This document shows, in pieces, positions 1-64,000 of a DNA stretch of 64,000 nt. The stretch comes from Paenibacillus sp. BIHB 4019 (GTDB lineage: Bacteria; Bacillota; Bacilli; Paenibacillales; Paenibacillaceae). The position numbers and the translations under genes were made by a program. The notes below the pieces were generated by a model. It was not told the DNA's origin and made no database searches. It was given only the letters and a program-made list of their open reading frames with translations. Numbering within the stretch: position 1 is the first letter of the stretch; every line of letters starts with the position of its first letter. The stretch lies in the NCBI RefSeq assembly GCF_002741035.1, contig NZ_CP016808.1, forward strand, positions 6,372,501-6,436,500, given 5' to 3'.

Positions 1-1277
1 TGCCTTGCGCGCTGCACAGATACATCTCTTGCATGATATTTCGGGCTCTCCTCCTGCTTGTAGGAAGACTCATGCTCCTCATCAATAATGACGAGGCCAA
101 TGCGCTCAAAGGGGGCAAAAATCGCCGAGCGGGCGCCAATGGCTACCTGTACTTTGCGGCTTCTAATTTTGCGCCATTCATCATAGCGCTCCCCATTTGA
201 CAAGCGGCTGTGCAGCACTGCTACCGCATCGCCAAAGCGCCCTTTAAACCGCTCGACCATCTGCGGGGTAAGCGCAATTTCCGGGACAAGCACAATCGCC
301 TGCTTGCCTTGCTTTAGACAATGCTGGATCGCTTGCAAATAGACCTCGGTTTTGCCGCTGCCCGTCACGCCATGCAGCAGCAATACTTGCGGCTCGCCGC
401 GCGTGACCGCCTCTGCTATGCGGGTGTAAACGCTCTGCTGCCCTTCGGTGAGCGGCAGCGGAACCGTCCGCTCAAACTCGCGGCTCGCATAAGGATCGCG
501 CTGCTGCTCTATTTCCCGCAGCTCCAGCAAGCCTTTGCCAGCAATCGCACGCACGCTCGCTGGCGATCCGCCTGCTTCTGCAAGCAGCGCTTGCAGCGCA
601 ATGGGCTCGCCACGCTCCAGCATAAAGGCAAGCAGATCGCGCTGCTTGCCCGCCTTTGCTGGCCATGCTGCCAATGCTTCCGCAGCCGCTTCCTTATCTG
701 TTGGCGGAAACACCGTCAGCACCTTGCGAATGGCCAGACGGTCGCGAATCGCTATCTGCTCAAGCAGCACGCCTTCCTCCAGCGCCGCTTTAATATCCGG
801 CGCATATTGCGGAAACCGCTCCTTCAGCGCTTCCAGCTTCGTCTGCCGCTGCCGCGAGAGCATATCCAGCAGCTCCTGCGGCAAACGGCTTGCAAGCTGC
901 TCCTGTTCCTCGTCTGTCGCTTCGTTCAATGACACATAACGCTCAGCTTTGCCTTTAAGCGCAGCGGGAATCATCGCTTGCAGCGCGGTTGTCCAGGAGC
1001 AGCAATATTTGTCGCTCATCCATTTGGCTAGCCCGATCAGGTCAGGAAGCAGCGGCGGCAGCGGATCAAGCAGCTCGGCAACCGCCTTGAGGCGGCGACT
1101 GTCAACTTCAGCCTCCTCCGCCAGCTCCACTACGAAGCCTTGCAGCACGCGGCCGCCGAAGGGCACGCCGACCCGGCTTCCCACCTCAATCCAGCTGGAC
1201 ATTTCCGCAGGAACCTCATAATCGAATGGCCGATCCGTTTGGCGGCTCGGCACGTCTACTATCACTCTGGCAATCAT
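1..1277 (-). CDS. priA: Primosomal protein N' (PriA helicase), partial: N-terminal ~425 residues
   Basis: PriA is the superfamily 2 DNA helicase that reloads the replisome at stalled forks. The reading frame starts at an ATG at 1277 (MIARVIVDVPSRQTDRPFDY) and stays open to the left edge, so only about half of the usual ~800 residues is present. Visible parts are the N-terminal 3'-end-binding domain (PFGGRVLQGFVVEL), the Walker A motif GVTGSGKTEVYL coded near 330-365, and the DEAH-like box IDEEHESSYKQEE coded near 55-95. Its ATG overlaps the coaBC stop by 4 bp (ATGA), so the two are translationally coupled, as in other Bacillales. The zinc-binding region and helicase C-terminal lobe lie outside the window. 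Confidence 0.95.
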   Translation of the reverse strand, partial: MIARVIVDVPSRQTDRPFDYEVPAEMSSWIEVGSRVGVPFGGRVLQGFVVELAEEAEVDSRRLKAVAELLDPLPPLLPDLIGLAKWMSDKYCCSWTTALQAMIPAALKGKAERYVSLNEATDEEQEQLASRLPQELLDMLSRQRQTKLEALKERFPQYAPDIKAALEEGVLLEQIAIRDRLAIRKVLTVFPPTDKEAAAEALAAWPAKAGKQRDLLAFMLERGEPIALQALLAEAGGSPASVRAIAGKGLLELREIEQQRDPYASREFERTVPLPLTEGQQSVYTRIAEAVTRGEPQVLLLHGVTGSGKTEVYLQAIQHCLKQGKQAIVLVPEIALTPQMVERFKGRFGDAVAVLHSRLSNGERYDEWRKIRSRKVQVAIGARSAIFAPFERIGLVIIDEEHESSYKQEESPKYHARDVSVQRAR

Positions 1278-2497
1278 TCGCCAAAGCTCCTTTGCTTAGC
1301 AAGCTGTGAATGCCGCTGCACCGCAACTTCCAAAATGCGCCTTGCCGTCTCGCGTTTAGACAATAAAGGCAGCGCCTCTATCAAGCCTTCCTTTCCAAAC
1401 AGCTGCACAACGTTCGTATCGCCGTTGAAGCCTGCGCCTTCCGCGCTCACATCATTGGCTACGATGAGATCGCAGTTTTTGCGCGCCAGCTTATCCATCG
1501 CATAATGCGCGATCTGCTGGGTTTCGGCGGCGAAGCCAACGAGCAGCTGATGCGTCTTGCGCTCGCCAAGCAGCTGCAAAATATCCGTCGTGCGCTCCAG
1601 CTCAAGGGTGAGCGTCTCGCCCGTCTTTTTTAACTTCTGCTCCTGCTGCTGGGTTGGGCGGTAATCGGCAACAGCCGCCGCTTTAACGACGATGTCAGCC
1701 GTTTCAAAATGCACGGTGACCGCATCCAGCATTTGCTGCGCAGATTCAACCCGCACCAGCTTTACGCCTGCAGGCGGTTCTACAGTCGTCCGCCCCGCGA
1801 CAACGGTAACCTCTGCGCCCATCAGCTTCGCTGCCTCCGCGATGGCAAAGCCCATTTTGCCTGATGAATCATTAGTCAAATATCGCACCGGATCAAGCCG
1901 TTCCACCGTGCCGCCAGCGGTAACGAGCACATGCTTGCCTGCAAGCTTGCGGCTGCGGCTAAACCACTCTTCGATCGCATGTACAATTTCCTCTGGCTCG
2001 GCCAGCCTTCCTTTGGCCACATAACCACAGGCAAGCTGTCCCTCGCCTGGGTCCACGAACATAACGCCGCGATCCGCTAGCGTCTGTAAATTTCGCGCCA
2101 CGGCCGGATGCTCATACATATGCACATTCATAGCTGGGGCCACAAGCACCGGGCTCGTTGCCGCAAGCAGCGTCGTGCTGAGCATATCATCGGCTAGCCC
2201 ATTTGCCATTTTGCCAATGACATTTGCAGTGGCGGGAGCAATAACGATGAGGTCCGCATGATCGGCCAAATGAATATGCGACACAACCGCTGGGTCCCTC
2301 TCGTCAAAGGTGTCGATATGCACCGGATTGCGCGAAAGCGTCTGGAGCGTCAGCGGCGTAATGAAACGGGCGGCGGATTCAGTCATAATGACATGCACCT
2401 TAGCCCCTGCCTGCACCAGCCGGCTGCAAAGCGTAGCCGCTTTATAGGCGGCGATTCCGCCAGTAATTCCTAATATAATTGTTTTATTGGTAAGCAA
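1274..2497 (-). CDS. coaBC: Bifunctional phosphopantothenoylcysteine decarboxylase / phosphopantothenate-cysteine ligase
   Basis: This enzyme makes 4'-phosphopantetheine, two steps of coenzyme A synthesis, in the cytosol. The 407 residues match the family length. Residues ~1-180 form the flavoprotein CoaC domain (ILGITGGIAAYKAA at the start, catalytic His in the TFDERDPAVVSHIHLADHAD region, and the PAMNVHMY substrate motif). Residues ~185-400 form the CoaB ligase domain (VLVTAGGTVERLDPVRYLTN, and KKTGETLTLELERTTDIL). The start is a TTG at 2497 preceded by GGGGGATGG. It normally follows rpoZ directly. Here rpoZ is about 13.7 kb away, so it must be transcribed from its own promoter in the 2498-2835 gap. 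Confidence 0.96.
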   Translation of the reverse strand: MLTNKTIILGITGGIAAYKAATLCSRLVQAGAKVHVIMTESAARFITPLTLQTLSRNPVHIDTFDERDPAVVSHIHLADHADLIVIAPATANVIGKMANGLADDMLSTTLLAATSPVLVAPAMNVHMYEHPAVARNLQTLADRGVMFVDPGEGQLACGYVAKGRLAEPEEIVHAIEEWFSRSRKLAGKHVLVTAGGTVERLDPVRYLTNDSSGKMGFAIAEAAKLMGAEVTVVAGRTTVEPPAGVKLVRVESAQQMLDAVTVHFETADIVVKAAAVADYRPTQQQEQKLKKTGETLTLELERTTDILQLLGERKTHQLLVGFAAETQQIAHYAMDKLARKNCDLIVANDVSAEGAGFNGDTNVVQLFGKEGLIEALPLLSKRETARRILEVAVQRHSQLAKQRSFGE

Positions 2498-2835
2498 GGT
2501 CCATCCCCCATTACAACAATGCTCTTAATCTATGGTATTGACTGAATTATGCCAGCCCATCCCTGTCTATTAGCTTAAAGCGCAAGGCAGCAGCACGTTT
2601 TCTTCTCGTTTGAGAGCGCTTTGCCGCACACAAGGCGCTAGTTTTGAAGCTAGCTTTTTCCTATCATACCATATGATCACTGAATCCGCAGTCTGTTCGA
2701 TGCCCGGTCCATCTCGCCCAGCTCACAAGCACGAATTTGCGGACAACCGCGAAAATTGGCATTTGCCTGCTTAAATCCGTATACTAGAGGGTAGGATTTA
2801 TACTGATATTTTTAAATAATAGCCGAGGTGACCCC
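2498..2835. other. Divergent intergenic region between coaBC and the J-like gene
   Basis: No gene is seen in these ~340 bases. They must hold the coaBC promoter on the minus strand, although no clear hexamer pair was recognised. On the plus strand there is a short hairpin with arms GCTAG/CTAGC near 2639-2660, followed by TTTTT; no plus-strand gene upstream of it would need a terminator. A promoter for the J-like gene is listed separately. Confidence 0.4.
2756..2785 (+). promoter_or_regulatory. Putative sigma-A promoter of the J-like gene
   Basis: TTGGCA at 2756-2761 and TATACT at 2780-2785 are separated by 18 bp, about 50 bp before the ATG at 2836. This is a reasonable sigma-A match, but the call rests on inspection only. 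Confidence 0.5.
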
Positions 2836-3741
2836 ATGGAAGATGTAAAACAAGCCTACGCGAAGCTGGGCCTTCCCGAAAACGCTTCAAAAGAAGAGGT
2901 CGAGAAGCGCTATACCCTGTTGCTCCGCCAATCCCGCTCCCGCGCGCAAACCGCAGACAATGAGGAGACAACGGCAGATGAATTCAGCCAAGTGACCGCC
3001 GCTTATAAACGGATACTTGAAGCGGAGGACCAGAAGTTCAAGCAAGCGTTCAATGAGAAGGAATATGGAAAGTTTAAAAATATGGCGTCTGCCGCAGAGA
3101 AAACCGACCATTTCTGGCGCTACTATAAATACCATGTTTTCGGTGGCATTGTGGCGATTGCTCTCATTATTTATGGCGTTATAGCTTATATGGACCATCG
3201 CGAGGAGCAGCGGTATTTGGCAAGCCTGCCGCCTGTGGATTTATCGGTCATGTATTTTGGCGAGTATTTTACAGAGGACAATAAGCAGGATATGGCTGTT
3301 CTTGAGCAATCGCTGCTGGACAAGTTTCCCGAATGGAAACGATTTAAAGTTAACCTGACCTATGTGCCGCTTGATGCTAAAGATGCAGTCGATATGGCTT
3401 CCCAGCAAAAAGCGATGGTCGTCCTGGCGACGGAAAAGCCCGATATCTACATTCTCGATACAGCCAGCTTCGACTGGATTAGCCCGCAGGGCGTTCTGCA
3501 AAACCTCGATGATGCAGTGAGCGGCGAGCTGAAGTCCTCGGTTACTGAGAGCGAGTTGGTCAAAAAAACGACGAAGGATGAACCAGACGAGCATGTCTAC
3601 GGCATCGATATCAGCAACAGCCCGCTGGTGAAAAATCTCTCCGTGCTGACGCCGAAAAATTATATTGTCGGCGTTCGAGTGAACAGCGAGAATACAGATA
3701 AAGCGATTCAATTTATCGACAAGTTTTTGCAAGCGAAGTAA
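2836..3741 (+). CDS. J-domain-like single-pass membrane protein
   Basis: A 301-residue protein. Residues ~3-62 look like a J domain (QAYAKLGLPENASKEEVEKRY, then a helix with AAYKRIL), but the HPD tripeptide that contacts Hsp70 is not seen between the two helices. One transmembrane segment follows at ~105-123 (GGIVAIALIIYGVIAYM). The C-terminal ~175 residues resemble an extracytoplasmic mixed alpha/beta domain with no motif I recognise. The start is ATG 2836 with GAGGTGACCCC upstream. It stands alone and is followed by a terminator. It may be a membrane-tethered DnaJ-like factor or a protein that merely kept the fold. The function is not known to me. Confidence 0.8.
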   Translation: MEDVKQAYAKLGLPENASKEEVEKRYTLLLRQSRSRAQTADNEETTADEFSQVTAAYKRILEAEDQKFKQAFNEKEYGKFKNMASAAEKTDHFWRYYKYHVFGGIVAIALIIYGVIAYMDHREEQRYLASLPPVDLSVMYFGEYFTEDNKQDMAVLEQSLLDKFPEWKRFKVNLTYVPLDAKDAVDMASQQKAMVVLATEKPDIYILDTASFDWISPQGVLQNLDDAVSGELKSSVTESELVKKTTKDEPDEHVYGIDISNSPLVKNLSVLTPKNYIVGVRVNSENTDKAIQFIDKFLQAK

Positions 3742-3789
3742 CTGACCGTCCTTAACTAAACTTTAAACAAACTTTTGAAAAATAATGCT

Positions 3790-3833
3790 AAAAAAAACGA
3801 GTCCATAGAATCTCATCTATGGCTCGTTTTTTT
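3790..3833 (+). terminator. Bidirectional rho-independent terminator
   Basis: Arms ACGAG-T-CCATAGA (3797-3809) and TCTATGG-CTCGT (3816-3827) form a hairpin. It has a T-run on the right and an A-run on the left, so it can end both the J-like gene (+) and the convergent glycine-repeat gene (-). Confidence 0.9.
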
Positions 3834-3869
3834 GTATAGGATCGGAATGATTTGCTCATTCCATTTCTT

Positions 3870-4925
3870 TTAGTAATATGATTTTGGTTTTGGCGCTACA
3901 GTTGGCGCAGGTGTTGCTGGAGCCGGAACTGTAGTTGGCGCTGGCGTTACCATTGGAGCAGGCTTAGTAGTAGGAGCTTGGCCTCCACCGTTGCCTTGGC
4001 CTCCGCCTTGACCAGCTCCGCCACCGATTCCTTGGCCTCCGCCTTGACCCGTTCCGCCACCGATTCCTTGGCCTCCGCCTTGACCGGCTCCGCCGCCGAT
4101 ACCTTTGCCTCCGCCTTGACCGGCTCCGCCACCGATGCCTTGGCCTCCGCCTTGACCGGCTCCGCCACCAATACCTTGGCCTCCGCCTTGACCAGCTCCG
4201 CCGCCGATTCCTTGGCCTCTGCCTTGACCGGCTCCGCCACCAATGCCTTGGCCGCCGCCTTGACCGGCTCCGCCGCCGATGCCTTTGCCTCCGCCTTGAC
4301 CGGCTCCGCCGCCAATACCTTGGCCTCCGCCTTGACCGGCTCCGCCGCCGATACCTTGGCCTCCGCCTTGGCCTGCTCCGCCACCAATGCCTTTGCCTCC
4401 GCCTTGACCGGCTCCGCCGCCGATTCCTTGGCCTCCGCCTTGGCCTGCTCCGCCGCCGATACCTTGGCCTCCGCCTTGACCGGCTCCGCCGCCAATACCT
4501 TGGCCTCCGCCTTGACCGGCTCCGCCGCCGATGCCTTGGCCTCCGCCTTCTCCTTTAATGCGGAGGTTGCCCTTCGCTCCGCTTTTAGCCTTTGCTCCCG
4601 AAGGGAACTTTACTTGGCTGTAAGCATAAGTAATGGATTGGAACGTCCGGCTGTCGACCGCACCAGTTACTGGAAGACCGTGCATTTTCTGAAAATATTT
4701 GACTCCCTTTACGGTCAAGCTGTCGAATTTTCCGTTGATTGGGCCAGCATAGCTTCCCATTGATTTCAGCATCCCTTGAACGACATACACATCCGGCCCA
4801 TGATCACCTTTTCCAAAAGCCATGCTCGTGCTCGGCATGCTCATCATCAAGGCAACAGCCAGAAGTAAGGCCCCAATCGTTTTTCCCAATTTCCTGCGAG
4901 AGGAAATGCTCCAGTCCCATTTCAT
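3870..4925 (-). CDS. Secreted peptidoglycan-binding-domain protein with glycine-rich 12-residue repeats
   Basis: 351 residues. The N-terminus has positive charges and a hydrophobic core (IGALLLAVALMMSM) ending near SMAFG, a typical Sec signal peptide. Residues ~40-100 match a PG_binding_1 domain (GPDVYVVQGMLKSMGSYAGP, then KFDSLTVKGVKYFQKMHGLP). Residues 130-309 are 15 copies of a 12-residue unit, consensus QGIGGGAGQGGG; three copies begin with K, one has GRG and one has a T. The tail (42 residues) is Pro/Thr/Ala-rich (PAPTTVPAPATPAPT) and ends in YY. I infer a wall-associated or matrix protein with a flexible glycine-rich spacer. There is no sortase or SLH motif. The long open frames on other frames of this repeat are artefacts of the stop-free 36-bp unit. 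Confidence 0.85.
   Translation of the reverse strand: MKWDWSISSRRKLGKTIGALLLAVALMMSMPSTSMAFGKGDHGPDVYVVQGMLKSMGSYAGPINGKFDSLTVKGVKYFQKMHGLPVTGAVDSRTFQSITYAYSQVKFPSGAKAKSGAKGNLRIKGEGGGQGIGGGAGQGGGQGIGGGAGQGGGQGIGGGAGQGGGQGIGGGAGQGGGKGIGGGAGQGGGQGIGGGAGQGGGQGIGGGAGQGGGKGIGGGAGQGGGQGIGGGAGQGRGQGIGGGAGQGGGQGIGGGAGQGGGQGIGGGAGQGGGKGIGGGAGQGGGQGIGGGTGQGGGQGIGGGAGQGGGQGNGGGQAPTTKPAPMVTPAPTTVPAPATPAPTVAPKPKSYY
3999..4538 (-). repeat. 15 x 36-bp in-frame tandem repeat
   Basis: Fifteen consecutive 36-bp units, each coding for about QGIGGGAGQGGG, with third-position variation between copies. On the plus strand each unit reads like CCTTGGCCTCCGCCTTGACC plus 16 further bases. Such arrays change copy number easily and may be collapsed or expanded in assemblies. 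Confidence 0.95.
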
Positions 4926-5077
4926 GCAGTATACACCATCCTTATTTATTTTTTAATATTGTTTTGCCACACGCCTTACTATTCCCAACTTTTAAAATTC
5001 ATTCCGCGATTTGCGAAAATCGGTTATGCAAGGAGGCAAGGAGAATCTATCTTCAATCATTAATTGAAGGTAAAACA

Positions 5078-5105
5078 CAAAAAAACCGCTTACTAAAATA
5101 AGCGG
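5078..5105 (-). terminator. Rho-independent terminator (minus strand)
   Basis: Arms CCGCTTA (5086-5092) and TAAGCGG (5099-5105). On the minus strand the hairpin is followed by seven T. The nearest upstream minus-strand gene is the lutR-like regulator, about 480 bp away, so it probably ends the lut transcript with a long 3' UTR, or the transcript of an unrecognised small RNA. Confidence 0.75.
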
Positions 5106-5587
5106 CTAATCCAAACTATCGTTTATCGTTACATTTTCATTTCAAACAAACTCTGCCTATAAAATGGGATGATATTGGATCATTCCCTATCTCCATTGTC
5201 CATATGGACTGTTGACCCCTTCATCTAGCCCTTTAAAAGGGAATATATAATAATTAAGACATATGTAAAAATATTTTTTGAAATGGGTAAATTTATCAAT
5301 GTATACGTATCGCTCTTTGCAAACGGGCGATCTTTCGACCATCTCTTCTTTTCCACAAAACAAAGATGAATTATTTTAAAATAACCGTTTTGACGTAAAG
5401 CTGCATCTCCTATGCCATAACACAAATACGAAAGGCATGCTTTTTTACTTGGCTATAAGCCTTTCAATCTCTCATTAAAATTCCGTTCATCCGGTGAGCA
5501 TGTGGCGTGTGTGCATATGGAAAAGCTGCTTTAAATGTCAAAGCGGCAGCCCTGAACGATTGTACTCGCCAGAACTGCCTCTGCTGC
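5106..5587. other. Gene-poor AT-rich interval
   Basis: About 480 bases with no gene I can support. A 66-codon open frame on the minus strand (5225-5425) has no convincing ribosome binding site and an odd composition. A small RNA ending at the 5078-5105 terminator is possible but not shown. Confidence 0.4.
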
Positions 5588-6295
5588 TCAAACATATTTC
5601 ATCAAAATGCTTTCGACGTGATGCAGATGCTGCCGCATCGCCAGCGACGCCGCCTCGGCGTCCTGCGCTTCAACCGCCTTATAAATGGCCAAATGCTCCT
5701 CGTAAAGCTGCTCCGCAACCGAGCGGTTCGCATACAGCTCCACCCTGCGAATTTCGCGAATGGCGGTTTCCACCTGGTTCATGACCGTCTCGAAAAGCTG
5801 TACCAAAATCGTATTATGCGTCGCCTTAACAAGCGTCAAATGGAATAGCAGGTCGGTGCGTTCCCCTTCCAGATCATTGCCCGCAGCTGCCTTCATTTGG
5901 ACGACAAGCTCCTTCAGCACGGCCAGATCGTCCGCCGTCCTTTTCGAAGAAGCGATAGCAGCATTCGATACCTCAAACGTTTGGCGCGCCTCCAGCAGCT
6001 CCAATAAGGTTTGGCGATTCATACGCAGCGATTGCAGCTCGGGCAGCTCAAACTCCGCAGGCAGCGTGCTTATGACCGTACAGCCGCCACCTTGGCGAAT
6101 GTCAATAAGGCCCATCGCTTTAAGCGCACTAAGCGCCTCCCTAGTCGTAGACCGCCCTACCCCAAAGCGCTCGGACATCTCCTTAGTGGAAGGCAGCTTG
6201 TCTCCGGCCTTAAGCTCCCCATCAACGATCAAAGCCTTAATTTGCGCCGTTATTTCCTCGTAATGGTTCCGCTTTGTCAGCTTCGTTACTTGCAA
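5588..6295 (-). CDS. lutR: FadR-family (GntR) transcriptional regulator, probable lactate-operon repressor LutR
   Basis: 235 residues. The N-terminal winged helix-turn-helix (~6-72; GDKLPSTKEMSERFGVGRSTTREALSAL in two stretches) is typical of GntR proteins. The C-terminal all-helical FCD ligand domain (~90-235) carries the usual conserved Arg/Asp/His positions, e.g. LEARQTFEVSNAAIA, LLFHLTLVKATHN and HLHHVESI. It lies 48 bp downstream of lutC on the same strand, so it is probably cotranscribed with the operon it controls. A matching FadR-type operator is present before lutA (9365-9375). L-lactate would be the expected inducer; this follows from B. subtilis LutR and is not shown here. Confidence 0.85.
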   Translation of the reverse strand: MQVTKLTKRNHYEEITAQIKALIVDGELKAGDKLPSTKEMSERFGVGRSTTREALSALKAMGLIDIRQGGGCTVISTLPAEFELPELQSLRMNRQTLLELLEARQTFEVSNAAIASSKRTADDLAVLKELVVQMKAAAGNDLEGERTDLLFHLTLVKATHNTILVQLFETVMNQVETAIREIRRVELYANRSVAEQLYEEHLAIYKAVEAQDAEAASLAMRQHLHHVESILMKYV

Positions 6296-6343
6296 GCCAC
6301 CCGCCTCCTTTTTCTAAATTCGCTAAAAAAATAAATCGAAAGC

Positions 6344-7072
6344 CTATCCGACCAGCAGCGCATAAACGACGCCGGGACCATGAACACCAATAGTCAAATC
6401 ATTTTCAATATCGGACGAGCGGCTTGGCCCCGAAATAAAATGAATGCCTGCCGGCAAGCTTTCACGCCCTGCTTCATCCAGAGGAATTAAAATCTCTCCA
6501 AGCTTCGTCTTAAGCCGCTCAAGCGGAATAATGACGATTAGGACGGTTGGGAGCAGGCTGACTGAACGCCCCTTGTCTTTTCCAGATAAAACCGCAATAG
6601 ATGATGTATAAGCAGCCGCATAATCAGCTACAACAATCCCAAAATCCGCTTCTGCCGCGCGCGCTTTCCAGTTTTCATTTTCATCGCTATTCCATACGCT
6701 TAAGCTTACGTTAGGAAGTGCTTCCTCCAGCTTCATTTCGGCAAGCTCCGGCTGGTTTTGCCTAATCATATAGCGCGCACCAAGCTCCGTCGCCTTATCC
6801 TTAATGAATTGCTTGGCCTCGTCCATTGTAGACAAATGGCTGACATGACCGCCATTGCTATGAAAATTCGCTGTAAACCGTTCAATTCGCTCTTCCAGCG
6901 TCCATTCATACTCCTGCCAGAAGTCTGGGGCCCCGCGGAACGGATGCACCGGCTTCTCTATTGCGCGCGGACGTCCCAGCTTATTTGCAATATCATTCAT
7001 AAAAGCATCCTGCTTGCGGCGGGAATCTGCTGCAAGCTCTTCCAGCCATTGCTCATGCGTCTGTTCAGCCAT
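6344..7072 (-). CDS. lutC: Lactate utilization protein C (LUD domain)
   Basis: A LUD-domain subunit of the three-part LutABC L-lactate dehydrogenase, which oxidises L-lactate to pyruvate. 242 residues from the ATG at 7072 (MAEQTHEQWLEELAADSRRK), chosen because AGGAGG lies 8 nt upstream; upstream in-frame ATGs are too close to that site. The LUD fold shows FGIVVADYAAAYTSSIAVLS and the C-terminal IHFISGPSRSSDIENDLTIG, with the usual GVHGPG ending. It overlaps the lutB stop by 8 bp, which indicates translational coupling. Confidence 0.93.
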   Translation of the reverse strand: MAEQTHEQWLEELAADSRRKQDAFMNDIANKLGRPRAIEKPVHPFRGAPDFWQEYEWTLEERIERFTANFHSNGGHVSHLSTMDEAKQFIKDKATELGARYMIRQNQPELAEMKLEEALPNVSLSVWNSDENENWKARAAEADFGIVVADYAAAYTSSIAVLSGKDKGRSVSLLPTVLIVIIPLERLKTKLGEILIPLDEAGRESLPAGIHFISGPSRSSDIENDLTIGVHGPGVVYALLVG

Positions 7073-8591
7073 GCCCATGCCCTCCTCCATTTTGCTCTCT
7101 ATTGCGAACGAGCTGCTCCATCCGGCTGCGCGCATCTGGGCTCAGCTCATTCAGACCATGGCGAAGCTCCTCTTCGAGCGTGCCCCATTTATCGCGGAAC
7201 GACTGCTTCGGCAGGCTTGGCGTAACGCGGTAGCTGTTCCAGCCCTTCAGCGGCCCCAGCTTAAGCCGGATTTCGCCATTGCGTGAAACGAGCCGCTGTC
7301 CCAGCTTGCCTAGTTTAATTACGCCCTTGAAGCGGCCCGAATTGCCCATAATGGCCGAAAATCCTTTCATGCCGCCCGCTTCTGCCAAATCGCGATGCCC
7401 GCCCTCTTGCTTGCGTCTGCGCAAATAGATGAGCATTTCATGCAGCGGGATTTTGACCGGACATGCTTCGTAACAGGCGCCGCAAAGGCTGGAGGCGTTG
7501 GCGATATCGTCCCAGTCGCCGACGTTTTTTTGGAGCGCGGGCGTGAGCACCGCGCCAATAGGTCCGCTGTACGTCCCGCCATAAGCATGACCGCCAATGT
7601 GACGGTATACCGGGCAAGCATTGAGGCAGGCACCGCAGCGAATACAATTGAGCAGCTCCTGAAACTCAGGGTCGCCAAGCTGGTTGGAACGCCCATTATC
7701 TACGATAATAATGTGCATTTCATCAGGCCCATCAGCGTCCACATCGCGGCGGGGTCCCGTAATGCCGGACATATACATCGTCAGCTTCTGCCCGGTCGCT
7801 GACCTTGGCAGAAGCGTCGCCATCACTTCAAGATCCGACCAGGAAGGTATAATCCGTTCCATGCCCATAAGCGTAATTTGCGTTTTCGGCACCGTCGTCA
7901 CCATACGCGCATTGCCTTCATTTTCAAACAATACCATCGATCCGGTTTCCGCAATCGCAAAATTACAGCCCGTCATGCCAATGTCGGCTTCAAGAAACTT
8001 CTCCCGCAGCTTTTTGCGGACGAAGCCCGCCAATATCGTCGTATCCGCTTCAAGCGTCTCGCCCGCTTCCTTGGACAGCAGCTCCGCGATCTGAAAACGG
8101 TTTTTGTGAATAGCCGGAATAATAATATGCGAGGGCGTCTCGCCAGCAAGCTGAATAATATACTCGCCCAAATCGGTTTCGATCGCTTCGATTCCGAGCT
8201 CTTCCAGCGCATGATTGAGATGCAGCTCTTCCGTTACCATCGACTTGGACTTTACGACTGATTTGGCCTTTACTTGCTTGGCGATCGCCAGAGATACTTT
8301 CACCGCCTCGGCCGCTGTCGAAGCAAAATGCACATGAACCCCATTCGCCCGCGCATTGTCAGCGAACAAGTTTAAATAATAGTCCAGATGGGCAATCGTA
8401 TGCAGCCGAATTTGCCGTCCGCGTTCGCGCCAATCTTCCCAGTTGCCATGCTCGGCTGTAGCCGCATGCTTGCCGTTGCGCAGACGCTCTGTCGTAAATT
8501 TAACGGCCTTGCGCAAAAACTCGTCATTTAACGCCAGATCTGCCCGGCCTTTGACCGTCGGCGGCACTTTCGTTCCTGCTGGTGCACTCAT
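7065..8591 (-). CDS. lutB: Lactate utilization protein B (iron-sulfur, LUD domain)
   Basis: 508 residues, close to the usual ~475-480. An N-terminal LUD domain (~60-290; KSKSMVTEELHLNHALEELG, GCNFAIAETGSMVLFENEGN) is followed by a ferredoxin-like domain with two [4Fe-4S] cysteine sets: CIRCGACLNACPVY (~316-329) and CGACYEACPVKIPLHEML (~370-390). It passes electrons from lactate within the LutABC complex in the cytoplasm. The ATG at 8591 overlaps the lutA stop by 4 bp. The C-terminal tail ends in Gly/His (GGGHGHG). Confidence 0.95.
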   Translation of the reverse strand: MSAPAGTKVPPTVKGRADLALNDEFLRKAVKFTTERLRNGKHAATAEHGNWEDWRERGRQIRLHTIAHLDYYLNLFADNARANGVHVHFASTAAEAVKVSLAIAKQVKAKSVVKSKSMVTEELHLNHALEELGIEAIETDLGEYIIQLAGETPSHIIIPAIHKNRFQIAELLSKEAGETLEADTTILAGFVRKKLREKFLEADIGMTGCNFAIAETGSMVLFENEGNARMVTTVPKTQITLMGMERIIPSWSDLEVMATLLPRSATGQKLTMYMSGITGPRRDVDADGPDEMHIIIVDNGRSNQLGDPEFQELLNCIRCGACLNACPVYRHIGGHAYGGTYSGPIGAVLTPALQKNVGDWDDIANASSLCGACYEACPVKIPLHEMLIYLRRRKQEGGHRDLAEAGGMKGFSAIMGNSGRFKGVIKLGKLGQRLVSRNGEIRLKLGPLKGWNSYRVTPSLPKQSFRDKWGTLEEELRHGLNELSPDARSRMEQLVRNREQNGGGHGHG

Positions 8592-9316
8592 GCCTGCTTC
8601 ACCCCTTCATACAATAGCTCAGCCAAATGCATCACTTTCACGGGTTCATTGCGGTAGCGCAAATTTCCCGCGATATTCATCAGACAGGCGAGATCAAGAC
8701 CGACGAGCACCTCTGCTTCCGTCTCCAGCACATGGTCCGCCTTCTCCGTCACCAATGCGCCCGATATGTCCGCCATCTTGACGGCGAACGTCCCCCCGAA
8801 CCCGCAGCAGTCCTCTGCGAACGGCAGCGGTACAAGCTCCATCCCTTTGACATGCCGCATCAGTTCCATCGGCTCTTCCTTAATGCCAAGCAGGCGGCTG
8901 CCGTGGCACGATGGATGATAGGTCACCTTGTGCGGGTACACCGCGCCTACATCCTTCACCCCTAGCACCTGAACGAGAAACTGGGTGAATTCATAAGACT
9001 TCTGCTGAAGCTTATTCGCCCGCGCAAGCATAATGGGGTCATTTTCAAACAGCTTCGGATAATGATGAATCATCCCTGTGCAGGAGCCGGAAGGCGAAAT
9101 GACAAAATCGCTGTCCTCAAAAGCATCCAAAATCGTCTTCGCTGATTCCCGCGCTTCCTTCCAATAGCCGCTGTTGAAGGCTGGCTGGCCGCAGCAGGTT
9201 TGCACCGTCGGAAAATCAAGCCGTACGCCGTATTTCGCCAGCAGCCGAACCATCGCTTCGCCGACTCTAGGATACATCGCGTCACTTAAACATGTTATAA
9301 ATAAGGATACTTTCAC
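8588..9316 (-). CDS. lutA: Lactate utilization protein A (CCG-domain heterodisulfide-reductase-like)
   Basis: 242 residues from the GTG at 9316 (VKVSLFITCLSDAMYPRVG), about the B. subtilis LutA length. This start has AGAGG 8 nt upstream; the longer in-frame extension begins without one. Two CCG motifs, TVQTCCGQPAFNSGYWKEA (~38-56) and FAEDCCGFGGTFAVK (~185-199), are the [4Fe-4S] ligands typical of GlpC/HdrB-like subunits. It is the first gene of lutABC-lutR. The 160-bp gap upstream carries a FadR-type operator. Confidence 0.94.
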   Translation of the reverse strand: MKVSLFITCLSDAMYPRVGEAMVRLLAKYGVRLDFPTVQTCCGQPAFNSGYWKEARESAKTILDAFEDSDFVISPSGSCTGMIHHYPKLFENDPIMLARANKLQQKSYEFTQFLVQVLGVKDVGAVYPHKVTYHPSCHGSRLLGIKEEPMELMRHVKGMELVPLPFAEDCCGFGGTFAVKMADISGALVTEKADHVLETEAEVLVGLDLACLMNIAGNLRYRNEPVKVMHLAELLYEGVKQA

Positions 9317-9350
9317 CTTTAGCACCTCTTTTGCTCTGATGAATAACAAA

Positions 9351-9375
9351 TGTATAATATCAGGTTGTCAGACAA
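9351..9375 (-). promoter_or_regulatory. lut operon control region with FadR-type operator
   Basis: TTGTCAGACAA at 9365-9375 is an 11-bp perfect inverted repeat. It fits exactly the TNGTNNNACNA consensus of FadR-subfamily GntR regulators. On the minus strand a TATTAT -10-like hexamer (9354-9359) lies just downstream, so a bound repressor would cover the core promoter. The -35 box is weak. LutR is the obvious binder; this is inferred. Confidence 0.7.
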
Positions 9376-9476
9376 GTTGGACGAAGCAGGCGGGACTGCA
9401 AAACGTCTGGAAAGAACCTGCACGCTGCAAAACTTCCCATTACCTTTTGACAAATCCCGCTTGCTAGAACGCCGCC

Positions 9477-10235
9477 TTACACAATCGTCAAATCCATTGA
9501 CCTTGCTTTCAGCTCGGCAACGGTATCCTCACCAATCCGTTTGTCTGTAATAATAGAATGGACATCACTCAGCTCTGCTACCTGCGTAAAAGCTTGTACG
9601 CCGAACTTGCTGGAATCAGCCAGCAGTACGACCTGATCGGCAATGCCGATCATTTTCAGCTTAATACGCGCCTGCAGCTCGCTCGACTCGCTGATCCCCC
9701 GCTCTAAATGTACGCCCTTGCATGATAAAAATAGCTTATCGACGTAATAGGCATCAAGCGAGCGTTCCGCCAACGGCCCAACGTAGGACAGCGAGCGTGA
9801 AGCGAGCAGCCCGCCTGTGGAGATAACCTCAATCTTCTCCTTCGTGCTCAGCTCCAGCGCGACCTTAATGGAATTGGTTAATACCGTCAACGGGATATCC
9901 GGCAAATGCGAAGCCATATACCAAGCCGTCGTGCTGGCATCGAGTACGATCCGGTCCTTCGGCTTAATAAGCTTAATCGCTTCCTGTGCAATTTGCCGTT
10001 TTTCCTCCGCATGGGTAATTTCCCGCTCGGTAAAGGGCGTCTCCGGCTGCTGATCCTTCACGTTCACCGCGCCGCCGTGCGAACGCCGCAGCTTGCCTGC
10101 CTGCTCCAAGCGATCCAAATCGCGCCGTATCGTTTCCTCCGTTACGCCGCATAGCTCGCTGAGCTCGGACACTCTTATACTGCCTCTGTCATTCACCAGC
10201 TGTACGATTTTTTCATAACGCTCCGCAACCAGCAT
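9477..10235 (-). CDS. DeoR-family transcriptional regulator of the rhamnose operon
   Basis: 252 residues, the usual DeoR size. An N-terminal HTH (~6-58; RYEKIVQLVNDRGSIRVSEL, CGVTEETIRRDLDRLEQAGK) precedes a sugar-phosphate sensing DeoRC domain with DASTTAWYMASHLP, ISTGGLL and the C-terminal LADSSKFGVQAF motif. It is the last gene of the rhamnose operon, 26 bp after rhaB. The likely inducer is rhamnulose 1-phosphate or a related compound; that is inference from context. Confidence 0.9.
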   Translation of the reverse strand: MLVAERYEKIVQLVNDRGSIRVSELSELCGVTEETIRRDLDRLEQAGKLRRSHGGAVNVKDQQPETPFTEREITHAEEKRQIAQEAIKLIKPKDRIVLDASTTAWYMASHLPDIPLTVLTNSIKVALELSTKEKIEVISTGGLLASRSLSYVGPLAERSLDAYYVDKLFLSCKGVHLERGISESSELQARIKLKMIGIADQVVLLADSSKFGVQAFTQVAELSDVHSIITDKRIGEDTVAELKARSMDLTIV

Positions 10236-10261
10236 AAGCCGCCCTCCTTTCTTTCAAAAAA

Positions 10262-11728
10262 CTACAGCCCCGTCACCTGTGTAAACCGGCCGTAAGCGTC
10301 CTGCCATGCTTGCTGCTCCGTAGGCTCGTAATGCTCCACCTCGAAGGAATCCCGAATCACTTTGCGCGCTTCCCATATATCGGCCAGCTCGCCGCGGGCA
10401 ATCCATTGCACAATCATATTGCCGATTGCGCTGCCTTCAACCGGACCTGCCCATACCGGCTTGCCGATGGCATTAGCCGTCCACTGGCATAGCAGCTTAT
10501 TCTGGATGCCGCCGCCTACCATATGCAGACCGTTAAACTGCTGCTCGGAAAGCTGCTCGGTTAATTCCAGCACATAACGATATTTTAACGCGAGGCTCTC
10601 CAATACACAACGCACAATTGCGCCCGGACTGCGATCAAGCTGCTGCCCCGTCAACTCGCAATAGGCGCGAATGCGCGCTTCCATGCCGCCTGGCGGCAAA
10701 AATACCGCAGCGTCGGGATCGATGAAAGCGGTGAAAGGCTTCGCTTCTCCCGCCAGTTTGACAAGCTCTGCAAAGGATTGGCCGTGCCCCGCTTGATCCC
10801 ATTCGCGCTTCAGTTCCTGGACGATCCAGAGGCCCATAATGTTTTTGAGCAGGCGGAACGTACCGTCTACGCCACCTTCATTCGTAAAGTTCAGCCGGTA
10901 AGCTGTCTCGTTAATGACTGGACGCTCTACTTCTGTCCCCATCAGCGACCAAGTGCCGCAGCTCAAATACGCGAATGGACGCTGAAGCGCTGGCACCGCT
11001 GCAACCGCAGAACCTGTATCATGCTCGGCAACGGCGATAACCGGAATATTCCCAACGCCAAGCTCGGCGCTTACGGAAGGACGAATACGGCCAGCGTCCG
11101 CTCCTGGTTGAACGACCTGGCCAAACATGCCGCGATTTAATCCAAGACGTTCAATCAGTTCGCCATCCCAATCACCGGTTAGCGGATTGAACAGCTGGGT
11201 CGTTGTCGCATTGGAAAACTCATTAAGCATATCGCCCGTCAAATAATACCGCAGCAAATCTGGAATCATGAGAAAATGCTGGGCTTCACGCAGCAGCGGC
11301 GATCCATTTTGCTGCATTGCAGCGAGCTGATATATCGTATTAAAGCTTAAAAACTGAATGCCCGTCCTCTCGAAAATATCCGTCTGCGGAATCGCTGTAA
11401 ACACCTTCTCCATCATCCCATCCGTATGACGGTCGCGGTAATGATAAGGGTTTCCGAGCAGCTCGCCGCTGCTTCCAATAAGGCCAAAATCTACAGCCCA
11501 CGTATCAATGCCGATGCTTTGCGGCTCTACCTTCAACTGCTTGGCTTTAACCAAGCCTTGTTTGATCTCATAATACAAGCGAAGAACGTCCCAATGCAGA
11601 CGCTCTCCCACTTGTACCGGATCATTCGAGAACCGATGTATTTCTTCCACTTCGATTTTGTTGTTAACGAGGCGGCCAAGCAGCGCTCTTCCGCTGCTCG
11701 CCCCTAAATCGTAAGCAAGAATGGTCAC
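10262..11728 (-). CDS. rhaB: Rhamnulokinase
   Basis: A 488-residue FGGY-family kinase that phosphorylates L-rhamnulose at O1. The N-terminal phosphate loop is TILAYDLGASSGRALLG. The substrate region WAVDFGLIGSSGELLGNPYHYRDRHTDG is typical of RhaB (quoted as two adjacent stretches, WAVDFGLIGSSGEL and LGNPYHYRDRHT). The second ATPase lobe has AEHDTGSAVAAVPA, and the adenosine motif is GGGIQNKLLCQWTANA. The start ATG at 11728 overlaps the rhaI stop (ATGA), so the two are translationally coupled. Confidence 0.95.
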   Translation of the reverse strand: MTILAYDLGASSGRALLGRLVNNKIEVEEIHRFSNDPVQVGERLHWDVLRLYYEIKQGLVKAKQLKVEPQSIGIDTWAVDFGLIGSSGELLGNPYHYRDRHTDGMMEKVFTAIPQTDIFERTGIQFLSFNTIYQLAAMQQNGSPLLREAQHFLMIPDLLRYYLTGDMLNEFSNATTTQLFNPLTGDWDGELIERLGLNRGMFGQVVQPGADAGRIRPSVSAELGVGNIPVIAVAEHDTGSAVAAVPALQRPFAYLSCGTWSLMGTEVERPVINETAYRLNFTNEGGVDGTFRLLKNIMGLWIVQELKREWDQAGHGQSFAELVKLAGEAKPFTAFIDPDAAVFLPPGGMEARIRAYCELTGQQLDRSPGAIVRCVLESLALKYRYVLELTEQLSEQQFNGLHMVGGGIQNKLLCQWTANAIGKPVWAGPVEGSAIGNMIVQWIARGELADIWEARKVIRDSFEVEHYEPTEQQAWQDAYGRFTQVTGL

Positions 11729-12945
11729 CAGCTGGCACCGCCCTTGCCTCTCGCTAGAATATCCTTGCCATAGCTGCTGTCCAAATACGCGCGCATTGGA
11801 TCAAGCGGCAAGCCTTGCTCCTGGCGAACGGCATGCAGCAGCGGCGTTACGTCGAATTCAAACGCTTTGCGAACGGCGTCTTCAGCGCCAAGCACATCAT
11901 CTCTGTTTTGCGCATCTGCTACTTCATCGTGGTTGATCAGCAGCGCTTTCGCGAATTGCGTCTGTACGTTGAGTACCGAGCGCAGCATCGCCGGAATTTT
12001 CTGTTCAATGCTGTGCGATTGGTCAATCATATACGCAATATTGCTGACGTTGTTGCGAATCGCTTCATCATTATCTTTGCTAGCTAGCAAAATTTGATAG
12101 AAAATCAGGAACAGCTCATAAGGGTTCGTCGTTCCGACGATGAGATCATCATCGGCATATTTACGGCTGTTAAAGTGGAAGCCGCCCAGACGCTTCTCGT
12201 CAATCAGGTAAGCGACGATATGTTCAATGTTCGCGCCTTGCAGATGATGCCCCGTATCAACAAGCACTTCTGCCTGTGGCCCCAGCTTCATTGCCAAATT
12301 ATACGACATGCCCCAATCTGCCAGATCGGTATGATAGAAAGCAGGCTCAAAGCATTTATATTCAATCAACATCCGCATATGGGGATCAAGTGCACGGTAC
12401 ATTTCGGAAAGCGATTCCTGCATCCATGCTTTACGCTTGCGGATATCGCCTTGGCCCGGATAGTTGGTGCCGTCTGCGAACCATAAGCTAATATCGCGCG
12501 AGCCTGTTTCTTTCGCAATCTGCACGCATTCCAGCAAATGATCCGTCGCTTTGCGGCGAATTTTTTCATTCGCATTCGTCACGCTTCCGAGCATGTATTC
12601 ATCTTCTTGGAATAAATTCGGATTAACCGCACCAATCTTGAGGCCGAGATTTTCTGCATGGCTTCTCAGCTTGCCGTAATCGTCCACTTTGTCCCAAGGA
12701 ATATGAATCGCAACCGATGGCGCTAGGCCTGTATAACGGTGAACCTGCGCTGCATCTTCGATTTTCTCAAATGGCGTGCGTGGAACGCCTTCCTTCTGAT
12801 AAACCTTGAAGCGCGTACCTGAATCGCCATAGCCCCATGAAGGCGTTTCAATTTTAAGCGTTTTCAATTGCTCTTTGACGGCATCCAAATTAATACCTCT
12901 GGCCTTCTGCTGTTCTTCCAATAGCTGATACGCGCGATCGGACAT
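11725..12945 (-). CDS. rhaI: L-rhamnose isomerase, RhaI type
   Basis: A 406-residue TIM-barrel isomerase that converts L-rhamnose to L-rhamnulose. The sequence resembles the Pseudomonas stutzeri RhaI type rather than E. coli RhaA: WGYGDSGTRF near residue 38, IHIPWDKVDDYG, LSLWFADGTNYPGQ-like ISLWFADGTNYPGQGD, metal-site region MLIEYKCFEPAFYHTDLADW, VLVDTGHHLQGANIEHIVAY and FHFNSRKYADDD. The Glu, Asp and His ligands of the divalent metal site are present. ATG 12945 is preferred over an upstream TTG because AAAGGGTG is correctly spaced. It lies 33 bp after the ASRT-like gene. Confidence 0.93.
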   Translation of the reverse strand: MSDRAYQLLEEQQKARGINLDAVKEQLKTLKIETPSWGYGDSGTRFKVYQKEGVPRTPFEKIEDAAQVHRYTGLAPSVAIHIPWDKVDDYGKLRSHAENLGLKIGAVNPNLFQEDEYMLGSVTNANEKIRRKATDHLLECVQIAKETGSRDISLWFADGTNYPGQGDIRKRKAWMQESLSEMYRALDPHMRMLIEYKCFEPAFYHTDLADWGMSYNLAMKLGPQAEVLVDTGHHLQGANIEHIVAYLIDEKRLGGFHFNSRKYADDDLIVGTTNPYELFLIFYQILLASKDNDEAIRNNVSNIAYMIDQSHSIEQKIPAMLRSVLNVQTQFAKALLINHDEVADAQNRDDVLGAEDAVRKAFEFDVTPLLHAVRQEQGLPLDPMRAYLDSSYGKDILARGKGGASW

Positions 12946-12978
12946 GTTCAAACACCCTTTCCATTATAAAATATGATT

Positions 12979-13350
12979 TTATTTAATCGGATAGCCCATC
13001 GTTGACATTAATGCATTTTCCGCTTGCGTTGAATCCAGCCTGCTGTACTGTACAATGACCGGAATGTCGCTTTGCAGCTCGATGGCATATGGAACGCCGA
13101 TTGGAATCGGCGCCCCGTTTTTGCCTAAGGAGCTGGTGCGGACATGCTTCGTACGTCTGGCAGGAATCACCACAAGAATATCGGTCATAGGGTCGCGGTC
13201 TTCGAAAAAGATCGTAATCCGCAGCAGCGCTTCTTCCGACGATGTATTCAGCACACAAATGGACTCATGGCTGGGCAGCGAGCCGGAGCTCGTCTCCGGA
13301 ATGTAGCCGTCCGGTATAAACCAATGCTTTTCTCCCTGAGCTTTATACAT
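12979..13350 (-). CDS. ASRT-like (Anabaena sensory rhodopsin transducer family) small protein
   Basis: 123 residues from ATG 13350 (MYKAQGEKHWFIPDGYIPE), close to the 125 of Anabaena ASRT. The start has AGGAGAG about 9 nt upstream. Family hallmarks are WFIPDGYIP, SHESICVLNTS, ITIFFEDRDPMTDI, the R-H-R stretch RRTKHVRTSSLG, IPIGVPYAIELQSDIPVIVQ and the end SRLDSTQAENALMSTMGYP. The family forms small beta-sandwich multimers. Comparative genomics has suggested a role in binding sugars or other small molecules outside phototrophs. Its place between rhaEW and rhaI suggests a rhamnose-related ligand. There is no rhodopsin gene nearby. Confidence 0.85.
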   Translation of the reverse strand: MYKAQGEKHWFIPDGYIPETSSGSLPSHESICVLNTSSEEALLRITIFFEDRDPMTDILVVIPARRTKHVRTSSLGKNGAPIPIGVPYAIELQSDIPVIVQYSRLDSTQAENALMSTMGYPIK

Positions 13351-13372
13351 ATCCGCATCTCTCCTAATAAAA

Positions 13373-15442
13373 TTAGCGGGTAAACGCTGCTGGTACGCCG
13401 CCGTCAATCGTCAGCATGCAGCCCGTCGTCTTCTCCGATTTCGATGAAGCAAAGAAAGCAATGCCTTCGGCAATATCACGCGGATAAATATTAACCAGCA
13501 GCGTCGTACGCTTGCGGTAATACTCTTCCAGCTGATCCGGCTCAATACCGTAAGCTGCTGCGCGCTCATTGCGCCAGCTGCCGTTCCAAATCGCCGAGCC
13601 TTGCAAAATAGCATCCGGCAGCACTGTGTTGACGCGAATGCCGAATTCGCCGCCCTCAGCTGCAATACAGCGGGCCAAATGAGCTTCCAGCGCTTTAGCG
13701 GAGCTGTAAGCCGATGCATTTTTACCTGCATATACCGAGTTTTTCGAGCCGATAAATACCATGTTGCCGCCGATGCCCTGTGTTTTCATTTGCTTAAACG
13801 CTTCACGAGCGACAAGGAAATAGCCTGTTCCCAGCACGTTCATGTTCAGGTTCCATTCCTTGAGCGAAGTTTCATCAAATGGGCTCGATGTAGCGAGGCC
13901 CGCATTGTTGACGATAATATCAACGCCGCCATAAGCAAGCGCCGTATCGGCATAAGCAGCAGCCACCTGCTCTTCGCTCGTTACATCCATTTTAACGGCA
14001 ATCGCCCGGTTTTCGCCATACTTCTCATTAATTTCCGCCGCTACCTTCTCAGCGCCTTCAAGATTCAAATCTGCTAGCACCACATGCGCGCCTTCAGAAA
14101 CGAGGCGGCGAGCTGTTTCGCTGCCGATTCCGCCAGCACCGCCGGTAATGAACGCCACTTTGCGGGAAAATTCGGTTTCAGCTGGAGCAAGCGACAATTT
14201 GTAAAGCTCAAGCGGCCAATATTCAACGTTGTAGGACTCATTTTCGCTAAGCGACACAAACTCGCCAAGAGCTGTTGCTCCTCTAATAACCGCAATCGCA
14301 CGGTGGTAAAGCGCGCCGCTGACTTTGGAATTGGCCCAGCTTTTGCCCGTATTGATCATGCCTACGCCTGGAATTAAAATAACGCGCGGAGCCGCTTCAA
14401 ACATAACATCGCCTTCATGCTTGTTGCGTTCAAAATATGCTTTGTATTGCTCTTTATAAGCAGCAATGCTTTCTTTCAGCTTCGCTTTAAGGCCTTCTAC
14501 ATCGTCTGCGTTAGGCGTCCAATCTACAAACAGTGGAACGACCTTCGTATGAACGAGGTGATCCGGGCAAGCAGCGCCTACTTGGGAAACGACTCCGGAG
14601 CTTTGTCCGCCTACAAATTGCAGCACATCGGCTTCGTCATCGAATGTCAAAATCATTTTCTTCTCGTCGCTTACTGCACCGCGAATCGTCGGCATTACTT
14701 GTGCCGCAATGCTTCTGCGGACATCAGCCGCAAGCGCCTCATGCTTTACGCCGCCAAACAGCTTCGCTTCATCAACGCGAGCTTCAATGTAAGCCTCTGC
14801 CTCGCTGATGATTTGAATTGTTTTTGCGTAGCATTCCTCTGACGTCTCGCCCCAAGTAACCAGACCGTGCTTCTCCATAAGCACCAGCTCAGCTTTCGGA
14901 TTGGCAAGCACGCCCTCCGCGATCATTTTGGAAAGGGTAAAGCCAGGACGCACATAAGGAACCCAGACGAAACGGTAGCCGAAAATTTCTTTCGCTACCG
15001 CTTTGCCGTTGTCTGCGCAGCACAGGCTAATAATCGCATCCGGATGCGTGTGATCGACATGCTTGAACGGCAGGAACGCATGCAGCAGCGTTTCAATAGA
15101 AGCGCGCGGATGCTTGGAATCGATCATACAGTTAACAAGATACGCTACCATATCTTCATCAGACATTTCCGAGCGTTCGAACAATGGACGAATGTCTTCC
15201 ATGCGAAGGCCAGTGAAATTGCCCGCTTTCATGGACGCAAGGTCGGAGCCGCTGCCTTTAACGAACATCACTTCCACATCACGGCCGCGGAAGTCCTTTA
15301 CGATTGTTTTGGAGGAAGTGTTGCCGCCTCCCCAGTTACATACACGGCGATCAGCGCCAATAATATTAGAACGGTATACAAGTTCACCCAAACCTGCTTC
15401 AACTTCTGCTGCAAGAGAGGCATTCCATAAAGATTGTACCAT
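13373..15442 (-). CDS. rhaEW: Bifunctional rhamnulose-1-phosphate aldolase / L-lactaldehyde dehydrogenase
   Basis: 689 residues from ATG 15442, which has GGAGG 8 nt upstream. Residues ~1-400 form a class II aldolase domain (NIIGADRRVCNWGGGNTSSK, FVKGSGSDLASMKAGNFTGL, HAFLPFKHVDHTHPDA with metal His residues, and LMEKHGLVTWGE). Residues ~430-689 form a short-chain dehydrogenase (VAFITGGAGGIGSETARRL, NNAGLATSSPF, catalytic Tyr/Lys in ASAYSSAKALEAHLA). It cleaves rhamnulose 1-phosphate to dihydroxyacetone phosphate and L-lactaldehyde, then oxidises the latter to L-lactate. It is the first gene of the rhamnose operon. Confidence 0.95.
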   Translation of the reverse strand: MVQSLWNASLAAEVEAGLGELVYRSNIIGADRRVCNWGGGNTSSKTIVKDFRGRDVEVMFVKGSGSDLASMKAGNFTGLRMEDIRPLFERSEMSDEDMVAYLVNCMIDSKHPRASIETLLHAFLPFKHVDHTHPDAIISLCCADNGKAVAKEIFGYRFVWVPYVRPGFTLSKMIAEGVLANPKAELVLMEKHGLVTWGETSEECYAKTIQIISEAEAYIEARVDEAKLFGGVKHEALAADVRRSIAAQVMPTIRGAVSDEKKMILTFDDEADVLQFVGGQSSGVVSQVGAACPDHLVHTKVVPLFVDWTPNADDVEGLKAKLKESIAAYKEQYKAYFERNKHEGDVMFEAAPRVILIPGVGMINTGKSWANSKVSGALYHRAIAVIRGATALGEFVSLSENESYNVEYWPLELYKLSLAPAETEFSRKVAFITGGAGGIGSETARRLVSEGAHVVLADLNLEGAEKVAAEINEKYGENRAIAVKMDVTSEEQVAAAYADTALAYGGVDIIVNNAGLATSSPFDETSLKEWNLNMNVLGTGYFLVAREAFKQMKTQGIGGNMVFIGSKNSVYAGKNASAYSSAKALEAHLARCIAAEGGEFGIRVNTVLPDAILQGSAIWNGSWRNERAAAYGIEPDQLEEYYRKRTTLLVNIYPRDIAEGIAFFASSKSEKTTGCMLTIDGGVPAAFTR

Positions 15443-15458
15443 TTTGCAAACCTCCGAA

Positions 15459-15501
15459 ATCATATTTGTTTTTGCTTGTTTTTATACTATCATATTTGTT
15501 T
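15459..15501 (-). promoter_or_regulatory. rhaEW control region with 13-bp direct repeats
   Basis: ATCATATTTGTTT occurs at 15459-15471 and again at 15489-15501, exactly 30 bp apart (about three helical turns). The minus-strand TATAAA-like element lies between them, with a TTCAAA 18 bp upstream as a possible -35. Spaced direct repeats in a promoter are usual for DeoR regulators, so this may be the operator of the 9477-10235 protein. Confidence 0.5.
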
Positions 15502-15611
15502 GTCTTTGAATATACATATTTCAAACAAAAACAAAGATTTCGGACTTGAAAATACGCAAAGTAAAAATACTATGTTTAATCCCGCCTTGTAGCCCCACCA
15601 ATACCCTCACA

Positions 15612-15646
15612 TAGAAAAAAGACCACCCTGCACGAAGGATGGTCCA
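15612..15646 (-). terminator. Rho-independent terminator (minus strand)
   Basis: Arms GACCACCCT and AGGATGGTC (15621-15644, one mismatch) are followed on the minus strand by six T. It lies ~170 bp upstream of rhaEW and downstream of a gene-free stretch, so it insulates the rhamnose promoter from transcripts entering from the rpoZ side. Confidence 0.75.
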
Positions 15647-16108
15647 TTACTAACTTTAGAGCGTGTATGCAAATGCAAATAAACCAAATGCAGATTCTGA
15701 TTGAATTTCGCTTCAAACATGATTAGGAGCTGCGTCTGGTGAGGCAGCCTTGTGCATGGATTTTTGGCGGACACAGCGACTGCTAATTCAACTGAATCAC
15801 ACGTTATGACAGTAGCCGCGGACTCAGGAGACGCTAATGCGCTGCCAAACGGTATTTGATAGGATGACGAAGGCTATAACCGCATTCCTGTCCGCTTGCG
15901 GCCTCAAATCGGCTAAAAAGCCTAAATAGCGGAACCTCAGTCCTAAACAAATAGAGGCCGCCTATCCCGAGCTGCATGGTCCCTTTAACACTCGCTTGCT
16001 GAGCTACCTTAAGAGCCTTGTACCATCAGATGAGATTGGATTCAAATAAGCGCTGAGTAAGGAGCAGTAGCCCAAATTCGGTTTGCATGCATACCCCAGT
16101 TTCCAAAA
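15647..16108. other. Gene-free interval, possible dispersed intergenic repeat
   Basis: About 460 bases of moderate GC with stops in all frames and no gene. It is bracketed by two minus-strand terminators. The composition differs from the AT-rich regulatory gaps around it, and it contains several short palindromic stretches (for example AGCGGAACCTCAGTCC near 15928). It sits where the rpoZ-coaBC neighbourhood is interrupted. I suspect a repeat family member or decayed sequence; nothing in the window proves it. Confidence 0.35.
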
Positions 16109-16137
16109 CAAAAAAACAACCGCCATAAATGACGGTT
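16109..16137 (-). terminator. Terminator of the remA-gmk-rpoZ operon
   Basis: Arms AACCG-CCA and TGA-CGGTT (16118-16137) with seven or more T on the minus strand, 43 bp after the rpoZ stop. It ends the operon before the accessory block. Confidence 0.88.
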
Positions 16138-16179
16138 GCTCTCCTGAATGCCATATAAGCTGGCTAAAGGGCCAGCAGC

Positions 16180-16389
16180 CTAGTCTTCAATCGGTTCTTT
16201 CGATTCTACGACAACGATATCGCCGTAAATCTCTTCAAGCGCTACACCGACAAATTTCGCCGATCTTGGCGATTTAAGCTCGGATTTTTCCCCATTGCGC
16301 AGCATGCGCGCGCGTCTGGATGCTGCAACGACTAGCGAGTATTTGCTGTCGACTTTCTTAACCATTTCATCAATAGAAGGGTATAACAT
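16180..16389 (-). CDS. rpoZ: RNA polymerase omega subunit
   Basis: 69 residues. The omega signature is clear: MLYPSIDEMVKKVDSKYSLV, then AASRRARMLRNGEK and GVALEEIYGDIVV. Omega binds the beta' C-terminus and stabilises RNA polymerase. It starts 15 bp after the gmk stop with GCGAGGAGATGG upstream. In most Bacillales coaBC follows immediately; here a terminator and ~13.7 kb intervene. Confidence 0.97.
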   Translation of the reverse strand: MLYPSIDEMVKKVDSKYSLVVAASRRARMLRNGEKSELKSPRSAKFVGVALEEIYGDIVVVESKEPIED

Positions 16390-16404
16390 GTTCCATCTCC
16401 TCGC

Positions 16405-17022
16405 TTAGGCTTTCTCGATTGCAGCTGGCAGCTCGCCCAGCTCCGCTAAATATTTGCTTGCCTTGCAATGCTCGGCGGTAAGGATGCTCTCAATCCGGTA
16501 ACAAGCCGCCTCAATCTCATCGTTCACGACCGCATAATCATAGTGGCTGAGCAGATTCATCTCTTCTTCCGCCACCGTCATCCGGTGGTTAATCGTGTCC
16601 TGCGTCTCCGTGCCACGCCCTGTAATGCGCTGCTTCAGCTCATCCAAAGATGGCGGCACGAGGAAAATAAACACGCCTTCCGGAAACTTTTCCTTAACCT
16701 TCAATGCGCCTTGAACTTCAATTTCCAAAATGACGTCCTGACCGCCTGCCAGTGTCCGTTCAACGAAATCGCGCGGCGTGCCGTAGCAATTGCCGACATA
16801 CTCCGCATGCTCCAGCAAGGCATCACGAGCCATCATTTCCTGAAACTGCTCTCGGGTCTTAAAAAAATAGTTTACGCCATCAACTTCCCCTTGCCGCGGC
16901 AAACGAGTTGTCGCCGAAACAGAGTATACGAGATTAGGCATCTTTTTCCGCAGAACGGAGCAAACCGTCCCTTTACCTACGCCGGATGGACCGGACAATA
17001 CAATTAACAATCCCTTATTCAT
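16405..17022 (-). CDS. gmk: Guanylate kinase
   Basis: Phosphorylates GMP to GDP. 205 residues from ATG 17022 ([20 protein letters not shown]), which has GGGGAG upstream; a longer in-frame extension reads back into remA and is not used. The P-loop is [11 protein letters not shown]. The GMP-binding region is [20 protein letters not shown], and the lid region is [17 protein letters not shown]. It lies 13 bp after remA. Confidence 0.97.
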
Positions 17023-17035
17023 AAGACTCCCCGTA

Positions 17036-17296
17036 CTATTCGTCGTTATCGTCATCCTTAGTGGAAAGACGGTGTGCTACCGTCTCCGGCTGTACTGCTG
17101 ATAGAATAACGTGGTCGCTGTCCGTAATAATTACCGCTCGCGTACGTCTTCCATATGTGGCGTCAATAAGCATATGACGGTCGCGCGCTTCCTGGATAAT
17201 CCGCTTAATCGGCGCCGATTCGGGGCTCACGATTGAAATAATGCGGTTGGCTGACACAATGTTGCCAAAGCCAATATTAATTAGTTTAATAGCCAA
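17036..17296 (-). CDS. remA: Extracellular matrix regulatory protein RemA (DUF370)
   Basis: 86 residues from a TTG at 17296 preceded by GGGGGAGC. The family core is intact ([54 protein letters not shown]). In B. subtilis RemA is a ring-forming DNA-binding protein that activates biofilm matrix genes and osmoprotection genes. In B. subtilis it is preceded by yloC (YicC); no YicC-like frame is present between here and 17732. Confidence 0.95.
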
Positions 17297-17592
17297 GTAA
17301 GCTCCCCCTCCGGTCTCCCTCGTGCAACTGCCCGAATAAACAAGATATTAAGTATAAGTATTTGGACGATGAATGCACTCCACCTGCCAAATAACGGCAG
17401 AACTATTGCATTATTGTTGACGAAAAAAGTCCGGGGCATACGTTTTCCGCTAGGCGGACGTATAGACAACATCCGAACTGTACGACAGCCTGTCCTCGCC
17501 TTGCTATTCCAACCAGTCAGGGAGGCAGTATTCATTAGTATACATCTTAAATGATTTTGGCGCAACGAACAAGGGCAAAGCGCAAATTCTAC

Positions 17593-17694
17593 CAAGGTGA
17601 AACGGCTGTCGCCTTCCTCTGGCGGCAAAGCTAACGTTTCGCGGTGAAATATAAGCCCATTTATAAATGTGAAACTTATAAATGCTTATATTTA
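17593..17694 (+). repeat. Two-hairpin repeat element, single copy (unit W)
   Basis: Begins CAAGGTGAAACGG like the units at 45241-45540. Hairpin A has outer arms GAAACG (17599-17604) and CGTTTC (17635-17640), inner arms GCC/GGC and a TTCCTCT loop. Hairpin B has outer arms AAATATAAGC and GCTTATATTT (ending 17693), inner arms CATTTATAA (17658-17666) and TTATAAATG (17676-17684), and a loop with GTGAAAC. It lies 38 bp after the yitJ stop, in the otherwise empty 17297-17731 interval before remA. A 115-codon frame across it is a repeat artefact. Confidence 0.75.
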
Positions 17695-17731
17695 TGAAAA
17701 TGGCACTTTCCCCTTATTCATTTCGATGCGA

Positions 17732-19627
17732 TTAGCGATGAACGCCTGTTTTCTCCCAAACATATTCCGTAAGCTGGACCGCCATATCATAAAACATAAA
17801 CGGTGTAATTAGATAAATGCCTTTGAAATGGAGCACCGCCTCATCGAGCAGCTCCTTGGCGATACGAACGCCTTCAGCGCGCCCCGCTTCCCCTTCAAGG
17901 CCTGCCATCCGCTGGCGAACTTCATCCGACAGCTGGATGCCCGGCACCTCATTGTGCAGGTACTCGGCATTTCGCCCGCTCGCAAGCGGCATAATACCGA
18001 TAAAAACAGGAATCGGAAGATGTTTTGTCGCCTCTGCCACCTGTTTGATCAAAGCCGGATCGTAGACCGGCTGTGTCATAATGTAATCGGCGCCGGATTT
18101 GATTTTGCGCTCCAAACGCTGCACTGCTTTGTCCAAATGCTTCACATTCGGGTTGAAGGCGGCACCGACGATGAAATTCGCTTTTTGCTTCAGCGGCTTG
18201 CCGGAGAAGGCAATGCCTTCATTAAGCTGCTTCGTCATGCGGATCATCTCAAAGGAGGTGAAGTCATAGACGGAGCTGGAATCCGGCAAATCGCCAAAAC
18301 GGGCCGGGTCGCCTGTTACCGCAAGCACATGGTCAATGCCCAGCGCGTCAAGGCCCATCAAGTGGGATTGCGTACCGATCAAATTGCGGTCCCGGCAGGC
18401 AATGTGCACGAGCGGCCGCAAGCCGACCTTCTCTTGCACGAGCGCTGCGAGCGCCAAATTGCTCATGCGCGTAACGGCTAGCGAATTATCCGCCATCGTA
18501 ACAGCGTCCGTTCCACATGCCTTAAGCGCTGCTGCTCCCGCCATAAATTTGCTAATATCCAAATCGCGCGGCGGGTCCAGCTCGACAATTACGGTATGAC
18601 GCTCGCGGACCGTATCCACGATGTTCGGCTCGCTTGGGATGCGTACATCCGGAATTTCCAGCTTCAGCGGAGGTTGTTCATTAATAACAATCGTCTCTGC
18701 TTCCAGAACGGCTGTGCCTGCTACTGCCTGCGAACCGCTTTGCGGTGAATAGTGGTTCAGCGCCGCTGCCATTGCAGCGACATGCTCAGGAGTCGTACCG
18801 CAGCAGCCACCGACAATGCGCGCTCCGTAATCCGCAAATTCGCGTGCAGATGCCGCAAAATATTCCGGCGTAGCCGCATACGTATATTTGCCATCCACAT
18901 AATCGGGAATACCAGCGTTAGGAAAAATCGACAGCGGCCATGTGGCTTCCCCTTCAATCGCTTTCATCGCCCGCATAATCCCGTTCGGGCCGCTTCGGCA
19001 ATTGAAGCCAACGACATCTGCGCCTTCCTCGGTAAGCTGGTCGAACGCCTGCTTCAAGCTTACGCCATCCTGTGTACGGCCAACGTCTTCAACCGCAAAC
19101 TGGCAGATGACCGGAATATCCGTAAGCTTGCGGGCAATTCGCAGGGCAAGCAGCATTTCGTCTAGATCGTAAAACGTTTCAAGCATAAAACCGTCAACGC
19201 CCTCTGTCAGCAGCGCCGCCATTTGGCGTTCATATGCATCGCTCACGCGGACGGTTCTTGTATTTTTAAGCTTTCCGGCGCGAATCGAGCCGACCGCCCC
19301 AACTACGTAAGCATCCGGGCCGGATGCAGCGCGGGCAATGCGGACACCCGCACGATTAATCGCTTCCATTTCCGCTTCCAAACCGTAAATCGACAACTTT
19401 TCCAAGTTTGCCGAGAAGGTGTTCGTTTCAATAACCTGTGCTCCCGCTTCATAATAGCGGCGGTGAACATTTTCAATAACATCAGGACGCAAAATATTAA
19501 ATTCCTCATACGAAACGCCGACAGGGAACCCCATCTGATACAGAAAGGTTCCCATTGCGCCATCCCCAGTTAAGATGCGCTCAGCGATTGCTGAGCGCAA
19601 ATCCGGTTTGCTGTTCATCTCTCCCAT
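17732..19627 (-). CDS. yitJ: Bifunctional homocysteine S-methyltransferase / 5,10-methylenetetrahydrofolate reductase
   Basis: 631 residues. The N-terminal ~300 residues are a homocysteine methyltransferase barrel with zinc cysteines in GFNCRSGP and IVGGCCGTTPEHVAAMA. Residues ~340-625 are an MTHFR-like FAD barrel (TVIVELDPPRDLDISKFM, DNSLAVTRMSNLALA, VTGDPARFGDLPDSSSVYDF, and the flavin site MTQPVYDP). It links one-carbon metabolism to methionine synthesis. ATG 19627 has AAGGCGG 8 nt upstream. It lies 13 bp after dapF, so the two are probably cotranscribed. No S-box leader is seen because it is not the first gene. Confidence 0.93.
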   Translation of the reverse strand: MGEMNSKPDLRSAIAERILTGDGAMGTFLYQMGFPVGVSYEEFNILRPDVIENVHRRYYEAGAQVIETNTFSANLEKLSIYGLEAEMEAINRAGVRIARAASGPDAYVVGAVGSIRAGKLKNTRTVRVSDAYERQMAALLTEGVDGFMLETFYDLDEMLLALRIARKLTDIPVICQFAVEDVGRTQDGVSLKQAFDQLTEEGADVVGFNCRSGPNGIMRAMKAIEGEATWPLSIFPNAGIPDYVDGKYTYAATPEYFAASAREFADYGARIVGGCCGTTPEHVAAMAAALNHYSPQSGSQAVAGTAVLEAETIVINEQPPLKLEIPDVRIPSEPNIVDTVRERHTVIVELDPPRDLDISKFMAGAAALKACGTDAVTMADNSLAVTRMSNLALAALVQEKVGLRPLVHIACRDRNLIGTQSHLMGLDALGIDHVLAVTGDPARFGDLPDSSSVYDFTSFEMIRMTKQLNEGIAFSGKPLKQKANFIVGAAFNPNVKHLDKAVQRLERKIKSGADYIMTQPVYDPALIKQVAEATKHLPIPVFIGIMPLASGRNAEYLHNEVPGIQLSDEVRQRMAGLEGEAGRAEGVRIAKELLDEAVLHFKGIYLITPFMFYDMAVQLTEYVWEKTGVHR

Positions 19628-19640
19628 AGCCGTGTCCGCC

Positions 19641-20471
19641 TTATAATGAGCCGCGGAAAACTTCTGCCGCTGGCCCTGTCATATATACGTGATTGTCCGC
19701 TTCATTCCATTCAATGAGCAGATCGCCGCCCTTCAGCGACACCGTTGCCGTCCGGTCTGTGTAGCCGTTGAGCACCGAAGCAACGACCGTCGCGCAGGCG
19801 CCTGTACCGCAAGCAAGCGTCGGGCCTGCACCGCGTTCCCAAACGCGCATTTCCGTATGCTCGCGGGAATTGACCGTTACAAACTCTACGTTGATTTTGC
19901 GCGGGAACATCGGATGGGTCTCCAGCTTGGGCCCCCATGCAGCCAAGTCGAAATTAGCCGCATCATCTACGTAAATAACGCAATGCGGATTGCCCATCGA
20001 TACAGCAGTAAAGCGGAACTCATGGCCGTCTACCTCAATCGGATGCTCCACAACCTGCTCCTGGTCTACCGTTGTCGGCACCGCCAGGCCATTCAAAATC
20101 GGCTCGCCCATATCAACGCGAACGCTTTGAACTTTGCCGCCTTCTACTCTCAATTGCACTGCCTGTGCACCTGCGCCAAGCGTTTCAATCGTAATGAGCT
20201 CCTTATTGGTTAAGCCGTTGTCATACACGTATTTTGCAACGCAGCGAATCGCATTGCCGCATTGTTCTGCTTCAGAGCCGTCAGAATTGATGATGCGCAT
20301 GCGGAAATCCGCATTTTCCGAAGGCAAAATGTATACAAGACCGTCTGCGCCAATACCGAAAAATCGGTTGCACAATTCGATCGCAAGCTGAGCTGCGTTA
20401 TCAGGCAGCTGCTGCTCGCCCGCAATAACGATAAAATCATTTCCTAATCCATGCATTTTCGTGAAATTCAT
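19641..20471 (-). CDS. dapF: Diaminopimelate epimerase
   Basis: 276 residues from ATG 20471 (MNFTKMHGLGNDFIVI) with AAAGGAG upstream; a longer upstream extension lacks one. It interconverts LL- and meso-diaminopimelate for lysine and peptidoglycan. Both catalytic cysteines are present, in SEAEQCGNAIRCVAKYVY (~res 73) and GPTLACGTGACATVVAS (~res 220). It is probably the first gene of a dapF-yitJ transcript. In the leader, a 9-bp inverted repeat GCTATCATT/AATGATAGC (about 20498-20532) lies upstream of the start. Confidence 0.96.
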   Translation of the reverse strand: MNFTKMHGLGNDFIVIAGEQQLPDNAAQLAIELCNRFFGIGADGLVYILPSENADFRMRIINSDGSEAEQCGNAIRCVAKYVYDNGLTNKELITIETLGAGAQAVQLRVEGGKVQSVRVDMGEPILNGLAVPTTVDQEQVVEHPIEVDGHEFRFTAVSMGNPHCVIYVDDAANFDLAAWGPKLETHPMFPRKINVEFVTVNSREHTEMRVWERGAGPTLACGTGACATVVASVLNGYTDRTATVSLKGGDLLIEWNEADNHVYMTGPAAEVFRGSL

Positions 20472-20591
20472 ATGTGTACGCTCCTTTGCCGCGGCTATCA
20501 TTGATAAATAAAAGATTCTGATTAATGATAGCATACCGCAAAGCTTGGATAAACACTATTCATTAAATACATCAACATTTGTACTTTTATG

Positions 20592-23384
20592 TTATCTGGT
20601 CGACATTTTGGAGCCAAACGTCAGCTTGCCCGATTGTTTTTTAGGCTTGGATGTGCCCAGCACGCTGCCAATTCCCATAAGGAACGTCGGAATTCCCGCT
20701 GCAACAAAGACGAGACACCATTCGCGCAGGCCAAGCGGCACCGTTTTGAAAATAGGCTGCAGCGGCTCAATGTAAAGCACGCCAAGCATCATAATGAGCG
20801 ACGATAGCACAGCGAGCACCAAATAACGGTTTTGCAGCGGATTGCGGTGAAAAATCGAGCGCGAGCTGCGGCAGTCAAACACATGAATGAGCTGTGCCAT
20901 TACGAGTGTTGCAAACGCGACGGTTTGCGCTTTAACCAAATGCTCCGTGCTTCCCGGCGCCTCAATCAGCGTAATCCAGAATGCCCCAAGCGTACATAAA
21001 CCGATTAGCAAGCCGCGGCTGATGATTTTCCAACCAAGGCGGCGGGCAAAAATATTTTCCTTCGCCGAGCGCGGCTTCTGGTTCATTAAATCCTTCTCTG
21101 CCTGATCGACGCCAAGCGCCATCGCCGGCAGCCCGTCGGTCACCAAATTGACCCATAAAATTTGGATTGGCACGAGCGGCAGCGGCAAGCCAACCATCAT
21201 AGCGAGCAGCATCGTCATAATTTCCCCGACATTAGAGGCCAGCAGGTAGCGGATAAATTTGCGGATATTTTCATAAATATTCCGCCCCTCTTCAATGGCT
21301 GAAACAATGGAAGCGAAATTGTCATCGCTCAAAATAAGGGCAGACGCTTCCTTGGATACATCCGTTCCGGTGATGCCCATAGATATGCCAATATCAGCCG
21401 CCTTGATTGCTGGCGCATCGTTTACCCCATCACCCGTCATTGCAACGACATGCCCTTGGCGCTGGAGCGATTTGACGATGCGCAGCTTATGCTCTGGAGA
21501 CACGCGGGCATAAACGTATACATTGTCAACGAGTCGATCGAGCTGCTCATCGCTCATGCTTTCCAGCTGCTTGCCGCTCATCGCAATGCCTCCGCGCGGC
21601 ATAATGCCCAGCTGTCCAGCGATGGCTTCCGCAGTCAACTGGTGGTCGCCTGTAATCATCACCGTCTTGATGCCTGCTCGGCGGCATACGGCGATCGCTT
21701 CTCTCGCTTCGCGGCGCGGCGGGTCAATCATGCCCGTTAGCCCTACAAATACAAGCTGGCTTTCCGCCTCCGCCTCGCTATTGCATTTATCCGTTGCCCG
21801 CAGGTCGCGATAGGCGAGACCGAGCACACGCAGCGCTGATTGGGCCATTTCTTCGCTGGCCTCGGCATATTTTTGCTTAAGCGTCCCTGTAAACGGCACA
21901 ACCTTGCCATCCCACAGCACATAGCTGCACTGGTGCATGAGCACATCTGGTGCGCCCTTCGCATAAATGACGCGACCTCCTTGATGGGCAGCCAATACGG
22001 ACATCAGCTTGCGCTCCGAATCGAACGGGAACTCCCGCTCCCGCTTGTAGAGCCCTTCCAGCGATTTGGCGGTCAAGCCGAGCTTCGCTGCCAGCACGAC
22101 GAGCGCTCCTTCGGTCGGATCGCCATTGAGCACCCACTCCTGCTTGGCCTCCCCTGCGTTTTTGCTGCTGCGCTTGCGGCCATCCTCTGGCTCCACCTGA
22201 TAAATCGATGCATTATTGCACAGCGCGGCAATTTGCAGCAGCCGTTTAAGCGAGGCGTCATGCTTCATATCGACGGGCTCCCCGCCCTCCAAAATCGCTC
22301 CGACAGGCTCATAGCCCTGCCCGGTCACATCCAGGCGGCGACCGCCCATCCAAATGGTCGTGACGGTCATTTTATTTTGCGTCAGCGTGCCTGTTTTGTC
22401 TGAGCAAATAACCGAGGCACAGCCAAGCGTCTCTACCGACGGCAGCTTACGGACGATAGCCTTGCGCTTAATCATCCGCTGCACGCCAAGCGCGAGCGCA
22501 ATCGTCACAATAGCGGGCAGCCCTTCGGGAATAGCGGCTACAGCAAGGCTGACGCCAGCCAGAAACATGCCATAAGCAGGCTGTCCATGCAAAATTCCTG
22601 CTACAACAACGATAATCGTCAGGCCAATGGCGACGGCGATCAAAATTTTGCCCAACTGCTCCAGCCTATGCTGCAGCGGCGTTTCCATCGACTCCGTCTG
22701 CTGGATAAGCTCGGCAATCGTGCCCATCTCCGTCTTCATTCCGGTACGAATGACCATGCCCTTCGCAGTGCCTCGTGTGACCATCGTGCCCATAAACCCA
22801 ATATTGCGCTGATCGCCGAGCGGCAGCTCCGCTTCGGAAATCGCCATCGCATGCTTGCCGACTGGCACCGACTCGCCCGTTAAGGCAGACTCCTCCGTAT
22901 AGCAGCTGTTCGCCTCAAGCAGCCGCACATCAGCAGGAATCCGGTCCCCGCTCTCCAGCACAATGACATCGCCAACGACCAGGTCCTTGGCTGGAATGTC
23001 CATCATTTGCCCGCCGCGCAGCACCTTGGCCGACGGGGCCGACATTTCTTTTAGCGCATGCAGCGACTTTTCCGCCCGAAACTCCTGCACGAAGCCGAGC
23101 ACGGAATTAATGACGATAATGGCGATAATCGTTACCGCATCCAAATATTCGCCCAAAAGCCCTGATATAAGAGTAGCGCCCATGAGCACCAATACCATAA
23201 AATCCTTGAACTGATTGAGAAACAGCATGATCGGCGATACCCGCTTGCCCTCGGTCAGCTCATTGTGCCCATCCCGCTGCAACCTCTCCGCCGCTTCAGC
23301 GGCAGCCAGCCCCTGCTCCGGGATGCTGTTCAGCGCTTGCGTCAGCTCCCCTTTACCCAATTGATGCCATTTCAATTGTTCCAT
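20592..23384 (-). CDS. yloB: Calcium-translocating P-type ATPase (SERCA-like)
   Basis: 930 residues with about ten membrane segments. Cation ATPase N-domain at the start ([20 protein letters not shown]), actuator motif [12 protein letters not shown] (~170), phosphorylation site [15 protein letters not shown] (~330), nucleotide-binding domain with [13 protein letters not shown], hinge [20 protein letters not shown] (~625), and M5/M6 residues [13 protein letters not shown] and [13 protein letters not shown], which carry Ca2+ ligands. It exports Ca2+ from the cytosol. Divergent from rqcH, as expected for the yloA-yloB neighbourhood. Confidence 0.95.
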
Positions 23385-23573
23385 CGCTTCTTTTCCCTCC
23401 CGTATATGCCTCAGCGCCCCTCGGACAGCCTCTCAAGCCTAAATGTATTCGGACAACCCGCAAAATATCCCAACAAGGGGTTAAGTTTTTGCTTCAACTA
23501 TGGCATGATAGAGAGATACGTACCGATTTCAGGAGCCCTTCAGTGACCTGAAACATAAAGGAGCTAGCGAATT

Positions 23574-25367
23574 ATGGCCTTAGACGGCATTGTCATACAT
23601 GCAATTACCGATGATTTGCAGCGCTGCATTGGCGCCCGCATTCATAAAATCCATCAGCCGACAGCAAACGACCTCATCTTCAGCATTCGCGGAGCCGGAA
23701 TGAGCGGCAAGCTGCTGCTGTCCGCCAATCCCACCTATCCGCGGCTTCATTGGACGACGGGCACATACGTCAATCCAATGGAAGCCCCGATGTTCTGCAT
23801 GCTGCTGCGCAAATACTGCGAGGGCGGCGTCATTGAAGCAATCAGCCAAATCGGACGCGAACGAATTATACATATCGATATCCGGCACCGCGACGAGCTC
23901 GGCGACTTATCGTTGAAACGCATTGTTATAGAAATTATGGGGCGGCACAGCAACATTATTTTGCTGGACCCGGCTACGGGCATCATCCATGACGGCATCC
24001 ATCATGTCACGCCTTCCATCAGCAGCTTCCGCATCGTCATGCCGGGCAGCAGCTACGTCTCTCCCCCTGACCAAGGTAAGCTTGATCCATTTGCTATTGC
24101 CCAAGAGGACCAGTTCCGCGAAGCGCTTCGCAAGCCGGAGCCAGATCATACGCAAGCAGCTGGCGCTGAAGCTGACAGCACGCAAGCAGTAGAGAAGCAA
24201 GCTAGTGCAGATGCTCCCGTTTTTCAGCAGCTTGTAGAAGCTTTCAGCGGTTTGAGCCCGCTGCTTGCCAAGGAGATTGCGTACCGCGCTAATGATTCCG
24301 AAGCTGCCTTATGGCAAAGCTTTTCAGAGTTAATGGACAAAGCAAAGCGGGGAGAATTTGAGCCCGCCATCGTAACGAACGCGAAAGGCAAAGCTTATTT
24401 TTCCCTCACGGCGCTCACTCATTTGGAAGGGGAAACCGCAAGCTTCCCTAACGTCAGCGAAATGCTCGAAGCGTTCTATGGCGATAAAGCCGAACGGGAT
24501 ACGGTGAAGCAGCGCGCCTCCGATCTGATTCGTTTTGTGCAAAACGAAAAAGCCAAAAACATTAAAAAAATCGACAAGCTGGAAGAAACGTTGGTGGATG
24601 CGCATGATGCCGATAAATACCGCGTCCTTGGCGAACTGCTTACCGCCTACATGCATCAAATCCAGCGCGGGGATAAAGCAGCGACATTGGTTAACTTTTA
24701 TGATGAAAATCAAGCGACGGTCACGATAGAGCTGGATCCGCAGCTCACACCGTCTGACAATGCGCAGCGTTATTTCCGCCGCTATACGAAGCATAAGAAC
24801 AGCATTGCTGTCGTTGGCGAACAGATGGAGCTGGCGAAGGCAGAAATCGATTATTTGTCCTCCCTGCTTCAGCAGCTGGATAATGCGTCGCTTGCCGACA
24901 CGGAAGAAATTCGCGAGGAGCTCGTTGCGCAGGGCTACCTGAGGGATCGCGGCAGCAAGCGTGGAGCGAAACGCAAAAAGGCGGCCCAGCCTTCTCTGCT
25001 CTGTTACACCTCTTCGGAAAATATTGCGATTTACGTAGGCAAAAACAATACGCAAAACGAATATTTGACGAACCGTCTCGCCTCTTCCTCCGACACTTGG
25101 CTGCATACAAAGGACATCCCGGGCTCGCATGTCGTCATCCGCGGGGGCAGCTTTGGCGATGCTACACTTGAAGAGGCAGCTATGCTGGCAGCGCATTACA
25201 GTCAAGCAAGATCGTCCAGCATGATTCCCGTGGACTACACGATGATTCGCCATGTGCATAAGCCAAGCGGCGCCAAGCCGGGCTTCGTCATCTATGATCA
25301 TCAGAAGACGCTTTTCATTACGCCAGACGAACAGCGCATTAAAGCATTGCCTTCAAAAATCACCTAA
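23574..25367 (+). CDS. rqcH: Rqc2 homologue RqcH (NFACT family; YloA/FbpA-like)
   Basis: 597 residues. The NFACT-N domain begins MALDGIVIHAITDDLQRCIG and includes HKIHQPTANDLIFSIRG and NPTYPRLHWT. A long coiled coil follows at ~290-440. NFACT-R at the C-terminus has YVGKNNTQNEYLTNRLASSS and DTWLHTKDIPGSHVVIRG. In B. subtilis RqcH binds stalled 50S subunits and directs Ala-tail addition for ribosome quality control; it was earlier annotated as fibronectin-binding. A short run of Ala/Gln (~res 180-200) looks like a linker insertion. It ends at a bidirectional terminator. Confidence 0.95.
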   Translation: MALDGIVIHAITDDLQRCIGARIHKIHQPTANDLIFSIRGAGMSGKLLLSANPTYPRLHWTTGTYVNPMEAPMFCMLLRKYCEGGVIEAISQIGRERIIHIDIRHRDELGDLSLKRIVIEIMGRHSNIILLDPATGIIHDGIHHVTPSISSFRIVMPGSSYVSPPDQGKLDPFAIAQEDQFREALRKPEPDHTQAAGAEADSTQAVEKQASADAPVFQQLVEAFSGLSPLLAKEIAYRANDSEAALWQSFSELMDKAKRGEFEPAIVTNAKGKAYFSLTALTHLEGETASFPNVSEMLEAFYGDKAERDTVKQRASDLIRFVQNEKAKNIKKIDKLEETLVDAHDADKYRVLGELLTAYMHQIQRGDKAATLVNFYDENQATVTIELDPQLTPSDNAQRYFRRYTKHKNSIAVVGEQMELAKAEIDYLSSLLQQLDNASLADTEEIREELVAQGYLRDRGSKRGAKRKKAAQPSLLCYTSSENIAIYVGKNNTQNEYLTNRLASSSDTWLHTKDIPGSHVVIRGGSFGDATLEEAAMLAAHYSQARSSSMIPVDYTMIRHVHKPSGAKPGFVIYDHQKTLFITPDEQRIKALPSKIT

Positions 25368-25450
25368 TTAAAGCAGTAGGCTGCAAAAGGCCAGCCTCCT
25401 CTGTACAACTTGGCCTTGCCTGCATGGCCTAAATTGCCTGCACGCCATAA

Positions 25451-25500
25451 AAAAGGACGTGAACCCGCTGCTAAGCACAGCTGGTCACGTCCTTTTCATT
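25451..25500 (+). terminator. Bidirectional terminator between rqcH and the PHP gene
   Basis: Perfect 12-bp arms AAAAGGACGTGA (25451-25462) and TCACGTCCTTTT (25485-25496). A-rich and T-rich flanks serve both convergent genes. Confidence 0.9.
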
Positions 25501-25515
25501 TAAAAAGACCTATCT

Positions 25516-26385
25516 TTACGAACTCATATCGTTCAAGTTCAATCCAGATTTCAATTGCTCCAAGACGCCCGCATCCACCGTCCGGCTGCCAATTGCCCCG
25601 TGAAATACTTTGCCTTCCCGTTCGCCGTGGTAATCAGAGCCTCCAGTTACAATCAAGCCGTATTGCTCCGCAAGCTGCAAATATCTCGCTTCCTCCTGCG
25701 GGCCATGATCGGAATGATAAACCTCAATGCCTTGAACGCCGCCACTGCGAATCAATTCCTCCACCAGCTCGTCGTTGCTGTATAAGCCAGGATGAGCCAG
25801 CACGCTCACGCCACCCGCTTCCTTGATCCAGGTAATCGCTTCATAAGGATTCACGCGAGGCGGATTGACATAGGCTGCGCTTCCCGAAGCCAGATAACGG
25901 TCAAACGCCTCCCGCATGGTGGAGACAGCCCCTTTGCGAATGAGCAGCTCCGCTATATGCGGACGGCCTACCGTCTTCCCGCCCGCCGCGTCGCCAGAGT
26001 GCTCCAGCGCGACCGCTGTAACCTCCTCCAGCGTGATGTCGATGCCCAGCTCTACCAGCTTGGCAACGATTAGCTCATTGCGTTTGTCGCGAACTGAACG
26101 CAGCCCCGTAAGGCGCTGCTGCCATAATGGATCCCGCCAATTCGCATAATAGCCGAGCACATGAATGTCCTGGCCATCTGCCACCGTGCTTAGCTCTACT
26201 CCTGGCACCACCGTGATGCCTAATCGTTCGCCTTCCGCCAGCGCCTCTTCCACCCCAGCCATCGTATCATGGTCGGTTATTGCAATAGCCGCCAGCCCTG
26301 CTGCTTTTGCTAGCTGCACATTGTAGCTTGGTGAGCCTGTACCGTCGGAAGCCGTCGTATGTGTATGCAAATCAGCTTGTCTCAT
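25516..26385 (-). CDS. PHP-domain metal-dependent phosphoesterase (TrpH/YciV-like)
   Basis: 289 residues from ATG 26385 (MRQADLHTHTTASDGTGSP), which has AGGAG 7 nt upstream. The PHP metal ligands are visible: DLHTHTTASDG, AITDHDTMAGVEEA, VPGVELSTV, SVLAHPGLY, EVYHSDHGPQE and GGSDYHGEREG. Related proteins hydrolyse 3'-5' nucleotide bisphosphates (pAp) or act as 5'-3' exonucleases on short RNAs; which of these applies cannot be read from sequence. It lies 11 bp after the LysR gene on the same strand. Confidence 0.9.
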   Translation of the reverse strand: MRQADLHTHTTASDGTGSPSYNVQLAKAAGLAAIAITDHDTMAGVEEALAEGERLGITVVPGVELSTVADGQDIHVLGYYANWRDPLWQQRLTGLRSVRDKRNELIVAKLVELGIDITLEEVTAVALEHSGDAAGGKTVGRPHIAELLIRKGAVSTMREAFDRYLASGSAAYVNPPRVNPYEAITWIKEAGGVSVLAHPGLYSNDELVEELIRSGGVQGIEVYHSDHGPQEEARYLQLAEQYGLIVTGGSDYHGEREGKVFHGAIGSRTVDAGVLEQLKSGLNLNDMSS

Positions 26386-26396
26386 CTCACTGCTCC

Positions 26397-27308
26397 TCAT
26401 AGCCATTTTCTCAAATCATTTTCTCTCAGAAACGTTAAAAAAGTGACCGCCGAAATCGGCAGCAGCGCGGATTTCAAATATATCGAATAAAACTGCCGTT
26501 TAAATTTCGTATCTACAATCGGCACGCTGTGCAACAAGCCTAGCGCAATTTCATGCTTCGTCGATGAGGAGGACAGAAAAGATATGCCTAAGCCCGCTTC
26601 TACCGCACATTTTACCGCGCCGGTGCTTCCAAGATCCATGACGACCTTAAGATCGGAAGGATCAATATTTTTGCGCTTCAGCTGCTCTTCCATCACAAGC
26701 CTCGTTCCAGAGCCTTGCTCACGCAGCACAAAAGGATAGCTGGCCGCCTCTGTCAGCGTCACATCCGTCCGCCCCGCTAGCGGGTGGCCCTGGGGCACTA
26801 CGAGGTGCAGCTCATCGCTCATGACGGCCTCCATCTGCATATCCGGATGATTGACAGGCGCTTCAATAAGCCCAAAATTCAACTGATGATTAATGATATC
26901 CTCCATAATTTGCGCCGTGTTCATCACCTTCATGCTGATGGCAATGTCCGGATAAGCTTGACCGAAAGGACCGAGCAGCCGCGGAAGTATGTATTCTCCA
27001 ATCGTCAGACTGCCTCCAAGCAGCAGCCGTCCCTTTAATTGCTTTGTAAACAAGCTCATCGCTTGATCTGTATCTCTAATTAGCTCAATGCTGCGTCTCG
27101 CGTACGGCATCAGCTCCTGCCCCGCTTCCGTCAGCTCAATTCGCTTTGTTGAACGCAGCAGCAGCTTCGTGCCAAAATAATCCTCCAGCGACTGAACCTG
27201 CATGGTCACGGCCGGCTGGGTCATATGGAGCGCTTGCGCCGCAGCCGAAAAGCTGCCCCGTTCCGCGACGGTATAAAAAATATGCAGTTGATGAAAATTA
27301 AGCGCCAT
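26397..27308 (-). CDS. LysR-type transcriptional regulator, CysL/YeiE-like
   Basis: 303 residues from ATG 27308 (MALNFHQLHIFYTVAERGSF); a GTG 12 nt further up sits directly on the purine tract and is less likely. HTH at ~4-62 (GSFSAAAQALHMTQPAVTMQ). The effector domain begins GRLLLGGSLTIGEYILPRLL, a signature of the CysL/YeiE branch linked to sulfur or selenium metabolism. LGSTGAVKCAVEAGLGISFL is well kept. No sulfur gene lies nearby, so its target is unknown. Confidence 0.9.
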   Translation of the reverse strand: MALNFHQLHIFYTVAERGSFSAAAQALHMTQPAVTMQVQSLEDYFGTKLLLRSTKRIELTEAGQELMPYARRSIELIRDTDQAMSLFTKQLKGRLLLGGSLTIGEYILPRLLGPFGQAYPDIAISMKVMNTAQIMEDIINHQLNFGLIEAPVNHPDMQMEAVMSDELHLVVPQGHPLAGRTDVTLTEAASYPFVLREQGSGTRLVMEEQLKRKNIDPSDLKVVMDLGSTGAVKCAVEAGLGISFLSSSSTKHEIALGLLHSVPIVDTKFKRQFYSIYLKSALLPISAVTFLTFLRENDLRKWL

Positions 27309-27467
27309 CTGGCCGACCACCCTTTCCTTTGCCCTATATTATACTATATGGCTAGGCTAAAACGCACGAAAAAGCGCAACTCTCGTTCATCGCACGGCTG
27401 GCTGCTGCTTCACCATGCTTGCGAATCGAAGATGCGCTTTTATTTTTAATTCCGTATAAGGGCCCGT

Positions 27468-27905
27468 TTATTTCTTCTTGCGGCTATTTTTAACGAGCGT
27501 CATTCGCCGGGAATGGCGCAGCCAGGAATAGTAGGATTTCAAATCTCGAAGCTCCATCGTCTCCGACATGCGGCCGAGAAAGGTCACGATAATCATTTTG
27601 TGCAGCGGGTTCCCCAAGATGTCCGTATCTGTCAGGGAAGGCGAAAATTCAGCTACGAAAACCAAATCATTGTCAATTAAATAGACATCCTGCTCATTGC
27701 GGTAATACGACTCGATTCTGCCCTGCTTCAAGCATTCCCACAAAAATTCTGCGATGTCCTCATAGCCAGTTTTCTCATGTTCAACTCGATCAATCCAGCG
27801 GCTACGGGCATGATTCGTAATGACAATATCAGAAACTTTCATATCGCCCAGATCGACATAGAACGTTTCATAGGTGCTCCATCGTTTCGTCAACTTGTCC
27901 TTCAT
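27468..27905 (-). CDS. Uncharacterised protein
   Basis: 145 residues from ATG 27905, with GGAGGAGGG upstream. I do not recognise the family. Visible features: an HARSRWIDRV motif (~30) followed by helical EDIAEFLWECLKQGRIESYY, then beta-strands DVYLIDNDLVFVAEF and KMIIVTFLGRM, and a basic C-terminus (SRRMTLVKNSRKKK). The order H-A-R-x-R followed by a short alpha/beta core loosely recalls DUF4258/BrnT-like small nucleic-acid-associated proteins, but that is only an impression. A good promoter lies just upstream. Confidence 0.7.
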   Translation of the reverse strand: MKDKLTKRWSTYETFYVDLGDMKVSDIVITNHARSRWIDRVEHEKTGYEDIAEFLWECLKQGRIESYYRNEQDVYLIDNDLVFVAEFSPSLTDTDILGNPLHKMIIVTFLGRMSETMELRDLKSYYSWLRHSRRMTLVKNSRKKK

Positions 27906-27955
27906 CACGAACCCTCCTCCTAAAGAACCAGGCCTTTATGACTAATATATCAAGT

Positions 27956-27983
27956 ATTTTACCATGATTGACCGATTTTACAA
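27956..27983 (-). promoter_or_regulatory. Putative sigma-A promoter of the 27468-27905 gene
   Basis: On the minus strand TTGTAA (27978-27983) and TAAAAT (27956-27961) are 16 bp apart, about 50 bp upstream of the start. Confidence 0.5.
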
Positions 27984-28153
27984 CAGAAAAAATGCTGAAT
28001 CTCAAAAATAACAGTTGACGTGACGCCGCCGCGACCGCGGTTCTGATTATGATCCCGCCACAGGCTTGCTAACTCAGCGTTTCGCTTTCCTTTTCCGAAA
28101 TCATTTTTTAGCTTCTCTCTTACGGAGACTACTTTCATTATATTGCTAGGCAT

Positions 28154-28192
28154 AAAAAAATAGCCCGGGTGGTTGTACCCCACCCGGGCTAT
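28154..28192 (-). terminator. Terminator downstream of ylbG
   Basis: A perfect 12-bp GC-rich stem, TAGCCCGGGTGG/CCACCCGGGCTA (28161-28191), with seven T following on the minus strand. It closes the xpb...ylbG gene group. Confidence 0.93.
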
Positions 28193-28219
28193 TGCGCACA
28201 GCTTGTTCGCTGCCAGCAG

Positions 28220-28513
28220 CTACATGCTGTAAAATCTTGTTTTGTCTTCACTGTCTTTCGTATATTCCGTTCGCAGCTCATTCCGGAAGGAACGTTCAAT
28301 TCTGCGAACGAAAGGCAAACGTCCAATATTGCGCAGCACTTCTTCGGCACGTTCGGCATTTACGTAGATGACGACATAGTGCATTTTGCGCGACATGTAA
28401 TGAACGGTGCCGTGTTTTTCTAGCGATCTGGCCGCCTTTAGGTCACTGACCCATATAATATAACCCGTCCGTTCAGGTAACAATACGATTCCCTCCACAA
28501 GTGTAAAATTCAC
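28220..28513 (-). CDS. ylbG: YlbG-family protein (DUF2129)
   Basis: 97 residues; family features EGIVLLPERTGYIIWVSDLK, HGTVHYMSRKMHYVVIYV and LPFVRRIERSFRNEL. It is a small conserved Bacillales protein of unknown biochemistry, commonly next to ylbF, as here (15 bp downstream). Confidence 0.93.
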   Translation of the reverse strand: MNFTLVEGIVLLPERTGYIIWVSDLKAARSLEKHGTVHYMSRKMHYVVIYVNAERAEEVLRNIGRLPFVRRIERSFRNELRTEYTKDSEDKTRFYSM

Positions 28514-28528
28514 ACCGAGCAGAGCCGC

Positions 28529-29023
28529 CTAGCCGCAACCGCCGCTTCCACAGCCACATGATCCGCCGCTTCCGCAACCGCCGCCGCTTGCTTCATTGCT
28601 CGGCACTTTAATCGTGTCCGATACTGATTCAGCAATGGTCCGTGATACCTCAAACAGCATCGTATCAACAGCCTGCTCCGCTGATTTGAATCGAACGACC
28701 GCCTCGATTTGGGCGAGCTCGGCTTCAACCAGCTTAATTTTATCTTTGGCTGCATGAAAATCCGGATGAAAACGCCCAAAACGCTGGCATTCCTCAAACA
28801 GCTCTTTCGCCTTTTCAAACTTCCTGGTCAGCGCCTTAACATCAGCATCCTCGCTGACCGCGTCTTTCCAATATAAATATTCGGCAACTTCAGCCGACTG
28901 ATTAATCCAATCACCCAGCTCGTAAGCACAAAGCAGCAGCGACGCCATATCGAGCGAAGAAACACCGCTTGCACCTTCAGGGTGTATGGGTAGAACAGCC
29001 GAGAGCTCCTTAGTAGCAGGCAT
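28529..29023 (-). CDS. ylbF: YlbF/RicF-family regulator
   Basis: 164 residues. The helical core SSLDMASLLLCAYELGDWIN, EVAEYLYWKDAVSEDADVKA and FGRFHPDFHAAKDKIKLVEA matches YlbF/RicF, a part of the RicA-RicF-RicT complex that carries Fe-S clusters and modulates RNase Y maturation of mRNAs in B. subtilis. The last ~20 residues form a Gly/Cys-rich tail (GGGCGSGGSCGCGSGGCG) with five cysteines. That may be a metal or Fe-S ligand set; the function of the tail is inferred. Confidence 0.9.
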   Translation of the reverse strand: MPATKELSAVLPIHPEGASGVSSLDMASLLLCAYELGDWINQSAEVAEYLYWKDAVSEDADVKALTRKFEKAKELFEECQRFGRFHPDFHAAKDKIKLVEAELAQIEAVVRFKSAEQAVDTMLFEVSRTIAESVSDTIKVPSNEASGGGCGSGGSCGCGSGGCG

Positions 29024-29094
29024 TTTTCCACCTCATCTCATTCGCTTACTTCCTTATCTATCATAGCATACTAGCTTAAATAGTACATACCATT

Positions 29095-30951
29095 TTATGT
29101 ATGAAAATTAATTCCTGGAACAAGCAGCCGCATAGCCTGCCAGCTTTCAGGCGACAACCTCACGCTGGCTCCATATTGCGCGCCTGAGAAGCTGCCCGTA
29201 ACAGACCAACTATTGGATTCGGCATGCAGCTCCCAAGGTACAAAAACAGCCATTCCATCCTCCAAATGCAGCTCGACAGGTGTTTGCCACTGAAGCGCAC
29301 GCTCCATCATCTCCCGGCTTGTGGAATGATGGTAGGCGCGGCGCTGGTTCAGCCAGCTTGCGGGAATTTGCTTTAGCCCCGCATAGCTTCCCTGCTTGTC
29401 CTCCTCATCATGCTGAATAAGCTCATAATGGCCCAGCCAGTCCTCATGCTCTGCTCTGGGTGCAGCCACTCCATTATCGGGATACAGCCGGAAACCAGCG
29501 ACTAGCTGCTGCTGGGAGCTATCCTGAAAGGAAGGATATTGCCTGCCGTCTCCGAAGCTCCCTGCACCCGCCACTGGCTTGTCCAGCTGGCCCAACTTGC
29601 TTCCCCAGTCTCGCAGCAGCGGAGCTGCTTCTGCTGCTGCGTCCTTGCTCCCGGAAGCCCATTCGAGAAAAGCGAGCAGCGCTGCTTCCGTTCGGCCAAA
29701 AGCCATTGCCCGTTCGATCGACTTGCGGCTAAGCCGGTACAGCCCTTGCTGTTCCTCGTTCACTCGTTCGGCCATAAGCTCCAGCTCCCAGCGAATACGC
29801 CCGTCACATTCCGGAAGGACGATAATTTCCCCATTTGGCTGCACGATGACAGCTTCGCTTTCACTAGTAAGCGGTGTTGATGATCGGTCTGTTCCGGGCT
29901 GGGGATCTATCATCCAGCGAAACCAGCTGCGCTCTCCGGGCCCTTCGATTCGCTCAAGCCAGCCGAAAGCATGCAGCGTGTCCAACCACCCCAGCAGCTG
30001 CTGCTTATCGCCCAAAGGCAATTGTCCAGCCGCAGCTGCAACAGCCTCGCCCTGCACCTGATACAGCCACGCTTCGGCCTCATACCAAGGCCCCATAGTT
30101 AGTGCAGACAATGCCGATGCGCCATGCGCCAAAAGCGGCTTTCTATATAAATAATGCTCCACAATCAGGCTGTGAAGACAAGCCTCTCGGGCAAAGCTGT
30201 TTAAAATCAGCCATTGCTCCAGCTTATCCTTTACCCATATGAGCCGCCCCTCTTCCTCCTCCAGCACGCCTAAACTTATAGCCGTTTCCAAAATAAAGGC
30301 AGATATGCGTCCGTATTGGCGTACCCGATCGTCCGATACATTCAAGCAAGCGATATTTTCCTCCGTAAGCGTAACGGAGATTCCCAGGCGGGCAATTATT
30401 TTTTTAGGCAAAATCCCTTTATTCGTCAGTGCAAGCCCGCTTCGCGCAAGCTCCGTCCACGCATCAAGCAATTGAAGTCCCAGCAGTCTGCCAGAGGCTC
30501 GAAACTGCACCTCGCCTTCTGCCAAAGCATCCATCGCCTTCGCCTCCAGCTGGCAGGGAAACACCAGCTGCTGCCATAGCGCAAAGCTGTCGCGAGGCAC
30601 AAAATAAATGCGCTCGCCCCAATTGCGGCTTACCGAAAATACGAGCCCGCCGCGCTGCAGCTCCGCTAAAGCCCAGCGAAACTCCGCGCCTGACATGCAC
30701 GCCTGCTTCGGGCCAAGGCGAAAAAGCCTCTCCTCAGGAGCTGGATCAGCGCCAGCAAGCTTTATGACCGCTTTCAGCGCCGCAAGCGTCGTAGAAGAGA
30801 GCGATTGAATCGCCTCAAGCATGGAGCGGCGATCTTTAACCGCATCGCTCCACTGCTTATTTTCTTTAGCTGCATACCACCACATCGGCGCTTCCATAAA
30901 TGTTTGCTGCCGATAATCCGTCAGCTTGTCGGCGAGCTCGTGGACGTACAT
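29095..30951 (-). CDS. Helicase-associated domain protein (XPB/Ssl2 N-terminal-domain-like partner)
   Basis: 618 residues. A winged-helix-like N-terminus (DRRSMLEAIQSLSSTTLAAL, FRWALAELQRGGLVF) is followed by a middle with VIVQPNGEIIVLPEC, a feature of the helicase-associated domain seen with bacterial XPB. The C-terminal ~150 residues look like a beta-rich module (ELHLEDGMAVFVPWEL). It lies 40 bp downstream of the XPB-like helicase and is probably cotranscribed. It carries no nuclease motif that I can see. A DNA-repair or transcription-coupled role is inferred from the partner only. Confidence 0.75.
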   Translation of the reverse strand: MYVHELADKLTDYRQQTFMEAPMWWYAAKENKQWSDAVKDRRSMLEAIQSLSSTTLAALKAVIKLAGADPAPEERLFRLGPKQACMSGAEFRWALAELQRGGLVFSVSRNWGERIYFVPRDSFALWQQLVFPCQLEAKAMDALAEGEVQFRASGRLLGLQLLDAWTELARSGLALTNKGILPKKIIARLGISVTLTEENIACLNVSDDRVRQYGRISAFILETAISLGVLEEEEGRLIWVKDKLEQWLILNSFAREACLHSLIVEHYLYRKPLLAHGASALSALTMGPWYEAEAWLYQVQGEAVAAAAGQLPLGDKQQLLGWLDTLHAFGWLERIEGPGERSWFRWMIDPQPGTDRSSTPLTSESEAVIVQPNGEIIVLPECDGRIRWELELMAERVNEEQQGLYRLSRKSIERAMAFGRTEAALLAFLEWASGSKDAAAEAAPLLRDWGSKLGQLDKPVAGAGSFGDGRQYPSFQDSSQQQLVAGFRLYPDNGVAAPRAEHEDWLGHYELIQHDEEDKQGSYAGLKQIPASWLNQRRAYHHSTSREMMERALQWQTPVELHLEDGMAVFVPWELHAESNSWSVTGSFSGAQYGASVRLSPESWQAMRLLVPGINFHT

Positions 30952-30991
30952 TTTTTTCTCCCCCTACATCGTTTGCCTCGGCTTGCTCCCT

Positions 30992-32689
30992 TTATTCAAG
31001 CAAAGCTGCTTCCCGCGATTCCAGCGCATAGCGATACCCCTGCTCCACCATGAACAGCTGGCGCCGCAGGGCAAAATCCAGCTCCTTGGTGCCATCGCTG
31101 ACAACGGTATAAAACCACGCTTCGTTTCTTCCTTGCTTTGGCCTGAGAATGCGCCCAATGCGCTGAGCCTCCTCTTGCCTTGAGCCGTAGCTGCCCGATA
31201 TTTGAATAGCTACTGCCGCATCCGGCAAATCAACAGCGAAATTGGCAACCTTTGAAACCGCCAGCACCGGAACCTCGCCTGAGCGGAAACGGTCATAAAG
31301 CAGCTGGCGCTTATCCTGCTCCAGCTCTCCGGTTATAACGGGAATCGCGAGCGCTTCGGCAACCGCATGCAGCTGATCTAAATATTGCCCGATAATGAGC
31401 GTAGGCACGCCTTCATGACGCTTCAGCAGTTCCCTAATTATAGATGCCTTTGATGGATTTTCTGCCGCAAGCCGCAATTGGGAACGGGGAGCGGCAGCCG
31501 CATACCGCTTACGGACAGCCTCACTAAGCGGTATCCGAATTTCGGTGCAATGAACAGCCGCAATATGCCCCTCTGCTTCAACCGCCTTCCACAGCCATTC
31601 ATACTGCTTTGGACCAATGAGCGAAAAGACGTCCTCCGCGCAGCCATCCTCGCGGACGAGCGTTGCCGTTAGCCCAAGCCGCCTCGTCGCTTGAATATCT
31701 GCTGTCATTCGAAAAACAGGTGCAGGCAGCAAATGCACCTCATCATAAATAATGAGCCCCCAGTCGCGCTCGGAAAATAAATTCATATGCTGATAGGCTG
31801 CCGACTTCGCCTTGCGGCTCGTCAATATTTGATAGGTGGCAATGGTTACCGGGCGTACCTGCTTGAGCCCGCCAGCATATTCTCCGATGTGCTCTTCCTG
31901 CAGCGTTGTTTTGTCCAGCAGCTCGCGCTTCCACTGCTGGACCGAGGTGGTGCTGGAGGTCAAAATCAGGGTCGCGCTGCTTAGCTTTGCAAGAGCAGCC
32001 AGTCCCACAACCGTCTTGCCTGCTCCGCATGGCAGCACGACAATCCCGCTGCCGCCATGCACGGAGCCTTCAGCGCAGAAAACATCTACCGCCTGCTGCT
32101 GATAGGCTCGCAGCTCAAACGGCTTGCCTTGGCGCGTTACCTCGCACAGCTGCACCTTCAGCGCCTCGCCGGCGTGATAGCCCGCCTGATCGATGACGGG
32201 ATAACCGAGCCGGGCCAGCTCCTGCTTGAGCAGCCCCCGCTCCTCCCCGCGGACTTCTATACCTGGCCCGCTGAGGCATGCTGCCAAATTCGGGCTAGCT
32301 AATTTCGGCCTTATTTCCGGATGGCGAGCCAGCTCCATGAGCAGCTCCGCGCTGCCGCTGAGCACGAGCTTGTCTCCCGCTAGCTCAAGATGCAGCTTTC
32401 CATAGCGGCCCATCCATTTGCGTATGCTCATTTCCGCATAGCCCGGGATGCTCGATGATGCATACTTCATCAGCAGCGCTATGACGTCCTCCGCCGCCAT
32501 CCCCGACGCGCAGGCTTGCCATAGCGTCATGGCTGTCATCCGGTACGTATGCCAACCGCCTGGGCGCTTGACGAGCTCTGCGAAAGCAAGCAGCCTGCCA
32601 GCGGCCTCCTCTGCCCCGGCCTGCTTCATATTGAGCAGCAGCGTCATATCGCTTTGAACAATAAGCGGCTTGCTGCTTGGTCCCAGCAT
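30992..32689 (-). CDS. XPB-type DNA repair helicase (SF2)
   Basis: 565 residues, ATG 32689 with GGAGGGGATAAC upstream. A DNA-binding N-terminal domain (~1-190) precedes a RecA-like pair: Walker A VLPCGAGKTVVG (~220), DEVH box IIYDEVHLLPAPVF (~315), TATLVREDGCAEDV, which includes the XPB-specific RED motif, and in lobe 2 VLAVSKVANFAVDLPDA and QRIGRILRPK. Bacterial XPBs are found in some Firmicutes and Actinobacteria. Their cellular role is unclear; the human counterpart opens promoter and repair bubbles. Confidence 0.9.
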   Translation of the reverse strand: MLGPSSKPLIVQSDMTLLLNMKQAGAEEAAGRLLAFAELVKRPGGWHTYRMTAMTLWQACASGMAAEDVIALLMKYASSSIPGYAEMSIRKWMGRYGKLHLELAGDKLVLSGSAELLMELARHPEIRPKLASPNLAACLSGPGIEVRGEERGLLKQELARLGYPVIDQAGYHAGEALKVQLCEVTRQGKPFELRAYQQQAVDVFCAEGSVHGGSGIVVLPCGAGKTVVGLAALAKLSSATLILTSSTTSVQQWKRELLDKTTLQEEHIGEYAGGLKQVRPVTIATYQILTSRKAKSAAYQHMNLFSERDWGLIIYDEVHLLPAPVFRMTADIQATRRLGLTATLVREDGCAEDVFSLIGPKQYEWLWKAVEAEGHIAAVHCTEIRIPLSEAVRKRYAAAAPRSQLRLAAENPSKASIIRELLKRHEGVPTLIIGQYLDQLHAVAEALAIPVITGELEQDKRQLLYDRFRSGEVPVLAVSKVANFAVDLPDAAVAIQISGSYGSRQEEAQRIGRILRPKQGRNEAWFYTVVSDGTKELDFALRRQLFMVEQGYRYALESREAALLE

Positions 32690-32840
32690 GTTATCCCCTC
32701 CTTATGTATAAGTGTGCAGCCATTAGCACAACGGCAAAGCCAGACCATCGGCCATAATGGCCTCCTATAGGAGCAGTATGCGGAAATAGGCCCTATTTTA
32801 TGCAATCATAATAGTGGTTGTTATCGTAAGCTGGTCATAA

Positions 32841-32880
32841 AAAAAGAGAGCATGCCACCGTATTCCGTGACATACTCTCC
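32841..32880 (-). terminator. Terminator of the M20 amidohydrolase gene
   Basis: Arms GAGAG-CATG and CATA-CTCTC with the inner part CCAC/GTGA (32846-32879), followed on the minus strand by seven T. It lies ~58 bp after the stop at 32938. Confidence 0.85.
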
Positions 32881-32937
32881 AATTAACGTACTGCTGCTGC
32901 CATGCTCGTCCAGCACGCCGTTTAATGCTCTAACCAT

Positions 32938-34122
32938 CTAATGCTCTGACACATAATCCTCAGCCAGACGAATGAGCAGTTCTGCGGATTTAAGCATGGC
33001 GCCTTCTTCGAAATCGAACTTAGGATGATGATGGGAATAGCTGGTGGACATATCGCCATTGCCCGCGCCTACCATCATAAAGCAGCCGGGAACCTCGTCC
33101 AAATAGTAGGAAAAATCTTCAGCTACCATCATTTCATCGCCCCGCACCGCATTGCCTTCTCCGAGCATCGGCTCTGCTACGCGAAAAAAACGCTCCGCTT
33201 CATGCTCATTATTAATGACGGCAGGATAGCCGACGCGAAGCTGAAAATCGTATTTGGCGCCATACATTTGGCATGTATGCTCTATAACCTGCTTCAAACG
33301 CTCATGAATAAAATAACGGCTTTCCTCATCGAAGGAACGAACCGTGCCTTTCATCAAACACCGTTCGGCAATGACGTTATTCGTCGTTCCCGCTTGAAAG
33401 GAACCTATAGAAATAACCGACGGATGCAGCGGATTGATGCTCCGGCTAACAATCGATTGTATCGACTGCACGAGCGACGCCCCAACCACAATCGTATCAA
33501 TTCCTTTATGCGGCATGCCGCCATGTCCGCCCAGCCCGATAATTTCAATTGTGAATTCATCGGCTGCGGCCATGAAAGCGCCTGCTCTTGTCGATACTTG
33601 CCCAAATCGGAGCGGTGCCCACAGATGAATGCCATAGATGACATCCACGCCTGCAAGCGCTCCGTCCTTAATCATATGAATGGCACCGCCCGGCGTCACT
33701 TCCTCAGCAGGCTGGAACAGCAGTCTCCGCTCGCCCTTAATGTCACTGCGATGCTCCTGATAGAACTTCGCTATGGCCAGCATCGACGACGTGTGGCCAT
33801 CGTGCCCGCAGGCATGCATAATTCCGGGTACCGTTGACGCATAATCACACTGCTTCTCATCTTGAATCGGCAACGCATCGATATCGGCGCGCAGAGCCAC
33901 GACTGGCCCAGGCCGTTCGCCCTTTATCGTGACGACGATGCCATATCCGCCTACACCTTCCTCAAACTCGCAGCCGAATTCCGCCAGCTTCCCTGCGATC
34001 CATCTTGAGGTTTTCTCCTCTTGGAAGGATAGTTCAGGATGCTGATGGAGGTATCTCCGCCACTGCACCATCTCTGGATAAAGATGTTGCAGCTTTTCTA
34101 ACGCATAGACACTGGTCAACAT
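32938..34122 (-). CDS. M20D-family N-acyl-amino-acid amidohydrolase
   Basis: 394 residues; typical length. LYPEMVQWRRYLHQHPELSF is the M20D signature at the N-terminus. Metal ligands occur in IMHACGHDGHTSSML (Cys, His), PAEEVTPGGA (Glu-Glu), YGIHLW and the C-terminal YSHHHPKFDFEE. These enzymes remove acyl groups from amino acids (hippurate, N-acetylamino acids, IAA conjugates). The exact substrate cannot be told from sequence. It stands alone with its own terminator. Confidence 0.9.
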   Translation of the reverse strand: MLTSVYALEKLQHLYPEMVQWRRYLHQHPELSFQEEKTSRWIAGKLAEFGCEFEEGVGGYGIVVTIKGERPGPVVALRADIDALPIQDEKQCDYASTVPGIMHACGHDGHTSSMLAIAKFYQEHRSDIKGERRLLFQPAEEVTPGGAIHMIKDGALAGVDVIYGIHLWAPLRFGQVSTRAGAFMAAADEFTIEIIGLGGHGGMPHKGIDTIVVGASLVQSIQSIVSRSINPLHPSVISIGSFQAGTTNNVIAERCLMKGTVRSFDEESRYFIHERLKQVIEHTCQMYGAKYDFQLRVGYPAVINNEHEAERFFRVAEPMLGEGNAVRGDEMMVAEDFSYYLDEVPGCFMMVGAGNGDMSTSYSHHHPKFDFEEGAMLKSAELLIRLAEDYVSEH

Positions 34123-34350
34123 AACAGCAAACCTCCTTCACCTTTTACACAAATGACAGACCTATCGTCTTAATCGTATTAACTTACTCTATTTTAACAG
34201 AACGAAGCTCACATAAGGAAGCTTAATTGCAGGAATGTTTATTTCGGTTTGCTTTGTCGGCGCGGGTAAGGCTTGCACTGGCTGGGGAAACATACTATCA
34301 TGAGAAATGAATGTTCAACAATTGGTTATGAATAATGAGGAGGAAACATC

Positions 34351-34695
34351 ATGATTATTGAGAATACCGGTTTGAACGGTGTTCAGAGCGAGCTGTTCCA
34401 TCTGGATGAATCGGCAGAAAAGCTTGGCTTCGTTCGCTGGCAGTGGGAATACTACCGCGCTACATATGATTTGAAACTGGAAGATAAGGCTACAAACTCT
34501 GAATACTTTTTGCGCATCAACACGCGTGCCGTTGAAGGAAAGCTTGAATCTCCGCATGCTGTACTTGCAATTGAAGCCGTATACATTGGCAGAGCAACGT
34601 TCCCGCATGGCATGGAGTATGAATCACCGGTGCCGCAACCTATTTTGAACACAGCTACGCAGCGATTGCAGCAACTCAAGCAATTGCTTGACTAG
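34351..34695 (+). CDS. yugN: YugN-like family protein
   Basis: 114 residues, with GAGGAGGAAACATC upstream of ATG 34351. The family features are MIIENTGLNGVQSELFHLDE, GFVRWQWEYYRATYDLKLED and TFPHGMEYESPVP. The function is unknown. It is followed 1 bp after its stop by ftsW-like, so the two probably share a transcript. Confidence 0.9.
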   Translation: MIIENTGLNGVQSELFHLDESAEKLGFVRWQWEYYRATYDLKLEDKATNSEYFLRINTRAVEGKLESPHAVLAIEAVYIGRATFPHGMEYESPVPQPILNTATQRLQQLKQLLD

Positions 34696-34696
34696 T

Positions 34697-35866
34697 ATGA
34701 GCAAAACGCAAAACGGCAGCCGTGGCAGGCCAGATTTTCTGCTTCTCATTTTCACGCTTCTGCTCGTCGGTTTTGGGCTCGTGATGGTATTCAGCGCGAG
34801 CTCAAGCATTGCTTTATATTCACCAAAATATTTGAATGATCCGCTCTATTTTGTTAAGAAACAGGCTGTTTTTGCAGCAGCAGGCGTATTTTTTATGCTT
34901 ATACTGATGAATATTCGATATGAATTTTATAAAAAATCGTTTCTGCTTTTCTTTTTTCCTGTTGTCGTTTTACTAGCTATCGTTCCCTTTGTCAGTGATA
35001 ATATCAACGGAGCGCACAGCTGGCTGCAAATAGGACCGCTTACGATACAGCCTACGGAGCCCGCAAAGCTCGCGCTAATTTTGTACTTGGGAGCCCTTAT
35101 CTCCAAAAAAGGCGAAAAATTCCGCGACTTCAAAAAAGGACTCGTGCCCGTCATTCTTGTTACTGGCTTTATCTGCTTCCTCATTATGCTGCAGCCGGAT
35201 TTGGGCTCTTGCATGGTACTGGCAGGATGCGCAACCGTTATGATTATGGCTGGCGGGGCAAATCTGAAGCAAGTATTCGTAACCGGCGGACTCATGGGGC
35301 TCGTGCTTACCGTTGTAGTGAGCATTTCTATGGCAATCAGCCCGACAAAGTGGTCTTACCGGATTGCCCGTTTTACTGCCTTCTTGGACCCTGTGGCAGA
35401 CAAGCAGGATACGGGGCTTCAACTCGTTTCCTCGTTGCAAGCTTTGGGACATGGCGGCTTGACTGGTGCCGGCTTTGGCGAAAGTGTACAAAAGCTGCAT
35501 TATTTAACCTATGCGTATAATGATTTTATTTTTGCTATTATCGCGGAGGAATTCGGCTTTATTGGCGCCTCGGTTTTTATTTTATTTTTTCTGGCTTTTT
35601 TATGGCGCTGCTTGATCGTCGCTCTGCGCTGCTCGGATCAATACGGCACCATTATTGGCGTCGGCATAGTTGGACTGTTCAGCATTCAAGCATTTATTAA
35701 CATTGGCGGCGTAACAGGCGCTATACCGCTGACTGGGGTAACGCTCCCTTTCATCAGCTACGGCGGTTCATCGCTTATGGCTTGCCTTATGTGCATTGGC
35801 GTATTGCTCAGCATTTCCCGAGAAGCGAATCGCAATGCAAAGCCAAAAAACAAACGTCAAAACTAA
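34697..35866 (+). CDS. FtsW/RodA/SpoVE-family peptidoglycan glycosyltransferase
   Basis: A 389-residue SEDS protein with about ten membrane spans. Conserved features are VFSASSSIALY, GAHSWLQIGPLTIQPTEPAK (the catalytic Asp region is nearby in the large loop), LLQPDLGS-like LQPDLGSCMVLAG, GLQLVSSLQALGHGGLTGAG, IIAEEFGFIGA and PFISYGGSSLMA. It polymerises lipid II with a partner class B PBP. ATG 34697 was chosen; no good Shine-Dalgarno precedes it, so it may depend on coupling with yugN. FtsW versus SpoVE cannot be separated here; there is no neighbouring division operon. Confidence 0.92.
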   Translation: MSKTQNGSRGRPDFLLLIFTLLLVGFGLVMVFSASSSIALYSPKYLNDPLYFVKKQAVFAAAGVFFMLILMNIRYEFYKKSFLLFFFPVVVLLAIVPFVSDNINGAHSWLQIGPLTIQPTEPAKLALILYLGALISKKGEKFRDFKKGLVPVILVTGFICFLIMLQPDLGSCMVLAGCATVMIMAGGANLKQVFVTGGLMGLVLTVVVSISMAISPTKWSYRIARFTAFLDPVADKQDTGLQLVSSLQALGHGGLTGAGFGESVQKLHYLTYAYNDFIFAIIAEEFGFIGASVFILFFLAFLWRCLIVALRCSDQYGTIIGVGIVGLFSIQAFINIGGVTGAIPLTGVTLPFISYGGSSLMACLMCIGVLLSISREANRNAKPKNKRQN

Positions 35867-35867
35867 A

Positions 35868-35910
35868 ACAAGCTTCCCACCTATGAGGCGCGGAAGCTTG
35901 TTTATTGTTG
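35868..35910 (+). terminator. Terminator after the FtsW-like gene
   Basis: Arms ACAAGCTTCC (35868-35877) and GGAAGCTTGT (ending 35901) followed by a T-rich tail. Confidence 0.85.
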
Positions 35911-35967
35911 TGTTGTTATATCAGAATGAATAGCTTTATCCGCCGGAGCGCAACAAGCCATCACCGA

Positions 35968-36354
35968 TTATTTTATACGCGGGGTAGCTGTTTCCTCAAA
36001 CACTTCTTCTTCCTTGAATACAACGCCTTCTACTTTCACATTCACTTCAACGACTTGAAGACCGGTCATATTCGATACCGATTCCCTTACATTGAGCTGC
36101 AGTTGGCGGCATACTTCCTGAATAGGAATGCCATAATGGACGATAATACGCAAATCAATTGCGGCTTCGAGCTGTCCGACTTCCACGGAAACACCCTTCT
36201 GCACGTTTTTTCCGCTTAGGCGTTTAGCTAGCCCTTCAGAAATCCCGCCAGACATGGCTGCTATACCTGGAGTCTCAAGTGCGGCGAGTCCCGCGATTGT
36301 TGCTACTACGTCATCAGAAATACGAATAATGCCTGTTTTAAGGTCCTCGGTCAT
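35968..36354 (-). CDS. Asp23/Gls24-family envelope stress protein
   Basis: 128 residues from ATG 36354 (MTEDLKTGIIRISDDVVATI); the GTG 9 nt earlier touches the GGAGG tract. Family features: ISDDVVATIAGLAALETPGI, GISEGLAKRLSGKNVQKGV and IDLRIIVHYGIPIQEVCRQL. Such proteins sit at the membrane or interact with membrane anchors and respond to alkaline or cell-wall stress. YloU of B. subtilis is a relative. Monocistronic here, convergent with the FtsW-like gene. Confidence 0.9.
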   Translation of the reverse strand: MTEDLKTGIIRISDDVVATIAGLAALETPGIAAMSGGISEGLAKRLSGKNVQKGVSVEVGQLEAAIDLRIIVHYGIPIQEVCRQLQLNVRESVSNMTGLQVVEVNVKVEGVVFKEEEVFEETATPRIK

Positions 36355-36504
36355 CTTCTTCACTCCTCCATTTGCTATATATGTATATTGTACTGGATGA
36401 ATTAACCGGAAGCAACTTTTGTCGATTAAAATAACGGTTATCTGTCGAATAGAATTGGATATATTATATAACAGGTTTGCAGATTTTCACAAAGGGGTGC
36501 CCAT

Positions 36505-37563
36505 GTGAGACAGAAGCTGTTTTTCACCGGATTAATCGTCATGTTCGTCTTTAGTGCAATCGCACATTTCGCCCATCTGGACATGACGCTGCAATTTGCT
36601 GTTTCCGCTGTGGCGATTGTTTTCGCAGCAGGCTTTCTCGGGCAAGCGACAGAGAGCGTCGCCCATTATGCCGGACAGCGGCTTGGCGGCTTCCTCAATG
36701 CGACCTTCGGCAATGCCGCGGAGCTGATTATCGCGTTTTTCCTCGTCAAGGAAGGCTTTTTCGATATGGTTAAGGCGAGCATTACCGGGTCCATCATCGG
36801 CAATTTGCTGCTCGTGCTTGGGCTCAGCCTGCTGGCGGGCGGCTTTAAATTCAAGCAGCAGCATTTCAATCAGCAGCTGGCCCAGCATAACTCGACTCTC
36901 ATGCTGCTTGCCGTCATCGGCTTGTTCGTGCCGGCCATCTTCGTTGGAGCCGAACACTTCACGGTGGAGAAAGACCATTTTCTCAGCCTGTCCGTTGCGG
37001 TCATTTTGATTTTGGCTTACGTGCTGTGGCTGCTGTTTTCCATGGTGACACATAAACAAATGCTGGCAGACAGCGAAATGAGCGCTGATCACGGCGAGGC
37101 GCCTGCATGGTCTAAGGGCCGCTCCGTCCTTATGCTCGTTGCAGCTACCGTTATGGTCGCTTTTATTAGCGAATGGCTTGTGCACACGCTGGATACGTTT
37201 ACAACGCGTTTTGGGCTGTCTGAGCTGTTTGTAGGGGCCTTCATCATTGCCATTGTCGGCAATGCCGCCGAGCACAGTGCTGCGGTTATGCTTGCACTGC
37301 GCAACAAAATCGGGGCAGCTGTGGAAATTGCGGTCGGCAGCAGCCTGCAAATCGCTCTATTCGTCGCTCCCGTGCTCATTATTGCCAGCGCATTAATGGG
37401 CAAAACGATGGACATTATTTTTACACCAATTGAGCTGACCGCTATTGCAGTATCCGTCTTTATCGCAAAATCGGTATCGGGCGATGGACAGACCAATTGG
37501 TACGAAGGGGCGCTGCTGCTCATGGTTTATTGTATTTTGGGCATTGCTTTTTATTTGGTATAA
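36505..37563 (+). CDS. cax: Calcium/proton antiporter CaxA-type
   Basis: A 352-residue membrane protein with two related halves. Each holds the CaCA alpha-repeat: GGFLNATFGNAAELIIAFFL and FVGAFIIAIVGNAAEHSAAV, both with the GNxxE core. GTG start at 36505 with AAAGGGG upstream. It exports Ca2+ using the proton gradient (YfkE/ChaA relatives). An acidic/His loop near the middle (SADHGEAPAWSK) separates the halves. This is the second Ca2+ exporter in the window, after the P-type ATPase. Confidence 0.95.
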   Translation: MRQKLFFTGLIVMFVFSAIAHFAHLDMTLQFAVSAVAIVFAAGFLGQATESVAHYAGQRLGGFLNATFGNAAELIIAFFLVKEGFFDMVKASITGSIIGNLLLVLGLSLLAGGFKFKQQHFNQQLAQHNSTLMLLAVIGLFVPAIFVGAEHFTVEKDHFLSLSVAVILILAYVLWLLFSMVTHKQMLADSEMSADHGEAPAWSKGRSVLMLVAATVMVAFISEWLVHTLDTFTTRFGLSELFVGAFIIAIVGNAAEHSAAVMLALRNKIGAAVEIAVGSSLQIALFVAPVLIIASALMGKTMDIIFTPIELTAIAVSVFIAKSVSGDGQTNWYEGALLLMVYCILGIAFYLV

Positions 37564-37742
37564 AGGACGGGAGTGTGCTGAAACAGGATTTGGACTGCGC
37601 AAAAGGCTTGGAGTTGGATCAACGCACTCCCACCATAATAAAGACAAAAGCCGTAAAATTGTTCCTCTTATAAGATACAAGCAAATATAGAACAATCAAA
37701 ACAAGCAGATAGCTAAACAGATAGACACAAAGAGAGACAGAC

Positions 37743-37781
37743 AAAAAAAAGGAGCAGGCCGCATGGTACGCCTACTCCTTT
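37743..37781 (-). terminator. Terminator overlapping the ylaN stop
   Basis: Arms AAGGAGCAGGC (37749-37759) and GCCTACTCCTT (37770-37780), followed by eight T on the minus strand. The right arm includes the last codons of ylaN. Confidence 0.85.
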
Positions 37782-38059
37782 CTATTCAACGCTTCGTAAA
37801 GCTGAGCCAGATTGCGCTCCAACCGACTTAGCAGCTCCTTGCCGCTATGCTCAGCGATCAATCCTGCGCGTACTGCAAAATCAATTTCCCGCGAGAATCC
37901 ATACATCTGCGTGTCCAATACTTCCTCGTACAGCGGACATTGACGGGTCGTCAAGTTCTCCATCTGAACCTCAATCAATTTCTCTATTTTAGCCGCATCC
38001 TCCATAAGGAGACGAAGAGCTTTCTCATGCAATTGAACCGTGACTTCCGGTGAAGACAT
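37772..38059 (-). CDS. ylaN: YlaN family protein (DUF1507)
   Basis: 95 residues, matching the family length; features are [39 protein letters not shown] and [20 protein letters not shown]. YlaN is a small dimeric cytosolic protein that has been linked in B. subtilis and S. aureus to iron homeostasis via Fur. Monocistronic with its own terminator. Confidence 0.93.
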
Positions 38060-38145
38060 CGTTTTCCCCCCTAATGCGTGTACCCGCCGTCGTCTATACC
38101 CTTTATATTAGACGAAAAAGAGCCAATACACAAGGACAAAACAGA

Positions 38146-38176
38146 AAAGCGCCCCTTCGGCTAGCGAAGAGGCGCA
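38146..38176 (-). terminator. Terminator of the HPr-like gene
   Basis: Arms GCGCC-CTTCG (38149-38159) and CGAAG-GGCGC (38165-38175) with single-base bulges. The minus-strand continuation is TTTTCTGTTTT. Confidence 0.8.
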
Positions 38177-38194
38177 TGTACTGGTGTAACCTGT

Positions 38195-38437
38195 TTATTC
38201 AGAAACAACTGCAATATTCAGGTTATGCTTAGCGAAAACAGCTGCCATTGCGGCTTTTGCTTCTTCAGCATCTGGTCCGTGGACGTGAAGCTCGTAGGAG
38301 TGACCGCCTACCAGCGTAGTAAACAATCCCAAAATACTTTTAACATCAATATATTTGTTATCTGCTTGCAGAACGATTGATGAGCGGAATTGACCTGCTG
38401 CTTGGGATATTTCTACAATAGCTGCGTTGTTAGACAT
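38195..38437 (-). CDS. HPr-fold protein lacking the phosphorylated histidine
   Basis: 80 residues from ATG 38437 (MSNNAAIVEISQAAGQFRSS) with GGAGGGG upstream. The second half is clearly HPr-like: IDVKSILGLFTTLVGGHSYE with the regulatory Ser of KSILG, then HVHGPDAEEAKAAM. The active-site segment of HPr (GIHARPA) is replaced by AGQFRSSI with a two-residue gap, so His15 is missing. It cannot carry PEP-derived phosphate but could still be phosphorylated on Ser like Crh. Whether it works in CcpA control is inference. It is a separate small transcription unit. Confidence 0.8.
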   Translation of the reverse strand: MSNNAAIVEISQAAGQFRSSIVLQADNKYIDVKSILGLFTTLVGGHSYELHVHGPDAEEAKAAMAAVFAKHNLNIAVVSE

Positions 38438-38540
38438 GGGGAACCCCTCCAATTAAATTAGTAAAGCTTACCTTCGAAATCATGATAACCTGAAATTAAA
38501 GATCGGGCAAGAGGCAAATTGTAAAACGCTTCTTTTTCAT

Positions 38541-39656
38541 TTATTTCAAATTTTCGGAATTTAATGCCTCTAGCTCCGGAATAACGAAGTGTCCATCCTT
38601 GCGGATTAGCACATCATCGAAATAAATTTCCCCTCCGCCATACTCTGGACGCTGAATGAGCACAAGGTCCCAGTGAACGGACGATCGATTTCCATTGTCT
38701 GTTTCATCATAAGCGCGGCCAGGTGTAAAGTGCAGGCTTCCGGCAATTTTCTCATCAAATAAAGTGTCATTCATCGGGTGCAAAATATGCGGATTAAAGC
38801 CAATTGCAAATTCGCCAATATAGCGAGCGCCCTCATCCATGTCCAAAATCTCATTCAAGCGCGCCGTATCGCTGCTGGTCGCTTTGACGATTTTGCCATT
38901 TTCAAACGTGAAGCAAATGTCCGAGAAGGTTACGCCTGAATATACGCTGGGTGCATTGTAGGAAATGGTGCCTTGCACCGAGTCGCGAACAGGGGCCGAA
39001 AATACTTCTCCATCCGGGATGTTGCGGTGGCCGGAGCATTTTTTGGAACCGATATTTTTAATGGAAAAAGTAAGATCGGTGCCTGGCGATACGATTCTGA
39101 CGCGATCGGTTTTGTTCATTAAAGCCTGAAGCGGGTCCATCGCTTTGTCCATTTTGGCATAATCCAAATTACATACATTAAAATAAAAATCTTCAAACGA
39201 TTCCGTGCTCATCTTTGCCAGCTGCGCCATGGATTCGTTCGGATAACGCATCACAACCCAGCGCGTGCGTTTTACCCGCTGATCCATATGTACAGCATCG
39301 CGATAAATTTGCTCGTAGAGCCGCATTTTATCTTCTGGAACGTCGCTCATTTCATTGACATTGCCGCCAGCGCGAATGCCGATGTAGGCATCCATTTGCT
39401 TCATGCGCTGCAAATCATATTTCGTCCATTCCTCGATTTGCTCTTTGCTTCCATTTTGCAGCAGCGTGCGCGTCACGGCAGGGTCTGTAATTTCCACAAA
39501 AGGTCTGCCGCCTAGCTTCGCTACCTCTTCAATTAAAGCTTTCGTCAGTTCGCGCTCCGAACCGATCACCTCAATAAGTACATTTTCACCTGGCTGAACG
39601 CCGATGGAATAGCCTGCCAAATTGGCAGCTAGCTGCTGAATTCTTGGGTCACGCAT
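38541..39656 (-). CDS. M29-family aminopeptidase (AmpS/PepS-like)
   Basis: 371 residues. Features are IQQLAANLAGYSIGVQPGEN, IGIRAGGNVNEMSDVPEDKM, NIPDGEVFSAPVRDSVQGTI (metal Glu), EFAIGFNPHI, FDEKIAGSLHFTPGRAYDET (metal His) and SSVHWDLVLIQ. Cytosolic metallo-aminopeptidase that trims peptides; Co2+ or Zn2+ is usual for the family. ATG 39656 has GGAGG upstream. Stands alone. Confidence 0.92.
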   Translation of the reverse strand: MRDPRIQQLAANLAGYSIGVQPGENVLIEVIGSERELTKALIEEVAKLGGRPFVEITDPAVTRTLLQNGSKEQIEEWTKYDLQRMKQMDAYIGIRAGGNVNEMSDVPEDKMRLYEQIYRDAVHMDQRVKRTRWVVMRYPNESMAQLAKMSTESFEDFYFNVCNLDYAKMDKAMDPLQALMNKTDRVRIVSPGTDLTFSIKNIGSKKCSGHRNIPDGEVFSAPVRDSVQGTISYNAPSVYSGVTFSDICFTFENGKIVKATSSDTARLNEILDMDEGARYIGEFAIGFNPHILHPMNDTLFDEKIAGSLHFTPGRAYDETDNGNRSSVHWDLVLIQRPEYGGGEIYFDDVLIRKDGHFVIPELEALNSENLK

Positions 39657-39744
39657 GTTAAACTCTCCTCCAAATCATTGCTTCTCTATCGTTGATAAAT
39701 ACTACCAACTCCATCGTAACATGTTTAACAGGTGCGTGCATCCT

Positions 39745-40449
39745 TCATGGCGAAGTGGTGCCGTCAAAAGCGCTGAGCGAGATGTTCGTCGTCCGCTTCT
39801 CCGTAATCCGCTTTCCCTGCTTTTGATAAGCAAATGTTGTTTGCTCCTGCAACTGGAGCGGCACCAGCTTGCTGCGGTCGATCGTCAGCTCGTATTGCCC
39901 ATCCACCTCTAAGGTAGACAGCATTTGCTTCAGCTCCTGATGGGACTTCTCATATGTGCGCAGCCATTCCTGCCGGAGCGCTCCTTCCTTAGCGGGAGCC
40001 TGGCTCGCGAGCGCCGCCATTTCTGCCGTCAAGCGCTTCTCCCACCGTTTCTTCGCTTCCCCCTTGTCTACGGCTGCATGAAGCACGATATGCCCTTCTG
40101 CTGTTGCCGCCGTTTGAATACTTACCTTATTTGTCGCTTGCTGAATCTCCTTAAGCAGCTCAGCTGGCGCGGCGGATTCGCTCTGGTCCGCAGCTGTTGC
40201 TGCATACGATTTGACCTGTTCATGATCCACTACCTCTCCTGAGAAGCGCAGCGGCGAATAGCTCCAGCCATCTGCTCCAATAATGGAAGTAGTGCCGCTG
40301 AAGCTGTATTTATCCGTTGCCGCAAGCCCTGCTGCTGATAAAGAAAGCCACTGCTCCGGCGTTCGTTTGTCTGCCACATCCATGCAGCCGCTCAGACATG
40401 CCGTGCTTGCGAATAAAGCTAATAGAACAGCTAGCTTAATGGTTTTCAT
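39745..40449 (-). CDS. Predicted lipoprotein
   Basis: 234 residues from ATG 40449 (MKTIKLAVLLALFASTACLS) with GGAGGG upstream. Lipobox LSGC at ~19-22, so lipid-anchored on the outer face of the membrane. The rest has DKYSFSGTTSIIGADGWSYS and LEVDGQYELTIDRSKLVPLQ, a fold similar to the LolA-like or sporulation lipoproteins that bind lipids or sense envelope stress. No family can be named with confidence. Confidence 0.8.
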   Translation of the reverse strand: MKTIKLAVLLALFASTACLSGCMDVADKRTPEQWLSLSAAGLAATDKYSFSGTTSIIGADGWSYSPLRFSGEVVDHEQVKSYAATAADQSESAAPAELLKEIQQATNKVSIQTAATAEGHIVLHAAVDKGEAKKRWEKRLTAEMAALASQAPAKEGALRQEWLRTYEKSHQELKQMLSTLEVDGQYELTIDRSKLVPLQLQEQTTFAYQKQGKRITEKRTTNISLSAFDGTTSP

Positions 40450-40561
40450 TTTTCTTCCCTCCAAAAGGTTGCTTTTGCTTTCTCTAGCTTCCCCGAAGCA
40501 GCAGGCTCCTTATTCCTGTCCAGGCTTCTATTGTCTAATGAAGCAGGACTTCAATAAAAAA

Positions 40562-40600
40562 AGAAAAAACGCCTGAGCAAAATGCCCAGACGTTTCTCCT
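40562..40600 (-). terminator. Terminator of the GGDEF gene
   Basis: Arms AACGCCTGAGCA (40568-40579) and TGCCCAGACGTT (40583-40594), with GU pairs, followed on the minus strand by a T-run. Confidence 0.8.
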
Positions 40601-40639
40601 ATTTTTTTCAAACAATAATCTTATGTCTAATGCCTGCTC

Positions 40640-42589
40640 TTATCCTACGCCGAGACGAATACAGTTTCTTCCATTGTTTTTCGCATCATATAAGGCCATG
40701 TCTGCACGATAAAATAGCGACTCCACGCTGATTTTATCATTTTCAAACGTCCATTCCGACACGCCGCAGGACACCGTCACCTTAGGGTCCGTCTCCGCTT
40801 CCACAAGCAGACGAATACGTTCAGCGATTCGAAAAGCTTGTTCAGAACGAATGCCTGGCAAATATACGGCCAGCTCCTCGCCCCCCCATCGTGCAGCGAT
40901 GTCTCCCTGCCTAATCGTAGTCCGTATAATTTCGCTCACTTGGATTAAAATACGATCCCCAACCTGATGGCCGAATGTGTCATTAATGCGTTTGAAATGG
41001 TCGACGTCGACGAGCACGAGTGAGCCTAACGGATCTTTGCGCTGACGGCTCTGGATTTGCTCGTTCAAGTAGTGGCGGGCATGCAGCCCCGTTAAATTGT
41101 CCGTAATAACCATACGGCGAACCTCTGCATGCAGCGAAGCATTCGTCACCGCCAAGGCAATATGTGTGGACATAATTTGGAGCAGCTTATAATTGTCGTA
41201 GGAGAAATAATGAGGGTTTTTATGCGTAACCATGATCACGCCCACTACTTCATCCTCAACCATAATAGGGGCAGCGATCAGCGAGCGGGAGCCAGTGTAA
41301 TCCATCATTTTAGACGTTACGACACGGGTCTGCCAATAATCTGACAAAATAAGCGGTTCTTTCGTGCGGTTAATAATGCCGCTAAAGCCGTAATCCGGCA
41401 CGAATTGCTCGCGTGCAAGCGTAGGAATGTTGCTGGACATGACATTAAATTGGTTGCGGTCTTTATCCAATTGGAGAATTGAGCAATAATCCGCTTCAAA
41501 AATATTAAGCAGCTCATTCGTCGCAAACTTGAATATATCCTTAAGCTTCAGCGATTGATTCAGCCGTTTCGCCAGCTCATTAATGACGCGAAGCTCGTTA
41601 ATGAGCAAATTGGACTGCTCGTACAGCTTGGCATTCTCAAATGCAGATCCCGCTGTATCCGCCAGCAGCACGAAGGCCGGCATATTCGCAATATCCCAGC
41701 GCTCAGCGTCAATCGAGATGCAGAGTACGCCGTAAGCCGCCTGCTTGCCGCTCATTGGAACTGCAAGGCGTATCGTGCCATCCCGTTCCTTCTGCGTCAT
41801 CGGCTTGCCTTCCATGAAAGCTTTCGCAACAATGTCATGCGCTGCATTTTTAAAAATAAGCGGCTTGACGCGCGCATCGCCATTCAAATGGTCTTGGGAC
41901 AAATACAGATTGACTTCGGAGCTCGGGTAAAGCTGACCTAAACTGCTTAGCATTTCGGATAGTACAGCTGTAACGTCGAATTGATCATACAATCGCTTAG
42001 CTGCCAGAAACAGGGCATCGCGCCTATTGGCATCCTTCTCCGTTCGTTTTTGCTGGAGCAGCAAATCCCGGACATATATATGTTCGAAAGAGCGGTAGAA
42101 GCAGCTGCGGAAATGAAGGGCACTAAGCCTTGCCTGCTGCTCGGCTTCGGCAGTACTGCTTGGGGCAATATGTATAAATATGCTGAATGGCTCGCCACTC
42201 GAACGTTTGCGGACAGGAACAGCAGCAGCATGAGCAGGCGGCTCTCCAAACGTCACTGAAGCTGCGCAGCCAGACTCAGCTACTTGTGCAGCAAGCATTC
42301 GCAGCTCATCGCGCCACAACTCCGCCTGCCCTTTAACAGCACCCGTGCTATCAATTAAACGCAGCTCCCAGTCAAATAATAGTGAGGCGCCCTGCACCGC
42401 TCCCGCTTCCTCGCTTGCCTCTCTGAGCCATAGCTCGAAGCTGTCCTGAAGCAGCGGCATCATGTATGGCCTGTCCGCATCGTTAATATCTTCGTGCATA
42501 AACCATATTTCAGGATGCAATTGCTCTACAGGAGCTGCAGCCTGAGCAAAGTGATCGTTATTATTCCCATCTCGGTTTCGATTGTTCAT
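40640..42589 (-). CDS. GAF-GGDEF diguanylate cyclase
   Basis: 649 residues from ATG 42589; a start at 42667 (78 bp longer) or a TTG two codons earlier is possible because the ribosome site is weak. An N-terminal region of unknown fold (~1-200) is followed by two GAF domains (~200-330, ~345-490; EADYCSILQLDKDRNQF, YGFSGIINRTKEPLILSDYW). The GGDEF domain has DNLTGLHARHYLNEQIQSRQ, VDVDHFKRINDTFGHQVGD and the active loop RWGGEELAVYLPG. An RQGD I-site lies five residues upstream of GGEEL. It should make c-di-GMP and be product-inhibited. No EAL domain. Confidence 0.92.
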   Translation of the reverse strand: MNNRNRDGNNNDHFAQAAAPVEQLHPEIWFMHEDINDADRPYMMPLLQDSFELWLREASEEAGAVQGASLLFDWELRLIDSTGAVKGQAELWRDELRMLAAQVAESGCAASVTFGEPPAHAAAVPVRKRSSGEPFSIFIHIAPSSTAEAEQQARLSALHFRSCFYRSFEHIYVRDLLLQQKRTEKDANRRDALFLAAKRLYDQFDVTAVLSEMLSSLGQLYPSSEVNLYLSQDHLNGDARVKPLIFKNAAHDIVAKAFMEGKPMTQKERDGTIRLAVPMSGKQAAYGVLCISIDAERWDIANMPAFVLLADTAGSAFENAKLYEQSNLLINELRVINELAKRLNQSLKLKDIFKFATNELLNIFEADYCSILQLDKDRNQFNVMSSNIPTLAREQFVPDYGFSGIINRTKEPLILSDYWQTRVVTSKMMDYTGSRSLIAAPIMVEDEVVGVIMVTHKNPHYFSYDNYKLLQIMSTHIALAVTNASLHAEVRRMVITDNLTGLHARHYLNEQIQSRQRKDPLGSLVLVDVDHFKRINDTFGHQVGDRILIQVSEIIRTTIRQGDIAARWGGEELAVYLPGIRSEQAFRIAERIRLLVEAETDPKVTVSCGVSEWTFENDKISVESLFYRADMALYDAKNNGRNCIRLGVG

Positions 42590-42760
42590 CTGCAACACCC
42601 AACCCTTCTGTCGGTCTAAACAAGGAGATGAGCAGTCATCTATGTATGAAGAAGATACCATCATCATACTTTATTTTTAAGAATATTGCACTAATTAACA
42701 GTTGGTTTATAGGCCTTAAGACTCTATATCATTCCCGGTTAGCATTACAGGCTATTTTTC

Positions 42761-42788
42761 TTGACTTTCTGCCTGAATTTCATATAAT
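42761..42788 (+). promoter_or_regulatory. rpsD promoter (sigma-A)
   Basis: TTGACT (42761-42766) and TATAAT (42783-42788), 16 bp apart; the best promoter in the window. Confidence 0.85.
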
Positions 42789-42795
42789 ATTAATT

Positions 42796-42967
42796 GTTGA
42801 ATACATGGGCGTACGGTTTTGTGTCACCCTCGAGAATAAGTTCACTGACAGGCCTGCGGCTGAGGTGCTTGTTAGGCTCTAAGTTTTGACTTGAGCATTT
42901 GAGCTTGTTCCGCGAAACACAACCCCATCTTCAAAAATCCCATTTGTTGAAGGAGTTAACACGACGC
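42796..42967 (+). other. rpsD untranslated leader, probable S4 autoregulatory element
   Basis: A ~170-nt leader without an ORF of its own separates the promoter from rpsD. In B. subtilis S4 binds the rpsD leader and represses its own translation. The length and position fit; a specific pseudoknot was not derived here. Confidence 0.55.
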
Positions 42968-43567
42968 ATGTCACGTTATACAGGACCTAAATTTAAATTA
43001 AGCCGCCGCCTTGGAATTTCCCTGAGCGGAACTGGCAAAGATCTCAAACGTCCATTTCCACCAGGCCAACACGGCCCGAACCAACGCAAGAAATTGAGCG
43101 GCTATGGCGTTCAATTGCAAGAAAAACAAAAGCTGCGCCATATGTATGGTTTGAACGAGAAGCAATTCCGCAACTTGTTCGACAAAGCAGCTAAAATGAA
43201 AGGTATTTCCGGCGACAACTTCCTCGTGCTTTTGGAAAGCCGTCTGGATAACCTCGTTTACCGTCTTGGCCTGTCCAACTCGCGTGCTGGTGCGCGCCAA
43301 TTGGTTTCTCACGGTCATGTAACAGTTAACGGCAAAAAAGTCGACATCGCTTCTTACACTGTATCGCTTAACGACGTAATCGGCCTGCGCGAGCGCAGCC
43401 GTGGTCTGAAAACGATCAAAGAAGCTATGGAAGGCCGTCATCACCTGCCTAACTACCTTGAGTTTAACGACCAAGCGCTTGAAGGCAAGTACGTTCGTTT
43501 CCCAGAGCGTGCTGAGTTGACGCAAGAAATCGACGTTAAACAAATCGTCGAGTTCTACAGCCGTTAA
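42968..43567 (+). CDS. rpsD: 30S ribosomal protein S4
   Basis: 199 residues from ATG 42968 ([20 protein letters not shown]) with GAAGGAG upstream; the longer frame that starts at 42899 is not used. Features are [40 protein letters not shown] and the S4 RNA-binding domain [20 protein letters not shown]. No CXXC zinc motif is present. S4 nucleates 30S assembly on 16S rRNA. Monocistronic, as in other Firmicutes. Confidence 0.98.
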
Positions 43568-43574
43568 TAAAAGG

Positions 43575-43613
43575 AAATCCCTGGTCATCTTATGATGGCC
43601 GGGGATTTTTTTG
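43575..43613 (+). terminator. rpsD terminator
   Basis: Arms AAATCCC-GGTCAT and ATGGCC-GGGATTT (43575-43608) followed by T-run. Confidence 0.9.
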
Positions 43614-43622
43614 TTCGCTTAT

Positions 43623-45191
43623 TTACGATGGGTTATTCTCGTCTTGGCCCGATTCCTTCGAGGACAGCAATTGCAGCAACGCATCGCTCGTTGAGGAAGC
43701 TTTCGCCGGAACCGCGACAGCGGGCACTGGAGCAGGAGCTGGTGTATTTTTCGTCGTTAATCCCTTCATTAAAGCATTTACATCAATGCCCGCCACACTT
43801 TTCAGCATCTCTGGCGCTGTAGCCATCAAGGAAGTGACGTAGTTGCTCAGTCGCATCGCCCCTTCGCCATTGCCCGTATCCACAACAGTCAGCTTATCTA
43901 TGCCTTTAATTGGCTCAGCGACCTTGCCTGCCAGCTCAGGCAGCATTTTCACAATAATGTCGAGGATCGCTGCCTCTCCAAACTTCTCGAACGCTTCTGC
44001 CAGCTTTTCCTTTGCCTCGGCTTCCGCTAGACCGCGCAGCCTGATCACTTCGGCTTCCGCTGTACCTTTGGCCCGCTCAGCATCCGCTACGGCCAAGCCA
44101 TCCAGCCGCTTCTGCTCGGCCATCGCCTTCGCTTCCGCTTCGATGCTGTACTGCAGCGCATCCGCCTCACGCAGCCGTTTGGATTTCTCCCCTTCTGCCG
44201 CCTGCTCGACTGCATAACGATCGGCATCCGCTTTCTTCTTCACCTCAGCGTCGTATTGCTTCTCTCTACGCAAAATTTCTTTTGCTTCAAGGTCAATCTC
44301 CCGTTCTTTACGCACCAGCTCAACTTTCATTTGCTCTTCGACCACGCTCTGCTTCGCCCGAGCTTCTTGAATGGCGTAGGCTTGATCCGCTTCTGCTTTC
44401 GCGGTATCCTGGTCTTTTTTGAAGGAAGCGACTTTGAGCTCTTTCATTTTCTCTGCCTCCGCGATATTCGTATCCCGCAGCAGCTCGGCCTTCTGTCCTT
44501 CCTCTTCGGCACTCGCCTTCTTAATTCTTGCATCCCGCACCGCCTCAGCTTGTGCAATGTCTGCATCCCGCTTCACAGCCGCTATACGAGGCTTGCCAAG
44601 CGCATCCAGATAACCGTGCTTGTCGCGCAAATCTTTAATCGTAAAGGAGACAATTTGCAGCCCCATCTTTTTAAGATCTTTGGCCGCCACACTTTGTACC
44701 TCTTGGGCAAACCGATCGCGGTTGCGATATACTTCCTCTACCGTCATGGAACCTAGAATCGCCCGCAAATGCCCTTCCAGCACTTCCTGCGCCTCGCTCT
44801 TCAGCTCTTCTGTCGGCTTGCCCATGAACTGCTCGGCAGCTGTTGCGACATCCTCTACGATACCGCCGATTTTAATGATCGCGACGCCATCGGCCATAAC
44901 CGGAACACCTTGCTCCGTATACACCTCTGGAGTAGACACATCAAGTTTATGGGAAAGCAAAGAAAGAAATTCAGCCTTCTGGAAGATTGGCAGTATAAAA
45001 GCGCCTCCGCCTCTGACGATTTTAATGCGGCGGCCGCTGTCATCTGTCATAACATTGCGGGTTCCAAGAAATGAGCCGGTTACAATCATCGCCTCATCTG
45101 GGCTAACGGTTTTGTAGCGAGCCCAGAACGCGAGTCCAAGTACGACGAATACAGCAACAACAATAACGGGAATAAGCAAAAATTCAGGCAT
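43623..45191 (-). CDS. floT: Flotillin-like membrane-raft scaffold (FloT/YuaG)
   Basis: 522 residues from ATG 45191 (MPEFLLIPVIVVAVFVVLGL), with GAGAGGAG 9 nt upstream. An N-terminal membrane segment (~4-25) precedes an SPFH domain (~30-190; MIVTGSFLGTRNVMTDDSGR, KLDVSTPEVYTEQGVPVMAD). A long Ala/Glu-rich coiled coil follows (~190-400; EAVRDARIKKASAEEEGQKA, EAEAKAMAEQKRLDGLAVAD), then a Pro/Ala tail. FloT organises functional membrane microdomains. It is the second gene of the yuaF-floT pair, separated from yuaF by the repeat array, so translation may be affected by that structured spacer. Confidence 0.94.
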   Translation of the reverse strand: MPEFLLIPVIVVAVFVVLGLAFWARYKTVSPDEAMIVTGSFLGTRNVMTDDSGRRIKIVRGGGAFILPIFQKAEFLSLLSHKLDVSTPEVYTEQGVPVMADGVAIIKIGGIVEDVATAAEQFMGKPTEELKSEAQEVLEGHLRAILGSMTVEEVYRNRDRFAQEVQSVAAKDLKKMGLQIVSFTIKDLRDKHGYLDALGKPRIAAVKRDADIAQAEAVRDARIKKASAEEEGQKAELLRDTNIAEAEKMKELKVASFKKDQDTAKAEADQAYAIQEARAKQSVVEEQMKVELVRKEREIDLEAKEILRREKQYDAEVKKKADADRYAVEQAAEGEKSKRLREADALQYSIEAEAKAMAEQKRLDGLAVADAERAKGTAEAEVIRLRGLAEAEAKEKLAEAFEKFGEAAILDIIVKMLPELAGKVAEPIKGIDKLTVVDTGNGEGAMRLSNYVTSLMATAPEMLKSVAGIDVNALMKGLTTKNTPAPAPVPAVAVPAKASSTSDALLQLLSSKESGQDENNPS

Positions 45192-45240
45192 AGCATCAAG
45201 CTCCTCTCTGTTTGTCAAATAACCAGTTATAACAGTGGAT

Positions 45241-45540
45241 CAAGGTGAAACGGCCGAAAGCCGTTCTTTGGCGGCGCGGCGCGTTTCAGTCCGAGAAATA
45301 TAAGCCTAGTATAAGGGGGAAACTTATACATTCTTGTATTTCAAGCAAAAACGACTTCGTGTCCTTCTGGGACGAGCGAAGAGCTTTGCCCTAGAATTCT
45401 AAGCGGATATAAGGATGAAACTTATAAACTCTTAGAATTCAAGGTGAAACGGCCGAAAGCCGTCCTTTGGCGGCGCGGCGCGTTTCAGTCCGAGAAATAT
45501 AGAGATAGGATAGCGAAATCATATCCTTTCCTATATTTCA
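45241..45540 (+). repeat. Three tandem ~100-bp two-hairpin repeat units (X, Y, Z)
   Basis: Units start with CAAG at 45241, 45342 and 45440. Hairpin A outer arms: X and Z TGAAACG/CGTTTCA (45246-45252 with 45282-45288; 45445-45451 with 45481-45487), Y GCAAA/TTTGC (45345-45349 with 45385-45389) with inner CTTCG/CGAAG. Hairpin B outer arms: X GAAATATAAG/CTTGTATTTC, Y GAATTCTAAG/CTTAGAATTC, Z GAAATATAG/CTATATTTC; inner arms TATAAG/CTTATA (X, Y) and AGGATA/TATCCT (Z); every B loop contains GAAA. Sequences differ but pairing is kept. The last arm of Z contains the yuaF stop codon (45531-45533). It lies within the yuaF-floT intergenic region. Confidence 0.85.
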
Positions 45541-46058
45541 AGCTGAGACACATACAGCGTATGCTCCTTCACTTCAATTACGACAATGCGGACGCCGCTT
45601 GGAATTGGTTCGCCGTCAAAGCTTGCGGCAATTTGATTGGAAAATCCCGCTCCTGCCGGCATTAGCACCTCGCCGCATCCAATCGCCGGAATCGGTACCA
45701 ATACTTCCCCAAGCCGCCCGGTAAAATCATGAATGGAGACGGCTGTTGAATTTTCACTTTCGCTCATCGGCTTCACATATAGGAAATATACGCCTCCGCC
45801 TGCGACGATCGCGACTAATCCAGCAATAACAAGGACTATTCCAGCTGTCAGCGGTGAATATTGTTGCAGCAGCAGCCCTGCGCCGCCAAAGGCGGTAATG
45901 CCGCCTACGAGCGAGGTAGGCTGAAGCCAGCCATACCCCTCGCTGGCGAGAAAATCGAGCGCTCCGTCAAAAGCAGAGCTTAGAAAATCGCCAAATATAA
46001 CGCTTACAATTGCATAAAGCACGCCGCCAAACAGACAGCCCCAGAACAACGCCTCCAC
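45531..46058 (-). CDS. yuaF: NfeD-family membrane protein (YuaF)
   Basis: 175 residues from a GTG at 46058 with GGAGG upstream. Several membrane segments (~3-25, 50-65, 70-93; ALFWGCLFGGVLYAIVSVIF, AGIVLVIAGLVAIVAGGGVY) are followed by the C-terminal OB-fold (TAVSIHDFTGRLGEVLVPIP, GVRIVVIEVKEHTLYVSQLEI in two parts). It is the usual partner of flotillin. Its stop codon falls in the right arm of the last repeat hairpin. The promoter upstream matches the sigma-W type known for yuaFGI. Confidence 0.92.
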   Translation of the reverse strand: MEALFWGCLFGGVLYAIVSVIFGDFLSSAFDGALDFLASEGYGWLQPTSLVGGITAFGGAGLLLQQYSPLTAGIVLVIAGLVAIVAGGGVYFLYVKPMSESENSTAVSIHDFTGRLGEVLVPIPAIGCGEVLMPAGAGFSNQIAASFDGEPIPSGVRIVVIEVKEHTLYVSQLEI

Positions 46059-46110
46059 TTTGTCCTCCCCCTTTCTGCAACCAAATTCTGTTATAACTGT
46101 TTTTATTTAT

Positions 46111-46137
46111 TACGATAATTCCTTGGGATTTGTTTCA
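46111..46137 (-). promoter_or_regulatory. Sigma-W-type promoter of yuaF-floT
   Basis: On the minus strand TGAAAC (46132-46137), 17 bp, then CGTA (46111-46114). This fits the ECF sigma-W consensus (TGAAAC, 16-17 bp, CGTA). The yuaFGI operon of B. subtilis is a known sigma-W target, so the position is convincing. It implies an envelope-stress-responsive flotillin operon. Confidence 0.8.
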
Positions 46138-46301
46138 AAAAAATAAATAAGTCTGCACAATTTGTCCCATATGCTTTGCTATATTTCTTTTTTTCATACT
46201 AATTATTCCTTCGTTTTATGGGAATGTCCTATTTCGCATATCCATAACATAGCAAATGAGTGAAGTCAATCATCTTCCCTCTTTTCGAAATGGTGTTTTA
46301 T

Positions 46302-46309
46302 GCTATAAT
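46302..46309 (+). promoter_or_regulatory. Putative extended -10 promoter of the class A PBP gene
   Basis: TGCTATAAT (46301-46309) is an extended -10 element; the -35 region is poor. It lies ~33 bp upstream of the ATG at 46342, giving a short leader. Confidence 0.5.
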
Positions 46310-46341
46310 AGTTGGGTGTATTGGAGGAGGAGTTAATTCAT

Positions 46342-49300
46342 ATGCAGGAAGATCAACAACCATCATCATCCCGCAGAAGCGGCTGGCGCACATTTGGACT
46401 CGTAACATGGCTAACAGTAAAGTGGCTCTGTTACCTCGTCATATTCGTCGGTTTGCTAACGGGAGGAGCCGTAACGGGCTATGTGGCCTCTTTGGTTAAA
46501 GGAGAAGAAGTACGACCGCGAACTTTAATTGAAGAGAAAATAAACGAAAACTCAGTTACCGGCTTTGTCTTCTTTAATGATGATACCCTTATTGGACAGC
46601 TTCGCACGGAAGAGGATCGTATTCTAGTCGATTACGATGAGCTTCCCCCGCAAGTCATTAACGCCGTGCTTGCGATTGAAGACAATAATTTTGAAACCCA
46701 TTATGGCGTCGATTTAAACGGTTTGGGACGGGCAGTCAAGCAGAAGCTGCTTAATGAAGATACGCAGACGGGCGGCAGTACGCTTACTCAGCAATTGGCA
46801 CGACGCGTATTTCTAAGCCTTGACGTAACCGACAGCCGTAAAGTGAAGGAAATTTTTCTCGCTCTGCGGATGGAGCGCTACTTGACGAAGGAAGAAATTC
46901 TTGCAGCATATTTGAATAAAGTACCATTCGGAAATGGCTCAAGCGGCTACAATTTATATGGAATCAAGGCGGCCGCCAAAGGTGTTTTCGGCATTACCGA
47001 TTTGAGCAAGCTGAACATTGCGCAATCGGCTTATTTGGCCGGACTGCCGCAGCGTCCTTCCGCTTATACCGCATTTAACGGCAAAGGCCAGTTCAATGAA
47101 GGCGGCTTTGACCTCGCCATTGAGCGTCAGGCGACCGTGCTGATGCGGATGCTCCAAACCGGACGCATTACCCAGCAGGAATATGATGAGGCGAAAAAAT
47201 TCGATATTCGCGGATCGCTCGCAAAGCCAGTAGCGAAAGCCTATACGACGTATCCTTATCTCATGCTGGAGGCAGAGCGCCAAGCGGCGGAAGTTATGCT
47301 CATGCAGCAGGACCCGACGCTGACCGTAGCCGATCTTCGCAAGAAGGAAAACGCCGATCTCATAGAAGAAGCGCGCGAGCATTTGCTCCGTGGCGGCTAT
47401 CAGGTGCATACGACGATTGACAAAGACATTTATAAAATGATGCGTGATATCGGCAATGATCCGAGCAACTTTACTCCGGACAGCAAGGAGAAAGGCATTG
47501 AGCAAATTGCTGCCGTTCTCGTCGATCACAAAACCGGAGCGATACTTAGCATGCTGGAGGGCCGTGATTTTTACGAGGAGCAAATGAACTTTGCTACTCA
47601 GATGACGCGTCAGCCGGGCTCAACGATGAAACCTATCGCCGCCTATTTGCCAGCCATTGATAAAGGGCTGATTCAACCAGCAAGCATATTGGATGATGCA
47701 CCGATTATTTTGAAAAACAGTGGTTCCAGCTATCATATTCCAAAAAATGCAAATAATCGTTACAGCGGCCTTGTTACCGCTCGCGAAGCGCTCAACCGCT
47801 CGCTTAATTTGCCAGCGCTAAAGATTTTCCTTGATGAGGTTACGATAAAGGAAGCCTGGAAGTTTACTAGAAAGCTCGGCATTACAACGCTGCAGCCAGA
47901 AGATGATGCCGCACAGACCGGCGTTCTTGGCGGACTCAGCATTGGGGTATCTGTTGAAGAATTGACCAGCGCCTATGGCTCGATTCCGAATCAAGGCCTG
48001 TATAATGATTCTTACATGATCGCCAAAATTACGGATGCTAATGGAAAAATCGTCTATGAGCACCAGCATGAGCCGACTCGCGTCTTTTCCGAGCAGACCG
48101 CTTTCCTGATGACGGATATGCTTCGCACCGTTATTTCCAGCCCAAGCGGCACAGCGAATTCCCTGACTTCGCGGCTTAAAAATTACGGCAAAATTCCGTA
48201 CGCGGGTAAAACGGGCTCGACGCAAAACTACGGCGACGTCTGGTTCATGGGCTTCACCCCGGATGTCACGCTTGGGGTATGGGCCGGCTATGAGAAGCCG
48301 ATCTACACGCTCGAAGGCGACAGCCGCAAGCGCGCCCGCGAAATTTGGGCGAAGATGATGAATCAGCTGGCCGATGAGAAGCCGGAGATGTTTGCGACCA
48401 AAGCGTTCAATCAGCCGGATGGCGTTGTTAAAGCAACTGTATCCAGCGCCAGCGGCAAGCTGCCGACTTCATTAACGAGATCAGCAGGCATGCTGGTAAC
48501 CGACTGGTTCAACAAAAAATATATTCCTAAGCAAGCGGATGATGCCCTTGTGAATATGTCATTCATACGCTATAACGGCGTCAATTATGTCGCTCAAGAT
48601 GCAACACCATCTGATTTCATTTCACAGCAGACGGTTATTAAGCGCAAGAAGCCGCTTGACGAGCTTATGGATGAAATCAGCAAAGTGCTTTCCCGCGTTC
48701 CGGCAAGCAGCCGCAGAGCGCTCAGCTATTACTTGCCTACGGATGCAGGCAAAAACGCGCCTTCCAAGGTCGATCCACGCAAGGATGACGGAAGTGCGCC
48801 AAGTGCACCGGGCAATGTGTCACTCACATCGATTGGCCAGGGCGTAGTCAGCCTTTCCTTCTCCGCTCCAGGCCAGAATGATGTCGTTGGCTTCCGGTTA
48901 TATCAGGCTGTTAACGAAGGCTCCTTTAACAAAGTGGGAAATTCCATCCTGCTGGGAGATACTTACAGCGCGAGCTTTACCGTCAGTGCCAGCAATGGCT
49001 ACAGCTTCTATGTAACAGCCGTGGATGTTGCCGGCAAGGAATCGGCACCAAGCCAAATTGTCCGCTTCGGTAAAGCGCCTGTCGCACCTGTTATCCCTGA
49101 TCCGCTTAATCCGGGCCAGCCTCCTGAGGAAGGCGGCGATCCAGGACAGGGTCAAGGTCAAGGACCTGATGTTCGGCCAACGCCGGAAATCGGCTTGACT
49201 GCTCCAGCAGCTCCTGCTGGCCTTTCCGCACAGGGCAATGAGACAGGGATTACCTTGTCTTGGCAGGCAAGCGCAGCTGGCGAGCAGGTTACGGTGTATC

Positions 49301-49467
49301 ATGTGTATTTCGCCGCAGGCAACGATGGCAAATACGTGGAAGTAGGCTCCACCGCAGAGACGAGCTTCGTCTACGCCTCGCCGCTTTCGTCAGGAACGTT
49401 CTACGTGACAGCGGAGAACGCGGTCGGGCAGTCTGCTCCTTCCTCAAAAGCAAGCATTGGCGGTTAA
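46342..49467 (+). CDS. Class A penicillin-binding protein 1A with C-terminal fibronectin type III domains
   Basis: 1041 residues from ATG 46342 (MQEDQQPSSSRRSGWRTFGL), with GGAGGAGG upstream; a longer TTG frame is not needed. One membrane anchor (~27-50). The GT51 transglycosylase (~80-250) has AIEDNNFETHYGVD, TGGSTLTQQLARR and LRMERYLTKEEILAAYLN. The transpeptidase (~370-660) has SxxK in RQPGSTMKPIAAY, SLN in EALNRSLNLPA, and KTG in AGKTGSTQNYGDVWF. Two FN3 modules follow (~800-890, 930-1040) separated by a Pro/Gly-rich linker. It makes peptidoglycan outside the membrane. Confidence 0.95.
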   Translation: MQEDQQPSSSRRSGWRTFGLVTWLTVKWLCYLVIFVGLLTGGAVTGYVASLVKGEEVRPRTLIEEKINENSVTGFVFFNDDTLIGQLRTEEDRILVDYDELPPQVINAVLAIEDNNFETHYGVDLNGLGRAVKQKLLNEDTQTGGSTLTQQLARRVFLSLDVTDSRKVKEIFLALRMERYLTKEEILAAYLNKVPFGNGSSGYNLYGIKAAAKGVFGITDLSKLNIAQSAYLAGLPQRPSAYTAFNGKGQFNEGGFDLAIERQATVLMRMLQTGRITQQEYDEAKKFDIRGSLAKPVAKAYTTYPYLMLEAERQAAEVMLMQQDPTLTVADLRKKENADLIEEAREHLLRGGYQVHTTIDKDIYKMMRDIGNDPSNFTPDSKEKGIEQIAAVLVDHKTGAILSMLEGRDFYEEQMNFATQMTRQPGSTMKPIAAYLPAIDKGLIQPASILDDAPIILKNSGSSYHIPKNANNRYSGLVTAREALNRSLNLPALKIFLDEVTIKEAWKFTRKLGITTLQPEDDAAQTGVLGGLSIGVSVEELTSAYGSIPNQGLYNDSYMIAKITDANGKIVYEHQHEPTRVFSEQTAFLMTDMLRTVISSPSGTANSLTSRLKNYGKIPYAGKTGSTQNYGDVWFMGFTPDVTLGVWAGYEKPIYTLEGDSRKRAREIWAKMMNQLADEKPEMFATKAFNQPDGVVKATVSSASGKLPTSLTRSAGMLVTDWFNKKYIPKQADDALVNMSFIRYNGVNYVAQDATPSDFISQQTVIKRKKPLDELMDEISKVLSRVPASSRRALSYYLPTDAGKNAPSKVDPRKDDGSAPSAPGNVSLTSIGQGVVSLSFSAPGQNDVVGFRLYQAVNEGSFNKVGNSILLGDTYSASFTVSASNGYSFYVTAVDVAGKESAPSQIVRFGKAPVAPVIPDPLNPGQPPEEGGDPGQGQGQGPDVRPTPEIGLTAPAAPAGLSAQGNETGITLSWQASAAGEQVTVYHVYFAAGNDGKYVEVGSTAETSFVYASPLSSGTFYVTAENAVGQSAPSSKASIGG

Positions 49468-49501
49468 ACGTTATTTTTCACAGCTGACTCGTTCTAAAGC
49501 A

Positions 49502-49550
49502 AAAGCTCCGGTTCCGCAACTAACGTTGCATGGAACCGGAGCTTTTTTTA
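49502..49550 (+). terminator. Bidirectional terminator between the PBP gene and acsA
   Basis: Arms AAAGCTCCGGTTCC (49502-49515) and GGAACCGGAGCTTT (49532-49545) with T-run on the right and A-run on the left; serves both converging genes. Confidence 0.9.
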
Positions 49551-49565
49551 AGCTTATCACACAGC

Positions 49566-51290
49566 CTAATCCTCAATCGTAGATAAATCGCCTGTTGGCA
49601 AATTCAGCTCCCATGCCTTCAGAACACGACGCATAATTTTGCCGCTGCGCGTCTTCGGCAGCTTATCCTTGAATTCAATTTCCCGGGGAGCCGCATGTGC
49701 AGACAGGCCCACTTTCACAAACTGGGAAATTTCCGCCTTCAGCTCATCGGATGCCGTGTAGCCTTCACGCAAGGCGATAAAAGCTTTAATGATCTCGCCG
49801 CGCATCGGATCAGGCTTGCCAATGACGCCTGCTTCGGCAACCGCTGGATGCTCAACAAGCTTGCTCTCCACCTCAAACGGCCCTACTCGCTCGCCCGCTG
49901 TATTAATTACATCATCAATGCGGCCCTGGAACCAGAAGTAGCCATCCTCATCGATATAGGCAGAGTCGCCCGATACATACCAGCCCTCCAGATGAAAATA
50001 TTCCGCGTATTTGGCTGGGTTGTTATAAATTTTGCGCATCATCGAAGGCCATGGCGTGCGAATCGCCAAATTGCCCATTCGGAATGGCGGCAGCACATTG
50101 CCTTGATTATCAATGATTGCCGCTTCTACGCCCGGCAGCGGCTTGCCCATTGAGCCTGGCTTTATCGTCATTGACGGGTAATTGCAGATCAGCTGTCCAC
50201 CCGTTTCCGTCATCCACCACGTATCGTGAATGCGCTGCTGATAAACCTTCATCCCCCAGCGAACGACTTCTGGATTGAGCGGCTCGCCCACGCTGAGCAC
50301 ATGACGCAAGCTCGACAAATCGTAGTTCAATACGACGTCATCGCCTGCCCCCATCAGCATGCGGAACGCTGTTGGCGCACTGTACCAGACGGTGACGCCG
50401 TATTTTTGAATGGTCCCATACCAATCTGCCGGGCTGAACCTGCCCCCTCTTACGACAATCGTAGCCGCATTCAGCCATGGGGCAAAAATGCCATAGGACG
50501 TTCCCGTTACCCAGCCCGGGTCGGCGGTGCACCAGTAAATATCATCCTCTTTCAGATCGAGGACAATTTGGCCTGTATATTTATGCTGAATCATTGCATT
50601 TTGTACATGATAGACGCCCTTAGGCTTGCCGGTCGAACCGGACGTATAATGCAAAATAAGGCCATCCTCGCGTCCGAGCCATTCAATGTCGCTATCGGTC
50701 GATGCTTGCTGCATCTCGGCGGCATAATCGACGATTACGTCATCCGTCTGCACCTCATCGCCGTAAACGATAATATGCCGCAGCGATGGAATTTCATCGC
50801 GCTTAATCCGGCTGAGCAGCGCTGGCGTTGTGATAATCGCGGACGCTTCACTGTCCTGCAGGCGGTCCTTGACTGCTGTTTCCATGAACGCTTCAAATAA
50901 TGGGCCGATGACGGCGCCGAGCTTGAGCGCTCCGAGCACGCTGATATACAGCTCAGGCGTTCGCGGCATAAACACGAATACACGCTCGCCCTTCGTTATG
51001 CCGAGCCCCCGCAGCACATTCGCAAATTGATTCGATTGCGCTTGCAGCTGTCCAAACGTATAAGACTCGTCACGCGAGCTGTCGCTGTAATAAAGGGCTA
51101 CCTTATCCCCCTTGCCAACAGATACGTGGCGATCTATCGCTTCATAAGCCATATTCACCTTTCCGGTCTGGTGCCAGCTGAACTGCTGCTCGATCGTTTC
51201 CCATCGGAAGGTTTTTACAGCTTCATCATAATCAACCAGGTTAGAATTATTGGCTATTGCTGGAATTCGCTCTTGATGTAGATCAGACAT
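49566..51290 (-). CDS. acsA: Acetyl-CoA synthetase
   Basis: 574 residues (B. subtilis AcsA is 572). Makes acetyl-CoA from acetate, ATP and CoA in the cytosol. Features are YTSGSTGKPKGVYHVQNAM (P-loop), WWMTETGGQLICNYP, GDSAYIDEDGYFWFQGRIDD and the C-terminal PKTRSGKIMRR, with the Lys that AcuA acetylates. It is divergent from acuA-acuC, the classical arrangement for post-translational control of AcsA. A cre-like site and an extended -10 lie upstream. Confidence 0.96.
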   Translation of the reverse strand: MSDLHQERIPAIANNSNLVDYDEAVKTFRWETIEQQFSWHQTGKVNMAYEAIDRHVSVGKGDKVALYYSDSSRDESYTFGQLQAQSNQFANVLRGLGITKGERVFVFMPRTPELYISVLGALKLGAVIGPLFEAFMETAVKDRLQDSEASAIITTPALLSRIKRDEIPSLRHIIVYGDEVQTDDVIVDYAAEMQQASTDSDIEWLGREDGLILHYTSGSTGKPKGVYHVQNAMIQHKYTGQIVLDLKEDDIYWCTADPGWVTGTSYGIFAPWLNAATIVVRGGRFSPADWYGTIQKYGVTVWYSAPTAFRMLMGAGDDVVLNYDLSSLRHVLSVGEPLNPEVVRWGMKVYQQRIHDTWWMTETGGQLICNYPSMTIKPGSMGKPLPGVEAAIIDNQGNVLPPFRMGNLAIRTPWPSMMRKIYNNPAKYAEYFHLEGWYVSGDSAYIDEDGYFWFQGRIDDVINTAGERVGPFEVESKLVEHPAVAEAGVIGKPDPMRGEIIKAFIALREGYTASDELKAEISQFVKVGLSAHAAPREIEFKDKLPKTRSGKIMRRVLKAWELNLPTGDLSTIED

Positions 51291-51331
51291 TCTATCACTC
51301 TCCCATCAAATCTATTACACCTTTACCGAGT

Positions 51332-51357
51332 GGAATACGCTTACATGGACGATTATA
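51332..51357 (-). promoter_or_regulatory. acsA promoter with cre-like site
   Basis: On the minus strand TGTTATAAT (extended -10; TATAAT at 51352-51357) is followed 5 bp downstream by ATGTAAGCGTATTCC (51332-51346). The latter matches the catabolite-responsive consensus WTGNAANCGNWNNCW with one mismatch at the last base. CcpA repression of acsA is known in B. subtilis, so binding here would block transcription start. Confidence 0.65.
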
Positions 51358-51468
51358 ACATATCTGCTTTATTTTCGACCATGCTTTTCATTTGGCGAAA
51401 TGTTTGCTATAACCATTAGTAGAACAAGCTTTACCATTTAGGCAGCACCACAGAGAGGGGAGTATGCC

Positions 51469-52104
51469 TTGCAGCATCGCAAACATTATCAGCAGGACAA
51501 AATCATACTCGCAGACGGCCGGGAGCTTGTGCTGGAAGGGCCTGTTCCCGCTGAGCAGCTATCACAGCTTATCATGCATCCAGACCTGGATGCGTTTCGC
51601 AGGCCTGCCGAGCAGCATGAGGCGCTTGTGGAAATCGCCGCCTTGGAAGAAGGCCGCATCATTTTGGCCCGGGAAGCTGATCGCATCGTCGGTTATGTCA
51701 CCTTCCATTATCCCGATGAGCTGGAGCGGTGGTCCGAAGGGAATATGGCCGATTTGGTCGAGCTTGGCGCTGTCGAAGTAGCCAATGACTACCGCTCCTA
51801 TGGGCTCGGCAAAAAAATGATCCAGCTCGCCTTCGCGGAGCAGCAAATGGAAAACCTGATTATTTTTACAACGGAATATTATTGGCACTGGGATTTGAAA
51901 AGCACGGGACTCAGCGTCTGGGACTATCGCACGATGATGGAAAAGCTGATGAAGTCTGTCGATATGATTTGGTACGCAACGGATGATCCGGAAATATGCT
52001 CCCATCCCGCCAACTGCCTGATGGTGCGGATTGGCAGCGAGGTTCCGCTGGAATCGATCGAACAGTTTGACCGCGTTCGGTTTCGGCAGCGGTTCATGTA
52101 TTAA
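51469..52104 (+). CDS. acuA: Acetoin utilization protein AcuA (GNAT acetyltransferase)
   Basis: 211 residues from TTG 51469 with GAGGGGAG 6 nt upstream. The GNAT core has VGYVTFHYPDELERWSEGN, LGAVEVANDYRSYGLGKKMI (acetyl-CoA loop) and IIFTTEYYWHWDLKSTGLSV. AcuA acetylates the active-site lysine of AcsA and so shuts it off. Divergent from acsA, and followed 43 bp downstream by acuC. Confidence 0.94.
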   Translation: MQHRKHYQQDKIILADGRELVLEGPVPAEQLSQLIMHPDLDAFRRPAEQHEALVEIAALEEGRIILAREADRIVGYVTFHYPDELERWSEGNMADLVELGAVEVANDYRSYGLGKKMIQLAFAEQQMENLIIFTTEYYWHWDLKSTGLSVWDYRTMMEKLMKSVDMIWYATDDPEICSHPANCLMVRIGSEVPLESIEQFDRVRFRQRFMY

Positions 52105-52147
52105 GGATAGATCGGCGTTATAGGCCGGAGGAGGACGTGATTCGTTT

Positions 52148-53365
52148 ATGCCGTCAAATGCTATTTTTGTGCATCAGCCAGGCTGCTCGCTTTATAAATT
52201 TGGCGAGGAGCATCCTTTTAATCCGATCAGGCTGACGCTTACGGTTGACCTGCTTCAAGCGCTGGGTGCGCTCCCCCAGGAGCATTGGCATGAGACTGAC
52301 CGCCAAGCAAGCAGCCAAATGCTCGCGCTGGCGCATCGCCAGGACTACATAGAAGCGGTTAGGCAGCTCAGCACGCAGGCCCCTGCACCGGAACAACAAG
52401 ACAGCTCCGGGCAATTTGGGCTTAATACGGAGGATACGCCTTTTTTCCCGGGCATGCATGACGCAGCAGCGGCTATCGTTGCTGGTTCCGTAGAAGCGGC
52501 GGAGCAGGTGATGAGCGGCAAGACGCTGCATGCTTATCATATGGCAGGCGGGCTGCATCACGCTTTTCCAGAGCGCGGTTCCGGCTTCTGCGTCTACAAT
52601 GACGCGGCCGTAGCGATTAAGCATTTGCGGGAAACGTATAACGCGAGGGTGCTTTATATTGATACCGATGTCCATCATGGCGATGGGGTGCAGTGGATTT
52701 TTTACAATGATCCCGATGTGTGCACCTACTCTATCCATGAGACGGGCAAGTTTCTATTTCCCGGCACCGGCTATGTGTATGAAAAAGGAACCGATGCGGG
52801 CATTGGCACGTGCTTTAATCTGCCAATGGAGCCTTATACAGAGGACGATTCATGGCTGGAATGCTTCCGCTCCTCTATTACGAAGGTTGCGGCCGCTTTT
52901 AAGCCCGACATTATTATTAGCCAGCATGGCTGCGATGCCCACGCCTATGATCCGCTGTCGCATATTCATTGCAGCATGCGCATTTATAGCGAAATGCCTG
53001 CCATTATCCATGAGCTGACCCATACGTTTGCGGGAGGCAAGTGGGTCGCGCTCGGCGGCGGCGGCTATGACCTGTGGCGCGTCGTTCCGCGTGCTTGGGC
53101 ACTCGTATGGCTAACGATGATCGATCACCCAATCGCCTTGGCGCTTGCCGGCAAAACGGGTGCGGGGCTCAAGGAAGCCGGGTTCACCCCTGAGAGCAAT
53201 CTGCGACTGCCGCAGCAATGGCTCGATAAATGGCAAGAAAGCAGCCCTAGCGGGCTGCCGGAATGGTGGCTGGATGATTTGGCACAAATTCCGCCTATTC
53301 CCCGCCGTAGTGAAATTGAAGCCAAAAATCGTGCTATTTGTGAAATCGCAATACAGGATTTATAA
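52148..53365 (+). CDS. acuC: AcuC protein deacetylase (class I HDAC-like)
   Basis: 405 residues. Features are AYHMAGGLHHAFPERGSGFC (catalytic His pair), VLYIDTDVHHGDGVQWIFYN (metal Asp and His), PDIIISQHGCDAHAYDPLSH (metal Asp) and WVALGGGGYDLWRVVPRAWA. AcuC removes the acetyl group from AcsA and reactivates it. ATG 52148 has GGAGGAGG ~13 nt upstream. The acuB gene that lies between acuA and acuC in B. subtilis is absent here. Confidence 0.95.
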   Translation: MPSNAIFVHQPGCSLYKFGEEHPFNPIRLTLTVDLLQALGALPQEHWHETDRQASSQMLALAHRQDYIEAVRQLSTQAPAPEQQDSSGQFGLNTEDTPFFPGMHDAAAAIVAGSVEAAEQVMSGKTLHAYHMAGGLHHAFPERGSGFCVYNDAAVAIKHLRETYNARVLYIDTDVHHGDGVQWIFYNDPDVCTYSIHETGKFLFPGTGYVYEKGTDAGIGTCFNLPMEPYTEDDSWLECFRSSITKVAAAFKPDIIISQHGCDAHAYDPLSHIHCSMRIYSEMPAIIHELTHTFAGGKWVALGGGGYDLWRVVPRAWALVWLTMIDHPIALALAGKTGAGLKEAGFTPESNLRLPQQWLDKWQESSPSGLPEWWLDDLAQIPPIPRRSEIEAKNRAICEIAIQDL

Positions 53366-53403
53366 GCTGGCGTGGCCGAACAGAGCGGGCTATCTATGAA
53401 AAA

Positions 53404-53500
53404 CTGCGGTGTGAGAAGCTTTGAAGGAAAACTTAAGCGAAGCTTTCCGAGAAACGTTTAAGAGGCTTTCAAGGAAGCCTTCAAAAAAAACTCAAAGCTT
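53404..53500. repeat. Degenerate short repeats between acuC and the NAD(P)H oxidoreductase gene
   Basis: Short imperfect units such as GAAGCTTTGAAGGAAAACTT, GAAGCTTTCCGAGAAACGTT and AGGCTTTCAAGGAAGCCT, each ~22-24 bp, are followed by a run of A (T on the minus strand). They can fold into small stems and may act as a terminator for the minus-strand operon ending at 53518. A 63-codon plus-strand frame over it is not supported. Confidence 0.45.
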
Positions 53501-53517
53501 CCCCCGTTCGCTCCGCC

Positions 53518-54069
53518 TCAAAGCCCGAATGTCTTTTTCAAATGAGCCTCAAGCTTCGCTAAGCCATCTTCCACATCAGGCTCACGCATCGAAGAATAAA
53601 GCGAGAATGTAGGCAGCGGCTTCAGCCCGCAATACTCTTGGGTTTTATGTACGCTGAACAGCACCTCATCCTCGCTTTTCCCTTCCAGAAAGCCCGCTGG
53701 ATCGGAGAAAGCGGCAGCGGACGATCCCCAGGTGAGCGACAGCATATATTTTTTATCGGTAAGCAGTCCTCCCCGGCCAAACTCCGTCGCTTTGCCGAAA
53801 AAGATATTCGGCAGATAAATGTCGTCGATATATTTTTTAAGCAGGCCCGTAATGCTAAACCAATAAATAGGTGTCTGCAAAATAATGACGTCGGCCCATT
53901 GGAATTTTTGAATCTCCTGCTCCACCTCATAGCCCTCTGCAACCGTTGTTGTCTGAACCGCATGCTGGGCAGAAAGCTGTGAAACCGCCGCGGCAACGAG
54001 TGTCTGGGTCAGCTTACCTTGCGCTCTGTCATAATAATCATGTCCGTTCACAATCAAAATGTTCGTCAT
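53518..54069 (-). CDS. Flavodoxin-fold NAD(P)H:quinone oxidoreductase (MdaB/KefF-like)
   Basis: 183 residues. Features are MTNILIVNGHDYYDRAQGKL, EIQKFQWADVIILQTPIYWF, YIDDIYLPNIFFGKATEFGR, MLSLTWGSSAAAFSDP and the FAD-contacting tail. Cytosolic two-electron reductase of quinones or nitro compounds, FAD-bound. It lies 48 bp after the ATP-grasp gene on the same strand without a terminator between, so it may be the last gene of the carrier-protein operon or an independent gene. It could protect the producer against a reactive metabolite; that is inference. Confidence 0.85.
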   Translation of the reverse strand: MTNILIVNGHDYYDRAQGKLTQTLVAAAVSQLSAQHAVQTTTVAEGYEVEQEIQKFQWADVIILQTPIYWFSITGLLKKYIDDIYLPNIFFGKATEFGRGGLLTDKKYMLSLTWGSSAAAFSDPAGFLEGKSEDEVLFSVHKTQEYCGLKPLPTFSLYSSMREPDVEDGLAKLEAHLKKTFGL

Positions 54070-54117
54070 CTGCTTGCAGTCCCCCTGTAGATGTTTAAAA
54101 TGGCAAGCTTGCTTAGG

Positions 54118-55353
54118 CTACTGATAGACCAGTTCTACCTTGCTTATTAAATCAAGGGCGGCCTGCTTCGCCTCCTGCGGCGTATCGGCCACGGTAATAA
54201 CATAACCGAGCCTGTCATCCGAGCTTTTGGCTACGGAAATCTGGTCCCCTTGCTGCACCGATATATGCGAACGAACGATAGCGTCTCCCGTCTGCAAATG
54301 CTCAAGCCCTCCTACAGAGGCAACGGTGCCGTCCTTCTCGGCCAGCAAATAAGCGATCGCCGCCGCCCGGCTGCGGCTGGCATGAACATTGACAGGTTCC
54401 GCTAAATAATAATGCACGGTCGCTTCAAAAAAATCTACACCGAGCGCTTGAACGAGCAAATCGGAGGAAATATTGTCTCCACCAGGCCGGCCGTTCACCT
54501 CAATGATGCGCGGGCCTCGCTCCGAAAGCTTCACCTCGACATGGCTAGGGCCATCCGTAATGCCTATTGCCCGCAGCGCGCTTACCGCCGTTTCGATAAT
54601 TTCCGCTTGCTTATCCGTATGCACGGAGGTAGGCAGCGTATGCGCCACCTCGACGAAATAAGGCAGTGGCGACGTTATTTTTTCAGTAACGACCGCGAAT
54701 GCAGGCTCGCTATTTTCAAGGAAAATTTCCACGCTGAACTCCTGGCCATCCAAATATTCCTCAACCAAATATTCCTCTCTCACTTTGAAATCCATATACG
54801 TTACTTTAAAATCCGAGATGATCGCCATCGCGTCCTTCAGCTCATCCTGCCCGGAAATAAAATAAACGTTTTGGCTGCTTGCACAATTGGTCGGCTTAAG
54901 TACAATAGGATAGCCAATTTCACGAGCCGCAGCCTCCGCTTCCTCATAGGTTCTCACCTTCCTGTATTTTGCGCTGGGCACCCCAAACGCCTCATAGGCT
55001 TCGCGGGCCAAATCTTTATTTCTTGATTTTAACGCCGCTTCATACGGCACGCTTCTAAGCCCTAGCCGCTCTGCCACCTTTGCCGTCAAATGCGAGGCAT
55101 AGTCCGTCGCCGGAATTAAAGCATCCAGCTTGCCGAAATACGCAGAGCTGCGAATCGCCTCGTAAACGGACTCCTCATCTCTTATATCCGCGACAATTAA
55201 ATCATGGTAAATGCCCTCATAGCCATACGTGCGCGGGTTATCCACAGAGGATACTATCGAGATTACGGTGCAGCCCTGCTGAAAGGCCGCTCTTGCAAAG
55301 CTCACCCCATAAAAGCTCGGCTCAACAAAAGCGACGATTTTGGGTTTGGTCAT
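54118..55353 (-). CDS. ATP-grasp amino acid ligase (BacD-like)
   Basis: 411 residues, ATG 55353 with AAAGGAG upstream. The N-terminal Rossmann-like domain (IVAFVEPSFYGVSFARAAFQ) is followed by ATP-grasp subdomains: GYPIVLKPTNCASSQNVYFI, EEYLVEEYLDGQEFSVEIFL, GPSHVEVKLSERGPRIIEVN (Mg/ATP residues) and RPGGDNISSDLLVQALGVDF. This subclass includes L-amino acid ligases that join amino acids into dipeptides. Last enzyme of the lysX-like operon, 25 bp after the exporter. I infer that it condenses the carrier-made amino acid with another amino acid. Confidence 0.88.
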   Translation of the reverse strand: MTKPKIVAFVEPSFYGVSFARAAFQQGCTVISIVSSVDNPRTYGYEGIYHDLIVADIRDEESVYEAIRSSAYFGKLDALIPATDYASHLTAKVAERLGLRSVPYEAALKSRNKDLAREAYEAFGVPSAKYRKVRTYEEAEAAAREIGYPIVLKPTNCASSQNVYFISGQDELKDAMAIISDFKVTYMDFKVREEYLVEEYLDGQEFSVEIFLENSEPAFAVVTEKITSPLPYFVEVAHTLPTSVHTDKQAEIIETAVSALRAIGITDGPSHVEVKLSERGPRIIEVNGRPGGDNISSDLLVQALGVDFFEATVHYYLAEPVNVHASRSRAAAIAYLLAEKDGTVASVGGLEHLQTGDAIVRSHISVQQGDQISVAKSSDDRLGYVITVADTPQEAKQAALDLISKVELVYQ

Positions 55354-55378
55354 AGCGATTCTCCTTTAGTTATTGAAT

Positions 55379-56599
55379 TTATACTTCCAGCGATTTTTTC
55401 GCCTTCACGCCGCTGCTTGCTACTAGCATCCTGTGCAAAATCAGCCCAACGAGCATCAGACCGCCCATGCAGAGAAAGCCGACAGCTGCGGAATAACGGT
55501 CGATGAGCAAGCCCAGCGCCGAAGCGGATACCGTCTGCAGCAGCAGCGAAATGGCCATCCATACCGACATTGCCCGGCCCATGTAGGACTTCGATACCGT
55601 CTCCATCAGCGTCGTCGTCATGACGATGCGCAGCGAGGAGTTGCTGAGGCCGATGAGGACGCTGCCCAAGTAAAGGACAAACGCAAATGTGTTGAATGCG
55701 ACGGCGATTAATACACCGAACGCGACGGCGAAAAATATAGCAATCGTCGTATTTTTCGATAATTTCGCAGCCAGCGGAGCAGCAATGAAACCAGATAGCA
55801 GACCGCCAATGCCATAAAACATATCAGCCAGGCCAAACACGACGGAGTCGCCTTTTACGGCATCGCTCACATAACCCGGCAGCACGACATTATAGATCAT
55901 CGTGGATACTAACGGAATAATAGCGATGACGCCGAGGAAAAAAATAAACGGGCGCTCAGCCAAATAGCTGAGTCCATTTTTAAAGCTGGAAACAAACGAT
56001 TCTCCTTTATTTTCAACCGCAATCGCTTCATAGCTGACCCGGAACAGCAGCAGGCTGCTGACGATAAACACAAGGGCATTAATGAGCAGAATCACTTCGA
56101 AGCCCGAATATTTATACAGCACCCCCGATGCTGCGCCAGCCATAAACATGCCGACCTGCAGGCTGATTTCGATTAAGGAATTGCCCTTAATCAAGTCCTT
56201 CTCAGGGAGCAGCTCCTGCACCAGGCTGCGGGAGGCCGACATATAGATGGTCCAGCCCATCCCATTTACGATCGTAAATAAATACAAATATTCAATGCGA
56301 AATCCCGTCCATAAAAACAAGCCCATAATAGCCAGCACAGCTGCCGCCCGGATAAAATACGTCCACTGAATAATCGCCTTGCGATTAAACTTGTCGGTCA
56401 AGCTGCCCACAAACGGCGAAATCAGAAAACCGGCGATCACATTCAGAGACAGCATAAACCCGATCGCGCTGATGGAGCCCGTCTTGTCCATTAGAAACCA
56501 GTTGGCGCCAATGGTGCTCATTCCTACTCCAAAGCCGGAAATAATGTCCGAGAGAAAAAAATAACGGAATTTCGCTGGCCGCAGCACGCTAAAAATCAT
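55379..56599 (-). CDS. MFS transporter, probable product exporter
   Basis: 406 residues, about 12 membrane segments (e.g. YFFLSDIISGFGVGMSTIGA, INLL-type helices, and VGFLCMGGLMLVGLILHRML). The loop 2-3 signature SPFVGSLTDKFNRKAIIQWT is MFS-like. ATG 56599 is preferred over an ATG 6 nt earlier because GGAGG lies 8 nt upstream. It overlaps the upstream transketolase stop by 11 bp. Closest in look to drug exporters; position in a biosynthetic operon suggests export of the product or self-protection. Confidence 0.88.
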   Translation of the reverse strand: MIFSVLRPAKFRYFFLSDIISGFGVGMSTIGANWFLMDKTGSISAIGFMLSLNVIAGFLISPFVGSLTDKFNRKAIIQWTYFIRAAAVLAIMGLFLWTGFRIEYLYLFTIVNGMGWTIYMSASRSLVQELLPEKDLIKGNSLIEISLQVGMFMAGAASGVLYKYSGFEVILLINALVFIVSSLLLFRVSYEAIAVENKGESFVSSFKNGLSYLAERPFIFFLGVIAIIPLVSTMIYNVVLPGYVSDAVKGDSVVFGLADMFYGIGGLLSGFIAAPLAAKLSKNTTIAIFFAVAFGVLIAVAFNTFAFVLYLGSVLIGLSNSSLRIVMTTTLMETVSKSYMGRAMSVWMAISLLLQTVSASALGLLIDRYSAAVGFLCMGGLMLVGLILHRMLVASSGVKAKKSLEV

Positions 56600-57524
56600 T
56601 GTCATCTCCTCCGAGCTCTGCGATCTGCCTTGTCAGCGCTTCATAGCCAAAGCCTAAATAATGCAGCACATCAGCATGGCTGCCGCCATATATCGGCCAT
56701 TGCTCGCCGCAATCATGCGAATAGACCTGGCTCTCCGGCAGCAGCAGGGCGAGACTTGATGCTGTACCGCCAGCGGCCCGGTGCTCCTCTACGACGAGGA
56801 AGGTTCCCGCTGCCGCTTGCAGCTCCGCTTTATAGCCTTTCAAGCTGTCCCGGTCGACATAGCAAAGATGCGCATGATTGACCCGCTCATTTTCCTGGTA
56901 AATCCGGCTGCATATTTCAGTAGCCTGCTCGCCAATCGACACCAGGCACAGCGGGGCATCGCTGCGGACAGCGCCTTCGAACAACAGCTCGCGGCAGCTG
57001 CTTGACTCATCACGGGCGAGGCTGTCGAACTTGTCATTGCGCGACAGGCGGATGTAATAGGGCTCCTTCGATGCTGCGGCCTCCTGTACAACCCGCCGCG
57101 TCTCTGCTTCCCCATGAGGACAGGCGATACGGATGTTCTGGAACGTCTGGATAACCGCAATGTCCTCCAGACAATGATGCGTTGTCCCGAACCAGCCGCC
57201 CGATACACCGCCGTAAGCGGCGACGATTTTAATATTTTCACCCATATACCCTAGCGCCAGCTTCACGCCCTCTGCTGCCCGCAGAGCAGCAAATGACGCA
57301 AAGGTCGAGAAAAACGGCACGAAGCCTGCCTTCGACAGCCCCGCAGCAATATCTACACTGGCGAGCTCTGCTATGCCTAAATTGAAGAAACGATCTGGAT
57401 AGCTTTGCTGAAAAGGATGCTCCTTCCCTCCCAAGTCCGCCTCCAAGCAAATAATGTTCCCATTATCCGCTGCCAGCTTCGTTAATTCATCTTTGTAGGC
57501 CTCTCTTGCTGCCAAGCTGCTCAT
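56589..57524 (-). CDS. Transketolase C-terminal subunit
   Basis: 311 residues from ATG 57524 (MSSLAAREAYKDELTKLAAD), which overlaps the stop of the N-terminal subunit (ATGA) and has GAGGGG upstream. Pyrimidine-binding domain with the catalytic Glu region FFNLGIAELASVDIAAGLSK, then FSTFASFAALRAAEGVKLAL, VAAYGGVSGGWFGTTHHCLE and a C-terminal swapped domain. It pairs with the next subunit to form an active ThDP enzyme. In the context of a carrier-protein cluster it probably adds a two-carbon ketol unit to the carrier-bound semialdehyde; that is inference from known DADH pathways. Confidence 0.9.
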   Translation of the reverse strand: MSSLAAREAYKDELTKLAADNGNIICLEADLGGKEHPFQQSYPDRFFNLGIAELASVDIAAGLSKAGFVPFFSTFASFAALRAAEGVKLALGYMGENIKIVAAYGGVSGGWFGTTHHCLEDIAVIQTFQNIRIACPHGEAETRRVVQEAAASKEPYYIRLSRNDKFDSLARDESSSCRELLFEGAVRSDAPLCLVSIGEQATEICSRIYQENERVNHAHLCYVDRDSLKGYKAELQAAAGTFLVVEEHRAAGGTASSLALLLPESQVYSHDCGEQWPIYGGSHADVLHYLGFGYEALTRQIAELGGDDNDF

Positions 57525-58327
57525 TGCAAGCCCCTCTTCCATTTCAGCGCTATTTTCTCGGAAATTTTAGCATAATGGGCATGCGGATTGCCTTCAATGG
57601 CAGCTACGCCCTTGCCCTTCACCGTGTGGGCCAAAATCGCCAGCGGCTTCTCCCCGTCCGGCTCCAGCGCTGCAATAATTTGCCCGAGATCATGGCCGTC
57701 GATCTCCTTCACCTGAAAGCCAAACGCTTCAAAGCGCTCCCGCAAATTCGGCAGCGGCGATATGTCGGCTAGCAGCCCATCGTTCTGACCTCCGTTGCAA
57801 TCGACGGCATAAATAAAATTCGTAATGCCCTTCGCCTGTACGAGCTGTGCCGTTTCCCAGCACAGCCCTTCCTGAAGCTCGCCATCGCCGCCAATGGCAA
57901 TGCCGAGCCCACTCGTACGCAGCAGCTTTTGTCCGAGCGCCCAGCCAGCTGCATAGGCTACCCCATGTCCGAGACTGCCCGTCGCAAATGGGATGCCAGG
58001 CAGCTTTGGGTTGGGATGCCCAGTGAATAGCGAATCTGCCCCGCCGTAGGAGGCTGCTGGATCATCCGATAAAATTCCGTACTGGTAGAGCGCCGCATAT
58101 AACGCCGCTGCGGAATGACCTTTGCTCAGCACGATGGACGTATTCGCGTCCTGATGATATTTTGCATAGGCGCCAATGAGCAAATCGATGACCGACAAGC
58201 TGCCGCCGATATGGCAGCCTGTCTCGCGAGCCGCCATATCGATAATAGAGCTGCGCGCAGCCTGCGCCTTCGCTAGCAATTGTTCAAACTCAGCTGAATG
58301 ACTTGCCGACTGTACCAGCGTACCCAT
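57521..58327 (-). CDS. Transketolase N-terminal subunit
   Basis: 268 residues from ATG 58327 (MGTLVQSASHSAEFEQLLAK), with GGAGGG 5 nt upstream. The ThDP-binding region is GGDGELQEGLCWETAQLVQA followed by IYAVDCNGGQNDG (pyrophosphate/Mg2+ motif GDG...N). Other marks are VLSKGHSAAALYAALYQYGI and TGSLGHGVAYAAGWALGQKL. It overlaps the LysZ-LysK gene by 38 bp and is coupled to the C-terminal subunit by 4 bp. A split transketolase is not needed for glycolysis-linked metabolism in this operon, which supports a special role. Confidence 0.92.
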   Translation of the reverse strand: MGTLVQSASHSAEFEQLLAKAQAARSSIIDMAARETGCHIGGSLSVIDLLIGAYAKYHQDANTSIVLSKGHSAAALYAALYQYGILSDDPAASYGGADSLFTGHPNPKLPGIPFATGSLGHGVAYAAGWALGQKLLRTSGLGIAIGGDGELQEGLCWETAQLVQAKGITNFIYAVDCNGGQNDGLLADISPLPNLRERFEAFGFQVKEIDGHDLGQIIAALEPDGEKPLAILAHTVKGKGVAAIEGNPHAHYAKISEKIALKWKRGLQ

Positions 58328-60185
58328 AAGAACCCTCCTCCGATCGCAGGCGATACCATTCCTCAATGGCTCCCTGCAAAATCGCTCGCGCGCCATGCAC
58401 CTCGCTGAGCTGCAAATACTCCTCATTCGTATGATCGAGGCTCGCATCACCTGGGCCGTAAGCGACCATTGGCACACCCTCCCAAGTCGTAGCCAGCGTA
58501 TTCATATCGCTTGTTCCGCGCTTTTTAATATAATGAATCGCTTTCCCCTTGCTCGCAAAGCTGCGTACAAAGGCTTTCACCAATGGGCTGTTTCGCGGAT
58601 TTGCGAAGCCCGGCGTAGCCCGCAGCACCGTTACAGAAACCCCATCGCCATATTCAAGCTGGATCTGCTTCGCATACTCCTTGCCCGCATCCGGGGAAAT
58701 CCGAAAATTTAAAATGCCTACAGAACTAAGTATTCCATTATGATTACTATGTTTTATGTCAATAAGAGATGACAGATGGTTCGGGTCAACACCCCCTACC
58801 TGCTGCCGGATATCCGCCACAATCGTATAAAGCTGATCCAGCACGCTAATGCTGTCCTTGCCGGCAGAATGCTCCTGCGGCTTGCTTATGGCGATACTCA
58901 GCTTATATAGTCCATAGTAGCCTAAGGTCAAGCTGTCCTCCCCGCTCGGCTCGCCGATAATGACCGCATCCGCCCGGTAATGATCCCTGACATAGAAGGC
59001 CCCTTTGGACGAGGATACTTCCTCCTCCACCGCTCCTATGACGAGCAGCGAGCCATCCTCAGGCACCTTGGCGTCATACAGCATTTGAATGAAGCTGAGC
59101 AGGCTGCCCTTGGCATCCACCGTTCCCCGGCCAGCAATTCGCTCCTCATCGCATGCAACAGGCCAATTATAGGGCACAGTATCCAGATGGCCGAGCAGCA
59201 GCAGTTGATTAGGCCCGTTGCCTTTGCGGAACACCACATTGCCCGCCTCATCGACAAAGCCGGCTACACCTGGCAGTTGAACCGCATTCAGCAAATAGCC
59301 CGCAAGCTCGGACTCGTCGCCGGACTCCGACGGAATTCGAATTGCTTTTCTAAGCAAATCCGTTCCGCTGGCATCCCGCTGCATATTCCAAAACCATGTT
59401 TTGCCTGTGTCCGGCCGATTCAGCGAATGAGGCCCCGTTATGCTTACGTCGCAAATGCCTTTGCTGATGGCATGATTCGCCGCCCGTACCTTTTGCTTCA
59501 TCCGTCCTTTGATGGAATGAATTTCATCACCCAAGTAAACGTCGGATATCGTAGAAGCTGGTTCATCCACATTTTCCAAAAGCCCCGCCGTGCTTGTCAC
59601 AAAGCGCAAATGCTCGGCTGCGAGCTCGGTTGCAAGATGAGCGGCCAGCATGTCCGCATCGATATTAATATATTCGCTTAGCTCACGGTCATATATAGGC
59701 GGTGTCAAGCATACGACGTCAAATACCTGCAGGGCGCCCTGTAGAAATTCGACGTTGCAGCCTGTAAAAGAGCCGAACAGGGAATCGCGAACGATAACGG
59801 TTTTGCCATCCTTGACCGCTTTAACCGGCTTCGATTTTTGTCCAAATACAACCTCGTTGTCGCCGCCAATTTGGGCGAATGCTTTGAGCTGGTAGTTTTT
59901 TAATTGCTCATGGACCTTCGCTAAAATAAACTCCTGATACGCCGCCCGAATGAGCGGCATCTCCGATGGAGAGCAGTACCGCGCCTCGTCTCCATTCGCT
60001 AAAGCGAGAACCGGAATGCTCCGGTTCAGCTGCTCGTATTTTTGCCGGATGCCCTCAGCTCCACCCGCTACGAGCAGCACCTTTTTCCCTTTTTGCACCA
60101 GATCATTGAGCTCGGCAAACACTTCGGGATGGTGCATAATGGTGCTGCTCCCGAGCTTAATGACGTACAAGCTCTGGCTTGACAT
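58290..60185 (-). CDS. Fused LysZ-type amino acid kinase and LysK-type M20 peptidase
   Basis: 631 residues from ATG 60185, overlapping the upstream stop (TAATG). Residues ~1-265 are an N-acetylglutamate-kinase/LysZ domain: LYVIKLGSSTIMHHPEVFAE, KVLLVAGGAEGIRQKYEQLN, AQIGGDNEVVFGQKSKPVKA, VVCLTPPIYDRELSEYINID. Residues ~270-625 are an M20 peptidase with all metal ligands: LLGHLDTVPYNWP, IAGRGTVDAKGSLLSF, GAVEEEVSSSKG, IIGEPSGEDSL and YGPGDASLDHTNEEYL. LysZ phosphorylates the carrier-bound side chain and LysK releases the finished amino acid. They are usually separate; here first and last carrier steps are in one chain. Confidence 0.92.
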   Translation of the reverse strand: MSSQSLYVIKLGSSTIMHHPEVFAELNDLVQKGKKVLLVAGGAEGIRQKYEQLNRSIPVLALANGDEARYCSPSEMPLIRAAYQEFILAKVHEQLKNYQLKAFAQIGGDNEVVFGQKSKPVKAVKDGKTVIVRDSLFGSFTGCNVEFLQGALQVFDVVCLTPPIYDRELSEYINIDADMLAAHLATELAAEHLRFVTSTAGLLENVDEPASTISDVYLGDEIHSIKGRMKQKVRAANHAISKGICDVSITGPHSLNRPDTGKTWFWNMQRDASGTDLLRKAIRIPSESGDESELAGYLLNAVQLPGVAGFVDEAGNVVFRKGNGPNQLLLLGHLDTVPYNWPVACDEERIAGRGTVDAKGSLLSFIQMLYDAKVPEDGSLLVIGAVEEEVSSSKGAFYVRDHYRADAVIIGEPSGEDSLTLGYYGLYKLSIAISKPQEHSAGKDSISVLDQLYTIVADIRQQVGGVDPNHLSSLIDIKHSNHNGILSSVGILNFRISPDAGKEYAKQIQLEYGDGVSVTVLRATPGFANPRNSPLVKAFVRSFASKGKAIHYIKKRGTSDMNTLATTWEGVPMVAYGPGDASLDHTNEEYLQLSEVHGARAILQGAIEEWYRLRSEEGSYGYAGTVGKSFS

Positions 60186-61246
60186 TAAGGCCACGCCCCC
60201 TCTAGCTCAAATTGTAAGCCTGCTTCCTCCCCAATGCCGCTGTACAGGTTCGCAGCCTGAATCGCCTGTCCTGCCGCTCCTTTAATCAAGTTGTCGATCG
60301 AGGCGATCGAGACGCAATTGCGACCTTCTACATAAGCGCCGACTTCGGCGTAATTCGTCCCGGCTGTCGTCTTGATCATCGGATACGAATAGGAGCCGTT
60401 TTTGGAATTGAAATAATGGACAAACGGCTTTGCCGCGTAGGCGCCATAAAATGCTTTTTTCACATCGATTTCGCTCGCATGCTCTTTCAGCAAGGAGTAG
60501 GAGGTGACGAGAATGCCTCGCGGCAAATCCAGGCTGTGTACGGAAAATTGCAGCTCCACGGAACGTTCCAGATGCTCCTGAAGCGCAAATTCAATTTCTG
60601 GCCTGTGGCGATGCCCATGCACTTTATAAGGACGGAAATTATGGGCGCGCTCCGCGTGATGCTCCGTGCTCGCCTTGCCGCCGCCGCTGGAGCCCGTCTT
60701 GGCGTCCGAGATGACGCGCGGCTCAATCAGATTAGCTGCCAGCAGCGGAAACAGCGTATAAATCGTTGCGACCGCCATGCAGCCAGGCAAATTTATGACC
60801 TTCGCCTCCAAATTAATATCGCTAAACTCCGGAATAAAATAATGGCTGCCCCCTCGCGCCGGATGGCTGAGGCTCTCTGGATAGTGCTGCCGCAGCAGCT
60901 CCTGATCGTTTAGGCGATAATCGCCGCTGACATTAATCACATAATCGGCATGCTCGGCAATATGGTCGATATGACGGGGCAATACCCCGGTCGGCAGGCA
61001 GGAAAATATGAAATCATAATGTCCGGCAAGCGAAGCCAGCTTCTGAAACTTCCCGCCATCCGCCCGTTTCTGGCGCGCCGACGAAACAAAAAATTTATCC
61101 AGCGGCAGCCCCGCCTTCGATTCCGACGATACAAAATCAACTTTGAAATAAGGATGCCGCTTTAGCAGCCGGTAAAGCTCCCCGCCTGTAAAACCATTGC
61201 CGCCCAAAATGGCGACGCGCTTCACGCTGCTCCCAGTTACACTCAT
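60185..61246 (-). CDS. N-acyl-gamma-glutamyl-phosphate reductase, ArgC/LysY type
   Basis: 353 residues, NAD(P)-dependent reductase. VKRVAILGGNGFTGGELYRL is the Rossmann P-loop; catalytic Cys in VINLPGCMAVATIYTLFPLL (~152); active His region YKVHGHRHRPEIEFALQEHL (~207); and VHSLDLPRGILVTSYSLL. It reduces an acyl phosphate to a semialdehyde, here on LysW-like-carrier-bound glutamate (inferred). ATG 61246 overlaps the aminotransferase stop (ATGA). A GTG seven codons downstream is a possible alternative start. It lies outside any arginine operon. Confidence 0.92.
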   Translation of the reverse strand: MSVTGSSVKRVAILGGNGFTGGELYRLLKRHPYFKVDFVSSESKAGLPLDKFFVSSARQKRADGGKFQKLASLAGHYDFIFSCLPTGVLPRHIDHIAEHADYVINVSGDYRLNDQELLRQHYPESLSHPARGGSHYFIPEFSDINLEAKVINLPGCMAVATIYTLFPLLAANLIEPRVISDAKTGSSGGGKASTEHHAERAHNFRPYKVHGHRHRPEIEFALQEHLERSVELQFSVHSLDLPRGILVTSYSLLKEHASEIDVKKAFYGAYAAKPFVHYFNSKNGSYSYPMIKTTAGTNYAEVGAYVEGRNCVSIASIDNLIKGAAGQAIQAANLYSGIGEEAGLQFELEGAWP

Positions 61247-62565
61247 CCGAGTCTCGCATCCCTCTCATATGATTTTTTGGCCGCCGTATTCTGAAGCACG
61301 AGTTCGCGAATAATCGCCGGGTTCGCATCAATTTTCTGAAACGCCAGCGCATATGCGGCTATGCGCTCATATTCAATGGGCGAGCGCAGCTCCCGGCAAA
61401 TGGTCAGCGTTGAGCGCAGCATGCTCAGCGTCGCGGGGAAACGGTCGATATGGTAACCAAAGTCTTTGCGCTCTGACAGCGTAAAGGGATACCCTCTGCC
61501 GAACCCTTTGCGATTTTGAAATGGCAGATGGCCTGGAATCGGCACGTTTTGCCATTCCCGTGCAAACACCCCTTCGCTCGATGCCAGCTCTTGAATGGCC
61601 TCTTTCACCTGATAATCCGGCAAATCTCCCAGTCCCGCCGCTTCCAGGTCCAACTTTATTCGATACATATTGTAGCTATGCTTATGCCCCTCAGGCACAT
61701 GAGGCCCTTTAAACAGCTTCGTTTGCGCTAAAATATTCGTTAAATAGCTCGCATTTCTCGCCCGGATCGCATCATAATACGGCAATCGGTCCAGCTGGCT
61801 AATGCCAAACGCCGCAGCGATCCAAGACATGCGGTAATCAATGCCCGTCTCCTGCAAAAAGCTCAACGCCCTCTCATAATTCTCCCGCTCCTTGAAGAAG
61901 GCAATGCCCCCCTCTCCGCCTACAGGGAAGTTTTTGTCCGCCATTAAGCTCTGCCCCGCTCCATCGCCGATAGATCCGCACAGCTGGCCGCCAATGGAGG
62001 CCGAATGTGCATGGGAGGCATCCTCCACCAGCCGCAGCTTATGCTTGTCAGCGAGTGCCCTGAGCTGCGCCAAATCAGCTGGCAATCCATGGACATGGAC
62101 AGGCATAATGACCTTCGTCCTCGCCGTGATCGCCTGTTCCACCAGCGCAGGATTCAAGTTATAGGTCAGTGGATCAATATCCACAAATACAGGGATCGCT
62201 TTTGCCGCTACAACGGCCTGGGCAGTCGCAATAAACGTAAACGCCGGAACGATGACCTCATCCCCGGGCTGTACGCCAACACCAACGAGCGCCAGATGCA
62301 GGCTTGACGTCCCGCTTGCCGTAGCAATCGCATAATTCGCCCCAACATAGCTGCGGTATTTTTCCGTAAACTCATGGATCACTTCTTCCGGGCTTTGCTG
62401 AATGGACACTAGCATTTGAACGATATCTTCTTTCGTAATGGAAGGAAAGGTCGTCTTCCGGCTATCCTCTGGAATGACGGCTGGGCCACCATAATAAGCA
62501 AGCTGCTCGTTAATCCACGCTTCCGATGGCAAGCTCAGCGGCTTGCGGATAAAATCAGTTTTCAT
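61243..62565 (-). CDS. DegT/DnrJ/EryC1-family aminotransferase
   Basis: 440 residues, PLP-dependent fold type I. Features are YAIATASGTSSLHLALVGVG, GDEVIVPAFTFIATAQAVVA, HKLRLVEDASHAHSASIGGQ (Asp for PLP) and the catalytic Lys in LMADKNFPVGGEGGIAFF. ATG 62565 has AAGGAGG upstream and overlaps the previous stop by 11 bp. DegT enzymes usually aminate ketosugars. A transketolase product on the carrier would be a hydroxyketone with a sugar-like end, a suitable substrate. The usual LysJ/ArgD class III aminotransferase of lysine or ornithine synthesis is absent. Confidence 0.92.
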   Translation of the reverse strand: MKTDFIRKPLSLPSEAWINEQLAYYGGPAVIPEDSRKTTFPSITKEDIVQMLVSIQQSPEEVIHEFTEKYRSYVGANYAIATASGTSSLHLALVGVGVQPGDEVIVPAFTFIATAQAVVAAKAIPVFVDIDPLTYNLNPALVEQAITARTKVIMPVHVHGLPADLAQLRALADKHKLRLVEDASHAHSASIGGQLCGSIGDGAGQSLMADKNFPVGGEGGIAFFKERENYERALSFLQETGIDYRMSWIAAAFGISQLDRLPYYDAIRARNASYLTNILAQTKLFKGPHVPEGHKHSYNMYRIKLDLEAAGLGDLPDYQVKEAIQELASSEGVFAREWQNVPIPGHLPFQNRKGFGRGYPFTLSERKDFGYHIDRFPATLSMLRSTLTICRELRSPIEYERIAAYALAFQKIDANPAIIRELVLQNTAAKKSYERDARLG

Positions 62566-63238
62566 AGCCGCTATTCCTCCTTAGAAGCGATAATTTGACG
62601 CATGCCGCGACAAGCGGACTGAGCCTGTAGTTAAACTGTGCGCCTGGCTGAATGTCCGGCTCCGCCTCCTCCTGCGTCCACATCGTCTTCAAATCGAAGG
62701 CGCCGAATATTTTTAGACGCTCCGCCTTGGTCCATATGCTTTCGTCATTTACCGAGATTGAGGCGCAGGGGCCGAAGCCAAGCTCCGTGAAATCCAGCAC
62801 CAGCACGGGTGATTTGTGCAGCTTAGGCTGTAGCTCTTGCTCAATGCGGGGCAAGCTGTCCCACGTCACCGTCACCTTATCGAAGCCTTGCTGCACATCA
62901 GAATCCGTGACCAGCCCTATCCCGAGCCAGCTCGCAAAACGCTGATCCTGCTCGCTTGCTTCCTCCAGGCGCGTCAGCGAGCCATGGACGATATCCTGCC
63001 CCCAAAGCGCGGCATGCACCGCGCCCGTATAGCTGTTGAACAAGGAAACATATTTGCTTTGTGTCAGCTTGCCGATGCTTTTTTCTAGCCCCTTGAGCTC
63101 ACTCTCATTTTTTTCAATACTCATGATGACGCCCGAATTCAGCACACGGGATAAAACAAAGGAAAGAGAAAAATATTGCTCCTTTTTGATTACTGGTGTC
63201 ACCTTCTCTGGAGCTGTAATAATTGTCGTATGGGCCAT
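62555..63238 (-). CDS. Short DegT-like protein without the PLP-lysine motif (uncharacterised)
   Basis: 227 residues from ATG 63238 (MAHTTIITAPEKVTPVIKKE), with AAAGGAG upstream. The N-terminal part resembles the start of DegT aminotransferases (KLTQSKYVSLFNSYTGAVHA at ~55-75), the middle VLVLDFTELGFGPCASI may equal the Asp segment, and FNYRLSPLVAACVKLSLLRR matches the DegT NYR motif. The Lys-x-x-GEGG loop is not present and the protein is about half size. It may be an inactive subunit or partner of the full aminotransferase next to it. The resemblance is by eye and should be tested by profile search. Confidence 0.7.
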   Translation of the reverse strand: MAHTTIITAPEKVTPVIKKEQYFSLSFVLSRVLNSGVIMSIEKNESELKGLEKSIGKLTQSKYVSLFNSYTGAVHAALWGQDIVHGSLTRLEEASEQDQRFASWLGIGLVTDSDVQQGFDKVTVTWDSLPRIEQELQPKLHKSPVLVLDFTELGFGPCASISVNDESIWTKAERLKIFGAFDLKTMWTQEEAEPDIQPGAQFNYRLSPLVAACVKLSLLRRNSGYEN

Positions 63239-63283
63239 CGCCGATTCTCCTTTATCCGCAGCTTGTTTTCGTGGTTCATTGTT

Positions 63284-63325
63284 CTTGTTTCATGGATTTT
63301 GTTTCATGGTCCTTGTTTCATGGTG
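63284..63325 (-). repeat. Three 14-bp tandem repeats upstream of the short DegT-like gene
   Basis: Units CTTGTTTCATGGAT, TTTGTTTCATGGTC and CTTGTTTCATGGTG in a 130-bp gap between the lysX-like stop and the next start. No LysW-sized ORF with an acidic EDWGE end is found in this gap. Confidence 0.75.
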
Positions 63326-63367
63326 CATGGTTCGCCGTTTAACTGGAACTCAATCATCTAAATTGCG

Positions 63368-64000
63368 TTAGGCGTTAACCTCCTGCCTCGTCCTGGAGGC
63401 CAATTTCCCCTGCAAATAAAGCGCGATATGAGCGGCTACATCGACGCCATGTATTTTCCAAGACTTCGAAAACTCCGGGTTTTGATTAACCTCGCATACG
63501 AGATAGCGTTTATTTTGATAGTCATAAAATAAATCCAGACCGTAGATGCCTTCGCCGAGCACCTCAGTCAGCTTGCTGCAAATCGATTCTATTTCCTTAT
63601 TGACAGCAATTGGTTCAACCTCAGCTCCCAAATGCGTATTCGTCTTCCAATTGTCGACCGACACCCGGCGAAACGCTACGATTGGCTTGCGGCCGACAAT
63701 GACAACGCGAATATCATAATCCCCCTTGTCCACGTATTCCTGTACGAGTACTGGAAAGGACTGCTGGGTCGGATCAAGCGATTCCCGTGCCGCAATCCAG
63801 CCATCTAGGCATTCCTTGCCGACAATGCGGGCAATGCCCCTTCCCCAGGAGGAGCTGGGCGGCTTGATGACAAATATGTTGCCAAAATCCTCGAACGATT
63901 CGAGGATCTTGTCTGCTGTAAAGGCGACTTTGAAGCGGGGCTGTGGAATGTTATGCTTTTGGAACACGATTGCTTGATGAATTTTATTTGTGCAAATGTT
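63368..64000 (-). CDS. lysX: LysX/ArgX-type carrier-protein-glutamate (or aminoadipate) ligase, 5' end beyond the window
   Basis: RimK-like ATP-grasp ligase that couples an amino acid to the C-terminal Glu of the carrier protein LysW. The frame is open to base 64000, so the N-terminal ~60-70 residues are missing; the internal start at 63967 is not the real one. Features are NIFVIKPPSSSWGRGIARIV (ATP), LVQEYVDKGDYDIRVVIVGR, NWKTNTHLGAEVEPIAVN (substrate and TNT-like motif), EGIYGLDLFYD and YLVCEVNQNPEFSKSWKIHG (Mg2+ ligands). The C-terminus is SRTRQEVNA. First visible gene of the operon. Confidence 0.9.
   Translation of the reverse strand, partial: NICTNKIHQAIVFQKHNIPQPRFKVAFTADKILESFEDFGNIFVIKPPSSSWGRGIARIVGKECLDGWIAARESLDPTQQSFPVLVQEYVDKGDYDIRVVIVGRKPIVAFRRVSVDNWKTNTHLGAEVEPIAVNKEIESICSKLTEVLGEGIYGLDLFYDYQNKRYLVCEVNQNPEFSKSWKIHGVDVAAHIALYLQGKLASRTRQEVNA

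Follow-up and report, generated by a model that had tools for sequence, protein, structure and literature searches.

Whether a set of genes resembling the LysW-carrier machinery of lysine and arginine synthesis serves primary metabolism in Paenibacillus sp. BIHB 4019 or builds a secondary metabolite is the question raised by the end of the window, the 64,000-nucleotide stretch analysed here (contig NZ_CP016808.1, positions 6,372,501 to 6,436,500). All nine genes, described in a sequence-only reading as coupled on the minus strand, are co-directional between 54118 and 64258 with reading frames open throughout (Table 1), and Pfam and NCBIfam matches back every name given there (LysX, DegT, ArgC/LysY, LysZ-LysK, the transketolase halves, MFS and the BacD-like ligase) other than that of the short DegT-like protein. 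The LysW-like gene proposed as a check to the right of position 64000 is present just past the edge, 12 bp from lysX, and is the sole LysW match in the genome. Coordinates place lysX 129 bp from the short DegT gene, from which successive genes overlap by 11, 4 and 10 bp; the gaps are 25 bp between the MFS and ligase genes and 48 bp between the ligase and reductase genes. The transketolase N-half reading frame opens at 58477, and its probable start, picked by comparison with relatives, is 58327, within lysZK. Read by eye, the genes flanking the cluster on both sides look like housekeeping genes. We assign a probability of about 0.65 to the locus being a ten- or eleven-gene operon that builds a secondary metabolite on LysW, the reading of a dipeptide of 2,6-diamino-5,7-dihydroxyheptanoic acid (DADH) included.

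Table 1. Genes of the locus in window coordinates (L002 position + 52000), listed from lysW
Feature	Position	Strand	Remark
lysW, 57 aa, ends EETWGE	64271-64444 (L002:12271-12444)	minus	outside window, just past edge
lysX-type ATP-grasp ligase, 296 aa	63368..64000 in window, full length 63368-64258 (L002:11368-12258)	minus	crosses window edge
short DegT-like protein, 227 aa	62555..63238	minus	related to 8Y96 complex chain
full-length DegT/DnrJ/EryC1 aminotransferase, 440 aa	61243..62565	minus	PF01041
ArgC/LysY-type reductase, 353 aa	60185..61246	minus	TIGR01850
LysZ-LysK fusion, 634 aa	58290..60194	minus	AA_kinase and Peptidase_M20
transketolase N-terminal half	57521..58327	minus	Transketolase_N
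transketolase C-terminal half (pyrimidine domain)	56589..57542	minus	Transket_pyr
MFS exporter, 408 aa	55379..56605	minus	MFS_1 and MFS_3 above cut-off
L-amino acid ligase-type ATP-grasp enzyme, 411 aa	54118..55353	minus	ATP-grasp_4 and LAL_C2 above cut-off
flavodoxin-fold reductase, 183 aa	53518..54069	minus	Flavodoxin_2 126 bits, FMN_red 32 bits

LysW has the Cys pairs and C-terminal glutamate of an AmCP-type carrier, a class that serves lysine, ornithine and DADH and includes Vzb22 of vazabitide A in the sections of PMC9303977 cited here. It scores 52 bits against PF21344 (cut-off 27), below the cut-offs of both NCBIfam LysW models, and matches the solved chain 3VPB_E with E=3e-8. The C-terminal WGE is present in every relative where LysW was found, with the tail EETWGE in 28 of 31 Bacillota rows and EEDWGE in the Actinomycetota rows read. 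LysX, for which the closest solved chains are LysX/ArgX 3VPD, 1UC8 and 3VPB, lies above the Pfam LysX_preATP_grasp cut-off, reaches 210 bits (2.9e-62) against TIGR02144, below its cut-off of 276, and is predicted to load an amino acid on LysW. The tail is read by the SWGR motif of LysX-type ligases, as described in part of PMC10433800; the window LysX carries SSWGR (GSWGR in the described ArgX), and SWGR is present in 30/31 Bacillota and 35/40 Actinomycetota LysX rows, the remainder having no match.

The substrate signature of LysX, with positions set by hand from the alignment to solved chains and the text of PMC10433800, reads EFSKS in the window and is neither the known glutamate type (GF; EFKGF in ArgX 3VPB) nor the known aminoadipate type (NT/NS; EFKNS in LysX 1UC8). 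The pattern N[QA]NPEF[AS][KRHQN]S occurs in 29/31 Bacillota and 33/40 Actinomycetota rows and is not seen in 2/31 and 7/40 of these, nor in one of three Enterobacterales and one of two Betaproteobacteria rows. As the signature is common to most rows and distinct from 3VPB and 1UC8, the LysX enzymes of these loci likely share one substrate. We infer this to be glutamate, with a signature of neither known type counting against certainty; glutamate is also the substrate of haloarchaeal ArgX, whose signature is different again (PMC10433800, in part), so the signature on its own is compatible with glutamate.

Pfam and NCBIfam give no match for the short DegT-like protein, which has 306 relatives at E<=0.01. 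Among solved structures, the full-length and short DegT proteins are closest to the two chains of one complex (PDB codes 8Y96, 8Y97 and 8Y98), and the full-length protein matches chain A of 8Y96 with 609 bits over its full length. The pair has the make-up of an 8Y96-type heterooligomeric aminotransferase, a catalytic chain with the PLP lysine in MADKNFPVGGEGG and a short chain lacking the PLP lysine. Close homology to the crystal structure thus predicts a hetero-oligomer in which the full-length protein would be the catalytic subunit and the short protein is the probable non-catalytic partner. The proposed DegT relationship of the short protein stands, with one correction: relatives of both DegT proteins have been co-crystallised, and it is probably an aminotransferase partner. 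A decayed pseudogene is rejected on its retention across phyla with invariant motifs and its homology to a chain of a solved complex; nor would the hetero-oligomer be a new finding, as 8Y96 already shows such a complex. In the DegT stretch with the Asp, the HMMER gapping differs from the motif-based hand pairing with 8GYH. By eye, the 8Y96 chains match proteins of Prodigiosinella confusarubida (locus L063), which we take to be the same organism as Serratia sp. ATCC 39006, and this locus carries the whole cluster including the MFS protein and the ligase. Entries 8Y96 and 8Y98 were released on 2024-12-18, and the literature search found no paper on 8Y96-8Y98.

The ArgC/LysY protein scores 268 bits against TIGR01850, a curated arginine-pathway model with a cut-off of 234, has 2OZP and 5EIO/5EIN as nearest chains, and is predicted to convert a carrier-bound acyl phosphate to the semialdehyde. 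In the fusion protein, AA_kinase spans residues 10-253 and Peptidase_M20 residues 332-611, with TIGR01902 over its cut-off and the [LysW]-lysine hydrolase (266 bits) and [LysW]-aminoadipate kinase (112 bits) models below theirs; solved chains close to it are 4Q7A, 5XOY and 3U6U, and it is predicted to combine an N-terminal kinase with a C-terminal M20 hydrolase freeing the product. The transketolase, which adjoins these LysW-pathway enzymes as expected of DADH-type clusters, is split, and the best solved chain for its N half is 6YAK, the "N-terminal component of the split chain transketolase".

At the distal end, the ligase combines an ATP-grasp domain with the LAL C-terminal domain of L-amino acid ligases, and its nearest solved chains are 3VOT (the BL00235 ligase) and BacD (3WO1, 3WNZ and 3VMM). 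The MFS protein falls below the cut-offs of all EntS/Mef-like NCBIfam rows. One ligase (at least 45% identity) and one MFS protein (at least 39%) are found in each of 28 Bacillota and three Enterobacterales scan loci, and an FMN reductase is at the corresponding place in 24/29 Bacillota and 2/3 Enterobacterales loci. The window reductase belongs to a different cluster from the FMN reductase of most relatives, and is possibly the last gene of the operon at the site of that enzyme. Across 32 loci (28 Bacillota, three Enterobacterales and the window) two ORFs of at least 800 aa were called, neither NRPS-like by eye.

Taken in order, these genes suggest the following route. LysX would attach glutamate by its amino group to the glutamate that ends LysW, the side-chain carboxylate left free would be phosphorylated by the LysZ half, and ArgC/LysY would reduce the LysW-bound acyl phosphate to the semialdehyde. 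The two-piece transketolase would add a two-carbon hydroxy-keto unit, the DegT hetero-oligomer would transaminate the ketone to give LysW-bound DADH, and the LysK half would cut DADH from LysW. The ligase would then couple DADH with another amino acid, and the resulting dipeptide would leave the cell through the MFS protein, with the flavin-type reductase having some tailoring or protective role. The published DADH route likewise runs from glutamate through kinase, reductase, transketolase and aminotransferase (PMC9570651, in part), and the locus holds a candidate for each step from LysW-Glu to DADH (lysW, lysX, the DegT pair, argC/lysY, lysZ-lysK and the split transketolase), the 8Y96-like pair being the candidate for the C6 ketone step. 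The link to the DADH route is supported by this enzyme content; counting against it, LysX, LysZ and LysK fall short of the curated cut-offs set for LysW-pathway equivalogs, and ArgC passes the arginine-pathway one. A DADH-containing dipeptide that is made and exported is the best reading, in which the LysX substrate, DADH itself and the dipeptide are all inferred, and the ligase could join a substrate other than DADH.

Of 72 loci found in Bacillota, Actinomycetota and Proteobacteria, 67 have all nine query parts in collinear order, a minimum count as exact peptide patterns miss divergent copies, and this retention of order across phyla makes the arrangement more than chance. The five loci with a part missing are at contig ends (L074, L080, L101 and L104) or have broken ORFs and no LysW match (L099). 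The cassette occurs in 28 Bacillota scan loci and on two Bacillales plasmids; a plasmid of Staphylococcus epidermidis and some Enterobacterales are among its carriers. The earlier statement that no characterised example is known in Bacillales agrees with a search by title and abstract, covering few subscription journals, that found no paper on the cluster there; the gene set is not isolated in that group. Among 394 genomes of the family, 30 have a LysW over its cut-off, in every case adjoining cassette-type LysX and short DegT. Set aside here were ten PF21344 matches that fell short of the cut-off, covering 27-33 of 46 positions and in seven cases lying in ORFs of at least 626 aa. Short DegT is found in four of 398 genomes sampled from the class. 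The alignments cover the loci other than L077, L099, L101 and L104; the tree, of 70 rows with all three proteins, carries warnings for long branches (L105 with L061/L063) and biased composition. Flanks were surveyed outside Actinomycetota, whose high-GC loci give noisy ORF calls.

It is rather unlikely that the DADH cassette leads to an end product other than a simple dipeptide, with DADH either closing into a pipecolic-type or azabicyclic unit or serving an enzyme whose gene lies outside the cluster. Precedents come from parts of two papers: in azinomycin, DADH is converted further into aziridine and azabicyclic units (PMC9570651); AmCP genes have also been seen in sulfotransferase-rich encapsulin clusters, and chloromyxamides, which contain 6-chloromethyl-5-methoxypipecolic acid, are made by a different cluster belonging to that encapsulin family (PMC8346489). 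The reductase, with no assigned role, would fit such a step; however, ligase, exporter and reductase are the closing genes of the set common to the Bacillota loci, and the neighbours of the window cluster are of the housekeeping type noted above.

An improbable alternative is that the product is no antibiotic but a signal or a metal chelator, secreted and then re-imported, with the oligopeptide-type ABC importer that neighbours the cluster in many Paenibacillus providing the import half. The importer solute-binding protein is present in 19/29 Bacillota loci, and in 16 of these its gene is the one called immediately ahead of the cassette. A single example was scanned: it belongs to SBP_bac_5 and resembles Opp4A, NikA and, more weakly, CntA, each below cut-off; the FMN reductase sits at the opposite cluster end. 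However, the importer is absent from 10/29 loci, including the window, and accompanies genes of sulfur-scavenging type (monooxygenase 11/29, GNAT 11/29, M20 8/29), to which it may belong. Upstream of lysW there is no Fur, Zur or MntR-like box with fewer than four mismatches. Over the 250 bases upstream, boxes resembling those of Fur, Zur, PerR and MntR have at least four mismatches (raw counts) in 30 of 32 loci, the PerR-like sites having three in L035 and two in L039, and metal regulation was rejected on these poor matches. No riboswitch reached the gathering score in seven loci scanned. More tentatively than the main reading, the NRPS-free, self-contained pathway of Bacillota, Enterobacterales and a staphylococcal plasmid may define a new class of DADH dipeptides, re-imported in part of Paenibacillus through the oligopeptide ABC importer and thus perhaps a chelator or signal beside or instead of an antibiotic.

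Synthesis of arginine or lysine through LysW is highly improbable: LysX, ArgC, LysZ, LysK and LysW are homologous to LysW-pathway enzymes and the cassette ArgC passes the arginine-pathway cut-off, but canonical argC-argJ-argB and lysA sit elsewhere in the genome (argC scores 464 bits and argB 244, their cassette counterparts 268 and 91), the operon holds a transketolase, DegT pair, ligase and exporter, and LysW and short DegT are patchy in occurrence. The cassette is predicted to be dispensable for arginine or lysine and is not the sole route to either. The sequence-only reading was to be abandoned if the flank had no LysW gene, or if other routes were lacking and the LysX, LysZ and ArgC homologues fell within lysine/arginine clades; the flank has LysW and the genome has other routes. 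A primary role was rejected on these separate genes and on LysW always lying beside cassette LysX and short DegT; the secondary metabolite proposal of the sequence-only reading gains from the flanking LysW, the separate genes and an enzyme content that fits the DADH route.

The core cassette resembles one known from Streptomyces antibiotics. In the portions of the literature covered, experimental carrier-protein secondary metabolism is found for Streptomyces products only (PMC9570651 and PMC9303977), with gene-content reports elsewhere (PMC8346489); a Bacillaceae genome paper lists a LAP region with 4% similarity to vazabitide (PMC12272613), and LysW in PMC7281374 and PMC11651109 belongs to primary metabolism. 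With a compact Bacillota operon, assignable core steps and a crystallised homologous subunit pair, the product should be directly discoverable, and the Staphylococcus epidermidis plasmid and Enterobacterales copies pose the question of how the molecule benefits such bacteria.

The vazabitide A pathway of Streptomyces, with its AmCP Vzb22, was reportedly described by Hasebe in 2016. Compared by description, both systems have a LysW-type carrier for DADH in a secondary metabolite, but vazabitide is a non-ribosomal peptide (PMC9303977, in part) whereas ligase, MFS exporter and reductase follow here. Azinomycin AziC2-C7, again likened by description, comprise a kinase, an N-acetyl-glutamyl-phosphate reductase and the transketolase AziC5/C6, with AziC1 or AziC7 as the aminotransferase, and lead to acetylated DADH; they differ in the N-acetyl group, an AmCP being mentioned merely as possible in the part of PMC9570651 cited, and in continuing to an aziridine. 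Homologues of LysW, LysX, LysZ, LysY and LysK are shared with the lysine/arginine pathway of Thermus and Sulfolobus, but the operon here has a transketolase and DegT pair instead of a LysJ/ArgD-type aminotransferase, LysZ and LysK are fused, and the LysX signature differs. Bacilysin BacD and other L-amino acid ligases share the ATP-grasp ligase beside an MFS exporter, but the ligase here is far below the BacD model cut-off (93 against 850) and its building block would be different. The heterooligomeric aminotransferase of Serratia sp. ATCC 39006 (PDB codes 8Y96-8Y98) is represented by structure only, under PDB titles that name no substrate, with both of its chains homologous to the DegT pair.

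The nine minus-strand genes at 54118-64000, which the sequence-only reading had taken for an operon of LysW-dependent secondary metabolism, are borne out as a set with open reading frames and close spacing. The genome is a single contig of 7.25 Mb with the window at C1:6372501-6436500, and lysX and lysW were read from 20 kb of sequence spanning the window's edge. The LysW gene that had been sought to the right of 64000 is present there and is the sole PF21344 match in a whole-genome search. The flavodoxin-fold reductase gene listed in the table may be the last gene of the operon. A tandem repeat (14-bp unit, 3.6 copies) is located at 63275-63324, within the 129 bp that separate lysX from the short DegT gene.

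Genes in and beside the cluster, in window coordinates
Gene	Position	Strand	Remark
lysX	63368-64258	minus	complete once read past the window edge
lysW	64271-64444	minus	57 codons, 12 bp upstream of lysX
flavodoxin-fold reductase	53518-54069	minus	48 bp after the ligase gene

Pfam and NCBIfam matches define LysW, a RimK/LysX ligase, a DegT aminotransferase, an ArgC-type reductase, a LysZ-LysK fusion with AA_kinase and M20 in one protein, a transketolase present as separate N and pyrimidine halves (TktN and TktC), an MFS protein and an ATP-grasp ligase with a LAL_C2 domain, names consistent with the closest solved chains. Measured against the curated cut-offs of the LysW-pathway equivalog models, LysX, LysZ and LysK fall short; LysW is above the Pfam and below the NCBIfam cut-offs, and the cassette ArgC exceeds the cut-off of the arginine-pathway model. 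The usual motifs of the M20 half (GHLDTVP, GRGTVDAKG, EEE, GEP and DH) are present by eye.

Genome contigs searched with a short-DegT alignment gave 72 loci, 67 of which match every one of the nine cassette queries (LysW, LysX, short DegT, DegT, ArgC, LysZ, LysK, TktN and TktC; tblastn) on one strand in identical order. Four others stop at contig ends, and the fifth, L099 from Enterobacter sp. EA-1, appears broken, having no LysW match and ORFs in fragments. The MFS (at least 39% identity) and ligase (at least 45%) are also found in 28/28 Bacillota and 3/3 Enterobacterales loci. With the window added to the 28, 24 of the 29 Bacillota loci have an FMN reductase of one cluster, as do two of three Enterobacterales loci; its place is taken by another flavodoxin-fold reductase in the window and P. 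algorifonticola, and no reductase was found there in loci L036, L056 and L060. Among the other 41 loci, the best match in 35 is a distant ATP-grasp one at 23-32% identity, LysX itself in at least three of these, and six are without a ligase match at E 1e-5. The one ATP-grasp protein scanned among these 41, from L062, contains LAL_C2, and its gene is followed by that of a 460-aa protein with no Pfam match (L062:17932-19314), whose cluster occurs in 19 loci, none from Bacillota, and by that of a different MFS. In a Streptomyces locus and in a Streptomyces plasmid there is an amino acid permease instead, on the plasmid with a short-chain dehydrogenase too. A tree of DegT, ArgC and LysX (70 rows, quick method, with long branches as a caveat) separates Bacillota, Enterobacterales and their plasmids from Actinomycetota and Betaproteobacteria with full support.

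The distribution of the cassette is patchy, with LysW above the cut-off in 30/394 genomes of the family and the short DegT in 4/398 genomes sampled from the class. It is also carried by plasmids, with three matching records, from Staphylococcus epidermidis, Pseudalkalibacillus and Streptomyces. On the S. epidermidis plasmid (L105, NZ_CP043848.1) the full cassette is accompanied by the MFS and ligase, an NAD(P)H reductase and a LysR regulator. For a related short DegT, P0107 (129 member sequences), the source gives the name Staphylococcus aureus.

Upstream of the cassette, 19/29 Bacillota loci have the binding protein of a peptide ABC importer; in 16 of these its gene is the one called immediately ahead of the cassette. 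Monooxygenase, GNAT and M20 genes of sulfur-scavenging type often accompany it. At L041:7-8686, as at other Paenibacillus loci, an NtaA/DmoA monooxygenase, GNAT, M20 and the importer precede lysW. The importer may serve the product or may just be a neighbour. In L059, L061, L063, L105 and L106 (Bacillaceae, Enterobacterales and plasmid copies) a LysR-type regulator gene lies upstream on the opposite strand, named by eye for the first three. A palindrome, TTATAAnGG(n7)CCnTTATAAT, overlaps a -10 box about 60 bp upstream of lysW and occurs with up to two mismatches in 13/29 Bacillota loci (L037, L040, L042, L043, L045, L048, L051, L055, L058 and others); it is absent in the window strain. In nine whole genomes searched, copies with 0-1 mismatch were found in four and only beside lysW, those with two mismatches also elsewhere, and the reversed-pattern control gave a few matches too. 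The palindrome may be a cluster-specific operator.

A primary arginine or lysine route was rejected, as argC, argJ and argB are grouped at C1:2671588-2674668 and lysA is at C1:5068190, both away from the cluster. Within the family, 30/30 over-cut-off LysW genes adjoin a cassette-type LysX and short DegT, and thus no LysW for arginine or lysine synthesis came up among them. LysW-type carrier proteins (AmCPs) are described in PMC9303977 as carriers for Lys, ornithine and 2,6-diamino-5,7-dihydroxyheptanoic acid (DADH), the last in vazabitide A and s56-p1. In PMC9570651, DADH originates from glutamate, which is phosphorylated, reduced, extended by two carbons through a transketolase and transaminated. 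The cassette offers candidates for each activity: LysX would load glutamate, the putative kinase, reductase, transketolase and aminotransferase would convert it to DADH, and LysK would release it. A DADH-type core is quite likely. The ligase and exporter in the cluster suggest that DADH would be secreted as a dipeptide, a product that we favour slightly. No NRPS was seen; among the 32 Bacillota and Enterobacterales loci, which reach ~10 kb either side, only two called ORFs are of at least 800 aa and neither is NRPS-like by eye. A DADH-type core plus a secreted dipeptide is our overall reading (probability about 0.65). The sequence-only reading was correct on the gene set and on what it probably means.

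The LysX substrate signature positions were set by us from alignments with solved chains and published text. The signature N[QA]NPEF[AS][KRHQN]S is found in 29/31 Bacillota rows (plasmids included), 33/40 Actinomycetota, 2/3 Enterobacterales and 1/2 Betaproteobacteria rows, the remainder having no match or a different reading. This shared signature argues for one substrate common to all cassettes; glutamate as that substrate falls short of proof. The cassette signature differs from both known types, GF for Glu and NT/NS for aminoadipate, and a Glu-specific haloarchaeal ArgX has yet another, as given in PMC10433800.
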